A program made the position numbers and the translations under genes. Below the pieces are notes generated by a model. That model saw only the letters and a program-made list of their open reading frames with translations. It was not told where the DNA came from and searched no databases. Shown one piece after another: positions 1 through 64,000 of a stretch of 64,000 bases of DNA (within the stretch, counting starts at the first letter, position 1; each line of letters opens with the position of its first letter). The DNA is from Budvicia aquatica DSM 5075 = ATCC 35567 (GTDB lineage: Bacteria; Pseudomonadota; Gammaproteobacteria; Enterobacterales; Enterobacteriaceae): positions 124,190-188,189 of the forward strand of contig NZ_ATYS01000002.1 in assembly GCF_000427805.1 (NCBI RefSeq), written 5' to 3'.

Positions 1-2
1 AG

Positions 3-2666
3 TTTGAAGAGATTTGCGAGCGTGGCTTAGACCTTTCTCCGACCAAAGAGCTATTGATCGATGAATCGCTGATTGGCTGGAAAGAGTATGAGATGGAAGT
101 GGTACGGGATAAGAATGATAACTGCATTATCGTCTGTTCCATCGAAAACTTTGATGCCATGGGCATTCATACCGGTGACTCAATTACCGTTGCTCCGGCC
201 CAGACGCTGACTGATAAAGAATATCAAATCATGCGTAACGCTTCGATGGCAGTACTGCGTGAAATCGGGGTTGAAACCGGTGGGTCAAACGTTCAGTTTG
301 CGGTGAATCCAAAAAATGGCCGCCTGATTGTTATTGAGATGAACCCGCGGGTTTCCCGCTCATCTGCGCTGGCATCTAAAGCAACCGGATTCCCGATAGC
401 CAAGATAGCTGCCAAGCTGGCCGTCGGCTATACCCTTGATGAGCTGATGAATGATATTACCGGCGGCAAAACGCCGGCTTCATTTGAACCTTCCATTGAC
501 TATGTTGTGACTAAAATCCCGCGTTTTAACTTTGAGAAGTTTGCCGGTGCCAATGACCGCCTGACCACTCAGATGAAATCCGTTGGTGAAGTGATGGCCA
601 TTGGCCGTACGCAGCAGGAGTCATTACAAAAAGCCCTGCGGGGATTAGAAGTCGGCGTTAGCGGTTTTGACCCTAAAGTTAATCTGGATGATGCCGATGC
701 CTTAACGCGTATTCGCCGCGAATTAAAAGAAGCCGGCAGCGACCGAATTTGGTATATCGCCGACGCTTTCCGTGCCGGTATGTCAGTCGACGGCGTTTTC
801 AATTTAACCAACGTTGACCGCTGGTTCTTGGTTCAAATCGAAGAGCTAATTCGCCTGGAAGAACAGGTTGCTGAACGTGGATTCATCGGGCTGGACGCTG
901 ACTTTATGCGCACCTTAAAGCGTAAAGGCTTTGCCGATTCTCGCTTAGCTAAGCTGGTCGGCTTTTCTGAGGCTGAAGTGCGTAAGCTACGCCATAAGCA
1001 TGGTTTATTTCCTGTATATAAGCGGGTTGATACCTGTGCGGCTGAGTTTTCGACTGATACTGCCTACCTGTATTCAACTTATGAAGATGAGTGCGAGGCT
1101 AATCCGACCAACGATCGGCCGAAGATTATGGTGTTGGGCGGTGGACCAAACCGTATTGGTCAAGGGATCGAGTTTGACTATTGTTGCGTACACGCTTCCC
1201 TCGCCCTACGGGAAGACGGTTACGAAACCATTATGGTCAACTGTAACCCTGAAACTGTTTCTACCGATTATGACACCTCAGACCGGTTGTATTTTGAACC
1301 GGTAACGCTGGAGGACGTGCTTGAAATCGTACGTATCGAACAGCCTACGGGCGTGATTGTTCAGTACGGCGGCCAGACTCCGCTTAAATTAGCACGCGCT
1401 TTAGAAGCCGCCGGCGTGCCGGTTATCGGCACCTCACCTGACGCCATTGACCGTGCAGAAGACCGCGAGCGTTTCCAACAGGCGGTAAATCGCTTAGGGC
1501 TGAAACAGCCGGCTAATGCCACGGTGTCGACAATTGAAATGGCAGTCGAAAAAGCCGTTGGCATTGGTTATCCGCTGGTGGTTCGCCCGTCATACGTGCT
1601 GGGTGGTCGGGCAATGGAAATTGTCTACGATGAAGTTGATTTACGTCGCTACTTCCAAAATGCAGTAAGCGTGTCTAATGACGCTCCGGTTCTGCTGGAT
1701 CACTTCTTAGACGATGCCATTGAGGTTGATGTCGATGCTATCTGCGACGGTGAGCGGGTGCTAATCGGCGGTATTATGGAGCACATCGAACAGGCTGGGG
1801 TGCACTCCGGTGACTCGGCATGTTCTCTGCCGGCCTATACCTTAAGTCAGGAAATTCAGGATGAAATGCGCAGGCAGGTTGAGAAACTGGCCTTTGAACT
1901 GTGCGTTCGAGGCCTGATGAACGTTCAGTTTGCGGTTAAGAATAATGATGTTTACCTGATTGAAGTTAACCCGCGGGCGGCCCGAACGGTTCCTTTTGTC
2001 TCTAAGGCCACCGGTGTTCAACTGGCGAAAGTGGCTGCTCGCGTTATGGCGGGTAAATCTCTGCTTGAACAGGGTATGACCAAAGAGGTGATTCCGCCTT
2101 ATTACTCGGTAAAAGAAGTGGTTCTGCCATTTAATAAATTCCCCGGTGTAGACCCGATCCTCGGGCCTGAAATGCGTTCAACCGGTGAAGTGATGGGCGT
2201 TGGCCGCAGTTTTGCTGAAGCCTTTGCCAAAGCGATGCTTGGTAGCAGCCCGCATAAAATGCCAAAAGGCAGAGCCCTACTATCGGTACGTGAAGGTGAT
2301 AAGGCTAAGGTGGTGGATTTAGCCGCTAAGCTGCTTAAGCATGGCTTTGAGCTGGATGCGACACACGGTACGGCAGTGGTGCTGGGTGAGGCGGGTATTA
2401 ATCCGCGCCTGGTGAATAAAGTGCATGAAGGTCGCCCGCATATTCAAGATCGGATCAAAAACGGTGAGTATAACTATATCGTGAATACCACCGAAGGACG
2501 TCAGGCAATAGAGGATTCTAAACTGATTCGCCGTAGCGCGCTTCAGTATAAAGTTCACTACGATACGACGCTGAATGGCGGTTTTGCAACCACCATGGCA
2601 ATGAGCGCCGATCCGACTCAGACCGTTATTTCAGTACAGGAAATGCATCAGTTACTCACTAAGTAA
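3..2666 (+). CDS. carB: Carbamoyl-phosphate synthase large subunit (5' truncated by window edge)
   Basis: Large subunit of carbamoyl-phosphate synthase. It makes carbamoyl phosphate from ammonia (delivered by the CarA glutaminase), bicarbonate and two ATP, for arginine and pyrimidine synthesis in the cytosol. The frame is open from base 3, so the gene starts outside the window; 887 codons are present, so about 186 N-terminal residues are missing compared with the 1073-residue E. coli protein. Visible are the end of the first ATP-grasp half ([20 protein letters not shown]), the oligomerisation region, the second ATP-grasp half starting near [17 protein letters not shown] with the matching [17 protein letters not shown], and the C-terminal MGS-like allosteric domain. 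A TTG at 54 is only an internal Leu codon, not the start. A strong hairpin follows the stop. Confidence 0.97.
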
Positions 2667-2686
2667 TGTATTTGATTAACTGAGTT

Positions 2687-2721
2687 AAAACCCGCCAATA
2701 GCTGACTATTGGCGGGTTTTA
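2687..2721 (+). terminator. Rho-independent terminator after carB
   Basis: An inverted repeat of about 14 bp (AAACCCGCCAATAG / CTATTGGCGGGTTT) with a 4-base loop ends in a T-run, starting 20 bp after the carB stop. It probably ends the carAB transcript. Confidence 0.88.
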
Positions 2722-2878
2722 TTATTGCTGGCTAAGCTTGAATAAAAGAGATGTTCGAGATGCTTAAGCTGCAGATTGGTGTGCCGACTTTTTGCGCCTC
2801 GAATGATGTTCGGTATAAAAATAGGTGTTGAGCGTTTGGAGCGATTTCAACATCGATGTTATCCTAGCGCGCTAAGCG

Positions 2879-3709
2879 GTGAACTTATCCCGTTTATTTT
2901 CTTCTCTATATCACTCAGGTAAAAATAAAGTGGAGTCTGATAAAATTCAGCCGCGTCAGCGGGATATCACCCGATTGTGTATTCAGTGTGCTCTGCTATT
3001 ACTTCAGCACGGTGCAGAAAGTACGCTGGTTGAACAGCTATCCTTTCGTTTGGGTAAAGCATTAGGCGTCGATAACGTTGAGAGTTCTATCTCAGCTAAT
3101 GCCGTTGTATTGAGCACCGTTCATCACGGACATTGCCTGACCTCGACCAGAAAGAATATTGACCGTGGCATAAATATGCATATGGTTACCGAAGTTCAGC
3201 GCATTGTTATTCTGGCGGAGCATCGATTATTAGATATTGATGATGTTCAAAAGCGTTTAGATAATATTAAGCCACTGCGTTACCCGCGTTGGCTGATGGT
3301 GTTGATGGTCGGATTATCCTGCGCCAGCTTTTGTAAACTGGCCGGCGGCGGCTGGGATGCGGTCATGGTGACCTTTTTTGCCAGCGGTGTGGCAATGTAT
3401 GCCCGCCAACTGCTGACCTCGATTCAGATGAACCCATTGATTAACTTCTTCGCGACGGCCTTTGTGGCAACTACCGCAGCCGGATGGCTGGTACGTTGGA
3501 TTGATATACCCACGGCGTCAATTGCGATGGCTTCCAGCGTGTTGCTGCTGGTTCCCGGTTTTCCTTTGATTAATGCAGTTGCCGATATGTTTAAAGGGCA
3601 TATCAATACCGGGATTGCCCGTTGGGTGATGGCCAGTTTACTTACGCTTTCGACCTGTATTGGCGTGGTTGTTGCCATGTCAGTATGGGGATTCAGGAGC
3701 TGGTTATGA
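2879..3709 (+). CDS. yjjP: YjjP, threonine/serine exporter family subunit (ThrE N-terminal half)
   Basis: Inner-membrane protein of the ThrE/DUF1212 family. In E. coli, YjjP acts with YjjB in succinate export (established for the family, not shown here). The 276 residues match E. coli YjjP throughout, with landmarks [53 protein letters not shown] and [20 protein letters not shown]. The N-terminal half is soluble and the second half holds about five membrane segments. The start is a GTG at 2879; the extra 20 or so residues relative to E. coli mean a later start is possible. The gene overlaps the yjjB start by four bases (ATGA), so translational coupling is likely. Its partner yjjB carries a stop codon, which may leave the transporter non-functional. 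Confidence 0.92.
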
Positions 3710-4170
3710 GTTTACTTCTTGCGCTTATTCAGGGAATGGTACTGGCGGCTATTCCGGCGGTTGGTTTTGCCCTGGTATTTAACGTGCCGGTAAAAGCCTT
3801 GAAATACTGCGCGCTTTTAGGGGCAATTGGCTATGGGACTAAAACGATTCTGATGTAGTATCATTTGCCGATTGAATGGAGCACGTTATTGGCTTCAATT
3901 TTAATTGGTAGTATTGGTATCTATTGGTCTCGACGCTTTCTTGCTCATCCAAAGGTGTTTACCGTTGCCGCTGTTATTCCGATGTTTCCCGGCGTTTTTG
4001 CCTATAAGGCGATGATTGCGATGGTGGAAATTTCTCATCTGGGTTACACCACTGAGCTGTTTGAAACCATGATTACCTATTTCCTTAGGGCATCATTTAT
4101 TGTCGGCGCCTTATCAATAGGGCTCTCTTTACCGGCTTTGTGGCTTTATCGTCGCAAGCCAAGCGTATAG
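3706..4170 (+). pseudogene. yjjB: yjjB, threonine/serine exporter family subunit, interrupted by an in-frame TAG
   Basis: The frame starts at ATG 3706, overlapping the yjjP stop, and encodes [20 protein letters not shown] up to ...[13 protein letters not shown] stop follows at 3856-3858. The same frame then continues with [18 protein letters not shown] to [18 protein letters not shown] and stops at 4168-4170. Both pieces align end to end with the 157-residue E. coli YjjB without a frameshift; the TAG replaces one poorly conserved residue between membrane segments. The change is therefore a single nonsense mutation (or sequencing error), not a deletion. A TTG at 3865 could in principle restart the second piece. 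Whether amber suppression or split translation gives function cannot be told from the sequence. Confidence 0.85.
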
Positions 4171-4249
4171 GCCGAAACACCGGATACCGCTCGACCTACG
4201 ATGATAACAATAGATAACAACGGACAAAAAACGGCTTCAGGATATTTTT

Positions 4250-4732
4250 ATGATAATTAGTTTAATTGCCGCTATGGCTGAAAATCGGGTTATTGGTGCT
4301 GATAATGCGATGCCGTGGCACTTGCCGGCTGACCTGGCCTGGTTCAAACGTAACACGCTGGCAAAACCCATTATTATGGGGCGTAACACGTATGAATCTA
4401 TCGGCAGGCCGTTACCCGGACGCTTAAATATTGTGATTAGCCGCCAGCCTCAGTCAGACGAGAGGGTGACTTGGGTAAGCTCTTTAGAACAGGCTCTATC
4501 TGCTGCGGGAGAGGTTGATGAGGTAATGATTATCGGTGGGGGACGTGTTTACCAACAGGCTCTGACGCTGGCAAATCGCCTTTATCTCACTCATATTGAG
4601 GCCGAACTGGAAGGGGATACCTATTTTCCTGACTACCAGCAGTATGGCTGGACGCAAACATTGGATGAACCGCACCCTGCGGATGAAAACAATCAATACC
4701 CATACCGGTTTGAAATATTAGAACGGAAATGA
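4250..4732 (+). CDS. folA: Dihydrofolate reductase
   Basis: Reduces dihydrofolate to tetrahydrofolate with NADPH and is the trimethoprim target. The 160 residues match the chromosomal enteric enzyme. N-terminal [13 protein letters not shown], the M20 loop with MPWHLPADL and the catalytic acid Asp28 (Asp27 in E. coli) are present, followed by the cofactor motif [18 protein letters not shown] and [12 protein letters not shown]. The C-terminus ends RFEILERK. The gene stands alone on the plus strand, convergent with apaH, with a hairpin between the two stops. Nothing suggests an acquired resistant variant. Confidence 0.97.
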
Positions 4733-4741
4733 TTGTCCGGT

Positions 4742-4773
4742 GCCGTCACGCCATTTTGGGCTGGCGTGACGGC
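4742..4773. terminator. Hairpin between convergent folA and apaH
   Basis: A 12-bp perfect inverted repeat (GCCGTCACGCCA / TGGCGTGACGGC) with an 8-base loop lies between the stops of two convergent genes. There is no clear T-run, so it may be a transcript-end stabiliser or a weak bidirectional terminator. Confidence 0.55.
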
Positions 4774-4794
4774 CGTATGATAGCGGCAGCTTAA

Positions 4795-5628
4795 CTACGA
4801 CTCTGCATCAGCTTCCTGCCCGAGATAAGCCTGACGGAAGTACTGCTTATCTTCCCATCTCAGCATCGTCAGTTCGCCTCCCCAGCAACAGCCGGTATCC
4901 AGAGGATAAATGCCTTCCGGAGCGCCTTTTCCTTCTAGCGATGCCCAATGGCCGAAGGCAATTGAGTACTTTTCGGTTATGGTACTGGTGATATCAAACC
5001 AAGGCTTTAGCGGTGCGGGTGCTTTTTTGGGGACGTCTTTGCAGATCATATCCAGACATCCGTTCGGATAGCAAAAGCGCATACGGGTCAGGGCGTTGGT
5101 TGCATAGCGTAAGCGCGGCAGGCCTGACAGTTCATCACTCCAGCAGTTTGGCAGATCGCCATACATCGAGTCCAGAAACAGAGGATAGCTATCGCTGGAA
5201 AGAATCGCTTCAATTTCACGGGCACAGCGCTTGGCGGTATCAATGTCCCACTGCGGGCTAATGCCGGCATGGCCCATTACTAACGCTTTTTCTTCATCCA
5301 CCTGCAGCACGGGCTGGCGACGCAGCCAATTAATCAGTTCATCTGCATCAGGCGCTTCAAGCAGCTCAGACAGGTTATCTTTAGGCTTATTACGGCTGAT
5401 ACCGGCAAAGATAGCTAACAGGTGAAGATCGTGATTACCCAGCGTCAGGCGCACTGAATCGCCTAAAGAGCGAACATAGCGTAAGACTTTAAGCGAGTCG
5501 GGACCGCGGGCAACTAAGTCACCGGTTAGCCAAAGGGTATCGTATTGAGGATTAAAATCAGCCTGAGATAAGAGCGCCTGTAGTTCGTTAAAACAACCGT
5601 GAACGTCACCAACTAAAAGTGTTGCCAT
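4795..5628 (-). CDS. apaH: Diadenosine tetraphosphatase (symmetrical Ap4A hydrolase)
   Basis: Hydrolyses Ap4A to two ADP and can remove Np4 caps from RNA 5' ends. The 277 residues carry the metallophosphatase signature: GDVHGC near the N-terminus, [12 protein letters not shown], then LGNHDLHLL, with a later MGHAGISP providing the histidine. Length is close to the 280 residues of E. coli. It is the last gene of the minus-strand run lptD-surA-pdxA-rsmA-apaG-apaH, in the usual enteric order; a 92-bp gap separates it from apaG. Confidence 0.96.
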
Positions 5629-5720
5629 AAGCAGCGGCTAGCCTTTTTTATTATTATATCCGTATCTTTCATCTTGCAGCGGGAAACGCTTATCGCAAGG
5701 TAAATTATTTAGGGTATAGA

Positions 5721-6098
5721 TTAATGAATCAGCGACGGAATCGCCAGACGGAATACCGGAATAATGACTTGAAAGGGCTGGCCCAGATGATCGACCATTT
5801 TATAGTGGCCTTCCATTGTTCCTAGCGGAGTTTCAAGAACCGCTCCGCTGGTATATTGGTACTCGCCGCCGATATCAATAATTGGCTGCTCACCCACAAC
5901 ACCTTCACCCTGAACTTCAGTTTGCTTACCGTTAGCATTGGTAATCAGCCAGTAACGACCCAGTAATTGAACTTGAGTCCGCCCCAGGTTACGTAATGTC
6001 ATGGTATAAGCAAAAACAAAACGTTCTTCGTCCGGCATAGATTGGGTTTCTACATAAAAACTCTGTGCCTGAATAAATACCCGGGGTTGATCAATCAC
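5721..6098 (-). CDS. apaG: ApaG, Co2+/Mg2+ efflux-associated protein
   Basis: Small beta-sandwich protein of the ApaG/DUF525 family, 125 residues. Its role is unclear; mutants of enteric homologues are affected in cobalt resistance and magnesium efflux. Family landmarks present are [43 protein letters not shown] and GTMEGHYKM. The start is a GTG at 6098, chosen because its AGGAG ribosome-binding site overlaps the rsmA stop codon, 5 bp away. Translation is therefore probably coupled to rsmA. Confidence 0.95.
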
Positions 6099-6103
6099 GG
6101 TGG

Positions 6104-6934
6104 TTACTCCTGTTCAGCCTTTTGCGATGCTCTATTGACTGAAAGCCAATTCGCCAGTTTGCAATATTGCTCAACGGAGATATTTTCTGCCCGCATAGAC
6201 AGGTCTAAACCTAATTCCGTCAGTTGCTCTGGCGTAAACAGGTGGCCAAGGCTATTGCGGATAGTCTTTCGCCGTTGATTAAATGCCTCTGTGGTCAGAC
6301 GGCTTAATATACGAATATCATCAACAGGATATGGAATTGTTGCATGAGGTATTAAGCGGACAACCGCAGAATCTACTTTTGGTGCCGGGCGGAACGCCGT
6401 TGGCGGCACTTCCAGAACCGGAATAATATGGCAGTAATATTGTGCCATTACGCTTAATCGGCCATAGGCTTTGCTATTAGGGCCTGCGACTAAGCGGTTA
6501 ACAACCTCTTTCTGCAGCATAAAATGCATATCACTTATTGCATTAGTATAGCTGAAAAGGTGGAACATCAGCGGCGTAGAAATATTGTAAGGTAAGTTAC
6601 CAAATACCCGCAGTGACTGGCCTTTTTCTTTTGCCAGTTCAGCAAAATCAAAGGTCATTGCATCTTGCTGATAAATAGTCAGCTTGCTGCCTAACTTAGG
6701 ATGAGTCTCTAAACGAGCGGCTAAATCACGGTCTAATTCGATTACGGTCATATGATCGAGCCGATCCGCAACCGGCTCAGTTAAGGCGCCTAAGCCGGGG
6801 CCGATCTCTAACATCTCCTGACCGGGCAGAGGATGAATAGCTGAAACAATATTATCGATCACATACTGATCGCTTAAAAAGTTCTGCCCGAAACGTTTAC
6901 GAGCAAAATGGCCTTGGTGAACACGATTATTCAT
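6104..6934 (-). CDS. rsmA: 16S rRNA (adenine1518-N6/adenine1519-N6)-dimethyltransferase
   Basis: Dimethylates two adjacent adenines near the 3' end of 16S rRNA, a late 30S assembly step (KsgA). The 276 residues show FGQNFLSD, the SAM-binding [12 protein letters not shown] and the catalytic NLPYNIS, with the C-terminal helical domain containing [13 protein letters not shown]. The start codon overlaps the 3' end of pdxA by 8 bp and its stop overlaps the apaG ribosome-binding site, so the three genes read as one tightly packed operon. Confidence 0.97.
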
Positions 6935-7922
6935 TACGATTATTTATCATTTTAATAGCGAGATTAAGGGCTACCGTAAAGCTGCCAACGTCGGCGTTTC
7001 CGGTAGCTGCAAGGTCTAGTGCTGTACCATGATCCACTGATGTGCGGATAAAAGGCAGGCCTAAGGTAATATTTACTGCGCGGCCAAAGCCCTGATACTT
7101 TAATACCGGCAATCCCTGATCGTGATACATCGCCAGTACCGCATCTGCGTGTTGAAGATATTTCGGCTGGAACAGGGTATCGGCAGGAAGTGGCCCAATC
7201 AGGCTAATTCCTTGCTGACGTAATTGTTCTAACGTAGGGATAATAATATCGATCTCTTCACGCCCCATATGACCCCCTTCACCCGCATGAGGATTAAGTC
7301 CACATACATAGATTTGAGGTTGGCTGATACCAAACTGATTGATTAAATCATGATTTAATATCGTGATAGTTTCAGTCAGGCTTTGCGGGGTAACTGCCGC
7401 CGAAACGTCAGACAGCGGGAGGTGCGTTGTCACTAACGCCACCCGAAGTTCCTCGGTCGCCAGCATCATAACAACCCGCGGGCGAAGGCTTCGTTCGGCA
7501 AAAAATTCGGTATGGCCGGTAAAGGCAAAGCCGGCATCATTGATAATGCCTTTATGTACCGGTCCGGTAATCAGTGCGGCAAATTCGCCACTCAGACAGC
7601 CGTCACAGGCCCGGGCTAAGGTATTCACAACATAGCTACCATTGGCCAGATTTAACTCACCGGCAATCACTGGTGCGTTTAGCTCTACGGGAACAACGGT
7701 GAGCGTGCCTTTACCCTGAGGCTTCGGTTGTTTTAATGGGTCATAGCGTATTAATTGCAAAGGCAGCCCGAGAAGGGCTGCTCTTTGTTCAAGCAACGCA
7801 GGGTCGGCACAAACGACCAGTTCAACCGGCCAATCTTGCTGTGCCAGCCGGACAGTTAAGTCCGGGCCAACGCCGGCAGGTTCACCCGGCGTGATAACCA
7901 CTCTTTGATATTTATTGAGCAT
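6927..7922 (-). CDS. pdxA: 4-hydroxythreonine-4-phosphate dehydrogenase
   Basis: NAD-dependent oxidation and decarboxylation of 4-phosphohydroxy-L-threonine in pyridoxal-phosphate synthesis. The protein begins [20 protein letters not shown], which aligns with the E. coli start; an upstream extension to 8003 is open but lies inside surA and lacks family similarity. Landmarks are [28 protein letters not shown], the metal-ligand region [16 protein letters not shown] and [12 protein letters not shown]. The start ATG overlaps the surA stop by 11 bp. Confidence 0.96.
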
Positions 7923-9252
7923 CTTTGTTGCTGTTGCCATTGATGATCTTAACGTAAGCACTGGCGCGCTGTTCTTGCATCCAGCTCTGAACTTCTTCTG
8001 CAAACTTACGGTTAAACAGCATGCGATAAGCCCGATCTTTCTGAGCTACGTCAGTTTTATCAACCTGGCGGGTATCCATTAACTGAATTAAGTGCCAGCC
8101 GAAAGATGAACGAACCGGAGCACTAAGCTCGTTTTTCTGTAAGCGCATCAATGCTTCACGGAAAGCCGGATCGTAGCTCTCAGGGGATGCCCATCCCAGA
8201 TTACCACCCTGTTGAGCTGAACCCGGGTCTTCTGAATATTGGCGAGCCATATCTTTAAAATCAGCCTTGCCGCTGCGAATATCTGCCGCGATAGACGCCA
8301 GTTTTGCTTCGGCCTGCGCATCAGTCATGACAACGGACGGGCGTAAAAGAATATGGCGAGCGTTAACTTCCATCACCGAAATCGCTTTTTGTTCACCGCG
8401 AATATCATTGATTTTTAAAATATGGAAACCAACGCCGGAACGGATAGGGCCGACGATGCTGCCTTTCTTCGATGACTGAAGCTGGCTGGCAAAAATAGAA
8501 GGTAGCTCTTCCATTTTACCCCAGCCCATCTGACCGCCTCTTAATGCCTGAGGGTCAGCGGAATAGGTCACCGCCAGTTTGCCGAAGTCGGCTCCGGCAT
8601 TAATTTGTTCTACCAGACTCTGGGCTAATGCCTGTGCCTTCTCAACCTGTTGTTGAGATGCATTTTCCGGTAAAGGAATCATGATGTGGCTCAGATTCAG
8701 TTCAGCACCGGAACCAATTTGATTGGCAATCTGGCTGGCCATGGCATCGACTTCTTGCGGCAGAACGGAAACCCGGCGGCGAACTTCATTATTTCTAACT
8801 TCCGCCAGCAGCATCTCTTTACGGATCTGTTCGCGGTAGCTGTTGTAGTTCATACCCTCTGCAGCAAGACGGCTGCGAAGCTGTGCCGGCGTCATGCGAT
8901 TCTGACGAGCGATATCAGCGATACCACTGTCAAGTTTGGCATCATCAATTTTAATGCCCAAATTGGCACCTAACTGCGTGATGATACTGTCCATAATCAG
9001 ACGTTCAGTAATTTGAGTACGCAGCGTTGCATCGTCAGGCAACTGTTGCCCGGCACGCTTAGCGTTGCTTTTAACTGAAGACATCAGGTTATTAACGTCA
9101 CTTTCTAATACCACACCATTATTTACAACGGCAGCAACGCTATCAACGAACTGGCCCTGTGGAGCAGCTAAGGCAGTGTGTGAAGCCAGTGACATTGATG
9201 TGACTGATGCACAGAGCGCCAAACTTGCGGCAAGCGATCTCCAGTTTTTCAT
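7912..9252 (-). CDS. surA: Periplasmic chaperone and peptidyl-prolyl isomerase SurA
   Basis: Escorts outer-membrane proteins through the periplasm. From ATG 9252 ([14 protein letters not shown], like the E. coli start) the order is signal peptide to about residue 30, N-terminal chaperone domain ([18 protein letters not shown]), two parvulin domains (first around [18 protein letters not shown], second around [19 protein letters not shown]) and the C-terminal helix ending near [15 protein letters not shown] second ATG at 9264 with its own AGGA site would add four residues, so the exact start is not certain. It sits just downstream of its client lptD. Confidence 0.96.
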
Positions 9253-9333
9253 TACTTTTCCCATATAGTCCTATCCGCCTCTTAGCGGTTAATCATTAAA
9301 ATCGCACTAACATTCATAAGTGGTTGTTAGCGA

Positions 9334-11691
9334 TTAGAAAGCACGCTGATATGGCAGAATACCCGTACGCATCATTTTACTTCCCCCTAAGCTATAGTTG
9401 TTACTTAAGCCTCTAAGTTCAAAATTAAACGATACCTTGTCGTCATAATCACTTCGGAAATTGCCGGTGTTATTCCAACCGATAATCTTTCTTTCATAGC
9501 CAACGCCGATAGCCCAACAGCATGTGTTGTACTGAAAACCTATTAGACTACTGGCAGACTGTTTTAGTTTCGTATCGTAGTAATAAGATCCTACTGCTGC
9601 CCATCGGTCGGCAATTGGCCAAGTAGCAATACCACCGACCTGAGAGATATCTTGATTATAGGCGGTATAACCGTTCGAGATATTAGTCGTCATCGCAGAA
9701 ACGTATTCTTTACTGGCATAACGATAGCTTAACTGAATCACCCGCTCGCTGTCTTTACGATATTCAGCCACGGCATTACCCACGGCGAAATTATCTAAAC
9801 GGGTGTCATATTGAAGGCCTCCGCGCAGGGCGAAGTTAGGATCGATTCTCCAGAAGCTGTCACCGGCCCAGACTACGCTGCCGGTACTTTTTTTATCATC
9901 AAAGCTATTGTTATTATCACCGGTACGGGAGTCTTCAAAAAAGTAAATTTGCCCGACGGACGCATTAAAACGTTCAGTCTGGCGATCGTCATAAACCCGC
10001 GTTGTCAGTCCCGTGGTAACCTGATTAGCTGAAGCAATTCGGTCCAGACCGCTGTAGGTACGATCGCGAAACAGGCCGGTGTAGTCAGTCTGTAGCAGCG
10101 TGGAGTCATAGACATTGATATCACTTTGGTCTTTATAAGGTACATATAAGTACTGTACTTTTGGTTCCAACGTTTGGGTGAAATCTTGCCAACTATCCAT
10201 CGGTCGGTCAAAAACAACCTTGCCTGTAACTTTATACTGCGGAAGAACCCGATTAACTGACTCAGCGAGCTGGCTACTTTTAGGGGAAGTATCAGGGAAA
10301 TCTTGCTGATAATGGGTGGCCATCAGTTTGAATTCACTGTCCAGGCTTCCCCAGCGGTTAGCAATCGGATAGTTAAAGGTTGGTTCTAAGTGTGATCGCG
10401 TGGCCGTCGGGTTAAGATGATTTTCACTGGAGAATTTAGCCACCTGAGCATAGGTATGAATATCAAAACCGCCGATATCATACTGGAAGTTATTCATATC
10501 AATCTGCGGTTCAGCCCGATAGGCGTTAGCGTTACCCGCATCGGTGAAGATCTGGAATTTTTTCATGGCGACGGTGGCATTCCAGTTTTGGTTAGCATAA
10601 CCCGCACTGTATTTTTGGGTTGCATAACCATCGGTACTGGAGCCGTACAGGCTAGTGAGATCGCTAAGATAACGGCTATCACTCAGTTTGGTGTAGTCGA
10701 TATTAAAACGCCAAAACTGATTCATAACCCCATTATGACCCCAATAGAATAACCAGCGGTCAGCGTCATCAACGGGTTTTCCTGACTTAGCCATATCTTC
10801 TTTATATAGCCGGTCGTTTTTCAACCAGTCAAAGGCCATGGTACCAGTACCCGGAGCCAGTAAATAACGGAATTCATTTTGGTACTGCATGCCCCGTTCG
10901 CCGATATAGTGAGGGGTTAACGTGGCATCGAAGTTCGGGGCGATATTCCAGTAGTAAGGCAGGCTAAATTCAATGCCGCCATTATTGCCGTATTTACCGC
11001 TTGGTATTAAGAAACCGGAACGGCGTTTATTGCCGGTAGGTATCTGCAAATATGGGCTGTAAAAAACCGGCACCGGACCGATTTTAAAACGGGCATTCCA
11101 GATTTCGGCTAATTCTTCTTCGTTATCATGGATGATTTCTGAGCCGACGATGCTCCAACTGCTGTCGCCCGGCAGGCAAGAGGTGAAAGTACCATTATCA
11201 AGAATGGCATAGCGGTTACTTTCCCGCAGCTTCATCTTATTGGCTTCGCCCCGGCCCTGACGCCCAACCATTTGATAGTCGCCTTCATACACATCGGTAT
11301 CTTTGGTATTCAGGTTAGACCAAGCCTTTGGCCCGTTAAGCTTGATCATGTTGTCATCATAGCGCACGTTACCCGTTGCGGTTACGGTGCGCAGAGGTAT
11401 TTCTTGGCCGTCAATCGGCGTTTGGTTGACTTCAGCTCGATCGGCAAGTAACAGACGGTTACCTTGCTCAATAACGACATTACCGGTAAATACTGCGCTG
11501 GCAGGATAATTGACTTCACTATCATCAGACTCAATACGAACGGGTAATGAGTTTGGATCGCCGGTAACGAGCGGGCGCTCATAAACAGGTATTCCGAACT
11601 TACATTGCTCGGCTAAAGAAGCCAGAGCACCCTGGCTGTAAAGTGCCATCCAAATTGTGGAGGCTAGCAGTGTGGGATAACGTTTTTTCAT
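9334..11691 (-). CDS. lptD: LPS-assembly outer-membrane protein LptD
   Basis: Beta-barrel that, with the lipoprotein LptE, inserts lipopolysaccharide into the outer leaflet. The 785 residues have a signal peptide (cleavage near residue 24), a periplasmic beta-jellyroll OstA/LptA-like domain and a large C-terminal barrel ending in phenylalanine (PYQRAF). The four conserved cysteines for the inter-domain disulphides are visible: Cys30, one near 170 ([10 protein letters not shown]) and a Cys-Cys pair at 724-725 (NTCCWAIG). It heads the minus-strand run with surA and is divergent from djlA. I did not find a convincing sigma-E promoter upstream. Confidence 0.97.
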
Positions 11692-11866
11692 ACGATTATT
11701 TTTGGTATTCCGTCAGTTGCGGCTATGCAGAAGCAAACTCGATGAGATTATCGTACTCATCCCTGTTACACCAGCGTTAAATCTTATCATCACCGTTAGG
11801 TGGTTGAATCGTTGGCGGGTATGATAATGCAATTTGTCGCTGACGGCATTGCCAATTGAGGATCAT

Positions 11867-12682
11867 ATGCAGTATTGGGGAAAAATCCTGGGTGTTATTT
11901 TGGCTCTGGTCTCCGGCGGAGGCTTTTGGGGCGTGGTTTTAGGGCTGTTTGTTGGCCATATGGTCGATAGAGTAAGAAGTCCGCGCAGAAGCGGTTTTTT
12001 TGCCAACCAGCAGACCCGGCAGGCACTTTTTTTCCGCACAACCTTTCAGGTTATGGGACATTTAACCAAATCCAAAGGGCGAGTAACGGAAGTCGATATT
12101 CAGAATGCCTCAATGATTATGGATCAAATGCAAATTCATGGTTCCCGCCGCAATGATGCCCAGCAGGCCTTTCGTGAAGGCAAGCAGACCGGGTACCCGC
12201 TGCGTGAAAAATTGAGAGAGCTGAGAACTATCTGCTTTGGCCGCGCCGATCTTATTCGGATGTTTTTAGAGATTCAGCTTCAGGCTGCGTTTGCCGATGG
12301 CGTACTGCATCCTAATGAGCGACAAGTGTTGTATGTTATTGGTGAGGAACTGGGCATTTCGCGGGCCCAGCTTGAACAGTTGCTAAGCATGATTGAAGGC
12401 GGCCGCCAATTTGGTCAATCCGGAGGATGGCACGGACAGCAGGGCGGGTATCGTTCAGCATCGGGCCCAACGTTGGCGGATGCCTGTAAGGTCTTAGGGG
12501 TTAAAACAACGGATGATGGCACCACCATTAAACGGGCTTACCGTAAGCTGATGACTGAACACCACCCGGATAAGCTGGTTGCTAAAGGCCTGCCACAAGA
12601 AATGATGGAAATGGCTAAACAGAAAGCGCAGGAAATTCAAGGGGCTTATGATTTGATTAAGCGAGAAAAAGGTTTTAAATAA
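11867..12682 (+). CDS. djlA: DjlA, membrane-anchored DnaJ-like co-chaperone
   Basis: Type III J-protein that stimulates DnaK and feeds into envelope (Rcs) signalling in E. coli. The 271 residues equal the E. coli length. Order: short N-terminus, one unusual glycine-rich transmembrane segment ([20 protein letters not shown], about 7-26), a TerB-like helical domain (residues about 55-180), a Gly/Gln-rich linker, then a C-terminal J domain with HPD inside TEHHPDKLV. The start MQYWGKILG was chosen over an upstream in-frame codon at 11834 by family alignment. Confidence 0.95.
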
Positions 12683-12730
12683 GTTAGTTTTCTATGTTAG
12701 CTGAATAACGTGCATGATAAGGAGCTGTTG

Positions 12731-13819
12731 ATGAAAGGGTGGTTAGTTGGCATTACCTCATTACTATTGTCTTCATTGGCTATAGCCGGGCCAGCAACGG
12801 TTAGCGAAGTTGTCTATAAACAGCAGGGGGAGTCATATAATCGGTATCGCTTACCTTGGGTCATTCAGAATGATAATCCAGCTTCAGCAAAACGCATTAA
12901 TGACTTTATATTTAGCCGCTTTGCTCAGCAGCTTCCGGGAGCCGATCCTCAGGCAACGCTTAATCGCATAGGGCAACAGGGGATTGAACAAACCGCCAGC
13001 CTTGATTTTGAATTGGTCAATAATAAGAATAACATTCTGACCATCAATATCATCGCTGAAGGCTGTGGAGCTTATTGTGAAACTTACAGCAACTACACCA
13101 GCTTTGATTTAACGACCGGGGCCAATATCGACCTTGATGATATTATTTCTCCGCCAACGGTTACTCAGCTAAATCAACAGATAAAGTCTGATATTCGTCA
13201 TCAAATTACCGCTTTTATTGAGGCTCAAAACAATCTCCCGTTAGAGCAGAAAGTGAAGGATGAAGGTGAAGTCGTTGACTATCAGCAGTTTTATGCCGAT
13301 TGTTGGGCGATGACCATGGATGATGTCAGCTTTGTTAATAAGTTTTTCTTAGATAACGGGCAATTGGTTTTTAACAATGAACGCTGTAGTAACCATGCCA
13401 GCCGGGCTTTGGATGATTTAGGTGAGTTTACCAGTAAAATCCCTGTTTCCGAGCTGACCGGGAAGTTCACGCCATTTGGTCAAAATCTGATTATCGATCG
13501 AGCAAAGACAAGCGTTTCCCCACCCGCCAAGTTAAGTGGCCGTACTCTATACGGCACGTTGGGGAGCAAAACGCCGATCGTACTCAGCGTTAGCTGCTCG
13601 CATAACTATATTCACGGAGCCTACTTTTATGCCCAATATGGTGCGCCGATTGAGCTTAACGGTAAGTGCCAAAGTGACAGTAACCAGTCTTATACTATGA
13701 CCACGGCCTCCGGCGATATTGCCGCTGAACAAATTGAGCTAAGGTTAAAAGACGGGATATATCAGGGAACTTGGTCATCTAATGGTAAGACCTTACCCCT
13801 AGTGATTGATTTGCCATAA
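12731..13819 (+). CDS. Exported protein, possibly DUF3298/DUF4163-like
   Basis: Unknown function. The protein starts MKGWLVGITSLLLSSLAIAG, a clear signal peptide, preceded by AAGGAGC five bases upstream. A possible start at 12710 (GTG) has no such site. The mature part, about 340 residues, carries NILTINIIAEGCGAYCETYS followed by NYTSFDLTTGANIDLDDII, which resembles the DUF3298/DUF4163 fold of secreted proteins. The paired cysteines suggest a periplasmic disulphide. It lies 48 bp after djlA and 37 bp before the next gene, forming a small plus-strand cluster not found between djlA and rluA in E. coli. The family call is from pattern memory and is tentative. Confidence 0.6.
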   Translation: MKGWLVGITSLLLSSLAIAGPATVSEVVYKQQGESYNRYRLPWVIQNDNPASAKRINDFIFSRFAQQLPGADPQATLNRIGQQGIEQTASLDFELVNNKNNILTINIIAEGCGAYCETYSNYTSFDLTTGANIDLDDIISPPTVTQLNQQIKSDIRHQITAFIEAQNNLPLEQKVKDEGEVVDYQQFYADCWAMTMDDVSFVNKFFLDNGQLVFNNERCSNHASRALDDLGEFTSKIPVSELTGKFTPFGQNLIIDRAKTSVSPPAKLSGRTLYGTLGSKTPIVLSVSCSHNYIHGAYFYAQYGAPIELNGKCQSDSNQSYTMTTASGDIAAEQIELRLKDGIYQGTWSSNGKTLPLVIDLP

Positions 13820-13856
13820 ACCGTTCAAAAACCACCAGACAAGCGAGTTAATCACG

Positions 13857-14357
13857 ATGTTCAAGCGGCTATTTTTGTTGTTAGTACTGGTTTCATCCGG
13901 CGTGGCTGCTGCTCCTTTATTGGAGGATCCGGCTCTATTTTTGCAAAAAATTTATCGCTCTTACGCCTCTGGCTTTGATGCGGTACGGCTGGATGACAAA
14001 GGGGATAAGCAGATTTTGTCCGATGAATTTCTGCGCGTTGTCGAGCAAGACAGTGAATTAGCCAACGGGGAGATAGGATATCTGGGCTATGATCCTATTT
14101 GTCACTGTCAGGACTACCAGAACCTTGTTGTTGAAGATATCACAGTGATATCCAACGATAATCAGACATCACGGCTTCAGGTGATATTTCGCCCCTTTGC
14201 TGAAAGTACTAAGAAGGTCAGCCAAACTTTTCTCTTGAAAGCTAAAAATGGCGCTTGGCTTATTGATGATATCGTGACTGAGAATGGCAGCCTTCATCAG
14301 AATATGCTGAAAAGTAATCACGAAATAAGGCGAAATTCGCCGGTGCCTGAACGATGA
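13857..14357 (+). CDS. Small exported protein, DUF3828-like
   Basis: Unknown function. The 166 residues from ATG 13857 begin MFKRLFLLLVLVSSGVAAAP, a typical signal peptide. The mature part (LEDPALFLQKIYRSYASGFD, later DPICHCQDYQNL and KNGAWLIDDI) looks like the NTF2-like/DUF3828 group of small periplasmic proteins. It follows the preceding exported-protein gene by 37 bp and probably shares its transcript. An upstream in-frame ATG at 13806 would overlap that gene and bury the signal peptide, so it is less likely. The two cysteines (CHC) could bind metal or form a disulphide. Confidence 0.6.
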   Translation: MFKRLFLLLVLVSSGVAAAPLLEDPALFLQKIYRSYASGFDAVRLDDKGDKQILSDEFLRVVEQDSELANGEIGYLGYDPICHCQDYQNLVVEDITVISNDNQTSRLQVIFRPFAESTKKVSQTFLLKAKNGAWLIDDIVTENGSLHQNMLKSNHEIRRNSPVPER

Positions 14358-14379
14358 ATTAATCATAAAGGAGGCTAAC

Positions 14380-14886
14380 GTGCTCATTGTATTTAGTGGC
14401 TTACCCGGAGTGGGTAAAAGTTCAATTGCCAAAGAGTTGGCGAAAAAGACGTCGGCAGTTTATTTACGTATTGATTCTGCTGAGCAGGCTATCCGTTGTT
14501 CTAACGTACTGCGTGATGACGTTGGCATTTCCGGCTATAGCGCCTGTTGTGCGTTGGCTAAAGACAATCTTTTATTAGGGCACTCAGTGATTGCTGACTG
14601 CGTAAATCCGGTTTGTTGGTCACGGGATACGTGGATGGCGGTGGCAACTGAGGCCGGAGTCGCCGGCTTAGAAGTTGAAATAATATGTTCGGATCTTGAG
14701 GAACACCGCCATCGGGTGGAATCGCGTAAGGTGGATATTCCGGGGCTGGTGCTGCCTGACTGGAAAAAAGTGACTGAAAACGAATATCAGCCATGGCAAC
14801 GACCACGAATTATTGTGGATACGGCTGGAAAGACTCTCTGCTGCTGCGTTGATGAACTGCTACAGCATCTGCAAACCTGTGATTAA
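14380..14886 (+). CDS. Small P-loop kinase (AAA_33/zeta-toxin-like fold)
   Basis: Predicted ATP-dependent kinase of unknown substrate. The 168 residues start at GTG 14380, seven bases after AAAGGAGG. The N-terminus contains a Walker A motif, GLPGVGKS at residues 7-14, and a later arginine-rich lid region EEHRHRVESRK. This is the general plan of AAA_33 (nucleoside/shikimate-like) kinases. The ending is cysteine-rich (CCCVDELL). It is the last of three accessory genes after djlA and converges on rluA. No antitoxin-like gene adjoins it, so a toxin role is not supported. Confidence 0.72.
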   Translation: MLIVFSGLPGVGKSSIAKELAKKTSAVYLRIDSAEQAIRCSNVLRDDVGISGYSACCALAKDNLLLGHSVIADCVNPVCWSRDTWMAVATEAGVAGLEVEIICSDLEEHRHRVESRKVDIPGLVLPDWKKVTENEYQPWQRPRIIVDTAGKTLCCCVDELLQHLQTCD

Positions 14887-14899
14887 CCTGCCAGCTTAA

Positions 14900-15553
14900 C
14901 TAGAAGTCCGGCTCACAGCGAAAATGCATCGGCGTGCCAAAGGCAGGGTGAGTAATCATCAGCTCTTGCGCATGTAACTGAAGTCTGGGTGCCATCGCTT
15001 TAGCTTCAGGGTGAGCATAAAATCGATCCCCAAGAATAGGGTGTCCCATGGCTAACATATGGACTCTGAGTTGGTGAGACCGGCCTGTAATCGGCATCAA
15101 CTTAACCCTGGTCGAACCATCATGGTCGCGGCTAAGTACCAGATATTCCGTTTGAGCACTCTTCCCGGTTTCATAACATACTTTCTGCTTCGGGCGGTTA
15201 GGCCAGTCGCAAATCAGCGGTAAATCAATCAGCCCTTCATCTTTCTCTAAATGGCCCCAGACCCGGGCAATATAAGATTTTTTAGGTTCACGCTCGCGAA
15301 ACTGGCGCTTAAGTTCCCGCTCAGCGGGTTTATTTAACGCAACTGCAATAACGCCGCTGGTAGCCATATCTAATCGGTGTACAGATTCCGCCGCCGGAAA
15401 ATCCCGCTGAACGCGCGCCATCACGCTGTCGTAATGCTCAGGTGCTTTTCCCGGAACGGACAGCAAATCGCTGGGCTTATTGACCACCATAATGTGCTCG
15501 TCCTGGTACAAAATGTATAGCCAAGGCTCGGTGGGGGGATTATAGGGTTCCAT
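14900..15553 (-). CDS. rluA: Pseudouridine synthase RluA (23S rRNA U746 / tRNA U32)
   Basis: Isomerises uridine to pseudouridine in 23S rRNA and in several tRNAs. The 217 residues (E. coli 219) show the catalytic aspartate in VHRLDMATSG, the conserved ITGRSHQLRVHM and the final LQLHAQELMITHP. No S4 domain is present, as expected for RluA itself. It is minus strand, followed upstream by rapA as in E. coli. Confidence 0.94.
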   Translation of the reverse strand: MEPYNPPTEPWLYILYQDEHIMVVNKPSDLLSVPGKAPEHYDSVMARVQRDFPAAESVHRLDMATSGVIAVALNKPAERELKRQFREREPKKSYIARVWGHLEKDEGLIDLPLICDWPNRPKQKVCYETGKSAQTEYLVLSRDHDGSTRVKLMPITGRSHQLRVHMLAMGHPILGDRFYAHPEAKAMAPRLQLHAQELMITHPAFGTPMHFRCEPDF

Positions 15554-15673
15554 GGTGCTCTCCGGAGCCTCTCGGCTTGATTAACTCTTTTGGTCGCCAT
15601 CCTGCAGAGGTATAGGATGGCGAGGTCAAAATAACGGCTTTGGCTAGCGATAACAACGCAGTCTGGACGTTAT

Positions 15674-18580
15674 TTACTGATGTGTCACGACAATCAAGCG
15701 AAGTGCATCAAGCCTCCAGCTTGCCTGCTGCAGGCACTCCAGAATTTGATTGCGGTTATCTTCAATAGCTTCCAGCTCATCATCGCGAATTGACGGATTA
15801 ACCGCTTTAAGCGCACTGAGCCGAGCCAATTCGGTCGTCAGCGTGGTGCTGGCTTCCTGCTTGGCAATATCAATAAGTGCCTGTGCCTGCTTAGCAACTT
15901 CAGTTTCACCCATGCGCAGCATCTCATGAATATCCGTCTGTATGGCATTCACCAGTTTACTTGAGGTGTGGCGATTGACAGCGCTTAGCTGGCGATTAAA
16001 GCTTTCGAATTCAACCTGAGAGGCGAGATTGGTCCCTTTACGATCGAGCATCAGTCGAATCGGCGTTGGCGGTAAGAAGCGGGTAAGCTGAAGATTCTTC
16101 GGGGCCTGAGCTTCAACCACGTAGATCAGTTCCATCAGCATGGTACCGACCGGCAGAGCCTTATTTTTCAGTAATGAAACCGCACAGCTTCCGGTGTCGC
16201 CCGACAGAATAAGATCTAAACCGTTGCGGACAATCGGGTGTTCCCAACTGATAAACTGCGCATCTTCACGCGACAGTGCTTTCTCTCGATCGAACGTAAT
16301 GGTACAGCCATCCTGTGGAATGCCCGGGAAGTCCGGCACCAGCATATGGTCAGACGGCGTCAGAATCATCAGGTTATCGCTGTCATCTTCCTGATTAATA
16401 CCGACAATATCGAACAGATTCAGCGTAAAGCCAATAAGATCAACATTATTATCCTGTTCTGAAATAACCCGAACCAGCTCCTGAGCCTGCTCACCACCGT
16501 TTGAATTCATTTCCAGCAGGCGGTCGCGGCCATTTTCAAGCTGAGCTTTTAACGCGTTATGCTGAGTCCGGCTACGTTGAATAAACTCATTGAACCCTTC
16601 CTGTTCTGATGGATTCGCCAGATAGGTCATCAGCTCATCTCGTACTGCGTCATATACTGGTCGACCGGTCGGGCAGGTATGTTCAAAAGCATCTAATCCT
16701 TCATGGAACCAGCGAATCAGAATCGCCTGTGCGGTATTTTCTAAATAAGGCACGATAATTTGAATATCATGGACCTGACCAATACGATCTAAACGGCCAA
16801 TGCGCTGTTCTAACAGATCGGGATTAAACGGCAAATCAAACATCACCAGACGGCTGGCAAACTGGAAGTTACGACCTTCAGAACCAATCTCTGAGCATAA
16901 CAATACCTGGGCACCGTTATCTTCAGTGGCAAAATAGGCGGCTGCGCGGTCGCGTTCGATAATAGACAGACCTTCATGGAACACCGCGGCGTGAATACCT
17001 TCACGCTCGCGCAGGGTTTGTTCCAGTTGCAGTGCCGTTGCGGCCTGAGCACAAATCACCAGCACTTTTTCGTGGCGATTCTGCTTCAGGTATTCCATCA
17101 GCCATTCGACGCGAGGATCGAAGTTTAACCAGCTAACGCCATCGCCTTCAAAGGCCTGAAATATTTGTTCCGGATAGAGCATGTCGTGGGCGCGCACTTC
17201 GACCGGCTTTTTGCTGTTCATCAGATTAGCCACTTTAAACGCGGTCTGATATTGAGCGGGCAAGGCCAGTTTAATTTGATGAAGATAGCGAATCGGGAAG
17301 CCTTTCACGCCCTGACGGGTATTTCTGAACAGAACGCGGCTGGTACCGTGTCGGTCCATCAGCATACTGACTAATTCAGTACGGGCTGATTCGCTCTCTT
17401 CAGTGTCCAGATTGGCCGCTTTGAGCAGCGGTTCAATATCCTGTTCGTTAATCAAATCACCCAGCAGATTCAGCGCGGTGTTATCCAATTTTTCTCCGCT
17501 GACCAGCAGGCTGACGGCATCGGCCACCGGGCGATATTTTTGCTGTTCGGCAACAAATTCCTGATAGTCATGAAAACGGCTGGGATCTAACAGACGTAAA
17601 CGAGCAAAGTGGCTCTCTTGACCTAATTGCTCAGGCGTTGCCGTTAGCAATAATACGCTTGGGGTTTGCTCAGCCAACTGCTCGATAGACAGGTAGTTTT
17701 TGCTTGGTGCATCTTCGCTCCATGCCAGATGGTGGGCTTCATCCACCACCAGCATATCCCAGTTTGCATCCACTAAATCATCCAGACGCTGCCTGCTTTG
17801 GCAGACAAAGCTCAGCGAGCAGATAACCAACTGTTCGGTTTCAAACGGGTTACTGAAATCCATCCGAGCTTCGGCATAACGCTCTTCATCAAACAGCGAA
17901 AAATGGAGGTTAAAACGGCGGAGCATTTCAACCAGCCATTGATGCTGCAGGGTTTCAGGTACGACAATTAATACGCGTTCAACTCTGCCGGCTAACAGTT
18001 GCTGGTGAATAATCATACCGGCTTCAATTGTTTTACCTAATCCGACTTCATCGGCCAGCAGTACGCGGGGGGCATGACGATGCCCGACTTCATTTGCAAT
18101 ATGGAGCTGGTGCGGTATTAAGCTTGCGCGCACGCCGGTTAAGCCGCTCCACGGCATACGAAACTGTTCACTCTGGAATTTTCTGGCACGATAGCGCAGA
18201 CAAAAGCGGTCCATGCGGTCTATTTGACCGGCAAACAGACGATCTTGCGGTTTACTGAAGGTCAGTTTGCTGTCGAGCATTACTTCGCGCAGGCTGACGT
18301 TATCTTCTTCGGTATCTAAGCGACGTCCGATATAGGTCAGAACACCGTTATTTTCTTGTATGTCTTCAACCAACAGTTGCCAGCCTTCATGGCTGGTGAT
18401 GGTATCGCCGGGATTAAACATCACGCGGGTGATAGGAGAATCTTTTTGGGCGTACAGGCGATTTTCACCAATTGCCGGAAATAATAATGTTACGGTACGC
18501 GCATCCAATGCGACGACTGTTCCCAGTCCTAAATCACTTTCCGTGTCACTAATCCAGCGTTGGCCTAAGGTAAAGGACAT
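15674..18580 (-). CDS. rapA: RNA polymerase-associated SWI2/SNF2 ATPase RapA
   Basis: Swi2/Snf2 translocase that recycles RNA polymerase from stalled post-termination complexes. The 968 residues are exactly the E. coli length. N-terminal Tudor-like region to about 110, then the Walker A region [14 protein letters not shown], the DEAH box [11 protein letters not shown], motif [14 protein letters not shown] and the second lobe with [19 protein letters not shown] and [12 protein letters not shown] long C-terminal domain follows. The 150-bp gap upstream separates it from polB. Confidence 0.97.
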
Positions 18581-18730
18581 ATATTTATTGGCTTCTCATT
18601 GTTGCCACAGCAATAAAGACTGTCAAAACCGGCTATCACTTGGGGTGATTTCCGGGTAACGGTTAAAAGGTTATTGCTGTGGTAGTTCTAGAAATACAGA
18701 CAAGGGCGTTATGGTAATGATCGCGCTCGG

Positions 18731-21097
18731 TTAAAACAACCCCATTTGACCGGTAATCAGTGAATCAAAGTTATCATGCATAAACGGAAGTATAGCATCG
18801 GCGATGGGCTCCAACTGGCGGGAGATATAATGTTGGTAGTCAATAGGGGATTGTAAATTTTCCAGCGGTTCAGGACCCTGTAAAGTGATCAAATAACGGA
18901 TGGTTCCACCGTTTTGATATTGCAACGGACGCCCTTGCGAATGGTTGTATTCGTCGGCCATTTTAGCCGCCCTGGCATGGGGGGGAACATTACGCTGATA
19001 TTCAGATAAACGGCGACGCAGGCGCTTGCTGTAAATCAGCAGTTGATCAAACTCGCCATCCAGCGTTTTTTGCACGTATTCACGAATAAAGTCCTGATAG
19101 GGCTGATTATGAAATATCCGGCTGTATAATTCCTGCTGGAAGCGTTGGGCCAAGGGGGTCCAGTCGGTACGTACGGTTTCCATCCCTTTATAGATCATTT
19201 CATCGCTGCCATCGGCTTGGGTGACTAATCCGGCATAACGCTTTTTACTGCCCTGTTCGGCCCCCCTGATGGTCGGCATTAAAAAACGCCGATAGTGGGC
19301 TTCGTATTCCAATTCAAGGGTACATTCCAGCCCCATTTCTTTTCGAAGAGAGGTTTTCCACCATTGATTCACGACACTGACTAAGGAGCGTCCAATCTCT
19401 TCTGCCTGGCTATCGCTGTGAGCCTGTTTTAGCCAGACAAAGGTTGAATCAGTATCGCCATAAATAACCTGATAGCCCTGTTCTTCAATCAGCTTTCTGG
19501 TCTGTAGCATGATCTCATGGCCGCGCAGAGTAATGGAAGATGCCAGCCGGGGATCAAAGAAGCGGCATCCGCTGGAGCCGAGAACGCCATAAAACGCGTT
19601 CATAATAATTTTCAGCGCCTGTGATAACGGCTTATTATTAGTGCGTTTAGCCTCTTCACGGCCTTGCCAGATCTGTTTCACAATGTCGGGCAGACAGTGC
19701 TGTGTGCGTGAGAAGCGGGCATTGCGAAAGCCGGCGACTGCCGTTGCATCCGTCTCTTTTAGCGTCCCTTCTATCAGACCTACCGGGTCAATCAAGAAGG
19801 TTCGAATAATCGAGGGGTACAGGCTTTTATAGTCCAGAACGACCACCGAATCATACAGGCCGGGGGTGGATGACATCACGTATCCGCCGGGGCTATGTTC
19901 TTCTGGCAGGGTACCTAAGTTCGGCGCGACGTAGCCGATACGGTGCATTTTAGGTAAATAAAGATGAGTAAATGCGGCAACTGAACCTCCGCTGCGGTCG
20001 GCCGCCAGACCGGTTACCGTGGCCCGTTCCAGCAAGAAGGTCATAAGCTGCGTTTTTTCAAAGATACGGGTAACCAGAATGCAGTCCATCAAATTATAAT
20101 GGGCCAGAGCGGGCTTATCTTCAGCGAACATCCGGTTAATTTCAGCCATTCGGTCATAGGGGTTATCAATAGCTTTCCCTTCGTTCAGCAGCTCTCTGGC
20201 AACGTTTTCCAGACTGAAGGAAGGAAAGTTCCAAGTAGCGCTTTTTAGCGCTTCAATGCCATCAATAATTAACCTGCCGCTGGCTGATGCAAAAAAGTGC
20301 CCCTGTTTGAAACCGTGTTCCCGCCAGTCCAGCGGGCTTTTATCCCGGCCAAATGCGAGAGGGATCTGGTAACGTTCGGCATGTTTTTGTAACACTCTCA
20401 GATCGAACTGCACCAGATTCCAGCCGATAATGGCATCCGGATCGTGCTCTGCCAGCCATTGATTGAGCTTATGCAGCAGTAAAGGACGACTGGCAACGTA
20501 CTCCAAATCAAAATCAATATTTTTAGAATCACCATTTTCCGGCCCCAGCATATAGACCTTACGTTGGCCGCAGCCGTACAGACCGATGGAGTAAAGTTCA
20601 CCTTGAGCCGTGGTTTCGATATCCAGCGAAACCGACTTGAGGGTAGGGCGATAGTCCGGCGCGGCCTTAATTTGTGCGTTAATCAGACTGCCGTCAGGCC
20701 GCGCTTCTCCCTGAAACCAGATCGGGGCAGTAATAAAACGCTCCATCAGATAGCGTTCCGGCGGACGGATATCTGCTTCATATAGGGAGATTTCAGATTC
20801 GGTCAGGATTTTTTCAATACGTTGAATTTGGCGATACTGGCGACAGTAAAGGCCTTCAACCGGCCGGCAGCTGAAGTCTTGCATGGCCAGCGGACGCAGG
20901 CTCCAACCTCGCTCGTTTGATAACAGCGCGGTGACTCTGGCGTTATACATGGCGGGCACAAAGGCAACGGCCTGCTGTAGCGGTAAGCGAATTCGTTGAG
21001 GGCCACTGTCCGTTGCCAGCCAGTAGTCGATCTCAATGCCTGAAGGCGTATCCCGCCAGTGTCGGGTCAGGATAAAACCTTGTCGTGCTGAATTCAC
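18731..21097 (-). CDS. polB: DNA polymerase II
   Basis: B-family polymerase used in replication restart and lesion bypass. The 788 residues hold a 3'-5' exonuclease domain (Exo [12 protein letters not shown], Exo [12 protein letters not shown]) and polymerase motifs A ([13 protein letters not shown]), B ([13 protein letters not shown]) and C ([10 protein letters not shown]). The C-terminus ends in LITGQMGLF, the usual clamp-binding tail. A LexA-like box lies 50 bp upstream, so SOS induction as in E. coli is likely. Confidence 0.97.
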
Positions 21098-21147
21098 CGT
21101 ATGTTTGCCTGCTGATTGACTATTGATTGCTTAGAATAATATTCAGT

Positions 21148-21163
21148 ATGTATATCCATACAG
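21148..21163 (-). promoter_or_regulatory. LexA-like operator upstream of polB
   Basis: Read on the minus strand the site is CTGTATGGATATACAT. It fits the CTGT-N8-ACAG rule except for the last base, and the inner bases are AT-rich as in known LexA boxes. It ends about 50 bp before the polB start. The rest of the 335-bp gap 21098-21432 between divergent polB and the DsbA-like gene is AT-rich and I see no gene in it. Confidence 0.65.
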
Positions 21164-21432
21164 GTGTTGTCTATTTTATTTTTTTGCGAAATGGTGGATT
21201 TTTGTTCTATCTTTAAATAAGAGAATAATTTTATTAAACATCATAAACACTTATAGTCTTGGGTATATTCCTCTTATCTTAATGATATTTATTAGGTTGA
21301 GGTATTAATCAGAAAAAGTCTGTCGCTTAGGGAATTGAGGTAGGCGTTTTTGAGCGCGCGGTATATTGCCTTATTTGCCCTGATATTGTTCTAAACCAGC
21401 AACACTTATAGGTTGTAAAGGATAGATATAAT

Positions 21433-22140
21433 ATGAAAATACAAATATGGTCTGATTTTTCTTGCCCGTTTTGCTATATCGGCAAACATCATCTTATGTC
21501 GGCGTTGGATGCCTTTTCTGGTCGGGAAAGCGTCGAAATTATTTTTCGCAGCTTTGAGCTGGATCCTAATGCTCCGGTTAGCGGCAATACTAATATTCAT
21601 GCTCACCTGTCAGAAAAATATGACATGAGCCTACATGACGCAAGGGAGATGACCACGAGGATAACTCAGCAGGCTAAGCTGGCCGGGCTTGATTTCAATT
21701 TTGATTATCTGATTCCAGCCAATACGTTCGATGCACACCGTTTACTGCATTTTGCTTGTGACCAAGGCCTGAGTGAACCAATGGCCGAACGCTTATTTAA
21801 GGCCTATTTTACCGATTCAAATAATATTGCCGATAAAGGGATTTTAATCAGGCTGGCTACCGAGGTAGGTTTAGATCCCGAGCGGGTTAACGGTGTTTTA
21901 TTTTCAGACCAGTATGCCGATAAGGTGCGGGCCGATGAGGCTTTTGTCAGACAGCTAAAAATTACTTCAGTGCCATTTTTTATTTTTGATAATAAGTATG
22001 CCGTTTCCGGAGCACAGCCGGTTTCTGCCTTTAGTGACGTACTGAATAAAGTACAGGAAGAGGCGGAAAGGCTTAACCAGATCGACAGTAAGCTTCGATA
22101 TGAAGGGCCTTCATGTGCCGTGGATACCGGCGGGATATAG
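21433..22140 (+). CDS. DsbA-family oxidoreductase, FrnE-like
   Basis: Thioredoxin-fold protein of the FrnE/2-hydroxychromene-2-carboxylate isomerase branch of the DsbA family. The 235 residues have no signal peptide, so it acts in the cytosol. The CPFC active site is at residues 11-14 in MKIQIWSDFSCPFCYIGKHH. The family cis-proline region ITSVPFFIFDNKYAVSGAQP and the helical insert with DAHRLLHFA are present. Known relatives have disulphide isomerase or oxidoreductase activity in stress resistance; the substrate here is unknown. It is a single gene, divergent from polB and ended by a strong hairpin. Confidence 0.88.
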   Translation: MKIQIWSDFSCPFCYIGKHHLMSALDAFSGRESVEIIFRSFELDPNAPVSGNTNIHAHLSEKYDMSLHDAREMTTRITQQAKLAGLDFNFDYLIPANTFDAHRLLHFACDQGLSEPMAERLFKAYFTDSNNIADKGILIRLATEVGLDPERVNGVLFSDQYADKVRADEAFVRQLKITSVPFFIFDNKYAVSGAQPVSAFSDVLNKVQEEAERLNQIDSKLRYEGPSCAVDTGGI

Positions 22141-22201
22141 TACCAGCAGCTGCGCGGACTATCGCCCTAATGCGAGTTATATATCATATTGAGCAGCTAT
22201 G

Positions 22202-22230
22202 CGGCCATCCCGTTTTTAACGGGATGGCCG
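22202..22230. terminator. Bidirectional hairpin between convergent genes
   Basis: A 13-bp inverted repeat (CGGCCATCCCGTT / AACGGGATGGCCG) with a 3-base loop lies between the DsbA-like gene and the DUF1090 gene, which converge here. T-runs flank the loop rather than the stem end, so its efficiency as a terminator is uncertain. Confidence 0.6.
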
Positions 22231-22267
22231 GGAGAGTATTTAGGCATAATTAGCCTAATGACAACTT

Positions 22268-22708
22268 TCAGCCTTTTAAGCCATCCAACTCTTTTTTAGC
22301 CGTACTGAGTTCGACTTCAAGATCGGCTATATCTGATTTTTTCTCGGCAATTTTTTTGTCGTATTTAGCGACTTTCTTTTGATCGCCTTTAGCGCGGGCT
22401 TCCTGCTGCTCAGCCTCTATTTTGGTGATATCAGCCTGCTTCTCAGCAATTTTCTCTTGTAGCTTAGCCACTTTATCCTGAGCGTTTTCAACTAAACCCT
22501 CGGTGGTACAGTTTGCATTTAATTGCGACAGCGCAGTTTCAAGCCCGGCAACACGATTGGCATTATTGTGCGCTTTGGCCTGCGCAATTTGATTCTCAAT
22601 TTCTGTACGCTTAGCAGAACAATCATTACCGGCAGCGCTGGCATAGCCTGCACTTAAAGTGAGTAATAGTGGTAATGCAATCGCGGTAGCCATTTTTTTC
22701 ATGTTCAT
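22268..22708 (-). CDS. YqjC-like DUF1090 periplasmic protein
   Basis: Small exported protein of the DUF1090 family (E. coli YqjC), function unknown. From ATG 22708, which has AAGGA seven bases upstream, it is 146 residues: a signal peptide ending ASAAG, then a charged, mostly helical mature part. CSAKRTEIENQIAQAKAHNN and the second cysteine in LNANC are family landmarks. The long Lys/Glu/Ala-rich stretch after residue 80 is a predicted coiled coil. It is minus strand, upstream of nothing else in the same direction until thiQ. Confidence 0.87.
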   Translation of the reverse strand: MNMKKMATAIALPLLLTLSAGYASAAGNDCSAKRTEIENQIAQAKAHNNANRVAGLETALSQLNANCTTEGLVENAQDKVAKLQEKIAEKQADITKIEAEQQEARAKGDQKKVAKYDKKIAEKKSDIADLEVELSTAKKELDGLKG

Positions 22709-22836
22709 CGTATTTCCTTTGTCATTCATAAAATATATTTGTGATAAGCGATAGCTCAGGGTGAGCAGCGCTTTCTCCCTATGCACAATTAACACTTAAT
22801 CATTGGGTGGGCATAATAACTCAACTCACTGCGGAT

Positions 22837-23541
22837 TTATTCCTGATGCAAAACCCCTAAAATGCTGGCTGAGGCGCTTTTACCATCAAGTAAATCCTGC
22901 ATCGGGCCGTTATAAGCAATATTACCTTCGACCACTAATAGCGTTCGCGGAGCAATACGCGCAGCATCGTCAAGGTTATGCGAGACCATAAGCAGCGTCA
23001 ACTGTTGCTCATTACAAACATTTTCAACTAAATCTAACATGTCATAACGTAACGCCGGATCGAGCGCAGAAAAAGGTTCATCTAACAATAAGATAGGTTG
23101 ATTTCTGACTAAACAACGGGCGAGGGCCGTTCTTTGCCGCTGGCCTCCGGAAAGTTGGGCCGGAAGGCGGTCTAAGTAATCTATCAGGCCGACACGCTGG
23201 CATATATCCCGTTTTTTTTGCTGCTGTTGGCGATTGAGCTTTAAACCCGGATTTAGCCCTAACCCGATATTTTGCTCAACGGTTAAATGAGCAAATAGGT
23301 TATTTTCCTGAAACAGCATCGATACCGGGCGTTGGGACGGGAGAGTATGGCTATGTTCAACGCCGTTTAATGTCAGTTCACCACTTTCAGGCATCACAAA
23401 ACCGGCAATCAGATGGAGCAGGGTGCTTTTTCCTGCTCCGCTGGGGCCGAGAATAGCCACACGTTCCCCTGCCTTAATATTAAGATCAAAGCACATCGAA
23501 ACCGGAGGATATAAGTAGCTCAGTTTATTCAGATTTATCAT
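22837..23541 (-). CDS. thiQ: Thiamine ABC transporter ATPase
   Basis: ATP-binding subunit of the thiamine/TPP importer. From ATG 23541 ([16 protein letters not shown], matching the family start) it is 234 residues with Walker A GPSGAGKS at 32-39, Q-loop [13 protein letters not shown], signature LSGGQRQR, Walker [14 protein letters not shown] and the switch histidine in LMVSHNLDD. The start overlaps the thiP 3' end by 17 bp, so the two are co-translated. Confidence 0.95.
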
Positions 23542-25132
23542 GGCGTCCGGGAAGTCGTTCAATCAGAGTAAATAGCAAAAAACAGAGTAATAGTAGCAGA
23601 AGCGAGGTCACCGCACCTGATTCGCTGCGATAGTTACCTAACTGCTGATAGAGATAATAAGGCAGGGTACGGAACTGCTCATTACCAAACAGAGCAATCA
23701 CGCCAAAGTCACCAATAGACAATACGCTGGCAAAGGCCAGTGCCTGAGCTATCGGTCGCTTTAACGCTTTTAGTTCGATCCAGCGCAGGCGATTCCAGCC
23801 CGAAAGTCCTAAAGACTGGCTTAACAAAGAATATCGTTCTGCCAGATCGCGCATCGGATTTTCCAGCACTTTCAGAGCATAAGGGATCGCCATTAATGCA
23901 TTGGTTACGATGACTATGCCATCAGCGGATTCCGGTAGTCCAACGCTGTGATTTAACAGCAGAAAGAATCCGGTAGCCAGAACAATGGCGGGCATCGCCA
24001 GAATAACCATGCCGCTCATCTCTATCCGGGATCCCCAGCGATTGTTGCGTAACCTGAGTTCCCGGCTACTCCATAACAGCATCATGGTTAACAGAATACT
24101 TAGCAGGCCAGAGCCTAACGCAATGCGCAGCGAGGTGCCTAATGCCCGCCAGACGGCAGATTGACTCAGGACGCTGATGACTGAGCTATTGATGCCATCA
24201 ATAACGACGGCCAGCAGCGGAGGTAGCATCAGTATCAATGTAAAGCCAATCAGCAGGCTATCGACAATTTTTTCCCGTAGCGAATCCTGATTGTCCTGCC
24301 ACTTTTGCCCGTATGTGTGACCAACCGGCAGGGACGGATTTAAGCGCTGGCTGAGCATCACTATAGCTAGACAACAACATAGTTGAATTAGGCCAAGCAG
24401 GGCAGCCCGCTGAGGATCAAAGTCGTAGTGCAAAGCCTGATAGATAGCGAGTTCGATGGTCGTTGCTTTAGGACCTCCGCCGAGGGAGAGCACTGTGGCG
24501 AAGCTGGCAAAGCACAGCATAAAAATGAGTGCCCCGGTAGGCAATATTTGTCGCCGAAGTGCCGGCCACTCAACAAAGCGAAAACGCTGTAAGGCATTCA
24601 TGCCTAACTGAGCGGCCAACTGGCGCTGCTCAACGGCAATACCTTCTAAAGATTGCAGCAATAATCGGGTTGCCAGCGGCAGATTAAAAAACGCATGGGC
24701 CAGCAAAATGCCCTGAAGTCCATAAGGTGAGAAGTTATAGCGAATGCCAATGGAACTAAGGCACTTTGCCAGCCACCCTTGCTGGCCATAAACGCTGAGG
24801 ATACCGAATACCGCAACTAAAACCGGCAAGACCAGCGTCATGGCACACAGGCGCAATAATAGGGTTCGTCCGAAAAAACGTCGGCGATAGAGTGCCCTGG
24901 CGACAAAAATAGCCGGTACCAGTGAGATAACCGCCGACAGAAAGGCCTGCCAAAATGTGAAACCCACCACGTGCCATAAATAGCTATCACTCAGCAGCGC
25001 TTTAATATCACCGGGCGGGGAATATATCCAAAGGGCAGCAAAGGCAAAAAAAGCAACGCTTAGGATCAGCGTTGCAGCGATGATGCCGGGCCACAGCCAA
25101 TGAGGGATTACTGGCTGACGGCGCGTTGCCAT
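23525..25132 (-). CDS. thiP: Thiamine ABC transporter permease
   Basis: Inner-membrane permease made of two fused BPD-type halves with about twelve membrane segments, importing thiamine and TPP. From ATG 25132 ([16 protein letters not shown]) it is 535 residues, close to the 536 of E. coli. Each half has an EAA-like loop that contacts ThiQ (first around [20 protein letters not shown], second around [18 protein letters not shown]). It overlaps thiB by 25 bp and thiQ by 17 bp. Confidence 0.95.
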
Positions 25133-26115
25133 GATTGAATCCATGCAGCTCGGTTGTCTGAAACTTCCTGTGGAGTGAATTCCAATGTATTGGTCGGTTT
25201 TACCGTTTGGGTAAATGCCTGCGGTAGCGGGATATCTATGACCGGATACATCCAGTTACTGGTTGGAATCTGTGACTGGAAGGCCGGAGTAGTAATAAAC
25301 TTCATAAATTCAGCGGCCAACGTTGGCTGTTTACTTGAAGCCAATTGACCTGCCACTTCTACCTGCATGTAGTGGCCCTCACTGAAAGGTGCAGCAACAT
25401 ACTGATGCTTATTCTCTTCTATCACATGATAAGCCGGGGAAGTGGTATAACTGAGGACTAAATCGGCTTCCCCCTTCAGGAACAGGCCATAAGCATCGCT
25501 CCATCCTTTGGTGACGGTGACGGTTTTGTTTGCCAGCTTCTGCCAGGCTTCAGGCGCTTTATCCCCATAGACTTTTTGCATCCAAAGTAATAAGCCAAGT
25601 CCGGGAGTGCTGGTACGCGGATCCTGATAAATCACCTTCCAGGATTCCGGGCTTTCAATCAGCTCATGCAGGCTTTTAGGCGGGTTTTTTAGCGACTCAT
25701 TATTGTAGACAAAGGCAAAATAACCATAGTCGTAAGGAATAAAGGTGGAATTGTTCCAGCCGCCCGGTAGTGTGAGTGAGCGAGTGGCTATATCAATATT
25801 ATGTGGTACAAACAGGCCGGTTTTTTCCGCTGCGGTAAGCAGATTATTATCTAAACCTAATACCAGATCGGCACTGCTATTTTTGCCTTCCATGCGTAAA
25901 CGGTTGAGCAGCGATACACCGTCAGCCAGCGCAACAAATTTTAGCTCGCACTCACATTGAGCTTCAAAAGCCTGTTTTATCTTTGGACCGGGACCCCAGT
26001 CAGAGGCAAAAGAGTCATAGGTATAGACGGTCAGGGTAGGTTTTGCACTAGCTGCATTAATCAGCATAGGTGACGTGATTAACACCAATACCACAGCAAT
26101 GAATTGTTTAAACAC
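25108..26115 (-). CDS. thiB: Thiamine-binding periplasmic protein
   Basis: Captures thiamine, TMP and TPP for ThiPQ. The 335 residues open with a signal peptide ending near INAASAK, followed by LTVYTYDSFASDWGPGP, typical of ThiB. Further landmarks are SADLVLGLDNNLL, FIPYDYGYFAFVYN and YTTSPAYHVI. It is the first gene of thiBPQ and lies directly downstream of a TPP riboswitch. Confidence 0.95.
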   Translation of the reverse strand: MFKQFIAVVLVLITSPMLINAASAKPTLTVYTYDSFASDWGPGPKIKQAFEAQCECELKFVALADGVSLLNRLRMEGKNSSADLVLGLDNNLLTAAEKTGLFVPHNIDIATRSLTLPGGWNNSTFIPYDYGYFAFVYNNESLKNPPKSLHELIESPESWKVIYQDPRTSTPGLGLLLWMQKVYGDKAPEAWQKLANKTVTVTKGWSDAYGLFLKGEADLVLSYTTSPAYHVIEENKHQYVAAPFSEGHYMQVEVAGQLASSKQPTLAAEFMKFITTPAFQSQIPTSNWMYPVIDIPLPQAFTQTVKPTNTLEFTPQEVSDNRAAWIQSWQRAVSQ

Positions 26116-26204
26116 TTTGCGCTCCTAAACAGTGGGCAAAGGTCTTTGAGCAGGTTGAATGTTCAACAAAGAACGGGAATACCGATCCTCAATCAGATTC
26201 ACTC

Positions 26205-26306
26205 TCAAATCCCTTCGCCGGTATTAACCGGATCAGGTTCGACGGGTAAGGTTTATATAACATAAACACATTCTCAGCTTAGCAGCACCCCGTTGAGAAG
26301 GGGTCA
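26205..26306 (-). promoter_or_regulatory. TPP riboswitch (THI element) controlling thiBPQ
   Basis: On the minus strand the element reads GGGGTGC, then CTGAGA, then ACCC, GAACCTGATC, CGGTTAATACCG and GCGAAGGGA in the standard order of the THI element. It ends about 90 bases before the thiB start. TPP binding should lower thiBPQ expression. The variable arm between CTGAGA and ACCC is AT-rich and moderately long. The divergent gene at 26467 is outside its control. Confidence 0.93.
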
Positions 26307-26466
26307 TTGTAGAGGCTATTAGAGATGTGGGGAAGTAGATTATTCGCCTGATCCAATCTCCCTGATAACGGTATGGAAATTATTTTATAGTCATGGACTG
26401 GTTTTATATTCTTCTGTAATTTAATTGATTCGGCATTGAGCGCTAGAGTATTTCAGGAGATCCATC

Positions 26467-27144
26467 ATGAATCTGGTTATGCTTGTTTACCCACAGCTGA
26501 CGCAGTTAGATCTTACCGGCCCGCTGGAGGTTTTTTCTCGTTTTAAACAGCTGACTGTTCATCTAGTATGGAAAACACTGGATCCGGTTGAGGATGCCGG
26601 CGGGTTAAGAATACTTCCCTCTGTCACTATGGCTGATTGTCCGCAGGCTGATATTTTATTTGTGCCGGGCGGGCCGGGACAGGTCACTCTGATGGAAGAT
26701 GCCGACACACTGACGTTTCTGAAACAGCAGGCGGAGCAGGCTGACTATGTTACTTCAGTATGTACCGGGTCGTTGGTTCTGGCTGCTGCGGGGGTGCTGA
26801 CAGGCTATCGGGCAACCTGCCACTGGCTTTCACTGAGCCAGCTGGCCTACTTTGGCATTGAGCCGGTTAATCAGCGAGTCGTCATCGATCGCAACCGGAT
26901 TACCGGCGCAGGCGTTACTTCCGGCATTGATTTTGCCCTTACCCTGTGTGGCGAACTTTTCGGCGCTGAAAGTGCTAAGAAAGTTCAGCTGTCTCTGGAG
27001 TACGATCCTGCCCCGCCGTTTACCTGCGGATCTCCGGCTAAGGCTGAACCGGAGATTGTTGCTCAGGTTAGACAATCGACCCGTGCTTTTCAGCAGCACA
27101 GAGAGGCATTAGCTAAAAGAATTGCCGACGATATGGCCGGCTAA
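26467..27144 (+). CDS. DJ-1/PfpI family protein, isonitrile-hydratase-like
   Basis: Cytosolic DJ-1/PfpI superfamily protein of 225 residues. It resembles the Pseudomonas isonitrile hydratase InhA along its whole length: LTQLDLTGPLEVF, DILFVPGGPGQVTLMED, the nucleophile elbow YVTSVCTGSLVLAAAGVL with Cys99, GVTSGIDFALTL and VQLSLEYDPAPPF. InhA converts isonitriles to N-formamides. Activity here is inferred from similarity. There is no AraC-type DNA-binding domain at the C-terminus, so it is not a GlxA-type regulator. AGGAG precedes the ATG. It stands alone, convergent with the DUF554 gene. Confidence 0.85.
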   Translation: MNLVMLVYPQLTQLDLTGPLEVFSRFKQLTVHLVWKTLDPVEDAGGLRILPSVTMADCPQADILFVPGGPGQVTLMEDADTLTFLKQQAEQADYVTSVCTGSLVLAAAGVLTGYRATCHWLSLSQLAYFGIEPVNQRVVIDRNRITGAGVTSGIDFALTLCGELFGAESAKKVQLSLEYDPAPPFTCGSPAKAEPEIVAQVRQSTRAFQQHREALAKRIADDMAG

Positions 27145-27170
27145 CTACTTATAGACCAGTTATAGGCCAG

Positions 27171-27890
27171 CTAGCCGATTAACCTGTGCCAAAACAGCGA
27201 CAGTGGAATGACAATCACTAAGGCCGGCAGGAAGTTAACCACGGCAAAGATCTTGATTTGGGCAATTCTTAGTCCGACGGCGACCATAATCAGGCCGCCA
27301 CAGGCTGAGAAATCGCCCAGTGATACCTCGGTCATATAAGGCATAATTAATCGGGCAGATAAAAACAGCAGGGCCTGAATAATAAACTGGGGAATGGCGA
27401 TAGACATGACGGCCGCCCCTAGCGAAATAGCGAAAATCAGGGCAGTAAAAATATCCAGAGCAGACTTTACTACCAGCAGTTGGTAATCACCGGTCATACC
27501 TTCGGTCAGTGAACCGACAATACCGGTGCCGCTGGCACAGAATAAAACGATAAGTGCGGTAAAATTCTGGTTGTAGAGTTCGGCCGATAAACCATGCTTA
27601 CGTGGCGGAACAACCCGGGCCAGCGTGCGTTGAACAAAACCACCAAATTTTTGCACGCCATTTTCCATATAGCACAGCTCACCTATCGCTACGCCAAGGA
27701 TTATCGCCAGTGCGACTACCGGAAGTTGCTGAACTTTAATAATTAAAGTAATGCCCATGGCAATAGAAACCATGGCAAAAGCGGAAGGTAAACCCTCCTG
27801 TAGGCGTTTTGGAATAAAGGGCGCAAGCAGTAAACCCAATCCACCACCAATCATAATGGCGGCACCGTTAATTAACGGACCTATCATCAT
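27171..27890 (-). CDS. DUF554 inner-membrane protein (YqgA-like)
   Basis: Polytopic membrane protein of 239 residues with about six to seven hydrophobic segments, family DUF554 (E. coli YqgA). Function unknown. Landmarks are MIGPLINGAAIMIGGGLGLL at the N-terminus, FCASGTGIVGSLTEGMTGD in the middle and SACGGLIMVAVGLRI near the end. It is the last gene before the flagellar locus and is the left-hand border of that locus in this genome. Confidence 0.88.
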   Translation of the reverse strand: MMIGPLINGAAIMIGGGLGLLLAPFIPKRLQEGLPSAFAMVSIAMGITLIIKVQQLPVVALAIILGVAIGELCYMENGVQKFGGFVQRTLARVVPPRKHGLSAELYNQNFTALIVLFCASGTGIVGSLTEGMTGDYQLLVVKSALDIFTALIFAISLGAAVMSIAIPQFIIQALLFLSARLIMPYMTEVSLGDFSACGGLIMVAVGLRIAQIKIFAVVNFLPALVIVIPLSLFWHRLIG

Positions 27891-28029
27891 TGTTCACCTT
27901 ATTTGATCATTTATATGCAAGACCGGTAGGGGACGATAGTACCCATTCACACCGAAATTATCATGGCAGAAAGTGGCTTTTTATCGGGGGAATGTATTCG
28001 GGGGTTTGATTGGCAGGGAAGGCGCGGGT

Positions 28030-28076
28030 GAAATAAAAAAGTAAATAGTGATGCCATTATAATAATGGCATCACTA
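28030..28076 (-). terminator. Rho-independent terminator after lfhA
   Basis: On the minus strand a stem of about 14 bp (TAGTGATGCCATTA / TAATGGCATCACTA) is followed by TTTACTTTTTTATTT. It lies 8 bp after the lfhA stop and ends the lfiM-to-lfhA operon. Confidence 0.88.
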
Positions 28077-28084
28077 AATGCAAA

Positions 28085-30181
28085 TTAGGCCAGAGAGCCA
28101 ACGATATTCAGTTCGCTTTCATCCGGTACTTCGTTATAAGACAGCACGTGAAGGCCCGGGGCGAACAGGCGAGCATAGCGCGCCAGTAATGGTCTCAACT
28201 GCGGTGTTACTAGCAGAATAGGCTCACAGCCCTGTGCTTTCATATGCTCTTTGATCACCGGCATATTGGTCTGGAGTTGCGTTAGAATATTAGGATCGAC
28301 CGGGAAGCTGTCCAACGCCACCTTGCTCGATTGTTGAGCCTGATTTAAGGAGCTAAGCAGCATGTTTTCCAGCGTATTGTCGATAGTATAGGTGGCCAGT
28401 TTTTTACGGTCCTGATTGAGCCCATAAACAATAGCGCGACGTAAGGCATAGCGAACGTCAGAAGCCAACAGAATAGGATCTTTGGTTACGCTTGAGCTTT
28501 CTAACAGCGTAGAGCTGATAGTTACAATATCTTTAAGTGAAACCTGTTCCACCAATAGCTGACGATAAATGCGCAGTAACTGGCTAAAGTTAAGGGCAGA
28601 GGATAAGTCTTCAGCCAGCTTAGGTGCAATCGATGACAGGCGTTCGTGCAGGTGAGTGATGTCATCATAATTAAACAGATCCGGCAAACACTGGCGGGCC
28701 ACTTTATTGACGTGAGTTGCTACCACGCTGGCGCAGTCAACAACCTGATAGCCCAGGTTTAATGCCTTAGGCTTTTGTTCCGGAGTAATCCAAGTAACCG
28801 GCATGCCATAAGCCGGATCGTTATCTAACACACCGTCAATCTCGCCATAGGTTTCTGTTGACGGGATCGCCATCAGTTTATCGGCATGAACTTCGCCGGT
28901 AGCAACCTTAACGCTATTAATATGAATAGCGTATTGCGCCGGCTTAAGGCGGAAATTCTCGCGGATTCGAACTTCAGGCAGTAATACGCCGCAGGTTTCA
29001 GAAATTACCTGGCGTACCCCGCGTATCCGCTGAGTCAACGGATTGCCTTTAGATTGATCGACCAGCGTCACCAGTTTATAACCCAAGTTCAGGCCAATAG
29101 GCTCAACCACCGGAATAGTATCCCAGCTTACCGTTTGGGCGGTATCTTCAACCATGGCACTGCTGACTGCCGCAATATCTTCTTCCGGCGCCGGCTTTTC
29201 TATCGCTTTACTTCTCTTCCAGGCGACAAAGACCAGTACGCCGGTAAAGGTAAGGAAGGCCATATGAGGCATGCCCGGAACAATGGCCAGAATAAACATA
29301 ACCAAAGCGGCGGTATACAGTAAGGTTGGTGATGCCAAAAGTTGAGATTTGATCTCATCAGACATATCGCCGCTGTCGCTGACGCGGGTAACAATAATAG
29401 CCGCCGCAGTTGACAGTAACAGCGACGGAATCTGGCCTACCAGGCCGTCACCGATGGTTAACAGAACATATTGTTCAAATGCGGTGCTGGCATCTAAATT
29501 ATGTTTAAAGATACCAATTAAAATACCACCGATGACGTTGATCACCAGAATCATGATGCCGGCGATAGCATCACCACGAACGAACTTAGAGGCTCCGTCC
29601 ATTGCACCATAGAAATCGGCTTCGTTAGAAACGTCTTTACGGCGGATTCTTGCCTGATCCTGATTAATTAGTCCGGCATTTAAATCAGCATCGATCGCCA
29701 TTTGCTTGCCCGGTAGGGCATCAAGCGTAAAGCGAGCCGATACTTCTGAAATCCGCTCGGCACCTTTAGTCACAACCACAAAGTTGATGATCATCAGAAT
29801 GACGAACACCACGAAGCCGACGACAAAGTTACCACCGATAACAACCTGACCAAAGGCTTCGATAACCTTACCGGCTGCGCCGACCCCTTCATGACCGTTA
29901 AGTAATACCACTCGGGTTGATGCCACGTTTAGGGTTAAACGCATCAGCGTGGTGATCAGCAATATGGTCGGGAAAATGGCGAAGTCCAGCGGTCGCTTAC
30001 TGTTGACGCTGACTAATAACACCAAAATAGCTAAGACGATATTAAAGGTAAAGAGTACGTCCAGCACGATTGGAGGTAGTGGCAGAATAACCATTGCCAA
30101 TACGCACAGCAGCAAAATTGGCACGCCAATATGTCCTGCTCTTAGCGTTGAAAATACGCCTTTTAAGGAAAACTTACTCAT
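28085..30181 (-). CDS. lfhA: FlhA-family flagellar export gate protein (lateral LfhA)
   Basis: Main export-gate component of the flagellar type III apparatus. The 698 residues have an N-terminal membrane half with about eight segments, the FHIPEP-family signature EVSARFTLDALPGKQMAID in the following loop, and a large cytosolic C-terminal domain that docks substrates and chaperones (from about residue 330). It is the last gene of the minus-strand operon lfiM-N-P-Q-R-lfhB-lfhA and overlaps lfhB by 8 bp. The gene order identifies it as lateral (Flag-2) rather than primary FlhA. Confidence 0.95.
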   Translation of the reverse strand: MSKFSLKGVFSTLRAGHIGVPILLLCVLAMVILPLPPIVLDVLFTFNIVLAILVLLVSVNSKRPLDFAIFPTILLITTLMRLTLNVASTRVVLLNGHEGVGAAGKVIEAFGQVVIGGNFVVGFVVFVILMIINFVVVTKGAERISEVSARFTLDALPGKQMAIDADLNAGLINQDQARIRRKDVSNEADFYGAMDGASKFVRGDAIAGIMILVINVIGGILIGIFKHNLDASTAFEQYVLLTIGDGLVGQIPSLLLSTAAAIIVTRVSDSGDMSDEIKSQLLASPTLLYTAALVMFILAIVPGMPHMAFLTFTGVLVFVAWKRSKAIEKPAPEEDIAAVSSAMVEDTAQTVSWDTIPVVEPIGLNLGYKLVTLVDQSKGNPLTQRIRGVRQVISETCGVLLPEVRIRENFRLKPAQYAIHINSVKVATGEVHADKLMAIPSTETYGEIDGVLDNDPAYGMPVTWITPEQKPKALNLGYQVVDCASVVATHVNKVARQCLPDLFNYDDITHLHERLSSIAPKLAEDLSSALNFSQLLRIYRQLLVEQVSLKDIVTISSTLLESSSVTKDPILLASDVRYALRRAIVYGLNQDRKKLATYTIDNTLENMLLSSLNQAQQSSKVALDSFPVDPNILTQLQTNMPVIKEHMKAQGCEPILLVTPQLRPLLARYARLFAPGLHVLSYNEVPDESELNIVGSLA

Positions 30182-31310
30182 ACTGCTTCAATACCTCATT
30201 GGGGATAGATATTTGGGTGTTTAATTTAGGTTTATCAGCCGCCTGGCCTGCCCGCCATGATTTCAGTTGCAATACGTAAGTCAGTACGTAGGCAATGGCG
30301 CGGTAAAGCTGTGCCGGAATCTGTTGGTTAATGCGCGTAGTGTGATAAATCGCCCGGGCTAACGGGGGCAATTCAACAATTTCAATCTGATTTGCTCGGG
30401 CGACTTCTCGTATATAGAGCGCCACTTCATCAACGCCTTTAGCCACCACATAAGGGGCCATCGCTTTATCCGGCGCATATTTTAATGCCACGGCAAAGTG
30501 CGTCGGGTTGGTAATAATAACGTCGGCACCGGGCACGGTTTTGTTAATCTGGCCCATAGCAAACTGGCGCTGCAGCTGACGAATTCGGCCTTTAACCTCT
30601 GGCTTACCTTCACTATTTTTGTATTCTTCTTTAACTTCCTGCTTGGTCATTTTCATTTTTTTAGTAAACAGGTGCTTACTTAAAGGAATATCAATAAAGG
30701 CAAATACGGCGATGGTGATAATAAAATAGACCATGATGCTGTAGTAATCGCCCAATCCCTTTTTGATTGCGTCATTAAGGTGTAGCCCCTGAAGCAGCAT
30801 CATCTCGCCGATAGAACCGCGGATCATGACATATAGCAGGTAAAGTAAAACGCCACACTTGACTAACATTTTCAGAACGTCGGTCAAATGGCTGGCTGAA
30901 ACTAATCGCTTAATCCCGCTGATAGGATTGAGTTTTTTAAAGTCCGGAATTAATTTATTAGGGGTAAATAACCAGCCGCCCGGTACCAGCGTGGCAATAA
31001 AACACGCCACCGGAATGGGAACCAAGGTGGCTAAAAATTTAATAATGATCATGACGTTAGTCATTAGAAATAGCGCCATTGCCTCATTGTCATCCAGCTT
31101 ACCGGCCATAACGCCCACCGCCTCAAATGACTCTTCAACCAGCTTGCCGTAATACGGGAAGAAGCTGCTGATGGTCATCAAAGAGACGACCAGGCCCGCA
31201 GCCATCGTGACGTCTTTTGAACGGGGGATATCCCCTTTATTTCTCGCCTTACGCAGTTTCCCTGCGGTAGGTTTTTCCGACTTTTCGCCGCTGCTGCTTT
31301 GCCCTGACAT
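30174..31310 (-). CDS. lfhB: FlhB-family export substrate-specificity switch (lateral LfhB)
   Basis: Controls the switch from hook to filament export. The 378 residues have four membrane segments and a cytosolic C-terminal domain with the self-cleavage site NPTH at 268-271 (VIITNPTHFAVALKY). The N-terminus has the usual EKSEKPTAGKLRKARNKGDI. The TAATG overlap with lfiR and the overlap with lfhA show tight coupling. Confidence 0.95.
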   Translation of the reverse strand: MSGQSSSGEKSEKPTAGKLRKARNKGDIPRSKDVTMAAGLVVSLMTISSFFPYYGKLVEESFEAVGVMAGKLDDNEAMALFLMTNVMIIIKFLATLVPIPVACFIATLVPGGWLFTPNKLIPDFKKLNPISGIKRLVSASHLTDVLKMLVKCGVLLYLLYVMIRGSIGEMMLLQGLHLNDAIKKGLGDYYSIMVYFIITIAVFAFIDIPLSKHLFTKKMKMTKQEVKEEYKNSEGKPEVKGRIRQLQRQFAMGQINKTVPGADVIITNPTHFAVALKYAPDKAMAPYVVAKGVDEVALYIREVARANQIEIVELPPLARAIYHTTRINQQIPAQLYRAIAYVLTYVLQLKSWRAGQAADKPKLNTQISIPNEVLKQYE

Positions 31311-32083
31311 TACTGAACCCTCAGCTTATCGAGTTGATCCAACACCGTATTAGTGAGATTTAGATAATGGTCTGGAATGTTAGTAGACAGCAGCATCAGA
31401 CACAGTAATCCAAACAGCATGCTGATAGGAAAACCCAGCGAAAACAGATTAAGCGTCGGCGATACGCGGTTAAGCAGGCCAAAGACACCCTGAACAATTA
31501 ACATAATCAGTGTGGTTGGCAACGCCAGTAACACCGCTGACGAGATAACCCAGCCCAGTCCTAGCCCCAGCGTTTTCAGCGACAGGTCGTTAATTGCCTG
31601 ACCGATAGGCCAATAGCTAAAACCTTTAAATAAAATAGTGATAAACAGCAGGTGTCCGTCCATTGATAAAAACAGCAGGGCGGTAAATATAAAAATCAGC
31701 TGAGAGATCACCGTTGTCGACGCGCCGCTGCCCGGATCGTTCATCACAGCCATACCCAGACCCATATTAAAAGAAAGAATATGGCCGGCAGTTTGCAGCG
31801 CAACAAACACCAACTGCACTAGGGAACCAAAAATCAGCCCCCATAGAATTTGTTCGCTGATTAATAACAGGCTACGTACAGAGATCAGGTCATTAAGCAC
31901 GACGTTGCTGGCAATCATCGGTGTCATCACGATGGATAAAAACATGGCCAGACAGACTTTGGCCTTAACCGGAAATGAGCTCTGATCGAAAATAGGGCAA
32001 AAATGGAAAAACGATAAGATACGCACAAACGGAAGCCAAATGGCTAACATAGGTGTAATCAATGCGTTAATATCGATGCCCAT
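31310..32083 (-). CDS. lfiR: FliR-family export gate protein (lateral LfiR)
   Basis: Membrane core component of the flagellar export gate, 257 residues with about six hydrophobic segments. Landmarks are WLPFVRILSFFHFCPIFDQS at the N-terminus and NMGLGMAVMNDPGSGAST, the conserved FliR/YscT/SpaR signature. Six bases separate it from lfiQ. Confidence 0.94.
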   Translation of the reverse strand: MGIDINALITPMLAIWLPFVRILSFFHFCPIFDQSSFPVKAKVCLAMFLSIVMTPMIASNVVLNDLISVRSLLLISEQILWGLIFGSLVQLVFVALQTAGHILSFNMGLGMAVMNDPGSGASTTVISQLIFIFTALLFLSMDGHLLFITILFKGFSYWPIGQAINDLSLKTLGLGLGWVISSAVLLALPTTLIMLIVQGVFGLLNRVSPTLNLFSLGFPISMLFGLLCLMLLSTNIPDHYLNLTNTVLDQLDKLRVQ

Positions 32084-32089
32084 ACTGCG

Positions 32090-32362
32090 TTATCCTATGT
32101 AACCGGCGGCTTGATGGAACATATCAACCGTAAAGTCAGTCAACTTGAGCCACATCCATTTTCCGCCAAAGATTAATACCACCAGCGTCATAACCAAACG
32201 CGGTAAAAAGCTTAGCGTTTGTTCATTAATTTGAGTTGCAGCCTGAAAAATACTGACGCACAGGCCGACCAGCAGGCTAGGTATAATGGCCACGGCGCAG
32301 ATAATTAATATTAAATAAATACCGCGTGAAACAATGTCTGAAGCTAGATCAATCGTCATCAT
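32090..32362 (-). CDS. lfiQ: FliQ-family export gate protein (lateral LfiQ)
   Basis: Small two-helix membrane protein of the export gate. From ATG 32362 it is 90 residues (MMTIDLASDIVSRGIYL...), the standard FliQ size, with the conserved LVGLCVSIFQAATQINEQTL. The next codon is also ATG, so the start may be one residue later. A longer reading frame back to 32413 lies inside lfiP and is rejected. lfiP stops 3 bp upstream. Confidence 0.93.
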   Translation of the reverse strand: MMTIDLASDIVSRGIYLILIICAVAIIPSLLVGLCVSIFQAATQINEQTLSFLPRLVMTLVVLIFGGKWMWLKLTDFTVDMFHQAAGYIG

Positions 32363-32364
32363 AG

Positions 32365-33174
32365 CTACATGCCCTGTATGCTTGAGGTGAGTGTGCCTAC
32401 CGTTAATGCCCATCCGTCACATAACACGAACAGCATTAATTTAAACGGTAGCGAAACAATCAGCGGTGATAGCATCATCATACCCATCGCCATCAGTACG
32501 CTGGCGACGATCATATCGATAACTAAGAAGGGGATATAAATCATAAACCCTATCTGGAATGCTGTTTTCAGCTCACTGAGCACAAATGCCGGAATAATAA
32601 TGGTCAGATCCTGATCTTTCGCTTCGCCAGTGGCTTTAGCGATATCCATTATTTGTTCAATGGCTTTAGTGCTGGTTTGTGCCAGCATAAATTGCTTTAA
32701 CGGTGATGATGCGTTACTTAGCGCCTGATTCAGGGTGATCTCATCATTCTGAAAAGGTTCCAGCGCAGTGGTATATACCTGATCCCATACCGGGCGCATA
32801 ACTAATAGGGTTAACGCCAGTGCTATACCGGTTAAGATCTTATTGGGCGGGCTTTGCTGCAGGCCTAAGGCTTGACGCAGAATAGCCAGCACAATAATAA
32901 AACGGGTAAAACAGGTCATCATCAAAACCATGATTGGCAGTAGGCCAAGCAGGGTCATCAGAATTAAAATCTGAATCTTGACGTTAAACTCTTGCCCGTT
33001 CTCGGTGGTATTGCTGGTAAACAGCGTCAGATCTCCACCGGCAGCTAAAAGCTTTGGCGAGAACAGCACTGCGATAAGCAGCGATAACAATATCAACCCT
33101 AACCGGAGACGGTTTTGACGTAACAATGGTCGGGGAAAAGCCTCCACCAGTGAGGCTGATGCTGTGGATATCAT
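32365..33174 (-). CDS. lfiP: FliP-family export gate protein (lateral LfiP)
   Basis: Forms the FliP5 core of the export gate. The 269 residues have an N-terminal hydrophobic signal (LRLGLILLSLLIAVLFSPKLLAA region, about 24-46), then the conserved RFIIVLAILRQALGLQQSPP, LALTLLVMRPVW and SELKTAFQIGFMIYIPFLVID. Its ATGA start overlaps the lfiN stop, so there is no room for a fliO gene between fliN and fliP. Confidence 0.95.
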   Translation of the reverse strand: MISTASASLVEAFPRPLLRQNRLRLGLILLSLLIAVLFSPKLLAAGGDLTLFTSNTTENGQEFNVKIQILILMTLLGLLPIMVLMMTCFTRFIIVLAILRQALGLQQSPPNKILTGIALALTLLVMRPVWDQVYTTALEPFQNDEITLNQALSNASSPLKQFMLAQTSTKAIEQIMDIAKATGEAKDQDLTIIIPAFVLSELKTAFQIGFMIYIPFLVIDMIVASVLMAMGMMMLSPLIVSLPFKLMLFVLCDGWALTVGTLTSSIQGM

Positions 33175-33566
33175 AGTGTCAGATCGCCCAGATTTTTGTT
33201 GTTGAACTCAATAATGCGTAAACCATATTTGTCGTTAAGTACCACGACTTCTGCTTTACCAAACAGGATGCCGTTGACTTTAATATCCAAAGGCTCACCG
33301 GCGAGTTTATCCAGTTCAATCACTGAATCTCCGGAGATAGACATCAGCTCTGCCAGTGAGATTTCCACTGAGGCAACTTCCAGCGTCATGGTGACCGGGA
33401 TTCGGCTGAACAGAGACATATTGCGTTTCTTTTCAGTCTGTGCGGCATCCATCGTGGCCGGAGCTGCGGCGGCTAATAGTGAATCTTCATCTGATGCGAG
33501 CATGTCATCATCGAGATTGAAGTTAAAATCTAAGTCGTTATGGCTGTCGTCGTGATTATCAATCAT
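33171..33566 (-). CDS. lfiN: FliN-family switch protein (lateral LfiN)
   Basis: C-ring protein, 131 residues from ATG 33566 (MIDNHDDSHNDLDFNF). An acidic N-terminal tail is followed by the SpoA domain (SRIPVTMTLEVASVEISLAE, then GEPLDIKVNGILFGKAEVVV and YGLRIIE). The start overlaps the last 8 bases of lfiM, which makes this start far more likely than the open extension to 33629 inside lfiM. Confidence 0.94.
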   Translation of the reverse strand: MIDNHDDSHNDLDFNFNLDDDMLASDEDSLLAAAAPATMDAAQTEKKRNMSLFSRIPVTMTLEVASVEISLAELMSISGDSVIELDKLAGEPLDIKVNGILFGKAEVVVLNDKYGLRIIEFNNKNLGDLTL

Positions 33567-34437
33567 GTTTTGTCTCGTTGATATTTTCGTTAAATTCAGA
33601 AAAGAATAATTTTCCCCGGTCTTCGGCAATCACAGCGTTAAACAGCTGTTCTTTTCCGACCAGTAGCGGGAAGCGGTTAGGGAGTGACACCGGTACGATA
33701 TCTCCGGCTTTTAATGTCATGAGTTCAGCGACGGTGAGCTGAGAACTTGAAAGACGACCAACCAGGCGAATCGGCAAACAGTTAATCATGCGTTCAAACT
33801 GTTCACCAGAGAGGCTTTCAGTCTCTTTACGCTCGTTTTCATTTGGATTACGCAGCGTCGCGAGTAAGCGATCGACATGCTGGTTATCAAGAAGAATATG
33901 GAATTTACCTTCGCCATAACCTTCTAGCGAAAGCGTGATTTTATATGACCATTTATTAATAATGGAGGAGTAGTCGTTCTTGATCTCCAATTCCTGACCA
34001 AAAATACCGGGATGCAGAACCAGAGATGACAACTCCAGGCCTAGTTTATTTTTAAGACGTTCTTCTGTTTTTGTTACCGGTGTTTGAACATCCGGGTGTA
34101 TCTGGACGTTATCTTTACCTAATCCATAATAATCATTAAGGATATGTAGCAATAGCATCCGGTCTATATCAAATGCGATATTGCCGTAGGGGGTAGTAAA
34201 TATTTGAGCGTGCTTATGCTCACAGTCCATTTGGAAGTTAATATCATCAAGCGCAACGTTGACACGATATTTTTTCAGAAAATAGGTGCTAATCTTTGCA
34301 TCTAAAATATCAAAGTTGCCGGTGAATATTTTAGGGACCTTATGATAAGGTCGACCTAATTTATTCACTTCCAACGTCATTATCTTAGGCAAGTTATGAA
34401 TATGAAAAATTCTACTCTTCTGCCGTTTATTTAGCAT
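33559..34437 (-). CDS. lfiM: FliM-family switch protein (lateral LfiM)
   Basis: C-ring protein linking FliG to FliN. From ATG 34437 it is 292 residues; a TTG at 34449 would add four. The middle CheC-like domain and the C-terminal SpoA domain (LVGRLSSSQLTVAELMTLKAGDI) are present. The N-terminus reads MLNKRQKSRIFHIHNLPKIM and lacks the LSQxEIDALL motif that binds CheY-P in chemotactic FliM proteins. First gene of the lfhA operon; the 583-bp gap upstream is shared with lafK. Confidence 0.88.
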   Translation of the reverse strand: MLNKRQKSRIFHIHNLPKIMTLEVNKLGRPYHKVPKIFTGNFDILDAKISTYFLKKYRVNVALDDINFQMDCEHKHAQIFTTPYGNIAFDIDRMLLLHILNDYYGLGKDNVQIHPDVQTPVTKTEERLKNKLGLELSSLVLHPGIFGQELEIKNDYSSIINKWSYKITLSLEGYGEGKFHILLDNQHVDRLLATLRNPNENERKETESLSGEQFERMINCLPIRLVGRLSSSQLTVAELMTLKAGDIVPVSLPNRFPLLVGKEQLFNAVIAEDRGKLFFSEFNENINETKHD

Positions 34438-34449
34438 CTCTGTATCCAA

Positions 34450-35032
34450 TTGCTCGTTGCGCCATCACCTGCTTAAATTCGTATCAATTACTGAATTCTT
34501 CACGGCAGTAGCAGAGTTCACCTGAGCTTTTATAGTGTGTTAAAAGTCAAATATAAAAATTTTCAAGAAAAAGCGAAAAAAGATTTAAGTTTTAAAACTT
34601 GTGTGCCGCTTCTCTTGTGTAACGAAGATAATGGAAGAGAGTACCATGACTTCGCCCTTATTTATAAGTGTTGCAATTAGACTCTCTGTTTGGTCTCTAA
34701 TCAATGGTTAGGGACTTATTAATCAATTATTAATTTCCGGATAAAAATATTATTTATTTATTAATTATATGATAAATAAAGATTTATTTTTTAATATTCA
34801 AATAAAGCGATACAACAAGATTTAGATCCGTATACTGCCAACAATATTTAATTAAAGAGTTGCTGACGAGCATTGAGCGCATCATTTTATAATGCTTCGA
34901 AATTGAAAAGAATAAGTTAATGAAAAGTTAATCACTGTTTTTAAATTGATAAATACTTTTTTTATTTTTTTCATATTTAAGTCGGCTAATTAATAGAATC
35001 GAATTATTCGGTTTGGAGTTGGGCAGACAATT
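34450..35032 (+). promoter_or_regulatory. AT-rich intergenic control region between lfiM and lafK
   Basis: This 583-bp gap separates the divergent lfiM and lafK transcription units and must hold promoters for both. It is AT-rich and I find no coding frame. A TATAAT at 34888-34893 on the plus strand could be a -10 box for lafK, but no good -35 stands at the right distance. I found no sigma-54 -24/-12 pair on either strand. Confidence 0.5.
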
Positions 35033-36052
35033 ATGAATCTAAATTCAGGTGTTTCTAATAATGAAACGAACTTTGTTGCAAGCGCACCCTCTAGCGTTAG
35101 CTTATTCTCTTTAGCTAAACGAGTTGCAAAATATAATGTTCCTGTATTGATCACTGGCGAAACTGGAACGGGTAAAGAGTGTGTTGCTAAATACATCCAT
35201 CATTATGCATTTCAGGACAGTGGTGCCCCTTATGTGGGCCTTAATTGTGCTGCTATTCCTGAAAGTATGCTGGAAGCCATGCTATTTGGTTATGAAAAAG
35301 GTGCCTTCACCGGTGCCGTAACCAGCGTTCCCGGTAAATTCGAGCAGGCTAATGGCGGAACATTATTACTTGATGAAATTGGTGACATGCCATTAGCGTT
35401 GCAAGCCAAATTATTGCGAGTATTACAAGAGCAAGAAGTTGAGCGCTTAGGCAGCCATAAAAAGATCCCGTTAAATATACGTCTGATCGCTTCCACCAAT
35501 AAGAATTTAGAACTTGAAATAGAAGAGGGACGATTCAGACAAGATCTGTTTTATCGTCTTTCTGTTGTACCTATCCATATTGCTCCACTGCGTGAACGTA
35601 GTGAAGACATCCTTCCTTTAGCTAACCGCTTTATTCGTAAGTACGGCATGTTCACTTCTAATAGCGTTGGCTTATCGGAAGATGCGCAACGTGCATTACA
35701 GATGTACGAGTGGCCGGGCAACGTACGTGAATTAGAAAACGTGATTCAGCGCGGCATAATTATGAGCAATAACGGTGTTATTCATGCTCAAGACCTTGGG
35801 CTGGATAAAGTGCTTGATGCCGTATCTGATGCCATTGAACCCCAGATGATTTCCCAACCGACCAATGAACCAGCTCGCCACCTTAAAGTGCGCGGACGAA
35901 TTGCTGAATATCAGTACATTGTCGATTTATTAAAACGTCATCAGGGTAACAAATCCAAGACAGCCAAGTTTCTTGGCATAACGCCGCGGGCACTACGTTA
36001 TCGTTTAGCGTCTATGCGTGAGCAGGGCATTGATGTCGAATGCTTTTCATAA
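35033..36052 (+). CDS. lafK: LafK, sigma-54-dependent activator of lateral flagellar genes
   Basis: AAA+ enhancer-binding protein that opens sigma-54 promoters. The 339 residues carry Walker A GETGTGKE at 42-49, the sigma-54 contact loop GAFTGA at 90-95, Walker B LLLDEIGDMP near 111-120, the arginine-finger region FRQDLFYRLSV, the motif WPGNVRELENVI and a Fis-type helix-turn-helix near the end (KSKTAKFLGITPRALRYRL). No receiver or other N-terminal sensor domain precedes the AAA+ domain. In Vibrio parahaemolyticus LafK activates the middle lateral flagellar genes. It lies between the export operon and lfiE. Confidence 0.92.
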   Translation: MNLNSGVSNNETNFVASAPSSVSLFSLAKRVAKYNVPVLITGETGTGKECVAKYIHHYAFQDSGAPYVGLNCAAIPESMLEAMLFGYEKGAFTGAVTSVPGKFEQANGGTLLLDEIGDMPLALQAKLLRVLQEQEVERLGSHKKIPLNIRLIASTNKNLELEIEEGRFRQDLFYRLSVVPIHIAPLRERSEDILPLANRFIRKYGMFTSNSVGLSEDAQRALQMYEWPGNVRELENVIQRGIIMSNNGVIHAQDLGLDKVLDAVSDAIEPQMISQPTNEPARHLKVRGRIAEYQYIVDLLKRHQGNKSKTAKFLGITPRALRYRLASMREQGIDVECFS

Positions 36053-36116
36053 ACCCGATTTCCAATGGCTTAAGTCAGAAACTAGGCCGCTATCTATTAG
36101 AAGGAAGTAACTAAGT

Positions 36117-36473
36117 ATGGACAAAATTGATTCAGTGGGAATTCAACGTTCTCAACTTCAGGTGATGCAGGAAATGCAGCGGATGTCAGCGATGTCCGGT
36201 AGTTCGCTAACGCCGACGGCTAATCCTATCTCAGCCAGCGGACAAGGGAGCAACGTTGCATTTTCGCAGGTGTTTAACAACGCCATCAATCATGTTGACG
36301 GCCTGCAGCATAAAGCGAGTGAGATGCAGACCGCCATCGATATGGGAACCAGTGACGACCTCATGGGAACCATGGTTGAAAGTCAGAAAGCCAGTATTGC
36401 GTTCTCTGCCATGTTGGAAGTTCGCAATAAATTAACTAATGCACTTGATCAAGTGATGAATATCTCGCTGTAG
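36117..36473 (+). CDS. lfiE: FliE-family hook-basal body junction protein (lateral LfiE)
   Basis: Links the MS ring to the rod. The 118 residues end with FliE-family features: VAFSQVFNNAINHVDGLQHK, then MVESQKASIAFSAMLEVRNK and LTNALDQVMNISL. AAGGAAG lies upstream of the ATG. First gene of the plus-strand series lfiEFGHIJ, 64 bp after lafK. Confidence 0.93.
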   Translation: MDKIDSVGIQRSQLQVMQEMQRMSAMSGSSLTPTANPISASGQGSNVAFSQVFNNAINHVDGLQHKASEMQTAIDMGTSDDLMGTMVESQKASIAFSAMLEVRNKLTNALDQVMNISL

Positions 36474-36484
36474 GGCAAACGGCT

Positions 36485-38149
36485 GTGCTAGAAAAACTTA
36501 AACAAAAATTGTTATCCACAAAGCTAAGTAAGAATCAGGGCATTCTTATCGGTGGCATCGCTGCGGCAGTGATTACCGGGATGATTGTATTTTCTTTATG
36601 GCGCAGTACTCAGGGCTATGTTGCTCTGTTTGGTGCTCAGGAGAACGTCCCGGTTGCACAAGTAGTTGAAGTCCTTGGTGGAGAATCAATTAGTTATCGT
36701 ATCGATCCTAACGGTGGCCAGATTTTGGTCGCTGAAGATAAGCTGGCTAAAGCCCGTATGGCGCTGGCCGCTAAAGGAATTCAGGTCATTATTCCATCAG
36801 GTTTTGAACTGATGGATAAAGAGTCGCTGTTAGGCAGCAGCCAGTTTATCCAGAATGTACGCTATAAGCGTAGCCTGGAAGGTGAACTGGCCCAGAGCAT
36901 TATGGCGTTGGATCCTATCTCTCAGGCCCGGGTTCATTTGGGCTTGAGCGAAAGCAGCTCCTTCGTCGTGAATAACAAACCTGAGAGTACGGCATCGGTT
37001 GTGGTGCGCCTTAGGTACGGGCAAACGCTTAAAGACGAGCAGATTGCCGCGATTATTCACTTAGTTTCCGGCAGCGTTCCGGGGTTAAAAACCAATAATG
37101 TTCAGGTTGTCGATCAGGAAGGTAGCCTGCTGTCAGGAAGCTACCAGTCGAATAATTTAGGACTATCCAGTCTAAAAAATCGGACTGATATTACAACCCG
37201 ACTGCAAAATGATATTGAGAAGAACGTTTCTCATATTCTGGTTTCTCTGGTAGGCAGTAATAACTACCGGGTGAGCGTGATGCCACAGCTCAACTTAAGT
37301 GACATCAGTGAAACTCAGGAGCGTTATTTGGGGGAACCTCGTATTGGTAGCGAGAATGTTCAGCAAGAGAATGCCACCAGCGATCTTGCTCAAGGCGTTC
37401 CCGGTGCGTTGAGCAATCGCCCGGCAGGGCAGCAGCCTAACGCCAATGCTAATGCCAATCCGAATAATGAGCCAGCGGACGATCGGCCTGCGGATCAACA
37501 ACCGGTGCGCAGTCAGGCTCAGCGTCAGTTTCTTTACGACCGAGATATCCGGAGCATCAATCATCCGGGTTTCAAATTAGAGAAAATGACCGTCGCCATT
37601 ATTTTGAACAAAGATGCTCCGGCTTTGGCGGACTGGAATGATGAGCAACTGGCGAAACTGAACAAGCTGGTTGAAGACGCCGCCGGTATCGATCACGCCC
37701 GTGGTGATTCTCTGACGTTAAATATGATGGCCTTCACGGCTCCGGTACCTTTTGAAGATGAAGAGATTCCGCTGTGGCAAGACCCGATGATTATGCGTTG
37801 GGTTGAGATGGGTGGTATCGGTTTATTAGCGCTGTTGTTCTTGTTCTTTGGTCTGAATCCGTTGATTAAGCGACTGACGAACAAAGAAAGTAAGGTGCCG
37901 ACCAAGCCGGTTCTGTCTGGCCGTGATGAGGGCGATGACGAAGAAGGGCATGATTCAGGCAAAGGTCTTGAACTTCCGCGTTCGACCTTCCAGGGCGAAG
38001 ACAATCTTCCTCCGCTCAGCTCTGGTCTAGAAACTAAAGTCGAATATTTACAATTATTGGCTCAAAGCGAGACTGACCGGGTAGCGGAAGTAATTAAACA
38101 GTGGATTAACAGCAATGACCGAAGCAACACAAACACCAAGCAAGAGTAG
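36485..38149 (+). CDS. lfiF: FliF-family MS-ring protein (lateral LfiF)
   Basis: Forms the MS ring in the inner membrane. The start is GTG 36485 (MLEKLKQKLLSTKLSKNQG). The 554 residues have a membrane segment near the N-terminus (ILIGGIAAAVITGMIVFSLW), two ring-building domains (YVALFGAQENVPVAQVVEVL; LGLSESSSFVVNNKPESTAS), a Gln/Asn/Pro-rich loop at about 300-345, a second membrane segment (GGIGLLALLFLFFGLNPLI) and the cytosolic tail that binds FliG. Its end overlaps the lfiG start by 35 bp. Confidence 0.95.
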   Translation: MLEKLKQKLLSTKLSKNQGILIGGIAAAVITGMIVFSLWRSTQGYVALFGAQENVPVAQVVEVLGGESISYRIDPNGGQILVAEDKLAKARMALAAKGIQVIIPSGFELMDKESLLGSSQFIQNVRYKRSLEGELAQSIMALDPISQARVHLGLSESSSFVVNNKPESTASVVVRLRYGQTLKDEQIAAIIHLVSGSVPGLKTNNVQVVDQEGSLLSGSYQSNNLGLSSLKNRTDITTRLQNDIEKNVSHILVSLVGSNNYRVSVMPQLNLSDISETQERYLGEPRIGSENVQQENATSDLAQGVPGALSNRPAGQQPNANANANPNNEPADDRPADQQPVRSQAQRQFLYDRDIRSINHPGFKLEKMTVAIILNKDAPALADWNDEQLAKLNKLVEDAAGIDHARGDSLTLNMMAFTAPVPFEDEEIPLWQDPMIMRWVEMGGIGLLALLFLFFGLNPLIKRLTNKESKVPTKPVLSGRDEGDDEEGHDSGKGLELPRSTFQGEDNLPPLSSGLETKVEYLQLLAQSETDRVAEVIKQWINSNDRSNTNTKQE

Positions 38150-39161
38150 TAAACCAGCCAACGGCGCGAATAATACGCGTAATCGTCTGGAGCAGGCGGC
38201 TATCTTACTGCTTAGCGTCGGGGAAGAAGCCGCTGCAACGGTAATGAAAAAGCTATCTCGCGAAGAGGTGATTCGCCTGAGTGAAACCATGGCCCGCTTG
38301 CATGGAATTAAAGTCACTCAGGCCCGCCAAGCAATGAATAACTTTTTTCAGGATTATCGTGAACAGAGTGGCATCAACGGTGCATCACGTTCTTATTTGC
38401 AAAGCATTCTGGATAAAGCCTTAGGCGGCGAAATTGCCACCAGCGTTATCAACGGTATTTATGGCGATGAAATTCGCCATCGCATGGCGCGTTTACAGTG
38501 GGTTGATACTCGTCAGCTAGCGGCGCTTATTGACCAAGAACACTTGCAGCTTCAGGCGGTATTCTTAGCCTTTTTACCGCCGGACGTAGCGGCTACGGTA
38601 CTGTCGTTTATTGAAGGTGAGCGTCAGGATGAGATCCTGTATCGCATCGCCAAGTTAGATGATGTGAATCGTGACGTGGTAGATGAACTTGACCGCCTTA
38701 TTGAACGTGGTGTCGCGGTATTATCCGAACATGGCTCGAAGGTTAAAGGCATTAAGCAGGCTGCCAATATTGTTAACCGGATTCCGAATAACCAGCAGCA
38801 TTTGTTAGACCAACTGCGGGAGCGGGATGAAAACGTGGTTGATGAATTGAAGGACGAAATGTATGAGTTCTTTATTCTTAGCCGTCAGACTGAAGCTACC
38901 ATTCAGCGCCTGTTGGATGAAATTCCAATGGAAGACTGGGCCGTTGCCTTGAAAGGTACCGAGCCGGTACTTCGTCAGTCAATTTATAATGTGATGCCAA
39001 AACGTCAGGTTCAACAGTTGCAGTTAAATACCACCCGCTTAGGTCCGGTGCCGGTCAGTCGTATCGATCAGGTGCGTAAAGATATTATGGCCACAGTGCG
39101 GGAGCTGGCAGAAGAAGGCGAAATCCAGATTCAGCTATTCTCTGAGCAGACGATGGAGTAA
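38115..39161 (+). CDS. lfiG: FliG-family motor switch protein (lateral LfiG)
   Basis: Rotor torque protein. The 348 residues contain the N-terminal FliF-binding region (RLEQAAILLLSVGEEAAATV), the middle armadillo part (LAFLPPDVAATVLSFI) and the C-terminal charged motor domain (VLRQSIYNVMPKRQVQQL). The 35-bp overlap with lfiF places its start inside the FliF tail; its stop shares a base with the lfiH start. Confidence 0.94.
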   Translation: MTEATQTPSKSSKPANGANNTRNRLEQAAILLLSVGEEAAATVMKKLSREEVIRLSETMARLHGIKVTQARQAMNNFFQDYREQSGINGASRSYLQSILDKALGGEIATSVINGIYGDEIRHRMARLQWVDTRQLAALIDQEHLQLQAVFLAFLPPDVAATVLSFIEGERQDEILYRIAKLDDVNRDVVDELDRLIERGVAVLSEHGSKVKGIKQAANIVNRIPNNQQHLLDQLRERDENVVDELKDEMYEFFILSRQTEATIQRLLDEIPMEDWAVALKGTEPVLRQSIYNVMPKRQVQQLQLNTTRLGPVPVSRIDQVRKDIMATVRELAEEGEIQIQLFSEQTME

Positions 39162-39931
39162 TGGAAGAGATGGATGATAGCCGCGATAAATTAAGTTTGT
39201 TAAGTAAGCATACTAGCCGGAATACCGGTAAGTACCGCGTGCACCAGTTTCCGCCTTTGCGTAAACGCTGGGAAATGTCGTCATCTAATGAGATCCAGAC
39301 GCTGGAGCCGGCTGAATATCAGCAACAGTTAATGAACGGTTTTCAAGAAGGACTGGATAAAGGTTTTGAGCAGGGCGTTAATCAAGGCAAAGACGAAGGC
39401 TATCAGGAAGGCCTGCGTCTCGGGTTTGAAGAAGGGCTAAGTAAGGGTAAGAAAGAGGGACTGATTGAGGGGCGAGCCGTGTTTGAACTGGCTGCCGATC
39501 CATTAAATGCCATGACTCAGCAACTTGAGGCTTTCTTAGATAACTACGAAGTTCAGCGCCGGGCTGAGCTGCTACAGCTGGTTGATAAAGTCACACGGCA
39601 GGTCATTCGCTGTGAATTAGCTCTGCAACCGACTCAGCTTTTAGCCTTGGTTGAAGAAGCGCTGTCTGCGCTACCGGAAATGCCAAAGCAGATTAAAGTA
39701 TTCGTTAATCCGGAAGAGTACGCCCGCCTGAATGATGCAGAGCCTGAAAAGGTGCGCGAATGGGGGCTGACGCCGGATCCTGCAATGGAACACGGTGAAT
39801 GCCGTGTGGCAACGGATACTACCGAAATTGATATTGGCTGCCAGCATCGTTTAGATCAATGTATGGACGTGCTGAAAGATAACTTGCTGCCATCAGATGC
39901 GGATCATAAACCGGAGATAACCAATGACTGA
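39161..39931 (+). CDS. lfiH: FliH-family export ATPase regulator (lateral LfiH)
   Basis: Binds the FliI ATPase and links it to the C-ring. The 256 residues include, at about 59-104, a run of GxxxG repeats (glycine every fourth residue, eleven or so times, as in GFQEGLDKGFEQGVNQGKDE), a hallmark of FliH/YscL helical stalks. The C-terminal half is the conserved FliI-binding domain (ELLQLVDKVTRQVIRCELAL). TAATG overlap with lfiG and 8-bp overlap with lfiI. Confidence 0.93.
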   Translation: MEEMDDSRDKLSLLSKHTSRNTGKYRVHQFPPLRKRWEMSSSNEIQTLEPAEYQQQLMNGFQEGLDKGFEQGVNQGKDEGYQEGLRLGFEEGLSKGKKEGLIEGRAVFELAADPLNAMTQQLEAFLDNYEVQRRAELLQLVDKVTRQVIRCELALQPTQLLALVEEALSALPEMPKQIKVFVNPEEYARLNDAEPEKVREWGLTPDPAMEHGECRVATDTTEIDIGCQHRLDQCMDVLKDNLLPSDADHKPEITND

Positions 39932-41246
39932 TTTCTCTTCGCTGGAAAAAGCGCTGAAATCCATTGAAGGCATTAATCTTGCCCGGGTTGCCGGTCGATT
40001 AGTGCGGGTTAACGGCATTTTGCTGGAATCAGTCGGCTGCCGTTTAGCTATCGGCCAGCGATGCCGGGTTGAAGGCTCTGACCATACTCTGATTGATGCG
40101 CAGGTGGTGGGTTTCGACCGTGATGTCACTTTCCTGATGCCATTTAAGTCACCGGTTGGCCTGATTGCCGGTGCCAGAGTGTTTCCCTGTGAAAAAGAGC
40201 AGGATATCCAGATTGGCGATAGCTGGCTGGGGCGAGTCGTTAATGGTTTAGGCGAGCCAATAGATAATAAAGGTAAGCTCGGAGGCGATACGCCACTGGC
40301 AACTCAACCGACTCAAATTCACCCGCTAACGCGACAACCGGTGATTGAACCTCTGGACGTTGGCGTTAAAGCAATCAACGGATTGCTGACCATTGGCAAG
40401 GGGCAACGCGTTGGTTTGATGGCCGGCAGTGGCGTAGGTAAAAGCGTACTGTTAGGCATGATTACCCGCCAGACTCAGGCTGAGGTGGTGATAGTCGGGC
40501 TTATCGGTGAGCGAGGAAGGGAAGTTAAAGAGTTTATTGACCACTCGCTAAAGGCCGAAGGTATGGCGAAATCAATTGTTATTGCCGCACCGGCCGATGA
40601 ATCACCGCTGATGCGGATTAAAGCCACTGAGCTTTGTCACACCATTGCCGCTTATTTTCGTGACAAAGGTAAGGATGTTTTGCTGCTGGTTGATTCATTA
40701 ACCCGTTATGCCATGGCTCAGCGAGAGATAGCGCTATCTCTTGGCGAACCTCCTGCAACCAAAGGTTATCCGCCGTCAGCTTTTGGTATTATTCCTAAGC
40801 TGGTTGAAAGTGCCGGTAACAGTGATAGCTCTGGCTCAATGACGGCAATTTATACCGTTTTGGCTGAGGGCGATGACCAGCAGGATCCGATTGTTGACTG
40901 TGCTCGTGCAGTACTTGATGGCCATATCGTGCTGTCGCGGAAGCTGGCTGAGGCCGGCCACTATCCGGCCATTGACATCGGCCAGTCGATAAGCCGTTGC
41001 ATGAGCCAAATTACTGAAAAAGATCATCAGAAATCAGCCCGAACGTTGAAACAGCTTTATTCAACCTATATGGGAATAAAACCGTTGATTCCGCTGGGCG
41101 GATACGTTCCCGGTGCCGATCCGGCTGCCGATCGGGCGGTTAATCTTAATCCGGCAATTAATAGCTTTCTTTGTCAGGAAACGGATGAGGCAGCCCCGCT
41201 TAACGATGTTATACAGGCGTTGGGAAATATCAGCGCAGTGGGCTAG
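39924..41246 (+). CDS. lfiI: FliI-family export ATPase (lateral LfiI)
   Basis: Type III secretion ATPase that unfolds and delivers substrates. The 440 residues show Walker A AGSGVGKS at 167-174, VGLIGERGREVKEFI, Walker B DVLLLVDSLTRYAMAQRE, and SLGEPPATKGYPPSAF, all typical of the FliI/YscN family. Overlaps lfiH by 8 bp; 146 bp separate it from lfiJ. Confidence 0.96.
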   Translation: MTDFSSLEKALKSIEGINLARVAGRLVRVNGILLESVGCRLAIGQRCRVEGSDHTLIDAQVVGFDRDVTFLMPFKSPVGLIAGARVFPCEKEQDIQIGDSWLGRVVNGLGEPIDNKGKLGGDTPLATQPTQIHPLTRQPVIEPLDVGVKAINGLLTIGKGQRVGLMAGSGVGKSVLLGMITRQTQAEVVIVGLIGERGREVKEFIDHSLKAEGMAKSIVIAAPADESPLMRIKATELCHTIAAYFRDKGKDVLLLVDSLTRYAMAQREIALSLGEPPATKGYPPSAFGIIPKLVESAGNSDSSGSMTAIYTVLAEGDDQQDPIVDCARAVLDGHIVLSRKLAEAGHYPAIDIGQSISRCMSQITEKDHQKSARTLKQLYSTYMGIKPLIPLGGYVPGADPAADRAVNLNPAINSFLCQETDEAAPLNDVIQALGNISAVG

Positions 41247-41392
41247 GTTAAATCATTTCTGGCCTGCTGAACGAGACTTTCGGCCAGATCTTTGTGCCTG
41301 ATTTATTCAGGGCAAAGGACAAAGGGAACCGTCGGGGCGGTGAAATAGATGCCACTTAATATATTGAAGCTTAATTCAGGAATCAGTCCGCT

Positions 41393-41818
41393 ATGGACCA
41401 AACGATAAAAACGCTCCAACTGCTTAAACAGATGCGTAATCGATCTGTTTCCGAGCTAACCGGCCAGCTTTCCCAGCAAAAGCAGCTATGCCAGCGTTAT
41501 CAAAATAATATTGATGCATTGACCTCGTTGAACGAAGGCAGCCAGATTCAGTCGGGCGATACTGCTGCGCTGATGCATAACCAGTCACACTACAAAACGC
41601 ACCTTCGTCATCTGATCAACTGGCAGCAGCAAGAGTTTGCCATGGCCGATAAACAGGCTCAAACCTTGCAGACCAACTTGGTTAAAGAAGCCTGCCGGGA
41701 AAAAACGGTTGAGTTAGTGCTGGAAGATCAGCAGGCAGAAATTGCGACCGAACAGGAACGTCAGCAGCAAAAAATCACCGATGCCATGTCAACGCAGTGC
41801 TGGCTGCGCGGTCGCTGA
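41393..41818 (+). CDS. lfiJ: FliJ-family export chaperone/stalk protein (lateral LfiJ)
   Basis: Small coiled-coil protein of 141 residues, the size and charge pattern of FliJ, which inserts into the FliI hexamer. The sequence is nearly all helix-forming with many Gln, Lys and Glu (LTGQLSQQKQLCQRYQNNID). The identity rests on position after lfiI and on coiled-coil character more than on strong motifs. Last recognisable flagellar gene before the cargo segment. Confidence 0.85.
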   Translation: MDQTIKTLQLLKQMRNRSVSELTGQLSQQKQLCQRYQNNIDALTSLNEGSQIQSGDTAALMHNQSHYKTHLRHLINWQQQEFAMADKQAQTLQTNLVKEACREKTVELVLEDQQAEIATEQERQQQKITDAMSTQCWLRGR

Positions 41819-41906
41819 GCCAAAATAAAAGCAGAAGGCTATTTGCGGGTAGTTATTTCAACGATATTCAGCAATAATCTTTTCGGCCAATGGCAAAGGT
41901 AGGGTT

Positions 41907-42956
41907 ATGCGAGATATTTATTGGAAAGATATTCAACATGTTGACGGCTCTGTTGCCGGATTAATGCTGAATGTCAGCTCACCGCCCGACATCAGGCCAT
42001 CAATACAGATTATCAGCGGTAATAACGGTCGCATTAAGCTGGTTAACGGCGATAACACCTTACTTTGGGCCACGCCGGCGCTGGGGTATGAAGGTATCTG
42101 GGTAATCAATCCGCAACGTCAAACCAATACCGAGTTGCCCGTTATTCCCCCTATAACCTCAGAAGATATTCAATTTCGTATTCATTTGGCTGAAGAAGAA
42201 AAATTGAAGTCGTGGTGCCGATTTTTTGCCGATCGGGCCGCTCAGTCTGATTCGACTTTTCTCTATTCAGGTCACTGGCTGTTAACCGCTCTTTACCCGC
42301 ATCCGACTGAACAATATCGTGCCCGTGATAGATTGCATCATAATCCCATTGACCAATGGATATTCAAAGACCGGGGCCCGACAGATAGCCATTTTCCACG
42401 CTGGGCTATTTACGGCGCAGGGTTGCTCGATACTTTTAGCCACCGAGCTGTGCAGTGGGTAGATTGGTGGGATTGGAACGGCGGTGTTATCGCCCTTCAT
42501 CCGGTGGATGAATATTCAGGCCGATTAAAATGGTGGAGGAAGAAAGCGCGGGAAGGGACGTTGCCACCGGTGTTTGTCTGGTATTTACGTTGTTTCGATG
42601 CCTATCTGATTATGGACGGGCATTATCGTTTGCGAGCGGCGATGCTGGAACATATTGCCGCGGAATTTATTGTGATCTCATCGGTCAATGAATTGCATTA
42701 CGCCATGGATCAAGAGCGACAAAAGCAGATAGTAGATTCGCTGTTTTCCCCCAGGCCAAAGCACAAATCGATCCCGGTTGAACATCTTAATCAGGTGGTT
42801 ATGGCGGCGTTTGACGACCGTCCTATATTGATGCCGGTGACCAAAAGTCGGGCGATACTGGCCGATGAGTCAGTATGGATTAATGAAGTGACTCAATATC
42901 TGGCCGAGAGCGGCCAGGATGATGATATTCAAGCCATTATTGAGCGGCGAGGTTGA
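41907..42956 (+). CDS. Uncharacterised protein with ParB/sulfiredoxin-like DGHYR motif
   Basis: Not a known flagellar protein. The 349 residues have no signal peptide or membrane segment. The middle is Trp-rich (WVDWWDWNG at 184-192). At 218-245 the text TLPPVFVWYLRCFDAYLIMD leads into DGHYRLRAA (237-245), which resembles the DGHHR/GxHR box of ParB-like nuclease and sulfiredoxin folds. AAGGTAGGG precedes the ATG. It starts 88 bp after lfiJ on the same strand, so it may be read from the lfiE operon. The fold assignment is from one motif and is tentative; the function is unknown. Confidence 0.55.
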   Translation: MRDIYWKDIQHVDGSVAGLMLNVSSPPDIRPSIQIISGNNGRIKLVNGDNTLLWATPALGYEGIWVINPQRQTNTELPVIPPITSEDIQFRIHLAEEEKLKSWCRFFADRAAQSDSTFLYSGHWLLTALYPHPTEQYRARDRLHHNPIDQWIFKDRGPTDSHFPRWAIYGAGLLDTFSHRAVQWVDWWDWNGGVIALHPVDEYSGRLKWWRKKAREGTLPPVFVWYLRCFDAYLIMDGHYRLRAAMLEHIAAEFIVISSVNELHYAMDQERQKQIVDSLFSPRPKHKSIPVEHLNQVVMAAFDDRPILMPVTKSRAILADESVWINEVTQYLAESGQDDDIQAIIERRG

Positions 42957-42989
42957 TTGATTAACTCAGCGGGTAAAGAAATTCAGCAT

Positions 42990-43727
42990 TTACTCTGCCT
43001 TGTCGGTCGATATTTCAGCTGGTTGCCCGCTACGTAATTTTTTCAGGGTTTCTTCGGGTACGGTGATATAGGTTTTTTTGATGGTTTTATCGATAGGCTT
43101 GTTTTGATTAATCTCATCAATGGTCTGCTTTATTTCACTTCTATCACCGCAGGTGGCTGAAAAGTAGTGTTCACCGAAACTGTAGGCATCTGCACTTATC
43201 ACGGTGTCGCAGCTGTCGCTGTCGATGATTTTTTTCACAAATTTAATTTTTTGCTGATAATAATCATCATATTTATCGCCGTAATACTTACGGATTCTTG
43301 AGTTTTCAGCATCTTTTTCCAATATATAACGGCTGATGCGCGCAGGGTAATCGCTTTTCTCTGTTTGGCTTAAGGGTAAAACGGTTATTGCCGGTAATTG
43401 ATATAGTGCTCTATTACCGTAACTATTCATATACACATACTGGTTTGGATTAGCGGAAGAGTAATCCCGGTAAACAATACTTTTTACCTGCAAGTTAGGC
43501 GCTTCAGGCACGTCACCCTGGTAGATAAATTTCTCATTCACATTGATCTGATACTCTTTAACAGTCTGTGCAATGTTATTTAGACGGTCAGCCTGTTCTT
43601 CTGGTGTTTCAGGCACTTCCTTGATGGCTGACTGTACATTTGCAGAATGAATAACGGACAAAGTGAATAACAGCGCTGTGGCTATTTTGCTTAGCGATAA
43701 GGTGATTTTTTTACCCGACTGAGGCAT
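42990..43727 (-). CDS. Exported protein of unknown function
   Basis: 245 residues. The N-terminus (SKIATALLFTLSVIHSANVQSA) is a signal peptide with cleavage near residue 34. The mature part is charged, with many Tyr and Lys (YYGDKYDDYYQQKIKFVKKI), and one likely disulphide pair (DSDSCDTV and FSATCGDRSE). I recognise no family. It converges with the ParB-like gene (33 bp between stops) and lies 89 bp after the Sel1-repeat gene on the same strand. Confidence 0.6.
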   Translation of the reverse strand: MPQSGKKITLSLSKIATALLFTLSVIHSANVQSAIKEVPETPEEQADRLNNIAQTVKEYQINVNEKFIYQGDVPEAPNLQVKSIVYRDYSSANPNQYVYMNSYGNRALYQLPAITVLPLSQTEKSDYPARISRYILEKDAENSRIRKYYGDKYDDYYQQKIKFVKKIIDSDSCDTVISADAYSFGEHYFSATCGDRSEIKQTIDEINQNKPIDKTIKKTYITVPEETLKKLRSGQPAEISTDKAE

Positions 43728-43816
43728 ATCTTTCTTCCTTTAAAAATATCAGATGCCTGAACAGACGTTGTGGTGTGGGTTGCTTGGTTATTCAACCCAC
43801 AGCGTAATGGTATTGA

Positions 43817-44269
43817 CTATTTCTTGCGGTATTTATCGTGGTACTGCTTAGCCAGTTCTTGAGCCTGTTTTAGCTCTGCCGGTGATAATTTCTTCTCCAG
43901 CGAACTCAAGTCCATGGCAATATTTTCTCTGCCACTTAATGCAGCGACTGAATACCAGGCCCAGGCCTGTTTATTATCCTGTTGTACGCCGTTGCCTTTT
44001 TCATACATTGCGCCGAGAGCGTGCTGCGCTTGAGCAAATCCCTGTTCAGCCGATTGGGTAAACAGACTGAATGCCTGTTTGTAATCCTGTGGTGCTACAT
44101 TGCCGGTGTAATAAATAACCGCAAGATCGTATTGGCTTTCTGCATCACCTTCCTGAGCACTGTCTTTCAAAACGGCAATTTCATCGGCAATAGAGGTCGT
44201 TGCGTAAGCATAACTAAGCGGCTGTAACATCAGCAGAGCAAACGCGAGATGCTTGATTTTCATATTCAC
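43817..44269 (-). CDS. Exported Sel1-repeat protein
   Basis: 150 residues with a signal peptide (LAFALLMLQPLSYAYAT) and two Sel1-like repeats: AEGD-type spacing in GDAESQYDLAVIYYTGNVAP and GFAQAQHALGAMYEKGNGVQ, followed by a third degenerate unit (AWAWYSVAALSG). Sel1 repeats form alpha-solenoids that bind proteins. The partner is unknown. Two ATGs (44269 and 44263) are possible. Confidence 0.82.
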   Translation of the reverse strand: MNMKIKHLAFALLMLQPLSYAYATTSIADEIAVLKDSAQEGDAESQYDLAVIYYTGNVAPQDYKQAFSLFTQSAEQGFAQAQHALGAMYEKGNGVQQDNKQAWAWYSVAALSGRENIAMDLSSLEKKLSPAELKQAQELAKQYHDKYRKK

Positions 44270-44430
44270 TTATCCTGAATTATGGGGGGGACGAAGAAAC
44301 AGCTATCTGAATCATATCCCTAATTTACTGAAAATAATGGCAGAAAGTAAGAAAATCAGCAAATAGGGATATGATAATAAAATCAATATGCCGGAACCGT
44401 TATCGCTCCGGCATAGGATAAATGAATATT

Positions 44431-44973
44431 TTAGAAGCTTACGCTGGCACCGAGATAAGGGCCATCGGCCACCACGTTATCTCTGTTACCCTCTTTACCG
44501 GACAGCTTGATATAACGGTAGCCGGCATCCACGCTGATAGGGCGAATAACGCTTAAGCGTACGCCACCGGCGGCTTCGTAGTAGTCATGAACGCCACTGG
44601 TCAGTGATTCTGGCGCATAATAGCCTTCACCATACAGGGAGATATTTGAGGTTACTGGCCATCTAAGGCCACCACCGACGGCTGCGGCATAGCCGTCATC
44701 ACCCCGATCCGGGCTGAGGTACAGTGCTTTACCGCCCACTGTCGCCATCATCGGACCTATCGGAAGATTGACGCCTAAACCTAAGCCAACAACGTCGCCG
44801 TCATGATCGCTACGGGCCCAATTTGCCGTTGCTGCCAACCCGGTGGATTCCGTGCCGATTCCCACCTGGACATTAGTATAATTTTCACCGGCCTGACCGT
44901 GAATACTGATAGCGCTGGCATTGGTTGTCATTAAAAGAGTTGCACATGCGCAAACCAAAAGTAATTTTTTCAT
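44431..44973 (-). CDS. YfaZ-family outer-membrane protein
   Basis: 180 residues from ATG 44973, which has AAAGGTG nine bases upstream. The signal peptide ends NASA, followed by alternating hydrophobic strands of a small beta-barrel and the terminal aromatic residue (GASVSF). The pattern GLGLGVNLPIGPMMATVGGK and YYEAAGGVRLSVIRPISVDA matches the YfaZ family of enteric outer-membrane proteins (family recall). An upstream in-frame ATG at 45003 would add ten residues and hide the signal. Its function is unknown. Confidence 0.8.
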   Translation of the reverse strand: MKKLLLVCACATLLMTTNASAISIHGQAGENYTNVQVGIGTESTGLAATANWARSDHDGDVVGLGLGVNLPIGPMMATVGGKALYLSPDRGDDGYAAAVGGGLRWPVTSNISLYGEGYYAPESLTSGVHDYYEAAGGVRLSVIRPISVDAGYRYIKLSGKEGNRDNVVADGPYLGASVSF

Positions 44974-45196
44974 TGTGTCACCTTTAAAACATACATAGGC
45001 CAATCTTATATGGCACTGGTGATAGCAGTGTAATGCAAACGTTTGTTCTTATTGAAGTGATTTTTATAAAACAAGATTGGGATTTTCAGAAATGAATGAG
45101 CAGAATGGTACTGTAAAACATGAAATAACAGCGGAGTCATGCTAAACGCCAGGTTTTAGGCCTGATAGTTAATGATTGATTTTTACCCTATACCTA

Positions 45197-45216
45197 AGCC
45201 GGGTATATACCCGGCT
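45197..45216. repeat. 20-bp perfect palindrome between lfgN and the YfaZ gene
   Basis: The sequence AGCCGGGTATATACCCGGCT is its own reverse complement. It lies 53 bp downstream of the lfgN stop and could form a hairpin with a tiny loop or bind a dimeric protein. No T-run follows, so terminator function is unproven. The rest of 44974-45269 holds no gene that I see. Confidence 0.6.
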
Positions 45217-45269
45217 AAACCGTTTAAATTGATTTTATTATTGATTAACGGCAGGTAATCAACGTTAGA

Positions 45270-45698
45270 TTAACGCTGATAGATCAAATCCGGCTCATTG
45301 CCCAGAATTGAATTTAGGATCTCTTGCTGCATCGTCAGCAGGTTAGCATTGCGTTCATTCAGCTCTTTGCATTCAAGAACCCGCTGTTCTAAGTCTTCCC
45401 ATAATGCTTTGGCCTGAATATGATGATTGGCCGGTAAGCGGGAGAATAGAAAACGCATTCCTTCAGCATGAGGCGGAATACACATATCTTTTAGCGCGGC
45501 AATACGTTTTTTGGCTGATTCAGAGAGCAGTTGATAGATCTTCGCCATATTCTGGTTAAGCTCTTCCATGGCTTCTACTTTGCGCTCGATGATCATCGTG
45601 CGCTGCTGCTTGAGCAAATGAATAAGCTTAATATAATATTTGCGATCCTTTTGGATCTCCGACAGTATTTCCCTTACCTGTGCCTGCAACGTATTCAC
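45270..45698 (-). CDS. lfgN: FlgN-family export chaperone (lateral LfgN)
   Basis: Cytosolic chaperone for the hook-associated proteins FlgK and FlgL. The 142 residues are all-helical (VREILSEIQKDRKYYIKLIH, later ELNERNANLLTMQQEILNSI), the usual FlgN plan and length. It follows lfgM by 6 bp, the typical flgM-flgN order. Confidence 0.9.
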   Translation of the reverse strand: MNTLQAQVREILSEIQKDRKYYIKLIHLLKQQRTMIIERKVEAMEELNQNMAKIYQLLSESAKKRIAALKDMCIPPHAEGMRFLFSRLPANHHIQAKALWEDLEQRVLECKELNERNANLLTMQQEILNSILGNEPDLIYQR

Positions 45699-45704
45699 TT
45701 TTTA

Positions 45705-45980
45705 TTATCCCCGATAGTACTTTTGCATTGCTGCAGCGATCTGGTCCGCATCAATTTCAATTTGTCCGTTTTGAATAGCGGCTTTTATTTCAGCCACTTT
45801 CTGCATGTCTACATCCGGCAGCGCTGCCAACTGTTGTTGCGCACTTTTCAGCGCCTCTGATAGCGGCTCATTGGTTGCTGATGCTTCTTTCTTTGACGTA
45901 ACTGCAGCGCTGGCCTGAGATTGCTGGCTTTGCGTTGTTGTCAAAGGCTGATGATTCATTTGAGCATGGCTAATTTTCAT
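45705..45980 (-). CDS. lfgM: FlgM-family anti-sigma-28 factor (lateral LfgM)
   Basis: Holds the flagellar sigma-28 factor inactive until it is exported through the finished hook. From ATG 45980 (MKISHAQMNHQPL), with GAGGAAG upstream, it is 91 residues: a low-complexity, disordered N-terminus and the sigma-binding C-terminal part (VAEIKAAIQNGQIEIDADQI). A longer frame to 46067 has no site in front. The cognate sigma factor (LafS) is not in the window. Confidence 0.92.
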   Translation of the reverse strand: MKISHAQMNHQPLTTTQSQQSQASAAVTSKKEASATNEPLSEALKSAQQQLAALPDVDMQKVAEIKAAIQNGQIEIDADQIAAAMQKYYRG

Positions 45981-46130
45981 TACTCTTCCTCTGGAGCTAT
46001 TTCGCATAGTTTTGACCACGTGTTGCACTAAATGTTGTGAATACTCAGCCGGAAAACCGGTGACCAATCAATTTCACTTCATGTGTTGTTCTGCAACTTA
46101 ACGCGCTTCTTAATATCTATAAAGCGTTCT

Positions 46131-46243
46131 CATAGCGCATAAGCACTATGCGTTTTGTTTCGGCTGTGGGTGATGTCCGGCGTACTTAACGTACTGTTTA
46201 TCACTAATCTCGCATGCCTTGCGTCGCACATATGAATCGAAAC
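46131..46243. repeat. Nested inverted-repeat element in the lfgM leader
   Basis: This piece of the 427-bp gap between lfgA and lfgM holds several inverted repeats. CATAG / CTATG and CGCAT / ATGCG overlap at 46131-46152. GTTTCG at 46157-46162 pairs with CGAAAC at 46238-46243. Inside that, GTGAT / ATCAC (46170-46204) encloses GTACTTAACGTAC. It has no coding frame. It may be a dispersed palindromic repeat or a structured leader. Its copy number cannot be judged from one window. Confidence 0.45.
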
Positions 46244-46293
46244 TTTTCCTGAAACCATCCGCTCGATAGGGAAGATTTCCTTCATACTCAATC

Positions 46294-46321
46294 TAAGCGG
46301 CACGAAGGAGCTAAAACTTTA
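46294..46321 (-). promoter_or_regulatory. Sigma-28-like promoter upstream of lfgM
   Basis: On the minus strand TAAAGTTT, identical to the enteric sigma-28 -35 box, is followed after 12 bases by GCCGCTTA, close to the -10 consensus GCCGATAA (usual spacer 11). It points to lfgMN but lies 314 bp before the lfgM start, giving a long leader. Confidence 0.55.
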
Positions 46322-46407
46322 ATCTTTTTTACGCTTTTTGATTAAAAAATTTATTTTAGCTAAAAGCGCTCAAATGAGGCGCCCGATAACCTAATTATAG
46401 TCGGTAT

Positions 46408-47229
46408 TTACTGACCCGGGGCGTAGAGCATTCTTACCACGCCAATATCATCAACTACCGCAGTGACGACCTTTTTACTATTAATGTTCTTCACATTAAT
46501 CAAGTCACCTTTGCGCCCGGCCTTCATTGCCTCGCCCATAGTGCGAGCTTCAATACCATCCTGCGAGGCAATCATGATCACTTTTTGTCCACGCGTCACC
46601 AAAATAGGTTGCTCAAGCTGTGAAGGCGTAATTTGCTGTAAAGGACGAATACGGCGCTTAGCGGTCAGGCCAACGGCTTCATCCGGATTACTAATATGGC
46701 CATTGCGGGAATTAGAGATATTGCGCTTTTTCATTTCTATATCGCTAGCCGTGATCTTTTCACCGCGCTCAATGGTATTTTTTGCCACCAGCACCGGAAG
46801 GTAAATGTCCGGCTTAACGGTTACCGCAACTTCCCAACTTTTCGCATCATCACAGCGAATATCGTAGCGCAGGCGGGCTAAGTCCAGCTTATTCCCAGCA
46901 GGTAATGACGCGGTCAATGGCCGCTGGCAGGCTTGATTCTGACTCACTTCATTAGGAATAAAAACGTTCACCTTGGAGTTGTGGCCCTGCCAGCTATTGC
47001 GGCGGGCTATTTGCTCAATATCAGACTGAGCCTGTTCAACGGCCTTATTGTAAACCTGTTTACGCGCGGTGGTTTGTGCCGGTGCAGCTGAGGCCGGTGA
47101 CATCATGCTGGCTAAAAAAAGCGCGACACTGACGCTGGACAATAGCAGGAAAAGGAAACGATTTCCGCCATTGGTGCTTTTCCTAGTAGGGAGGAAAAGA
47201 GATTTCCGCTTTAGGGATAACTTATACAT
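46408..47229 (-). CDS. lfgA: FlgA-family P-ring assembly chaperone (lateral LfgA)
   Basis: Periplasmic chaperone for P-ring protein FlgI. From ATG 47229 it is 273 residues; AGGAA lies five bases upstream, and longer frames to 47247 or 47349 would cross the lfgB promoter. A basic N-terminus and long hydrophobic stretch (RFLFLLLSSVSVALFLASMM) form the signal. The C-terminal SAF domain is clear: VLVAKNTIERGEKITASDIE, then RIRPLQQITPSQLE and GLIN-type end. It is divergent from lfgB. Confidence 0.9.
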   Translation of the reverse strand: MYKLSLKRKSLFLPTRKSTNGGNRFLFLLLSSVSVALFLASMMSPASAAPAQTTARKQVYNKAVEQAQSDIEQIARRNSWQGHNSKVNVFIPNEVSQNQACQRPLTASLPAGNKLDLARLRYDIRCDDAKSWEVAVTVKPDIYLPVLVAKNTIERGEKITASDIEMKKRNISNSRNGHISNPDEAVGLTAKRRIRPLQQITPSQLEQPILVTRGQKVIMIASQDGIEARTMGEAMKAGRKGDLINVKNINSKKVVTAVVDDIGVVRMLYAPGQ

Positions 47230-47260
47230 ATAGTTCCTATTATTCATGGCGTTATAAAAG

Positions 47261-47276
47261 TGGCACACATATTGCT
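47261..47276 (+). promoter_or_regulatory. Sigma-54 promoter of the lfgB operon
   Basis: TGGCACACATATTGCT matches the -24/-12 consensus TGGCAC-N5-TTGCW at every key base, with GG at 47262-47263 and GC at 47274-47275, ten bases apart. It ends 48 bp before lfgB. LafK is the likely activator. Confidence 0.88.
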
Positions 47277-47324
47277 TTATATATGGCAGTCCTTGCATAA
47301 CAACATCTTCAGGAAGAGACAAAA

Positions 47325-47675
47325 ATGGGTATAAGTTTTGATAAAGCATTGGGTGTTCATCCGTCGGCAGTACAACTTCGTCTTGTCAGGGCTGAGTTAC
47401 TGTCTACGAATTTGGCCAATGTGGATACGCCCAACTTTCAGGCTAAAGATATAAATTTTGCCGCAGAAATGCAACGTACAAAATTTTCATCAGGCATGCG
47501 GAGTTCTCCGGAAGTGATGTATCGCATACCTCACCAGCCGTCTCAGGATGGCAATACAGTAGCGTTAAACGTTGAACAGGCTGCCTTTTCAGAAAACAGC
47601 CTGGACTATCAAACCAGCTTAACTTTTCTCAATATGAAATTGGGTGGGTTAAAAAAAGCGATTGAAGGGAAGTAA
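47325..47675 (+). CDS. lfgB: FlgB-family proximal rod protein (lateral LfgB)
   Basis: Proximal rod subunit, 116 residues. Contains the rod-protein signature LLSTNLANVDTPNFQAKDI and a C-terminal helix. AGGAAGAG lies ahead of the ATG. First gene of the lfgB-L operon under a sigma-54 promoter; lfgC follows after 2 bp. Confidence 0.95.
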   Translation: MGISFDKALGVHPSAVQLRLVRAELLSTNLANVDTPNFQAKDINFAAEMQRTKFSSGMRSSPEVMYRIPHQPSQDGNTVALNVEQAAFSENSLDYQTSLTFLNMKLGGLKKAIEGK

Positions 47676-47677
47676 TA

Positions 47678-48103
47678 ATGTCCTTTTCCTCGATTTATCG
47701 GGTATCTGGTTCGGCCATGACGGCTCAAACCATTCGACTCAATACCATTGCCAGTAACCTGGCCAATGCTGAGTCTCCGGCAGAAACAGAAGGTGCGGTG
47801 TATAAAGCCCGTCGTCCGGTATTTTCTGCCGTTTATGAAAATAGCCAACTGATGACCAACGGTCGCCCTGCCGGCGCCAGCGTTCAGGTGTTGGATGTGA
47901 TAGAGACCGGTGGCGCGGTACAACGCTTCGAACCCGGTCATCCGATGGCCGACCAAGCAGGGTATGTGTATTACCCGGACATCAGCGTAGTAGAAGAGAT
48001 GGCCGATATGATGTCGGCTTCACGTAGCTTTGAAACTAACGTTGAAGTTTTAAACAGTGTGAAAAGTATGCAGCAAAGCTTACTTAAATTAGGAGAAGGG
48101 TAA
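47678..48103 (+). CDS. lfgC: FlgC-family proximal rod protein (lateral LfgC)
   Basis: Rod subunit of 141 residues. The N-terminal flagellar rod motif TIRLNTIASNLANAESPAET and the C-terminal VEEMADMMSASRSFETNVEV are typical FlgC sequences. Its stop shares a base with the lfgD start (TAATG). Confidence 0.95.
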   Translation: MSFSSIYRVSGSAMTAQTIRLNTIASNLANAESPAETEGAVYKARRPVFSAVYENSQLMTNGRPAGASVQVLDVIETGGAVQRFEPGHPMADQAGYVYYPDISVVEEMADMMSASRSFETNVEVLNSVKSMQQSLLKLGEG

Positions 48104-48804
48104 TGGATCTTAATGTCGACAACACGCGCAACTATAGTGGTTCAGGCAATGAGCGCGCGGGTGTTCAGAATAACGGTGCGGGTGAACTCAACAACCTGTT
48201 TATGACATTACTTGTTGCACAGATCCAGAATCAGGATCCGCTAAATCCAACCGACGGGACCGAGTATGTCGGGCAGCTAGCTCAAATGACTCAGGTCCAG
48301 TCAATGGAAACTATGTCTAAGCTGATGCAAAACAATTCAGTGCTGATGGATAACCTTCAAGTGTTATCAACCGCCGGATTAGTTGGTCAGTCAGTGATGG
48401 TTCAGACCGATACCATTCAGGTTGAGGACCAAGAAATTAATGGTCGTTTAACGCTGGGCCAGAGTGCCAACGTGGTTACCGTCACAGTCAAAGATTCTGC
48501 CGGCGTGCAGCATAAGATTGAACTGGGTAAACAAGAATCAGGAAGCGTGGACTTCACTATTAATCCGAAAGAGCTGGGTCTTGCGCCCGGTGAGTACACC
48601 ATTAGCGTGGTTACCGACATAGGGGAAGAAAATGTTCCGGTGGAAATCGCGGGAACGGTGAATAACGTCCGCATTCCATTAGAGGGTGGTTCGGCCTTGG
48701 TTAACGTCTCCGGCTTAGGCGAAGTGCCTTTCTATAAGGTGAGCCAGTTTGGTCCTACCAACAACCCGTCATCAAATAATCCAAAACAAGGAGTTTTAAG
48801 CTAA
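48103..48804 (+). CDS. lfgD: FlgD-family hook-capping scaffold (lateral LfgD)
   Basis: Caps the growing hook and is discarded. The 233 residues show the family stretch LFMTLLVAQIQNQDPLNPTD, GTEYVGQLAQMTQVQSMETM, then a beta-rich C-terminal domain with FlgD Ig-like and Tudor features (PGEYTISVVTDIGEE). TAATG overlap with lfgE. Confidence 0.94.
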   Translation: MDLNVDNTRNYSGSGNERAGVQNNGAGELNNLFMTLLVAQIQNQDPLNPTDGTEYVGQLAQMTQVQSMETMSKLMQNNSVLMDNLQVLSTAGLVGQSVMVQTDTIQVEDQEINGRLTLGQSANVVTVTVKDSAGVQHKIELGKQESGSVDFTINPKELGLAPGEYTISVVTDIGEENVPVEIAGTVNNVRIPLEGGSALVNVSGLGEVPFYKVSQFGPTNNPSSNNPKQGVLS

Positions 48805-49991
48805 TGAGTTTTAACATTGCTAACAGCGGCCTGAATGCCGTAACCGAACAGCTGACGTCGATCAGTAACAATATCGCCAACTCAGGAACCGTGGGTTACA
48901 AATCTTCACGAGCGGAGTTTTCTTCTATTTATGCTCAGTCGCAGCCGTTAGGGGTTTCCGTTTCCGGCGTTTCTCAAAGTATTACCCGTGGTGGTGATAT
49001 CAGCGCCGGTTCAAGCCCGCTGGACCTTGCTATCAGCGGTAATGGTTTCTTTGTGGTACGCGATAGTGCCGGTACCACCAGCTATACCCGCGCAGGTTAC
49101 TTCGGTTTCGATAAAGAAGGTTTTATCGTTAACAATAACGATATGAAAATTCAAGGTTACCCGGTAGATGCCAATGGCAATCTTCAGGTTGGTACCGTTT
49201 CTGACCTTCAGGTCAGCACCGGTTCAATTCCGGCTAAAGCAACGGACAGCCTGAACTTTACGGCTAACTTTGATGCAGAAGCGACCATTCCGGCTAAAAC
49301 CCCGTTCGATCCGGCAGACAGAGATAGCTTTAATAACTCTTATACCACTCAGGTATTTGACTCATTAGGTCGTGAGCACACCATGACCCAGTATTTTGTT
49401 AAAACCGGTGAGAATGAGTGGGAAGCCCATTACAGCGTCGACGGTCAAACAACCGGTACGCCGACTACGTTACAGTTTGACCAAAACGGCGTGATGATCG
49501 CACCGACGGGGAATGTGGATATCACAACGCCGGTATCCGGCGCACAAGACCTGAATATTTCAATTAACTACGGTGGCAGCAGCCAGTTTGGTTCAGGGTT
49601 CAGCGTTTCAAATAACGCCAGCAACGGTTTTGCCTCAGCAGAACGTACCGGTGTTCAAATCGATAAAGACGGTACTGTTTATGCAACCTATAGCAACGGC
49701 GAACGTATGCTACAGGGGCAGTTAGTGCTGGCTAACTTTACCAATGCCAACGGTCTGGCACCGAAAGACGGCACCAGCTGGTCACAAACCTCTTCTTCCG
49801 GTAACCCGATTATTGGAACGCCGGGCAGCGGCCTGTTGGGGTCAGTTCAGTCATATGCACTGGAAGGCTCAAACGTCGATTTAACCGCCGAGTTGGTTAA
49901 CCTGATGACGGCACAGCGTAACTATCAGGCAAATACCAAAGTTATTTCCACCAATGACAGCATGATGCAATCGCTGTTCCAGGCTATTTAA
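48804..49991 (+). CDS. lfgE: FlgE-family hook protein (lateral LfgE)
   Basis: Structural subunit of the hook. The 395 residues have the N-terminal D0 helix (SGLNAVTEQLTSISNNIANS), the FlgE core (LDLAISGNGFFVVRDSAG), a variable outer part and the C-terminal SNVDLTAELVNLMTAQRNYQ. Shorter than many hooks but in the normal range. Confidence 0.95.
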   Translation: MSFNIANSGLNAVTEQLTSISNNIANSGTVGYKSSRAEFSSIYAQSQPLGVSVSGVSQSITRGGDISAGSSPLDLAISGNGFFVVRDSAGTTSYTRAGYFGFDKEGFIVNNNDMKIQGYPVDANGNLQVGTVSDLQVSTGSIPAKATDSLNFTANFDAEATIPAKTPFDPADRDSFNNSYTTQVFDSLGREHTMTQYFVKTGENEWEAHYSVDGQTTGTPTTLQFDQNGVMIAPTGNVDITTPVSGAQDLNISINYGGSSQFGSGFSVSNNASNGFASAERTGVQIDKDGTVYATYSNGERMLQGQLVLANFTNANGLAPKDGTSWSQTSSSGNPIIGTPGSGLLGSVQSYALEGSNVDLTAELVNLMTAQRNYQANTKVISTNDSMMQSLFQAI

Positions 49992-50001
49992 TAGGTAAGT
50001 T

Positions 50002-50733
50002 ATGGATCCTTTAATTTATACCGCTGTCAGCGGCGCTAATCAGGCGTTATCGAAGCAGCAGATCAGCGCAAACAACTTAGCTAATGCCAATACTCAGGGG
50101 TTTAGAGCCGATCTGGCACAGGCCGCATCCCGTCAGGTTATGGGTGCTGGATTTGACAGTCGTTATCTTGTTGAAGGACAGAACGGTGGCGTTGATATGA
50201 CGCCCGGTTCGATTATCCAGACTGGCCGCGGGCTGGACGTAGCAATTCAGGGACGAGGATTAATCGCTTTGCAAGATGGCGATCGTGAAGTCTACACCCG
50301 TGACGGGAATATCGAGATTGAAGAAGACGGAAGTTTAACGGTTGGCGGCATGCCCGTTTTAGGCGATGGCGGACCTATCGTACTTCCTCCTTTTGCCTCG
50401 GTGGACATTGGCCGTGACGGAACCATCTCGATTACGCCTGACGACGGCAATATGGCAGCAGTAATGGATGTGGATCGCATTAAGCTGGTGGATATTGCGG
50501 CTAATCAGCTGAGTAAAGATAACAGCGGGCTGCTGATTTCTAATGCCGGCGCTGTACCGCGTGACGAAGCGGTTCAGGTTATTGGCCAGCATTTAGAAGG
50601 CAGTAACGTGTCAGCGATTACTGAAATGGTATCCACCGTGTCATTGAACCGTCAGTTTGAAGCCCAAATCAAAATGATGAAAGCGGCTGAAGAACTGGCT
50701 CAGGCTGGTAACAAGCTAATCCGTAACGGTTAA
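50002..50733 (+). CDS. lfgF: FlgF-family rod protein (lateral LfgF)
   Basis: Proximal/middle rod subunit, 243 residues. Begins MDPLIYTAVSGANQALSKQQ and has ISANNLANANTQGFRADL, GRGLDVAIQGRGLIAL and the C-terminal GSNVSAITEMVSTVSLNRQF, all typical of FlgF. Confidence 0.95.
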   Translation: MDPLIYTAVSGANQALSKQQISANNLANANTQGFRADLAQAASRQVMGAGFDSRYLVEGQNGGVDMTPGSIIQTGRGLDVAIQGRGLIALQDGDREVYTRDGNIEIEEDGSLTVGGMPVLGDGGPIVLPPFASVDIGRDGTISITPDDGNMAAVMDVDRIKLVDIAANQLSKDNSGLLISNAGAVPRDEAVQVIGQHLEGSNVSAITEMVSTVSLNRQFEAQIKMMKAAEELAQAGNKLIRNG

Positions 50734-50807
50734 ACCACCGTTTGAGCGTGCTTCCGGATGGCCGGGAGTACCCACTCCCGAAATAACGAGACTAAGGAAC
50801 GATCAGA

Positions 50808-51593
50808 ATGAATCCAGCATTGTGGATTAGTAAAACGGGTCTGGCGGCACAAGATGCCAAGATGAACGCAATCTCCAATAACCTGGCTAACGTTAACACC
50901 ACCGGTTTTAAGCGGGATCGCGTCGTTTTTGAAGACCTGTTTTACCAAACGGCAAGAGCACCGGGTACTCAGCTCGATCAGGCCAATATGGCACCGACCG
51001 GCGTTCAGTACGGTAGCGGTGTCAATATTATCGGTACCCAGAAGCAATTTACCGTTGGCAGTATGCAGACCACCGGACAGAGCCTGGATGTGGCGATTAC
51101 CGGGCAGGGATTCTTCCAAGTAGAAACCCCGGATGGTGATATTGCTTACACCCGCGCCGGTAATTTACAGGTTAATGCTGACGGTACGATTGTTACCGCT
51201 CAGGGTCTGCCGTTACTGCCACAAATTGAGCTGCCACCGAATACCTCTTCGGTCACCATCGGTACCGACGGAACGGTTTCTGCCATTGTTGGCGGTGAAA
51301 CCGACCCGGCTGAACTGGGTCAGATAACGCTGGTGAACTTTGTTAATCCGGCCGGTTTAAACGCCATTGGCGGTAACTTATATAAAGAGACTGCTGCCAG
51401 CGGTGAAGCGGTAGAAGGCGTTCCCGGTGAAGAAGCTTTCGGGCAACTGAAACAAGGCACACTGGAAGGTTCTAACGTGCAGGTTGTTGAAGAAATGGTG
51501 GATATGATCACCGTTCAACGCGCCTATGAAATGAATGCCAAGATGGTTTCTGCCGCCGACGATATGCTGAAGTTTATTACTCAGAGCATGTAA
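50808..51593 (+). CDS. lfgG: FlgG-family distal rod protein (lateral LfgG)
   Basis: Distal rod subunit, 261 residues, the standard FlgG length. Begins MNPALWISKTGLAAQDAKMN with ISNNLANVNTTGFKRDRVVF and ends EGSNVQVVEEMVDMITVQRA followed by YEMNAKMVS. The 74-bp gap before it contains a small hairpin (GGGAGT / ACTCCC at 50766-50781). Confidence 0.95.
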   Translation: MNPALWISKTGLAAQDAKMNAISNNLANVNTTGFKRDRVVFEDLFYQTARAPGTQLDQANMAPTGVQYGSGVNIIGTQKQFTVGSMQTTGQSLDVAITGQGFFQVETPDGDIAYTRAGNLQVNADGTIVTAQGLPLLPQIELPPNTSSVTIGTDGTVSAIVGGETDPAELGQITLVNFVNPAGLNAIGGNLYKETAASGEAVEGVPGEEAFGQLKQGTLEGSNVQVVEEMVDMITVQRAYEMNAKMVSAADDMLKFITQSM

Positions 51594-51616
51594 TTAGCGC
51601 TGAGTTTTTCGTAGGT

Positions 51617-51665
51617 TTTGTCCGCGAAGAGTGCGTTGGAATAGCGGTATTTCCTGGCGGACAAA
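51617..51665. repeat. Inverted repeat between lfgG and lfgH
   Basis: TTTGTCCGC at 51617-51625 is repeated in reverse as GCGGACAAA at 51657-51665, 31 bases apart. A second hairpin, GGCGTA / TACGCC, lies near 51704. This 154-bp gap is the longest inside the lfg operon and could attenuate or process the transcript. Function not shown. Confidence 0.45.
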
Positions 51666-51750
51666 GGGCGGTGATTTGGGCACTGTCGTTGTCATTAACC
51701 TCCGGCGTATGAAAGTACGCCCTTATGAACTTTGAATTGTAGCTAACGTG

Positions 51751-52425
51751 ATGAAAAAATTATTTATTTTGCTATGTAGTCTTCCTTTATTTATCAGCCT
51801 GGCGGGCTGCGAAAGCCCAGCCATGCTGGTGACTAAAGACGATGCTGCTTTTGCACCGCCAGAAAATCTTAGCGCTGCTCAGCCAGTGGTCAGCGGTGGC
51901 GGGCTATATCAAACCGGTTATAACTGGACGTTGGTTCAAGATCGCCGGGCTTACCGGGTTGGCGATATTTTGACTATCAAGCTGGATGAATCAACGCAAT
52001 CGAGCAAGCAGGCCAGAACGAATTTTGGTAAGAAAAATGATGTGTCTATCGGCGCGCCTGAAGTTTTCGGCCACACCATAGACAACCTGAGCGGCTCTGT
52101 TTCGGGTAATCGTAACTTTAACGGTAATGGCACGTCCCAGCAGCAAAACATGCTCAGAGGCTCTATTTCTGTTGCCGTTCATAAAGTCCTGCCTAACGGC
52201 GTGCTGGAAGTCCGTGGTGAAAAGTGGCTTACCCTAAATCAGGGCGATGAATATATGCGCGTTACCGGTTTGGTCAGAGCCGAAGACGTTGAACGGGATA
52301 ATTCAATATCATCCCAGCGAATTGCGAATGCCCGGATCTCTTATGCCGGCCGCGGAGCGCTTAGCGATGCGAATGCAGCGGGTTGGTTAACGCGCTTCTT
52401 TAACCATCCGGTGTTCCCTATTTAA
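51751..52425 (+). CDS. lfgH: FlgH-family L-ring lipoprotein (lateral LfgH)
   Basis: Outer-membrane L ring. The protein starts MKKLFILLCSLPLFISLAGC with a lipobox LAGC, so the cysteine is lipidated. The FlgH features RAYRVGDILTIKLDESTQSS and LPNGVLEVRGEKWLTLNQGD are present. A GTG just before the ATG could add one residue. 224 residues. Confidence 0.94.
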   Translation: MKKLFILLCSLPLFISLAGCESPAMLVTKDDAAFAPPENLSAAQPVVSGGGLYQTGYNWTLVQDRRAYRVGDILTIKLDESTQSSKQARTNFGKKNDVSIGAPEVFGHTIDNLSGSVSGNRNFNGNGTSQQQNMLRGSISVAVHKVLPNGVLEVRGEKWLTLNQGDEYMRVTGLVRAEDVERDNSISSQRIANARISYAGRGALSDANAAGWLTRFFNHPVFPI

Positions 52426-52461
52426 TGATTAATCTGATTATTGAGGATGTAGGTACAAAAT

Positions 52462-53571
52462 ATGTTAAGGATTAAACGCTCGCTGTGTGCGGCAATCACG
52501 GCACTTTCATTGGTCGTGCCACAGGCTTTTAGCCAAACGGTCGGTAACCTGGTTGATGTTCAGGGGGTTCGTGGTAACCAACTGGTGGGATACAGCTTGG
52601 TTGTTGGCCTTGACGGTACGGGTGATAAAAATCAGGTGAAATTCACCAGCCAGTCCGTGACCAATATGCTTCGTCAGTTCGGCGTTCAGATGCCGGCCAA
52701 AATTGACCCTAAGGTAAAGAACGTGGCTGCAGTTGCTATCAGCGCCACGCTGCCACCTATGTATGCGCGTGGTCAGACTATTGACGTCACGGTTTCATCT
52801 ATTGGTGATGCAAAGAGCTTACGCGGCGGAACATTACTGCTAGCTCAACTGCGCGGTGCTGACGGTGAAGTTTATGCATTAGCACAGGGCAATGTGGTTG
52901 TCGGTGGCGTTAGCGCTCAGGGCAAAAGTGGCTCGAGCGTGACGATTAATACAACCACCGCAGGTCGCGTACCTAACGGTGCCAGCATTGAGCGTGAAAT
53001 TCCAAGCGACTTTAATACCAATAACCAGATAATTCTTAACTTGAAACGCCCGAGCTTTAAAACGGCTAATAACATCGCGGTTGCGATTAATCAGGCTTTC
53101 GGTGGCACAACCGCTTCAGCTCAAAGCGCGACCAATATTTCGGTCGTTGCTCCGATGGACCCCAGCGCCCGCGTTACATTTATGTCAATGCTGGAAGAGC
53201 TCAAAGTGGATTCAGGTCCTCAGCCGGCACGGGTGGTATTTAACGCCAGAACTGGCACGGTGGTTATGGGTGAAGGCGTGGTTGTTCGCGCAGCCGCGGT
53301 AGCTCACGGTAACCTTTCAGTCACCATTGAAGAGCGCCAGAACGTGAGCCAACCGAACTCGTTTGGCCGAGGCCAGACGGCTATCACGCCGGAAAGTGAT
53401 GTTAGCGTGAATCAGCAGGGTGCTCAGATGGTGAAAATCCCCGCCGGTACCAGCCTGAAATCGATTGTAAATACTATTAACAGTCTGGGTGCGACGCCTG
53501 ACGATGTGATGTCAATTCTGCAATCTTTACATGAAGCCGGTGCTTTAGATGCTGAACTGGTTGTGATTTAA
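52462..53571 (+). CDS. lfgI: FlgI-family P-ring protein (lateral LfgI)
   Basis: Periplasmic P ring. The 369 residues have a signal peptide ([13 protein letters not shown]) and the conserved [40 protein letters not shown] and the C-terminal [20 protein letters not shown]. Assembly should need LfgA. Confidence 0.95.
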
Positions 53572-53582
53572 AAGGGCTGAAT

Positions 53583-53903
53583 ATGATTAACGCAATAGGT
53601 TCAAGTAACGCCGGCAATACCATTGCCGGTGATTTAACCGGCAGCGCCAGGCCGACAAATATTGAACAGGCCGCTCAGGAGTTTGAAGCCATCTTCTTAC
53701 GTTCAATGCTACAACAGATGCGTAAAGCAGCCGATGTATTAGCGGCAGATGACGATCCGTTTAACAGTAAGCAGCAGCGCATGATGCGTGATTTTTACGA
53801 CGACACGCTGGCGACTAATTTGGCCTCCCAGCGCAGCGGTGGTATCGCCAACTTGCTGATTCAGCAATTGGGCGGTAACAACGCCACAGCTGAAGTCGAA
53901 TAA
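53583..53903 (+). CDS. lfgJ: FlgJ-like rod-capping protein without the muramidase domain (lateral LfgJ)
   Basis: Rod-binding domain only: 106 residues with EQAAQEFEAIFLRSMLQQMR and QRMMRDFYDDTLATNLASQR. FlgJ of E. coli is about 313 residues and carries a C-terminal peptidoglycan hydrolase (FlgJ-type glucosaminidase) that is absent here. A separate cell-wall enzyme must open the wall for the rod. Such short forms are known in other bacteria. Confidence 0.92.
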   Translation: MINAIGSSNAGNTIAGDLTGSARPTNIEQAAQEFEAIFLRSMLQQMRKAADVLAADDDPFNSKQQRMMRDFYDDTLATNLASQRSGGIANLLIQQLGGNNATAEVE

Positions 53904-54035
53904 GTATTTAAGTCTGGCTGAGTTTGGCCGCTTTAAACAGTAAAGAAGCTATATCAATAGCGGCAAATTGAACATCAATGACCGGCCAGACTGATTTTGA
54001 CGGCACCGGGAATGACATAACGTGAGATGCAAAAA

Positions 54036-55397
54036 ATGAAGTTAATTAATATCGCTTACACCGGAGCACAGGCTGCACAAGCCAAATTGAATACGACGGC
54101 AATGAATACGGCCAATGCCTATACGCCGGGCTATAGCCGTCAGCGTGTGGAGGTCAGCGCCTTAGGCGGTTACGGCATGTCAGCAGGAAGCGGCGTAGAA
54201 GTTACGGGTATTCGTCGGATTTCAGATCAGTACCTGACAAATCAGGTCTGGCGCGCTAATAGCGAAACCGGTTATTTCACTATGGGCCAGCAGTACATCG
54301 GGGCCTTAGAGCAGATTATTGGTGCTGAGAGTACCGGATTAGGCTACGGCCTGGATAAATTCTTTGCCTCTCTGAATTCGGCTACCACAACGCCTGAAAA
54401 CCGAGCGCTGCGTGAGCAAGTGATTAATGAAGCCAACGCGATGGCGACGCGCTTCAACAGCATTAATAACTTTATTAATACCCAGAAAGACAATATTACT
54501 ACCCAGCGTAATAGCACTCTGGAAAGCATTAATTCTCTGACCAGTAATATTGCTGAGTTTAACCGTCATATTAGTGAGCTGGAAGCTAAAGGTCATAACG
54601 TTAATACGCTGCGCGATGAGCGCGATGAGTTAGTTAATGAGCTGAGTGGCCTGGTAGACGTACGGGTTAATGAAACTTCTGACGGTTCTTACACGGTTTC
54701 ACTGGTTGACGGACAACCGCTGGTTAGCGGACGAAATTCATCAACTTTAAAGATGGGTACCGATAGTAACGGTGCGCCGGCAATGGAACTGACCTTCTCT
54801 GGTACCACTTTCGGCGTTGATATGTCTACCGGTGGCCAATTAGGTGCGCTGCATGACTACGAAGTCGGTACTTTGGGTGAAATGCAGGCCACGGTTACCA
54901 GCATGGCTAAGTTGATTGCTGATACATTTAACGATCAACTGGCTCAAGGTTTTGACCTTAACGGTAATCCGGGTAAACCTCTGTTTGTGTTTGATCCGAA
55001 TAACCCGCGTGGAATGCTGCAGGTTAATGATATTAGTGCCGAAGAGTTGGCATTTTCTGATACTGCAGGGGAAGACGGTAACGGTAAAAACTTGCAGGCG
55101 CTGATTGGAATTAAAAACCAAACTATGGCGATTGATGGCTTGGGCAATATGAGCCTGAACGATGCCAGCGCCGCGATTGTTAGCCGGGTTGGTATTGCCA
55201 GTCGCCAAAATCAGGTGGAGCTCAGAGCGGCATCGGCGGTCCAGTTTGAGGCTATCTCTCAACGCGATAGCGTAAGCGGCGTGAGTATGGACGAAGAGGC
55301 AGTCAATCTTTTGACCTATACCAAGGCTTACCAGTCTAACCTGAAGGTTATGGCAACCGGTGACCAGATATTTTCTGACTTACTGGCACTGTTTTAA
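54036..55397 (+). CDS. lfgK: FlgK-family hook-filament junction protein (lateral LfgK)
   Basis: First hook-associated protein. From ATG 54036 (MKLINIAYTGAQAAQAKLNT) it is 453 residues; an ATG at 54027 would add three. N-terminal NTANAYTPGYSRQRVEVSAL and the C-terminal VNLLTYTKAYQSNLKVMATG followed by DQIFSDLLALF are FlgK signatures. The 123-bp gap upstream holds an AGTCTGGC / GCCAGACT inverted repeat but no promoter I can name. Confidence 0.93.
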   Translation: MKLINIAYTGAQAAQAKLNTTAMNTANAYTPGYSRQRVEVSALGGYGMSAGSGVEVTGIRRISDQYLTNQVWRANSETGYFTMGQQYIGALEQIIGAESTGLGYGLDKFFASLNSATTTPENRALREQVINEANAMATRFNSINNFINTQKDNITTQRNSTLESINSLTSNIAEFNRHISELEAKGHNVNTLRDERDELVNELSGLVDVRVNETSDGSYTVSLVDGQPLVSGRNSSTLKMGTDSNGAPAMELTFSGTTFGVDMSTGGQLGALHDYEVGTLGEMQATVTSMAKLIADTFNDQLAQGFDLNGNPGKPLFVFDPNNPRGMLQVNDISAEELAFSDTAGEDGNGKNLQALIGIKNQTMAIDGLGNMSLNDASAAIVSRVGIASRQNQVELRAASAVQFEAISQRDSVSGVSMDEEAVNLLTYTKAYQSNLKVMATGDQIFSDLLALF

Positions 55398-55501
55398 GTC
55401 AGGTCTAACAGCCTGAACACCAATAGGGTCGAGCCCGTAAGTACGAATAATGTGTAACGGAGCAAATTCCGCACAACACAAACGATAAAGGAATAATGAT
55501 A

Positions 55502-56419
55502 ATGCGTGTAACTAGCTTAAATACTGCTGCGACAATGATGAGAAACATTAATAATAATGCCTCATCTATGAACAAGCTGATGGACCAAATGGCTCAACAG
55601 ACTCGTCTGTTAGTTCCTTCAGACGATCCGATTGCCAGCACTCGCATGATACAAATCAGCCGTGAGCAGGCCGCTATCGGCCAATATAAAAGCAATATTA
55701 GTACGGTCTCAGGCAGCTTAGCCCAGCAAGAAACTCATATGGATTCGATCAATAAGCAGCTTTTAGCGATGCGTGACAAACTATTGATCGCATCGAACGG
55801 CACGAATACTTCGGAAAATATGGACGGATATGGCAACGAGTTACAGGCCATGATGGAGTCTATCGTTGCAGAGCTGAACACTAAGAATGAAGACGGTCGT
55901 TATATCTTCTCCGGTACTAAAACGTCGGAACAAACCGTAATGTTTGATGAAGCATCAGGCAAATATGTGTTTCAGGGCAATAATGAGCAGCGTGAGAGTA
56001 CGGTGGCTAACGGTATTGATATTAAAGAGAACACTACCGTAGGTGACGTGTTCTTTAACGGTAATGATGACCTGCTGAACGACTTAAATTCGCTGGTTGG
56101 TATGCTAAAAGATCCGAACACTGACTTTAATTCGCCAGAGTTTAACGATGCGATGAAGAACATGATTGATACCGTTGATAACGGAATTGGTTCTGTTGCG
56201 TCTAAGATAACCGGATTAGGCGGGCGCCAAAATACTATTTCTATGCTGAACGATACTCATGTCGATGTTGCTACCTCTAATGAGTTGATTCAGAAAGATC
56301 TGTCCGATCTGGATTATCCGACGGCGTCAATAAAGCTGAATGGATATCTTCTGGCAGCCCAAGCGACCCAGGCTACCTATGTGAAGATTAATAATTTATC
56401 GTTGTTTGATGCCATCTAA
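55502..56419 (+). CDS. lfgL: FlgL-family hook-filament junction protein (lateral LfgL)
   Basis: Second hook-associated protein, structurally close to flagellin. From ATG 55502 (MRVTSLNTAATMMRNINNNA) it is 305 residues; ATG 55496 is an alternative. LLVPSDDPIASTRMIQISRE and the C-terminal DLDYPTASIKLNGYLLAAQA followed by TQATYVKINNLSLFD match FlgL. Confidence 0.94.
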   Translation: MRVTSLNTAATMMRNINNNASSMNKLMDQMAQQTRLLVPSDDPIASTRMIQISREQAAIGQYKSNISTVSGSLAQQETHMDSINKQLLAMRDKLLIASNGTNTSENMDGYGNELQAMMESIVAELNTKNEDGRYIFSGTKTSEQTVMFDEASGKYVFQGNNEQRESTVANGIDIKENTTVGDVFFNGNDDLLNDLNSLVGMLKDPNTDFNSPEFNDAMKNMIDTVDNGIGSVASKITGLGGRQNTISMLNDTHVDVATSNELIQKDLSDLDYPTASIKLNGYLLAAQATQATYVKINNLSLFDAI

Positions 56420-56430
56420 CTGAGAGTGCT

Positions 56431-57447
56431 ATGCAAGTAGGTTTACAGTCCCCTAACAGTTTTGGTACCGCTTCCGCGTTAGCGCGGGGGCAGGTTTCTC
56501 GTACTGCCAACGTTGGTCAGGTGAATGCAGTTGCTGATAGCAAACTGACAAATTTCCCTGATTCGCCGTTTATTTCAACTCAGCCGTTACGTTACAACGT
56601 GCAGTTAAATGAACAGCTAACGTCCGTTCAGCAGGCCGATAATTTTCTGCGTAAAGTAGAGAATCACCTGCTGGCACTACGCCAGGGCGTTTCTACTAAT
56701 AATAGCCAGTATCAAAAACATGCAGATAGCCTGAACACGCTGTTGAATAATCGCAATAAGCTTTCTGGCGGAACGGTCGATCGTCAGCTAAATGCGATAT
56801 TAGGGGAAAAACCACCTCAGGTTAATTTTTCCCTACAGGGAATTAATAACGTGCTGCAAAAATCACAGCAGGAAACGCTGATTTTTTCTTTAGCCGGGCA
56901 AAAGCGGGATATTACCGCGGTAACAATTAAAGATGACAGCTCTCCACAGCAGATTTTACGTAGTTTGAATCTTGGTCTGGGGCGTTTTGGCGTACAGGGG
57001 CGTTCGCCTGACGGCCAGCAGGTGGTTTTTTCAGTTAATGAAAGCCAATGGGGGCGAGTTTCTGAGCATCTAAGCGTTCGCGGAGAAGGGCAACGTTACC
57101 CTGACGGCGTATTTTATCCGGTTAAAACCGTGGCCGAAGTGGCCCCGGAAGATGTGATTAATAAGCTGAAAACTAACGCTGTTCCGGCCAAAAGCCAGCT
57201 TGGTGATATTCAGAACATTCTGGAGCATGTGAACGGCCAGCGTCGCCAACTGATGCAGCACAAAGATAATGTGCGTTCGCGCATTGACGGTATGGCAACG
57301 TTTCAGAATGACGGCGATGCGCTTCAGGCATCATCATTACTGGCAGATAAACTGAGTTCAGGTACGCAGGATTATAAAACCATTACTCAAGCGATTGCCG
57401 GTCAGGCAAACGTACGGAGCCTGACGGTGAGAAACTTACTTGGCTAA
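56431..57447 (+). CDS. lafW: LafW-like lateral hook-associated protein
   Basis: 338 residues with no signal peptide, following lfgL by 11 bp. In Flag-2 loci the gene at this place is lafW, described as a hook-associated protein. The sequence is hydrophilic with helical ends (EQLTSVQQADNFLRKVENHL; YKTITQAIAGQANVRSLTVR), as expected for an exported axial or accessory protein. I find no motif that proves the role, so the name rests on gene order. Confidence 0.6.
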   Translation: MQVGLQSPNSFGTASALARGQVSRTANVGQVNAVADSKLTNFPDSPFISTQPLRYNVQLNEQLTSVQQADNFLRKVENHLLALRQGVSTNNSQYQKHADSLNTLLNNRNKLSGGTVDRQLNAILGEKPPQVNFSLQGINNVLQKSQQETLIFSLAGQKRDITAVTIKDDSSPQQILRSLNLGLGRFGVQGRSPDGQQVVFSVNESQWGRVSEHLSVRGEGQRYPDGVFYPVKTVAEVAPEDVINKLKTNAVPAKSQLGDIQNILEHVNGQRRQLMQHKDNVRSRIDGMATFQNDGDALQASSLLADKLSSGTQDYKTITQAIAGQANVRSLTVRNLLG

Positions 57448-57456
57448 TCTGATTTT

Positions 57457-57505
57457 AGCCTAAGGACAAAGCAGCGAGTGTTAGCAACCACTTTGCACTT
57501 AGGCT
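57457..57505. terminator. Long hairpin between lafW and the lafZ-partner gene
   Basis: AGCCTAAG at 57457-57464 pairs with CTTAGGCT at 57498-57505, with an inner AAAG / CTTT pair. It lies between the stops of convergent transcripts. No clear T-run follows, so bidirectional termination is only likely. Confidence 0.5.
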
Positions 57506-57521
57506 GAAGAATCATTAACAG

Positions 57522-58118
57522 TTACTGCTTATCAGCTGCGTCTGGTTTTTTATCAGTAGCCGGTGCCGCAGGAGGCGTGTTTTCTAGCGGTTTGGTTGTT
57601 GTTTTAATGCTTTTAAACAGCGGAGGCGTGTACTCCAGCTTGGCGCTTTTCGGGTGAACAAAAACCAGACCATTCTGTGAAATAATGACCTGATTCTTTT
57701 CATTCTGAAAGCTGTTCAACAACATTATCCGATTGGTTGTCCCGTCAATAAGGCTATCGATCAGCCTGTTTTTCTGCGGGCTATTGTAGTAAATCGGTAG
57801 GAACTTGAAATCAGTTCCGCCACTGTTATTCTTTTCCAGCTTCATGTCTCCTTTCATGATAAAACGACTATCGCTAGGCGTTGTTATCGAGATAAGGAAA
57901 CTGTTGTTTCCCGGAAACATTCTAACGTCATAAACTTCTTCTTGTTCAGACAACAAATCATAAAAGCCCATCTGAGATTTTAGGTCAAGATCTTCTACAA
58001 CGGCTATATCAGACTCATTAGGAGGCCCATTGGCATGTGTTCTGGCAATGAATGAGACACTAATCACCATGAATAATGCCAATACAGTGGCTTTAGCTAT
58101 GGCACGCGGATAATTCAT
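57522..58118 (-). CDS. Exported protein paired with LafZ
   Basis: 198 residues with an N-terminal signal or anchor (AKATVLALFMVISVSFIARTHA), a periplasmic domain and a Pro/Ala/Lys-rich end (PPAAPATDKKPDAADKQ). I recognise no family. It overlaps the 3' end of lafZ by 26 bp, so the two are co-translated. This layout resembles membrane regulator plus periplasmic effector pairs such as ToxR-ToxS, which is inference from layout only. Confidence 0.65.
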   Translation of the reverse strand: MNYPRAIAKATVLALFMVISVSFIARTHANGPPNESDIAVVEDLDLKSQMGFYDLLSEQEEVYDVRMFPGNNSFLISITTPSDSRFIMKGDMKLEKNNSGGTDFKFLPIYYNSPQKNRLIDSLIDGTTNRIMLLNSFQNEKNQVIISQNGLVFVHPKSAKLEYTPPLFKSIKTTTKPLENTPPAAPATDKKPDAADKQ

Positions 58119-59133
58119 TTAACTTCCTTTCGATTTCCCGTAAAACAAGGTCGTTTAAACGGTCATTATTGATGCGCCAGTGGAAGATATTCATACTCAG
58201 TTCTTTATGTTCACAGCTGGTTTTAATTGAAAACGTATAGTGCAAAATAGGGTCGGACGCACGGTAATAGGCATCCAGCGTCGCGTTGTTTTTCTCCAAT
58301 AATTCATTGATTCGCTCAAGCGATGATTTTAAGCGTTCAGGTATATTATAGGCAGTTTGCCGGGTTGATTGAGTATTTTTAGAGACCCGGTACAGACTGA
58401 TATTATCATAAGGCTGCTCGTTCTCTTTTGTGACGTTCATTGCCGTTAGGCTGTCCTGTGGTGAGTCAGGGTTAAAGAAAAATACCCCAATCACAAAGGC
58501 CGCTACAATAACGGCACCAATCAGAAAATAGAAAGGGTAGCTCCGACTAAAATGCACGCCTTTAGGCGGTATATTGGCAACGGCTGGAAGATTTTTGACC
58601 TGCTTGGCTGAACTCTCTGCATCATTCTCAGATACCGGTGCCAACTGCCACCCGGTATAGCCCGGAATCTCATTATTCTGGGCTGCCTCGGCATCGCCAT
58701 CGGTTGATGCTTCAACTGAAAATGGTTCATCGGAACTCTCTTCATCAGGCACTTCATCTTCCAGATATTCACAGTACTCTTTTTCTAGCAGGTAGCCTTT
58801 TTTCGGGATGGTTTTGATTACTTTTTGATTTTTACCATCATCTTCAAGAGCGGCTCTTAATGCATGAATCGCGTTCGGTAAGCTGTTATTACCGATAATG
58901 CGTTTCTCCCAGACTAAGGCAGTCAGGCGTTCTCTGGAGAGTACAATGCCAGCGTGCTGGGCAAGAGTTTCCAGTAATTTTAGTTGGTATTCACCTAGGC
59001 GCTTAACTTCATTTGTATCCTTGTGAATGATAGAGCCCGAGGCGTGATCTATTAACCAACCATTGATGAAACAGCGTGTGTTATGTGCTTTCATTATTGA
59101 ATGAGTAAAAACCTTTTCAAGTGGCGCATTCAT
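58093..59133 (-). CDS. lafZ: LafZ-like membrane-bound transcriptional regulator (CadC/ToxR type)
   Basis: 346 residues: an N-terminal OmpR/PhoB-type winged helix (LGEYQLKLLETLAQHAGIVL, then SLPNAIHALRAALEDDG and VIKTIPKKGYLLE, about 15-120), an acidic linker, one transmembrane segment at about 199-220 and a periplasmic tail of about 125 residues with one cysteine pair (SCEH / SACHS). This is the one-component CadC/ToxR plan: sensing outside, DNA binding inside. Flag-2 loci carry lafZ at this place. A later ATG at 59094 is also possible; neither start has a strong site. Confidence 0.85.
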   Translation of the reverse strand: MNAPLEKVFTHSIMKAHNTRCFINGWLIDHASGSIIHKDTNEVKRLGEYQLKLLETLAQHAGIVLSRERLTALVWEKRIIGNNSLPNAIHALRAALEDDGKNQKVIKTIPKKGYLLEKEYCEYLEDEVPDEESSDEPFSVEASTDGDAEAAQNNEIPGYTGWQLAPVSENDAESSAKQVKNLPAVANIPPKGVHFSRSYPFYFLIGAVIVAAFVIGVFFFNPDSPQDSLTAMNVTKENEQPYDNISLYRVSKNTQSTRQTAYNIPERLKSSLERINELLEKNNATLDAYYRASDPILHYTFSIKTSCEHKELSMNIFHWRINNDRLNDLVLREIERKLNELSACHS

Positions 59134-60128
59134 TACGCGAAAAACTAATAATTGAAACTATCCAGAAAGAGGTGAAAAGGGATAGAACTCTCTCTTATAT
59201 TAAGCCCAATTTTAGTTAAATTGCCGAAGAGTCCATTCTTAAAGGAGAACAACATAACAGTGCATCACACTTCATCTAAAAAATGTTAAGTCATCTTAAC
59301 ATGTTAGTTCAAAAGCGAGTGTTGAATTACCTTAGCGGGTTCCTATTGCTACGGGGCCATATTACTACTTTAATTGTTTCAAATAATCAATATAAGGCAA
59401 ATAATATTTTATTAATAGTTGTAACTGAATGAAACCGCTTTTACATAAGCGTGAGTGCTCTGTTTTTTATTTAACATTTTATTTTTATAATGTATTGATA
59501 AATATAATTATTAATATAAATCCATTCTAAGTGTGTGGCTATATTTTAATTAATGTTTTCGAATGTGTGTGTAATGCCTGAGATGTGTGATTAATGTTAA
59601 ATTAATGTTAAATTTAGGGTTGATTGATGAGGGGGTATCGCACAAGAAATATCCCATTTGCTATTTTTATCTATTTTTATAAAGGATAAATGAGCGTTTG
59701 GAATAAGTTATACTCGTAATATGGGTTATTTTTATGTCGGATAGGCCAGTGCTTATTCTAAATATAAAGAGGTATATCCCATAAAATAATTTTTATTGTC
59801 ATTTTGTGCTATCGAATAATTAATTCATTATATATAAACTATGCTTTAATTAGCATGATGTTTACTTAATGGTGTAAATAGCATTTTATTCTGAATGTAA
59901 ATTCCTAGAGCTAGGTGTGTTTAATCGCTTTATTGTTTGATTTTTTTTAGGAAAGTTTGGTTTTTCCCGCCACGTCTGGTTATATCTTCTATATGAAGCG
60001 TTATGGATAGTCGTTGATATTATCGATCTAAATTTATTTCTATTTAATTTTAACCGTCATTGTGTCGTTTATCTCTGGTACTAGCCATTATGGATAGAAA
60101 CTAAACTTACTTATCTGGAGATAAATAA
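59134..60128. other. AT-rich non-coding region upstream of the first flagellin gene
   Basis: This 995-bp stretch between lafZ (leftward) and lafA (rightward) has no convincing coding frame on either strand. It is very AT-rich with runs of T and A. The last 90 bp hold the sigma-28-like flagellin promoter and leader. The lafZ promoter should lie at the left end. A short CGCTT / AAGCG hairpin is at about 59437. It may contain binding sites for H-NS-like or other regulators, but I see no named site. Confidence 0.6.
60043..60069 (+). promoter_or_regulatory. Sigma-28-like promoter of flagellin gene 1
   Basis: TTTAATTT (60043-60050), 11 bases, GTGTCGTT (60062-60069). The same two boxes at the same spacing precede the other two flagellin genes, and the 8-11-8 layout is that of sigma-28 promoters. 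Shifting the frame by two bases gives TAATTTTA-N11-GTCGTTTA, closer to the enteric consensus. Confidence 0.7.
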
Positions 60129-60959
60129 ATGTCATTATCAATTTTTACTAATGCTTCATCCATGGCTTCAACTAACGCGTTGAACAAATCAAACAATGCA
60201 TTAGCGACAGCGATGGAACGCCTGGGTACGGGTAAACGTATCAACTCTGCCGCTGATGACGCAGCTGGTCTGCAAATTGCCACCCGCTTACAGGCTCAAT
60301 CAAACGGTATGGGCGTTGCTCAACGTAATATTTCTGACGCAACGGCCATGCTGCAAACTGCCGAAGGTGCATTTGATGAAGTGACTAATATCATGCACCG
60401 TATGAAAGACCTGGCAACTCAGGCATCGAACGGCACTAACACCGATAAAGATTTGACCTCTATGCAGTCTGAATTTAAAGAGCTGGGTACCGAGCTGGGT
60501 AATATTATGAGTAACACCTCTTACAGCGGCGATAAGCTTTTCACTAAGCTGGGTACTGCGGTTGATTTCCAAATTGGTGCGTCATCGTCAGAGAAAATGA
60601 CTTTAGATATTGCTACTGACTTGGGCAAAGTTACTACCACGACGACCGCTCTGGGAACGGCATCTATTGCAACGGGTACAGACGCCAGTGCTATGATCGA
60701 CACATTAAATGGTGCTCTGGATGAAGTCAGTACCGTGCGTTCATCTTTAGGTGCCAACATTAACCGTCTGGGCCACACGTCAAACAACCTGTCTAATATG
60801 AAAGACAATACCGACGTGGCTATCGGTAATATCATGGACGCAGACTTTGCCGCTGAAGCCTCTAATATGACCCGTAACCAGATGCTGTCTCAAACCAGCA
60901 TGTCAATGCTCAAGCAGTCTAACAGCATGTCAGGTATGGTAATGTCTCTGCTGGGATAA
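60129..60959 (+). CDS. lafA: Lateral flagellin 1
   Basis: Filament subunit, 276 residues, with only the conserved D0/D1 regions and a short variable centre (about 140-190). N-terminal SLSIFTNASSMASTNALNKS and RLGTGKRINSAADDAAGLQI, C-terminal AEASNMTRNQMLSQTSMSML followed by KQSNSMSGMVMSLLG. CTGGAG precedes the ATG. It differs from the next two copies mostly in the centre (for example FTKLGTAVDFQIGASSSEKM). Export needs LfgN-independent chaperones not in the window. Own promoter and terminator. Confidence 0.95.
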   Translation: MSLSIFTNASSMASTNALNKSNNALATAMERLGTGKRINSAADDAAGLQIATRLQAQSNGMGVAQRNISDATAMLQTAEGAFDEVTNIMHRMKDLATQASNGTNTDKDLTSMQSEFKELGTELGNIMSNTSYSGDKLFTKLGTAVDFQIGASSSEKMTLDIATDLGKVTTTTTALGTASIATGTDASAMIDTLNGALDEVSTVRSSLGANINRLGHTSNNLSNMKDNTDVAIGNIMDADFAAEASNMTRNQMLSQTSMSMLKQSNSMSGMVMSLLG

Positions 60960-60986
60960 TATTTCCGTCAGATTATATTAAGAGAG

Positions 60987-61013
60987 CACCGCCTTGATGG
61001 CGGTGTTTTTTTT
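60987..61013 (+). terminator. Terminator after flagellin 1
   Basis: Stem CACCGCC / GGCGGTG with a 5-base loop, followed by eight T bases. Confidence 0.92.
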
Positions 61014-61173
61014 ATCTCGAATTTGTTACGCGCTGAGATCAATATTGGCGAGTTTTTTATTAATGTCAGAAAGCAATAAGAAGTAATAGGTATATCGGCA
61101 CTTGTTTGATTGTTTATTATCTTTTTGAAAAATAACTAATTTTATAAATTAACTGAAAAAAATTGTTTTCGGA

Positions 61174-61200
61174 TTTAATTTTCTCACTACCTGTGTCGTT
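61174..61200 (+). promoter_or_regulatory. Sigma-28-like promoter of flagellin gene 2
   Basis: TTTAATTT (61174-61181), 11 bases, GTGTCGTT (61193-61200): the same boxes and spacing as for flagellin 1. The downstream leader (AGTACTAACCACTATGGATA) is also largely shared. Confidence 0.7.
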
Positions 61201-61258
61201 TATATTCAGTACTAACCACTATGGATAGAAATTAAATTTACTTTCAGGAGAAATACTA

Positions 61259-62098
61259 ATGTCATTATCAATTTTCACTAACGCATCGTCCATGGCTTCA
61301 ACCAATGCACTGAATAAATCAAACGGTGCATTAGCGACAGCGATGGAGCGTCTGGGTACCGGTAAGCGTATTAACTCAGCTGCTGATGACGCTGCAGGCC
61401 TGCAAATTGCCACTCGCTTACAGGCTCAGTCAAACGGTATGGGCGTAGCTCAGCGTAATATTTCTGACGCAACGGCGATGCTGCAAACGGCTGAAGGTGC
61501 ATTTGATGAAGTCACTAACATCCTGCACCGTATGAAAGACCTGTCTACTCAGGCATCGAACGGTACTAACACTGATAAAGATTTAACCTCTATGCAGTCT
61601 GAATTTGGTGAGTTAAGCAAAGAGTTAACCAATATCATGGAGAACACCTCTTACAGCGGCGACAAATTATTTGGTACTGATAAGTTAGGTAGTGCTGTAA
61701 CGTTCCAAATTGGTGCCAGCTCAAGTGAAACCATGGAATTAGACCTGAGTGCAACGCTGACTGCGCTGAATACCGAGCTGAAAACCACCGTTGGCGGTGG
61801 CGATATCAGTGCCAGTGCTGATGCTAACACGATGATCACCACCATCAATACCGCGCTGGACAACGTCAGTGGCGTGCGTTCAACCTTAGGTGCCAACATT
61901 AACCGCCTGGGCCACACGTCAAACAACCTGTCTAATATGAAAGACAACACCGACGTGGCTATCGGTAACATCATGGATGCAGACTTTGCCGCTGAAGCCT
62001 CTAACATGACCCGTAACCAGATGCTGTCTCAAACTAGCATGTCAATGCTCAAGCAGTCTAACAGCATGTCTGGTATGGTGATGTCTCTGCTGGGTTAA
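61259..62098 (+). CDS. lafA: Lateral flagellin 2
   Basis: 279 residues, short flagellin with D0/D1 only. It differs from flagellin 3 at only seven residues (for example Gly23 against Asn23), most of them in the variable centre, and is three residues longer than flagellin 1. AGGAG precedes the ATG. Tandem duplication is the simplest explanation. Own promoter and terminator, so each copy can be expressed separately. Confidence 0.95.
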   Translation: MSLSIFTNASSMASTNALNKSNGALATAMERLGTGKRINSAADDAAGLQIATRLQAQSNGMGVAQRNISDATAMLQTAEGAFDEVTNILHRMKDLSTQASNGTNTDKDLTSMQSEFGELSKELTNIMENTSYSGDKLFGTDKLGSAVTFQIGASSSETMELDLSATLTALNTELKTTVGGGDISASADANTMITTINTALDNVSGVRSTLGANINRLGHTSNNLSNMKDNTDVAIGNIMDADFAAEASNMTRNQMLSQTSMSMLKQSNSMSGMVMSLLG

Positions 62099-62123
62099 TC
62101 CAAAGCGATAGAATGACGTTAAG

Positions 62124-62155
62124 AATGGCGCCTTTTTTAAAGGCGCCATTTTTTA
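62124..62155 (+). terminator. Terminator after flagellin 2
   Basis: Stem AATGGCGCCTTT / AAAGGCGCCATT with a 3-base loop, followed by a T-run. Confidence 0.92.
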
Positions 62156-62234
62156 TTGCGCGAGTGTCTATAAGATTCTTTTAATTTCAGTAAGTTATTT
62201 ATTTTAGAAATGATTAAAAAAAATCCATTTTGAA

Positions 62235-62261
62235 TTTAATTTCTCGATGCGTTGTGCCGTC
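62235..62261 (+). promoter_or_regulatory. Sigma-28-like promoter of flagellin gene 3
   Basis: TTTAATTT (62235-62242), 11 bases, GTGCCGTC (62254-62261). The -10 half differs slightly from copies 1 and 2 but keeps the CCG core of sigma-28 sites. Confidence 0.66.
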
Positions 62262-62338
62262 TTTATTAAGTACTAACCACATGGAATTTAGTTCTAACCA
62301 AACAACAGCATGACTGTTCTATATCAGGAGATATCACA

Positions 62339-63178
62339 ATGTCATTATCCATTTTTACCAATGCTTCATCTATGGCTTCAACGAATGCACTGAATAAATC
62401 AAACAATGCATTAGCGACAGCAATGGAACGCTTAGGAACAGGTAAGCGTATTAACTCTGCGGCTGATGACGCTGCAGGCCTGCAAATTGCTACTCGCCTA
62501 CAGGCACAGTCAAACGGTATGGGGGTTGCTCAGCGTAATATTTCTGACGCAACGGCGATGCTGCAAACTGCTGAAGGCGCATTTGATGAAGTGACTAACA
62601 TCCTGCACCGTATGAAAGACCTGTCTACTCAGGCATCGAACGGCACTAACACCGATAAAGATTTAACCTCTATGCAGTCTGAATTTGGTGAGTTAAGCAA
62701 AGAATTAACCAACATTATGGATAACACCTCTTACAGCGGCGACAAATTATTTGGTGCTGATAAGTTAGGTAGTGCCGTAACGTTCCAGATTGGTGCCAGC
62801 TCAAGCGAAACCATGGAATTAGATCTGAGCACAACGCTGACTGCGCTGAACACCGAGCTGAAAACCACCGTAGGCGCTGGTGATATCAGTGCCAGTGCTG
62901 ATGCTAACGCGATGATCTCTACCATCAATACCGCGCTGGATAACGTTAGTGGCGTGCGCTCAACCTTGGGTGCCAACATTAACCGCCTGGGCCACACGTC
63001 AAACAACCTGTCTAATATGAAAGACAACACCGACGTGGCTATCGGTAATATCATGGATGCAGACTTTGCCGCTGAAGCCTCTAACATGACCCGTAACCAG
63101 ATGCTGTCTCAAACCAGCATGTCAATGCTTAAGCAGTCTAACAGCATGTCAGGTATGGTAATGTCACTGTTAGGCTAA
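62339..63178 (+). CDS. lafA: Lateral flagellin 3
   Basis: 279 residues, near-identical to flagellin 2. Same D0/D1 plan and the same C-terminus NSMSGMVMSLLG. CAGGAG precedes the ATG. The leader is about 20 bp longer than in the other copies. Last of three tandem copies; the cap gene lafB follows after 357 bp. Confidence 0.95.
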   Translation: MSLSIFTNASSMASTNALNKSNNALATAMERLGTGKRINSAADDAAGLQIATRLQAQSNGMGVAQRNISDATAMLQTAEGAFDEVTNILHRMKDLSTQASNGTNTDKDLTSMQSEFGELSKELTNIMDNTSYSGDKLFGADKLGSAVTFQIGASSSETMELDLSTTLTALNTELKTTVGAGDISASADANAMISTINTALDNVSGVRSTLGANINRLGHTSNNLSNMKDNTDVAIGNIMDADFAAEASNMTRNQMLSQTSMSMLKQSNSMSGMVMSLLG

Positions 63179-63203
63179 TGGCCCCGACAGATTGAATTAA
63201 ATC

Positions 63204-63232
63204 AACACCGCCATTATGGCGGTGTTTTTTTT
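63204..63232 (+). terminator. Terminator after flagellin 3
   Basis: Stem AACACCGCCA / TGGCGGTGTT with a 3-base loop, followed by a T-run. It isolates the flagellin from lafB transcription. The rest of the 357-bp gap to lafB holds only the sigma-54 promoter described below. Confidence 0.92.
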
Positions 63233-63492
63233 ACCTAAAGTAAAGATATACCCGTTTAGGTCACATCCAATTTCCCCGCAACAAGATTTTCACCCATATC
63301 AAATATTTATTAAGTTTTCTGCCTTTTGTACCGCTTGTATTTAGTGAGATTGCGCCACATGACATTGAAGACTGTGATTTTGGGCCAGTCAGACACCAGT
63401 GGCCAGCGGAAGGAAAGTGCTAATTTCCGGTTTTATCGGAAGTTTAGCTTCCGCTACTAATTTACTGATTTGTTTTATAACAATATTTTTTT

Positions 63493-63508
63493 TGGCACGG
63501 TACTTGCT
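63493..63508 (+). promoter_or_regulatory. Sigma-54 promoter of lafB
   Basis: TGGCACGGTACTTGCT matches the -24/-12 consensus at all key bases: GG at 63494-63495 and GC at 63506-63507, ten bases apart. It lies 27 bp before the lafB ATG. LafK is the expected activator. Confidence 0.9.
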
Positions 63509-63535
63509 TAATAGAGCTAGAGAGGAGAAAGGCTA

Positions 63536-64000
63536 ATGTCAGATTTTTTGAATTTAGATCCACAAAGCACGGCTGAGAAATTGGCGTATTACGATGTTAT
63601 GACCATGCAAACCCAGCTTAAAGGACAGCAAAAGATTTTAGCTGCCCAGAAAGCGGCGCTTTCATCGTTAAGAACGTCGTTAAGCGATTTTCGTACGGCC
63701 CTGAGCGATCTGAACAAGCTAAATGACGGTATGTTGCAGAACATCGCAACGGCCAGCGTTGAAGGGATGGCTAAAATCACCACCAACTCTAACGCGGCAA
63801 AGGGGAACTACTCGTTTTTTGTATCACAGTTGGCCAGTGCTCATCAGTCCGGGTTAACCAATCTGACTGATGATGATATTGCGAACGGCAGCGGGACGCT
63901 CTCCCTGAATATGAACGGCGAGCAGCTTGATATAGATATGGACGGGGTGAAGAGCCTTGAGGAACTGGCGGTTGCCATTAATGGCAATGAAGATAACCCG
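63536..64000 (+). CDS. lafB: FliD-family filament cap protein (lateral LafB), 3' truncated by window edge
   Basis: Caps the growing filament and helps flagellin fold. The frame starts at ATG 63536 after AGAGGAGAAAGG and is open to the window edge (155 codons). The N-terminus MSDFLNLDPQSTAEKLAYYD and the coiled-coil stretch QLKGQQKILAAQKAALSSLR, then NYSFFVSQLASAHQSG, match the FliD N-terminal domain. The full protein is expected to be about 450 residues, so most of it lies outside. Directly controlled by a sigma-54 promoter, unlike the flagellins. Confidence 0.92.
   Translation, partial: MSDFLNLDPQSTAEKLAYYDVMTMQTQLKGQQKILAAQKAALSSLRTSLSDFRTALSDLNKLNDGMLQNIATASVEGMAKITTNSNAAKGNYSFFVSQLASAHQSGLTNLTDDDIANGSGTLSLNMNGEQLDIDMDGVKSLEELAVAINGNEDNP

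Follow-up and report, generated by a model that had tools for sequence, protein, structure and literature searches.

A stand-alone protein family with a predicted ParB/Srx/SerK-type fold and its member in the Flag-2 variable region VR1 of Budvicia aquatica

The Flag-2 (lateral) flagellar locus of Budvicia aquatica contains, between lfiJ and lfgN, a gene coding for a 349-residue protein, and this raises the question of whether the protein serves the flagellum or another purpose. The window, i.e., the whole stretch of 64,000 nucleotides that was analysed, had previously been interpreted from the DNA letters alone. In that sequence-only reading, the protein was described as ParB/sulfiredoxin-like and its gene was proposed to be either cargo or a novel component that regulates or modifies the lateral system. 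We consider, with moderate confidence, that the gene is a stand-alone cargo of the VR1 island and that its product belongs to the ParB/Srx/SerK superfamily, with an NTP-binding or phosphotransfer function and perhaps a role in conflict.

The gene and its flagellar surroundings

Translation of the open reading frame, from an ATG to the end of its stop codon (Table 1), showed that the coordinates, strand and 349-residue length given in the sequence-only reading were exact. Three other details of that reading were also found in the DNA: the gene is co-directional with lfiJ, whose end lies 88 bp upstream; its product contains the DGHYRLRAA box; and the centre of the protein is rich in tryptophan, with 15 Trp overall (4.3%, vs. 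0.7% in five adjoining flagellar proteins), seven of them within residues 166–210. Since the mean Trp content of 77 aligned family members is 4.5%, this richness is a family trait. The gene is present as a single copy in the 5.67-Mb genome, and its GC content is not aberrant (48.4%, vs. 46.7% for the whole window). A search of 99 relatives found the gene in four genomes, its own included, and a five-member profile located it in 41 of the 392 genomes of the same bacterial family, corresponding to 18 of 154 genera. Intact, stand-alone open frames of 343–416 aa occur in 39 of these 41 genomes; of the other two copies, one is in pieces with stops (G029) and one is a 54-residue fragment (G382). The intact relatives, together with dN/dS values of 0.04–0.30 in every one of the 16 closely related pairs compared, indicated a genuine gene rather than a chance open reading frame. 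The family is under purifying selection.

Table 1. Positions in the window of the gene, the parts of its product and the VR1 interval.
Feature	Position	Strand	Basis
Putative cargo gene, 349-aa product (family-specific N-terminal domain and ParB/Srx/SerK-type domain)	41907..42956	+	ORF, family, predicted fold
N-terminal domain, residues 1–121	41907..42269	+	six strands and two helices, predicted
ParB/Srx-fold domain, residues ~126–262	42282..42692	+	structural alignment of predicted model
Basic helix and Pro turn, residues 206–221	42522..42569	+	alignment conservation; putative phosphate binding, by analogy
DGHYRLRAA box, residues 237–245	42615..42641	+	alignment conservation; aligned with ParB_N 'GERR' box
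VR1, lfiJ–lfgN interval (window gene and three minus-strand genes)	41819..45269		single copy in genome
lfiJ, FliJ-type export protein, left VR1 border	41393..41818	+	PF02050 3e-12, TIGR02473 2e-19
VR1 neighbour, 245-aa protein, signal-peptide-like start by eye	42990..43727	-	no Pfam/NCBIfam match
VR1 neighbour, Sel1-repeat protein, 150 aa	43817..44269	-	PF08238 8.7e-17
VR1 neighbour, YfaZ-family outer-membrane protein	44431..45003	-	PF07437 1.1e-71
lfgN, right VR1 border, named from locus position	45270..45698	-	homologue in 16/20 other Flag-2 stretches

The lfiJ–lfgN junction, which had been regarded as an insertion point, corresponds to the variable region VR1 described by De Maayer et al. 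(2020; PMC6993521) as a cargo hotspot between these two genes. In the text consulted of that work, VR1 is present in 382 of 592 Flag-2 strains, flagellin-modification genes are common in it, and B. aquatica and Pragia fontium are listed as having Flag-2 without Flag-1; the word 'ParB' is absent from its main text. In the whole assembly studied here, just one FHIPEP (PF00771) gene was detected, lfhA (window 28085–30181), which suggests that this genome has no flagellar system besides the 'lateral' Flag-2. Two further features of the locus were recognised by eye: three tandem, very similar flagellin-like genes of the lafA type (window 60129–63178) and, ahead of them, a candidate CadC/ToxR-like winged-helix regulator gene (window 58093–59133).

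The link with the flagellum was assessed from the co-occurrence of the gene with lfiJ. Among the 392 genomes, 54 carried a strong lfiJ (defined as more than 70 bits; 11 of 65 lfiJ matches, all below 43 bits, were excluded from the Flag-2 count), and 7 carried both lfiJ and the gene, against 5.65 expected (Fisher two-sided p=0.48; p=0.62 without the B. aquatica genome and the two fragmentary copies, G029 and G382). A strong lfiJ was lacking in 34 of the 41 gene-positive genomes. The two genes were adjacent only in the window's genome, and in the six other double-positive genomes they were either on separate contigs or separated by 70 kb or more. VR1 was also inspected in 20 of the 53 further genomes with a strong lfiJ, 16 of these stretches reaching lfgN and four being seen in part: neither the window gene nor any of its three VR1 neighbours was detected in any of them (tblastn E 1e-3), and in one (L157) the matches to lfiJ and lfgN were only ~20 bp apart. 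The distribution of the gene is thus independent of Flag-2, and the regulatory or modifying role proposed for it in the lateral system is left unsupported. What can be said for such a role is that the gene follows lfiJ in the same direction, that a simple scan found no promoter-like or terminator-like site in the 88-bp gap, so that read-through from lfiJ would be possible, and that VR1 often houses flagellin-modification genes (PMC6993521); against these points stand the p value, the adjacency in a single genome, the 34 gene-positive genomes lacking a strong lfiJ and the 20 Flag-2 stretches lacking the gene, and we regard this role as the least probable of all the explanations weighed here. 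The same lack of association, together with the absence from the 20 stretches, argued against a Flag-2 core or accessory gene. The other option of the sequence-only reading, cargo, agrees with both the published hotspot and that absence, and the gene is most likely a VR1 passenger and not part of the flagellum. For the flagellar field this is a negative result: another VR1 passenger, and no Flag-2 component.

Predicted fold and conserved pocket

Used alone as a query, the window protein matched nothing in Pfam, in NCBIfam or among the PDB sequences. Its AlphaFold2 model was obtained with a mean pLDDT of 91.6 and a pTM of 0.91. Foldseek matches of this model were weak, the best being ParB of Myxococcus (E 0.083). 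A second look with VIA-align, restricted to the candidates of Foldseek, placed ParB (7bnr_A; Z 6.6, rmsd 3.0, 74 residues aligned), Srx (6ky4; Z 6.5, rmsd 2.5 A, 78 residues), SerK (5x0g; Z 6.1, rmsd 4.5, 82 residues) and SbnI (5ujd_A; Z 6.0, rmsd 2.5, 76 residues) at the top, all at residues ~126–262. Thirty of the 31 best entries were ParB, Spo0J, KorB, Noc, PadC, Srx, SerK (with 1vk1) or SbnI, with Z values from 3.7 to 6.6; the sole other was an unnamed protein, Atu1540 (row 29), and unrelated entries appeared from Z 3.6. Every Z value is below 8 and refers to a predicted model; despite this, the sequence evidence points in the same direction as the fold match. When the 77-member profile was compared with the PDB sequences, four of five matches were SerK or the Pyrococcus protein 1vk1 (E 0.18–0.44, covering only the motif). 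Ten of the 77 members, with the window protein not among them, gave weak matches to the NCBIfam SerK model (best E 0.013), and seven gave weak matches to parB_part (TIGR00180). A profile–profile comparison (hhalign) with a ParB_N alignment of 16 sequences yielded E 2.9e-4 and a probability of 40% over 35 columns, in which the DGHYRLRAA box was aligned with the 'GERR' box of ParB_N. As modelled, the window protein has a core fold of the ParB/Srx/SerK type, in agreement with the likeness proposed in the sequence-only reading. Eight Pfam families were matched; PF02195 (ParB_N) was not one of them, none of the 77 members matching it at E <=1. The ParB-CTPase fold was surveyed in 2025 (PMC12704722) with a domain search based on PF02195, so the family was probably not covered by that survey.

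Alignment of the 77 members, which are 19–40% identical to the window protein, revealed a group of nearly invariant residues. R206, R211, P221, G238 and R241 are present in all 77 members, K212, P220, D237, A244 and E248 in 76, and K208 in 75; G238 and R241 belong to a phosphate-type box (GxxR/DGHxR). These residues are kept from Actinomycetota to Bacteroidota. Such constancy at so low an identity suggests that they form a pocket that binds a ligand. This ligand may be a nucleotide, since the ParB-CTPase-fold superfamily includes ATP, GTP and CTP binders (PMC12704722), and by analogy residues 206–221 would bind phosphate. Position 239 is His in 72 members and Asn in the remaining five. This position is the one that we take, from the Srx motif, to be equivalent to the catalytic Cys, which makes a sulfiredoxin in the catalytic sense unlikely.

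The N-terminal domain is specific to the family, and its W103 is present in all 77 members. When this domain was predicted and searched on its own, no convincing match was found in the PDB (best Foldseek E 0.12, to a LolA mutant; best VIA Z 3.5), and the matches from BFVD were weak, with an E of 0.0048 at best, and in many cases ParB-like. We make no claim of a new fold for this domain from the poor PDB matches.

Relatives and their genomic settings

A relative is encoded by 128 of 183 candidate stretches in named genomes, and the best 80 of these 128 were used for the flank and locus analyses. They come from Pseudomonas, many Enterobacterales, Lysobacter, Psychrobacter, Myroides, Marinifilum, a Campylobacteraceae MAG, Myxococcota, Streptomyces and Actinoplanes, among others. 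Four of the 80 loci (L083, L088, L098 and L104) were left out of the 77-member alignment as broken or partial. The broken copies in L083, L098 and G029 indicate that the gene is dispensable at least there. Relatives were also found in 37 plasmid records (32 of Cronobacter and five of Streptomyces) and in 71 of 5426 E. coli genomes, 50 of these matches covering at least 80% of the query. The E. coli copies were recovered with a Leclercia relative as query, and blastn with the DNA of the window gene gave nothing in E. coli. A class-level search with the 77-member profile identified one genome of 369, that of the window, and no relative was found among the phage records and viral contigs searched. 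The RefSeq label 'ParB/Srx family N-terminal domain-containing protein' is carried, among the matches listed, by most Cronobacter and all E. coli copies. A literature search whose scope left out most subscription papers and all preprints retrieved no paper on this label or on WP_000141606, and among the papers on related words it found the family in no title or abstract start. The family is widespread but uncharacterised.

In an 85-row tree, bacterial families clustered (17 label changes, vs. a minimum of 16). The window protein fell outside a 36-row Enterobacterales clade (support 99) on a long branch, which makes its position unsure. Forcing it among the Enterobacterales in an AU test with 40 of the 85 rows cost 6.0 log units and was not rejected (p=0.059). 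For these reasons, a separate arrival of the window gene is likely but not proved.

The 309 flanking ORFs of the best 80 loci (up to two per side) fell into 210 clusters, so there is no universal partner; the neighbour ORFs of GC-rich loci were called by a simple script, and some of them are spurious. Settings were judged by inspection, and the island pattern described here is uncontrolled. Four of the 71 E. coli matches were opened, one of which was a remnant. The copies in the other three lie beside BREX genes, with type I restriction–modification genes in two loci and a tRNA-Leu in view in two, and each is followed by a gene for a 180-aa protein. In Buttiauxella, the relative lies downstream of type I restriction–modification genes and is accompanied by a homologue of this E. 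coli partner (E 1.2e-89). The small partner shows, by eye, a membrane-anchor-like start in both species (L191 14001–15587 in E. coli; L077 10001–11609 in Buttiauxella). Counted separately from the gene, the partner matches 71 of 5426 E. coli genomes, 49 of them at >80% coverage. It occurs in seven of the 392 family-level genomes, only one of which (G412) also carries the gene, adjacent to it; a fixed module of gene and partner was therefore rejected. A C5-methylase is encoded within 3 kb of the Leclercia relative, the Kosakonia relative comes directly after the PADLOC candidate PDC-M27A-C, and MkoC-like and HipA-like proteins are encoded beside that of Superficieibacter. Ordinary metabolic genes are common neighbours as well. 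PADLOC models gave no match for the window protein and weak BrxA matches for two of the 77 members (best E 0.003). The island-type settings suggest that the gene serves in conflict, i.e., phage defence or competition, and not in motility. Such a role is the likeliest purpose and, at the same time, the weakest step of the explanation.

Possible functions and comparison with known systems

By analogy with the superfamily, the product would be NTP-binding and probably phosphotransferring. The near-invariant R206, K208, R211 and K212, together with the DGHxR box, would bind the phosphates of an NTP or of ADP, and the protein may work alone with its bound nucleotide. It could then either transfer phosphate to a small molecule, as SerK and SbnI do, or act as an NTP-dependent switch devoid of DNA-clamp parts, perhaps in conflict rather than in motility. 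A more specific proposal, which we hold to be rather unlikely in this full form, is that of a single-gene family of NTP-dependent ParB/Srx-fold proteins with their own N-domain, found in defence/competition islands of Enterobacterales and in Pseudomonas, Bacteroidota and Actinomycetota, that would act as stand-alone conflict effectors, e.g., as a nucleotide or tRNA-end kinase answering infection, paired in E. coli and Buttiauxella with the small, possibly membrane-bound protein.

The main rival of a conflict role is a metabolic one, in which the product would resemble archaeal SerK and staphylococcal SbnI: a kinase of free, serine-like amino acids that uses ADP or ATP to phosphorylate a small hydroxyl substrate and feeds secondary metabolism or that of cysteine. 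SerK tops the PDB profile matches and is the commonest weak NCBIfam match, both proteins appear in the list of structural matches, cysH and cysG flank the gene in five of five Lonsdalea/Brenneria loci (L053, L068, L076, L096 and L098, the last with a broken copy; Pfam names confirmed for L096), and a large NRPS-like ORF, recognised by eye, lies upstream in 12 of 14 Pseudomonas loci. These cys and NRPS settings are, however, lineage-specific, SerK is not known to have an N-terminal domain of the type of this family, and no conserved counterpart was recognised for its E30, which we take to be the catalytic residue and whose mutants are named in the PDB titles of the structural matches. We judge this kinase activity possible, though well short of probable. 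Less likely than this would be an orphan protein that confers immunity, or serves as an antitoxin, in polymorphic-toxin/T6SS systems. Such a protein would suit the tandem copies in 11 of the 80 loci (ten of them Pseudomonas loci, L040–L049, with two or three diverged copies), the T6SS-immunity lipoprotein gene (NF045617) directly upstream in G017, G201 and Serratia L080, the SUKH gene two genes from the L099 copy, the DUF4279 gene adjoining the L086 copy, and, on a Cronobacter plasmid, the annotated MafI and polymorphic-toxin-type genes at a distance of a few kb. Nevertheless, no toxin partner is fixed, and the lipoprotein is adjacent in only two of 40 genomes (the G382 fragment being left out of the 41), both of one genus, the Serratia copy being a close relative in the tree of the lipoprotein-linked one. 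Moreover, the pocket conserved from Actinomycetota to Bacteroidota and the low dN/dS fit an enzyme better than an inhibitor.

Two other functions are far less probable. A CTP-dependent DNA clamp of the ParB/Noc kind, which we consider very unlikely, is favoured by the best structural match, Myxococcus ParB (tied with Srx), and by the weak TIGR00180 matches of seven members; yet Pfam found no HTH or dimerisation domain, and the neighbours of the gene in the window are flagellar and VR1 genes, with no parA seen among them. Slightly more improbable still is an accessory protein of RNA repair. In two Psychrobacter loci (L101 6596–12637 and L102 6871–12784), the relative has a Ro60/rsr gene on one side and rtcB on the other, and an ORF judged by eye to be RtcA-like comes further along; in the Campylobacteraceae MAG it is followed by a kinase-like gene and Thg1; and in Verrucosispora L115 it is convergent with rtcB. 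These are, however, three lineages among 80 loci, noticed post hoc and uncontrolled, and a third Psychrobacter locus (L104, a 10.6-kb contig) gave no rtcB match. Since the class-level search detected only the window's own genome, this lead was not enlarged. The favoured explanation, a VR1 cargo coding for an NTP-binding or phosphotransfer protein that may act in conflict, would extend the ParB/Srx fold by a branch that stands alone, crosses phyla and has a conserved pocket.

Among systems already named, the proteins under the RefSeq label mentioned above, e.g., the E. coli protein WP_000141606.1 (30% identity over 348 aa) and the Cronobacter plasmid copies (33–35% identity), belong to the same family as the window protein. 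The labelled relatives differ from it in their genomic setting, and the partner gene downstream of the E. coli copy is missing from the B. aquatica genome. Sulfiredoxin shares the predicted core fold but not the presumed catalytic Cys, replaced by His or Asn in all members. The N-terminal CTPase domain of ParB/Noc (PF02195) likewise shares the core fold and the phosphate-motif box, whereas the family shows no match to PF02195, no HTH was found, and parA is not beside the window gene. Tox-ParB domains of polymorphic toxins are described, in the part of PMC3482391 consulted, as having a ParB fold and a strongly conserved DGHHR motif, similar to that of the window family; a toxin tip of this kind was discarded as an identity for the window protein, because all 39 intact relatives are stand-alone frames with no delivery protein attached. 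SerK (NF053625; PDB 5x0b, 5x0e, 5x0g, 5x0j and 5x0k) and SbnI (5ujd and 6nr6) share both the ParB/Srx core and the D-G-H-x-R box; they are the best PDB sequence matches of the family and are also among its best structural ones. The window family differs from them in the E30 of SerK, for which it has no recognised counterpart, and in its additional N-terminal domain of 121 residues.
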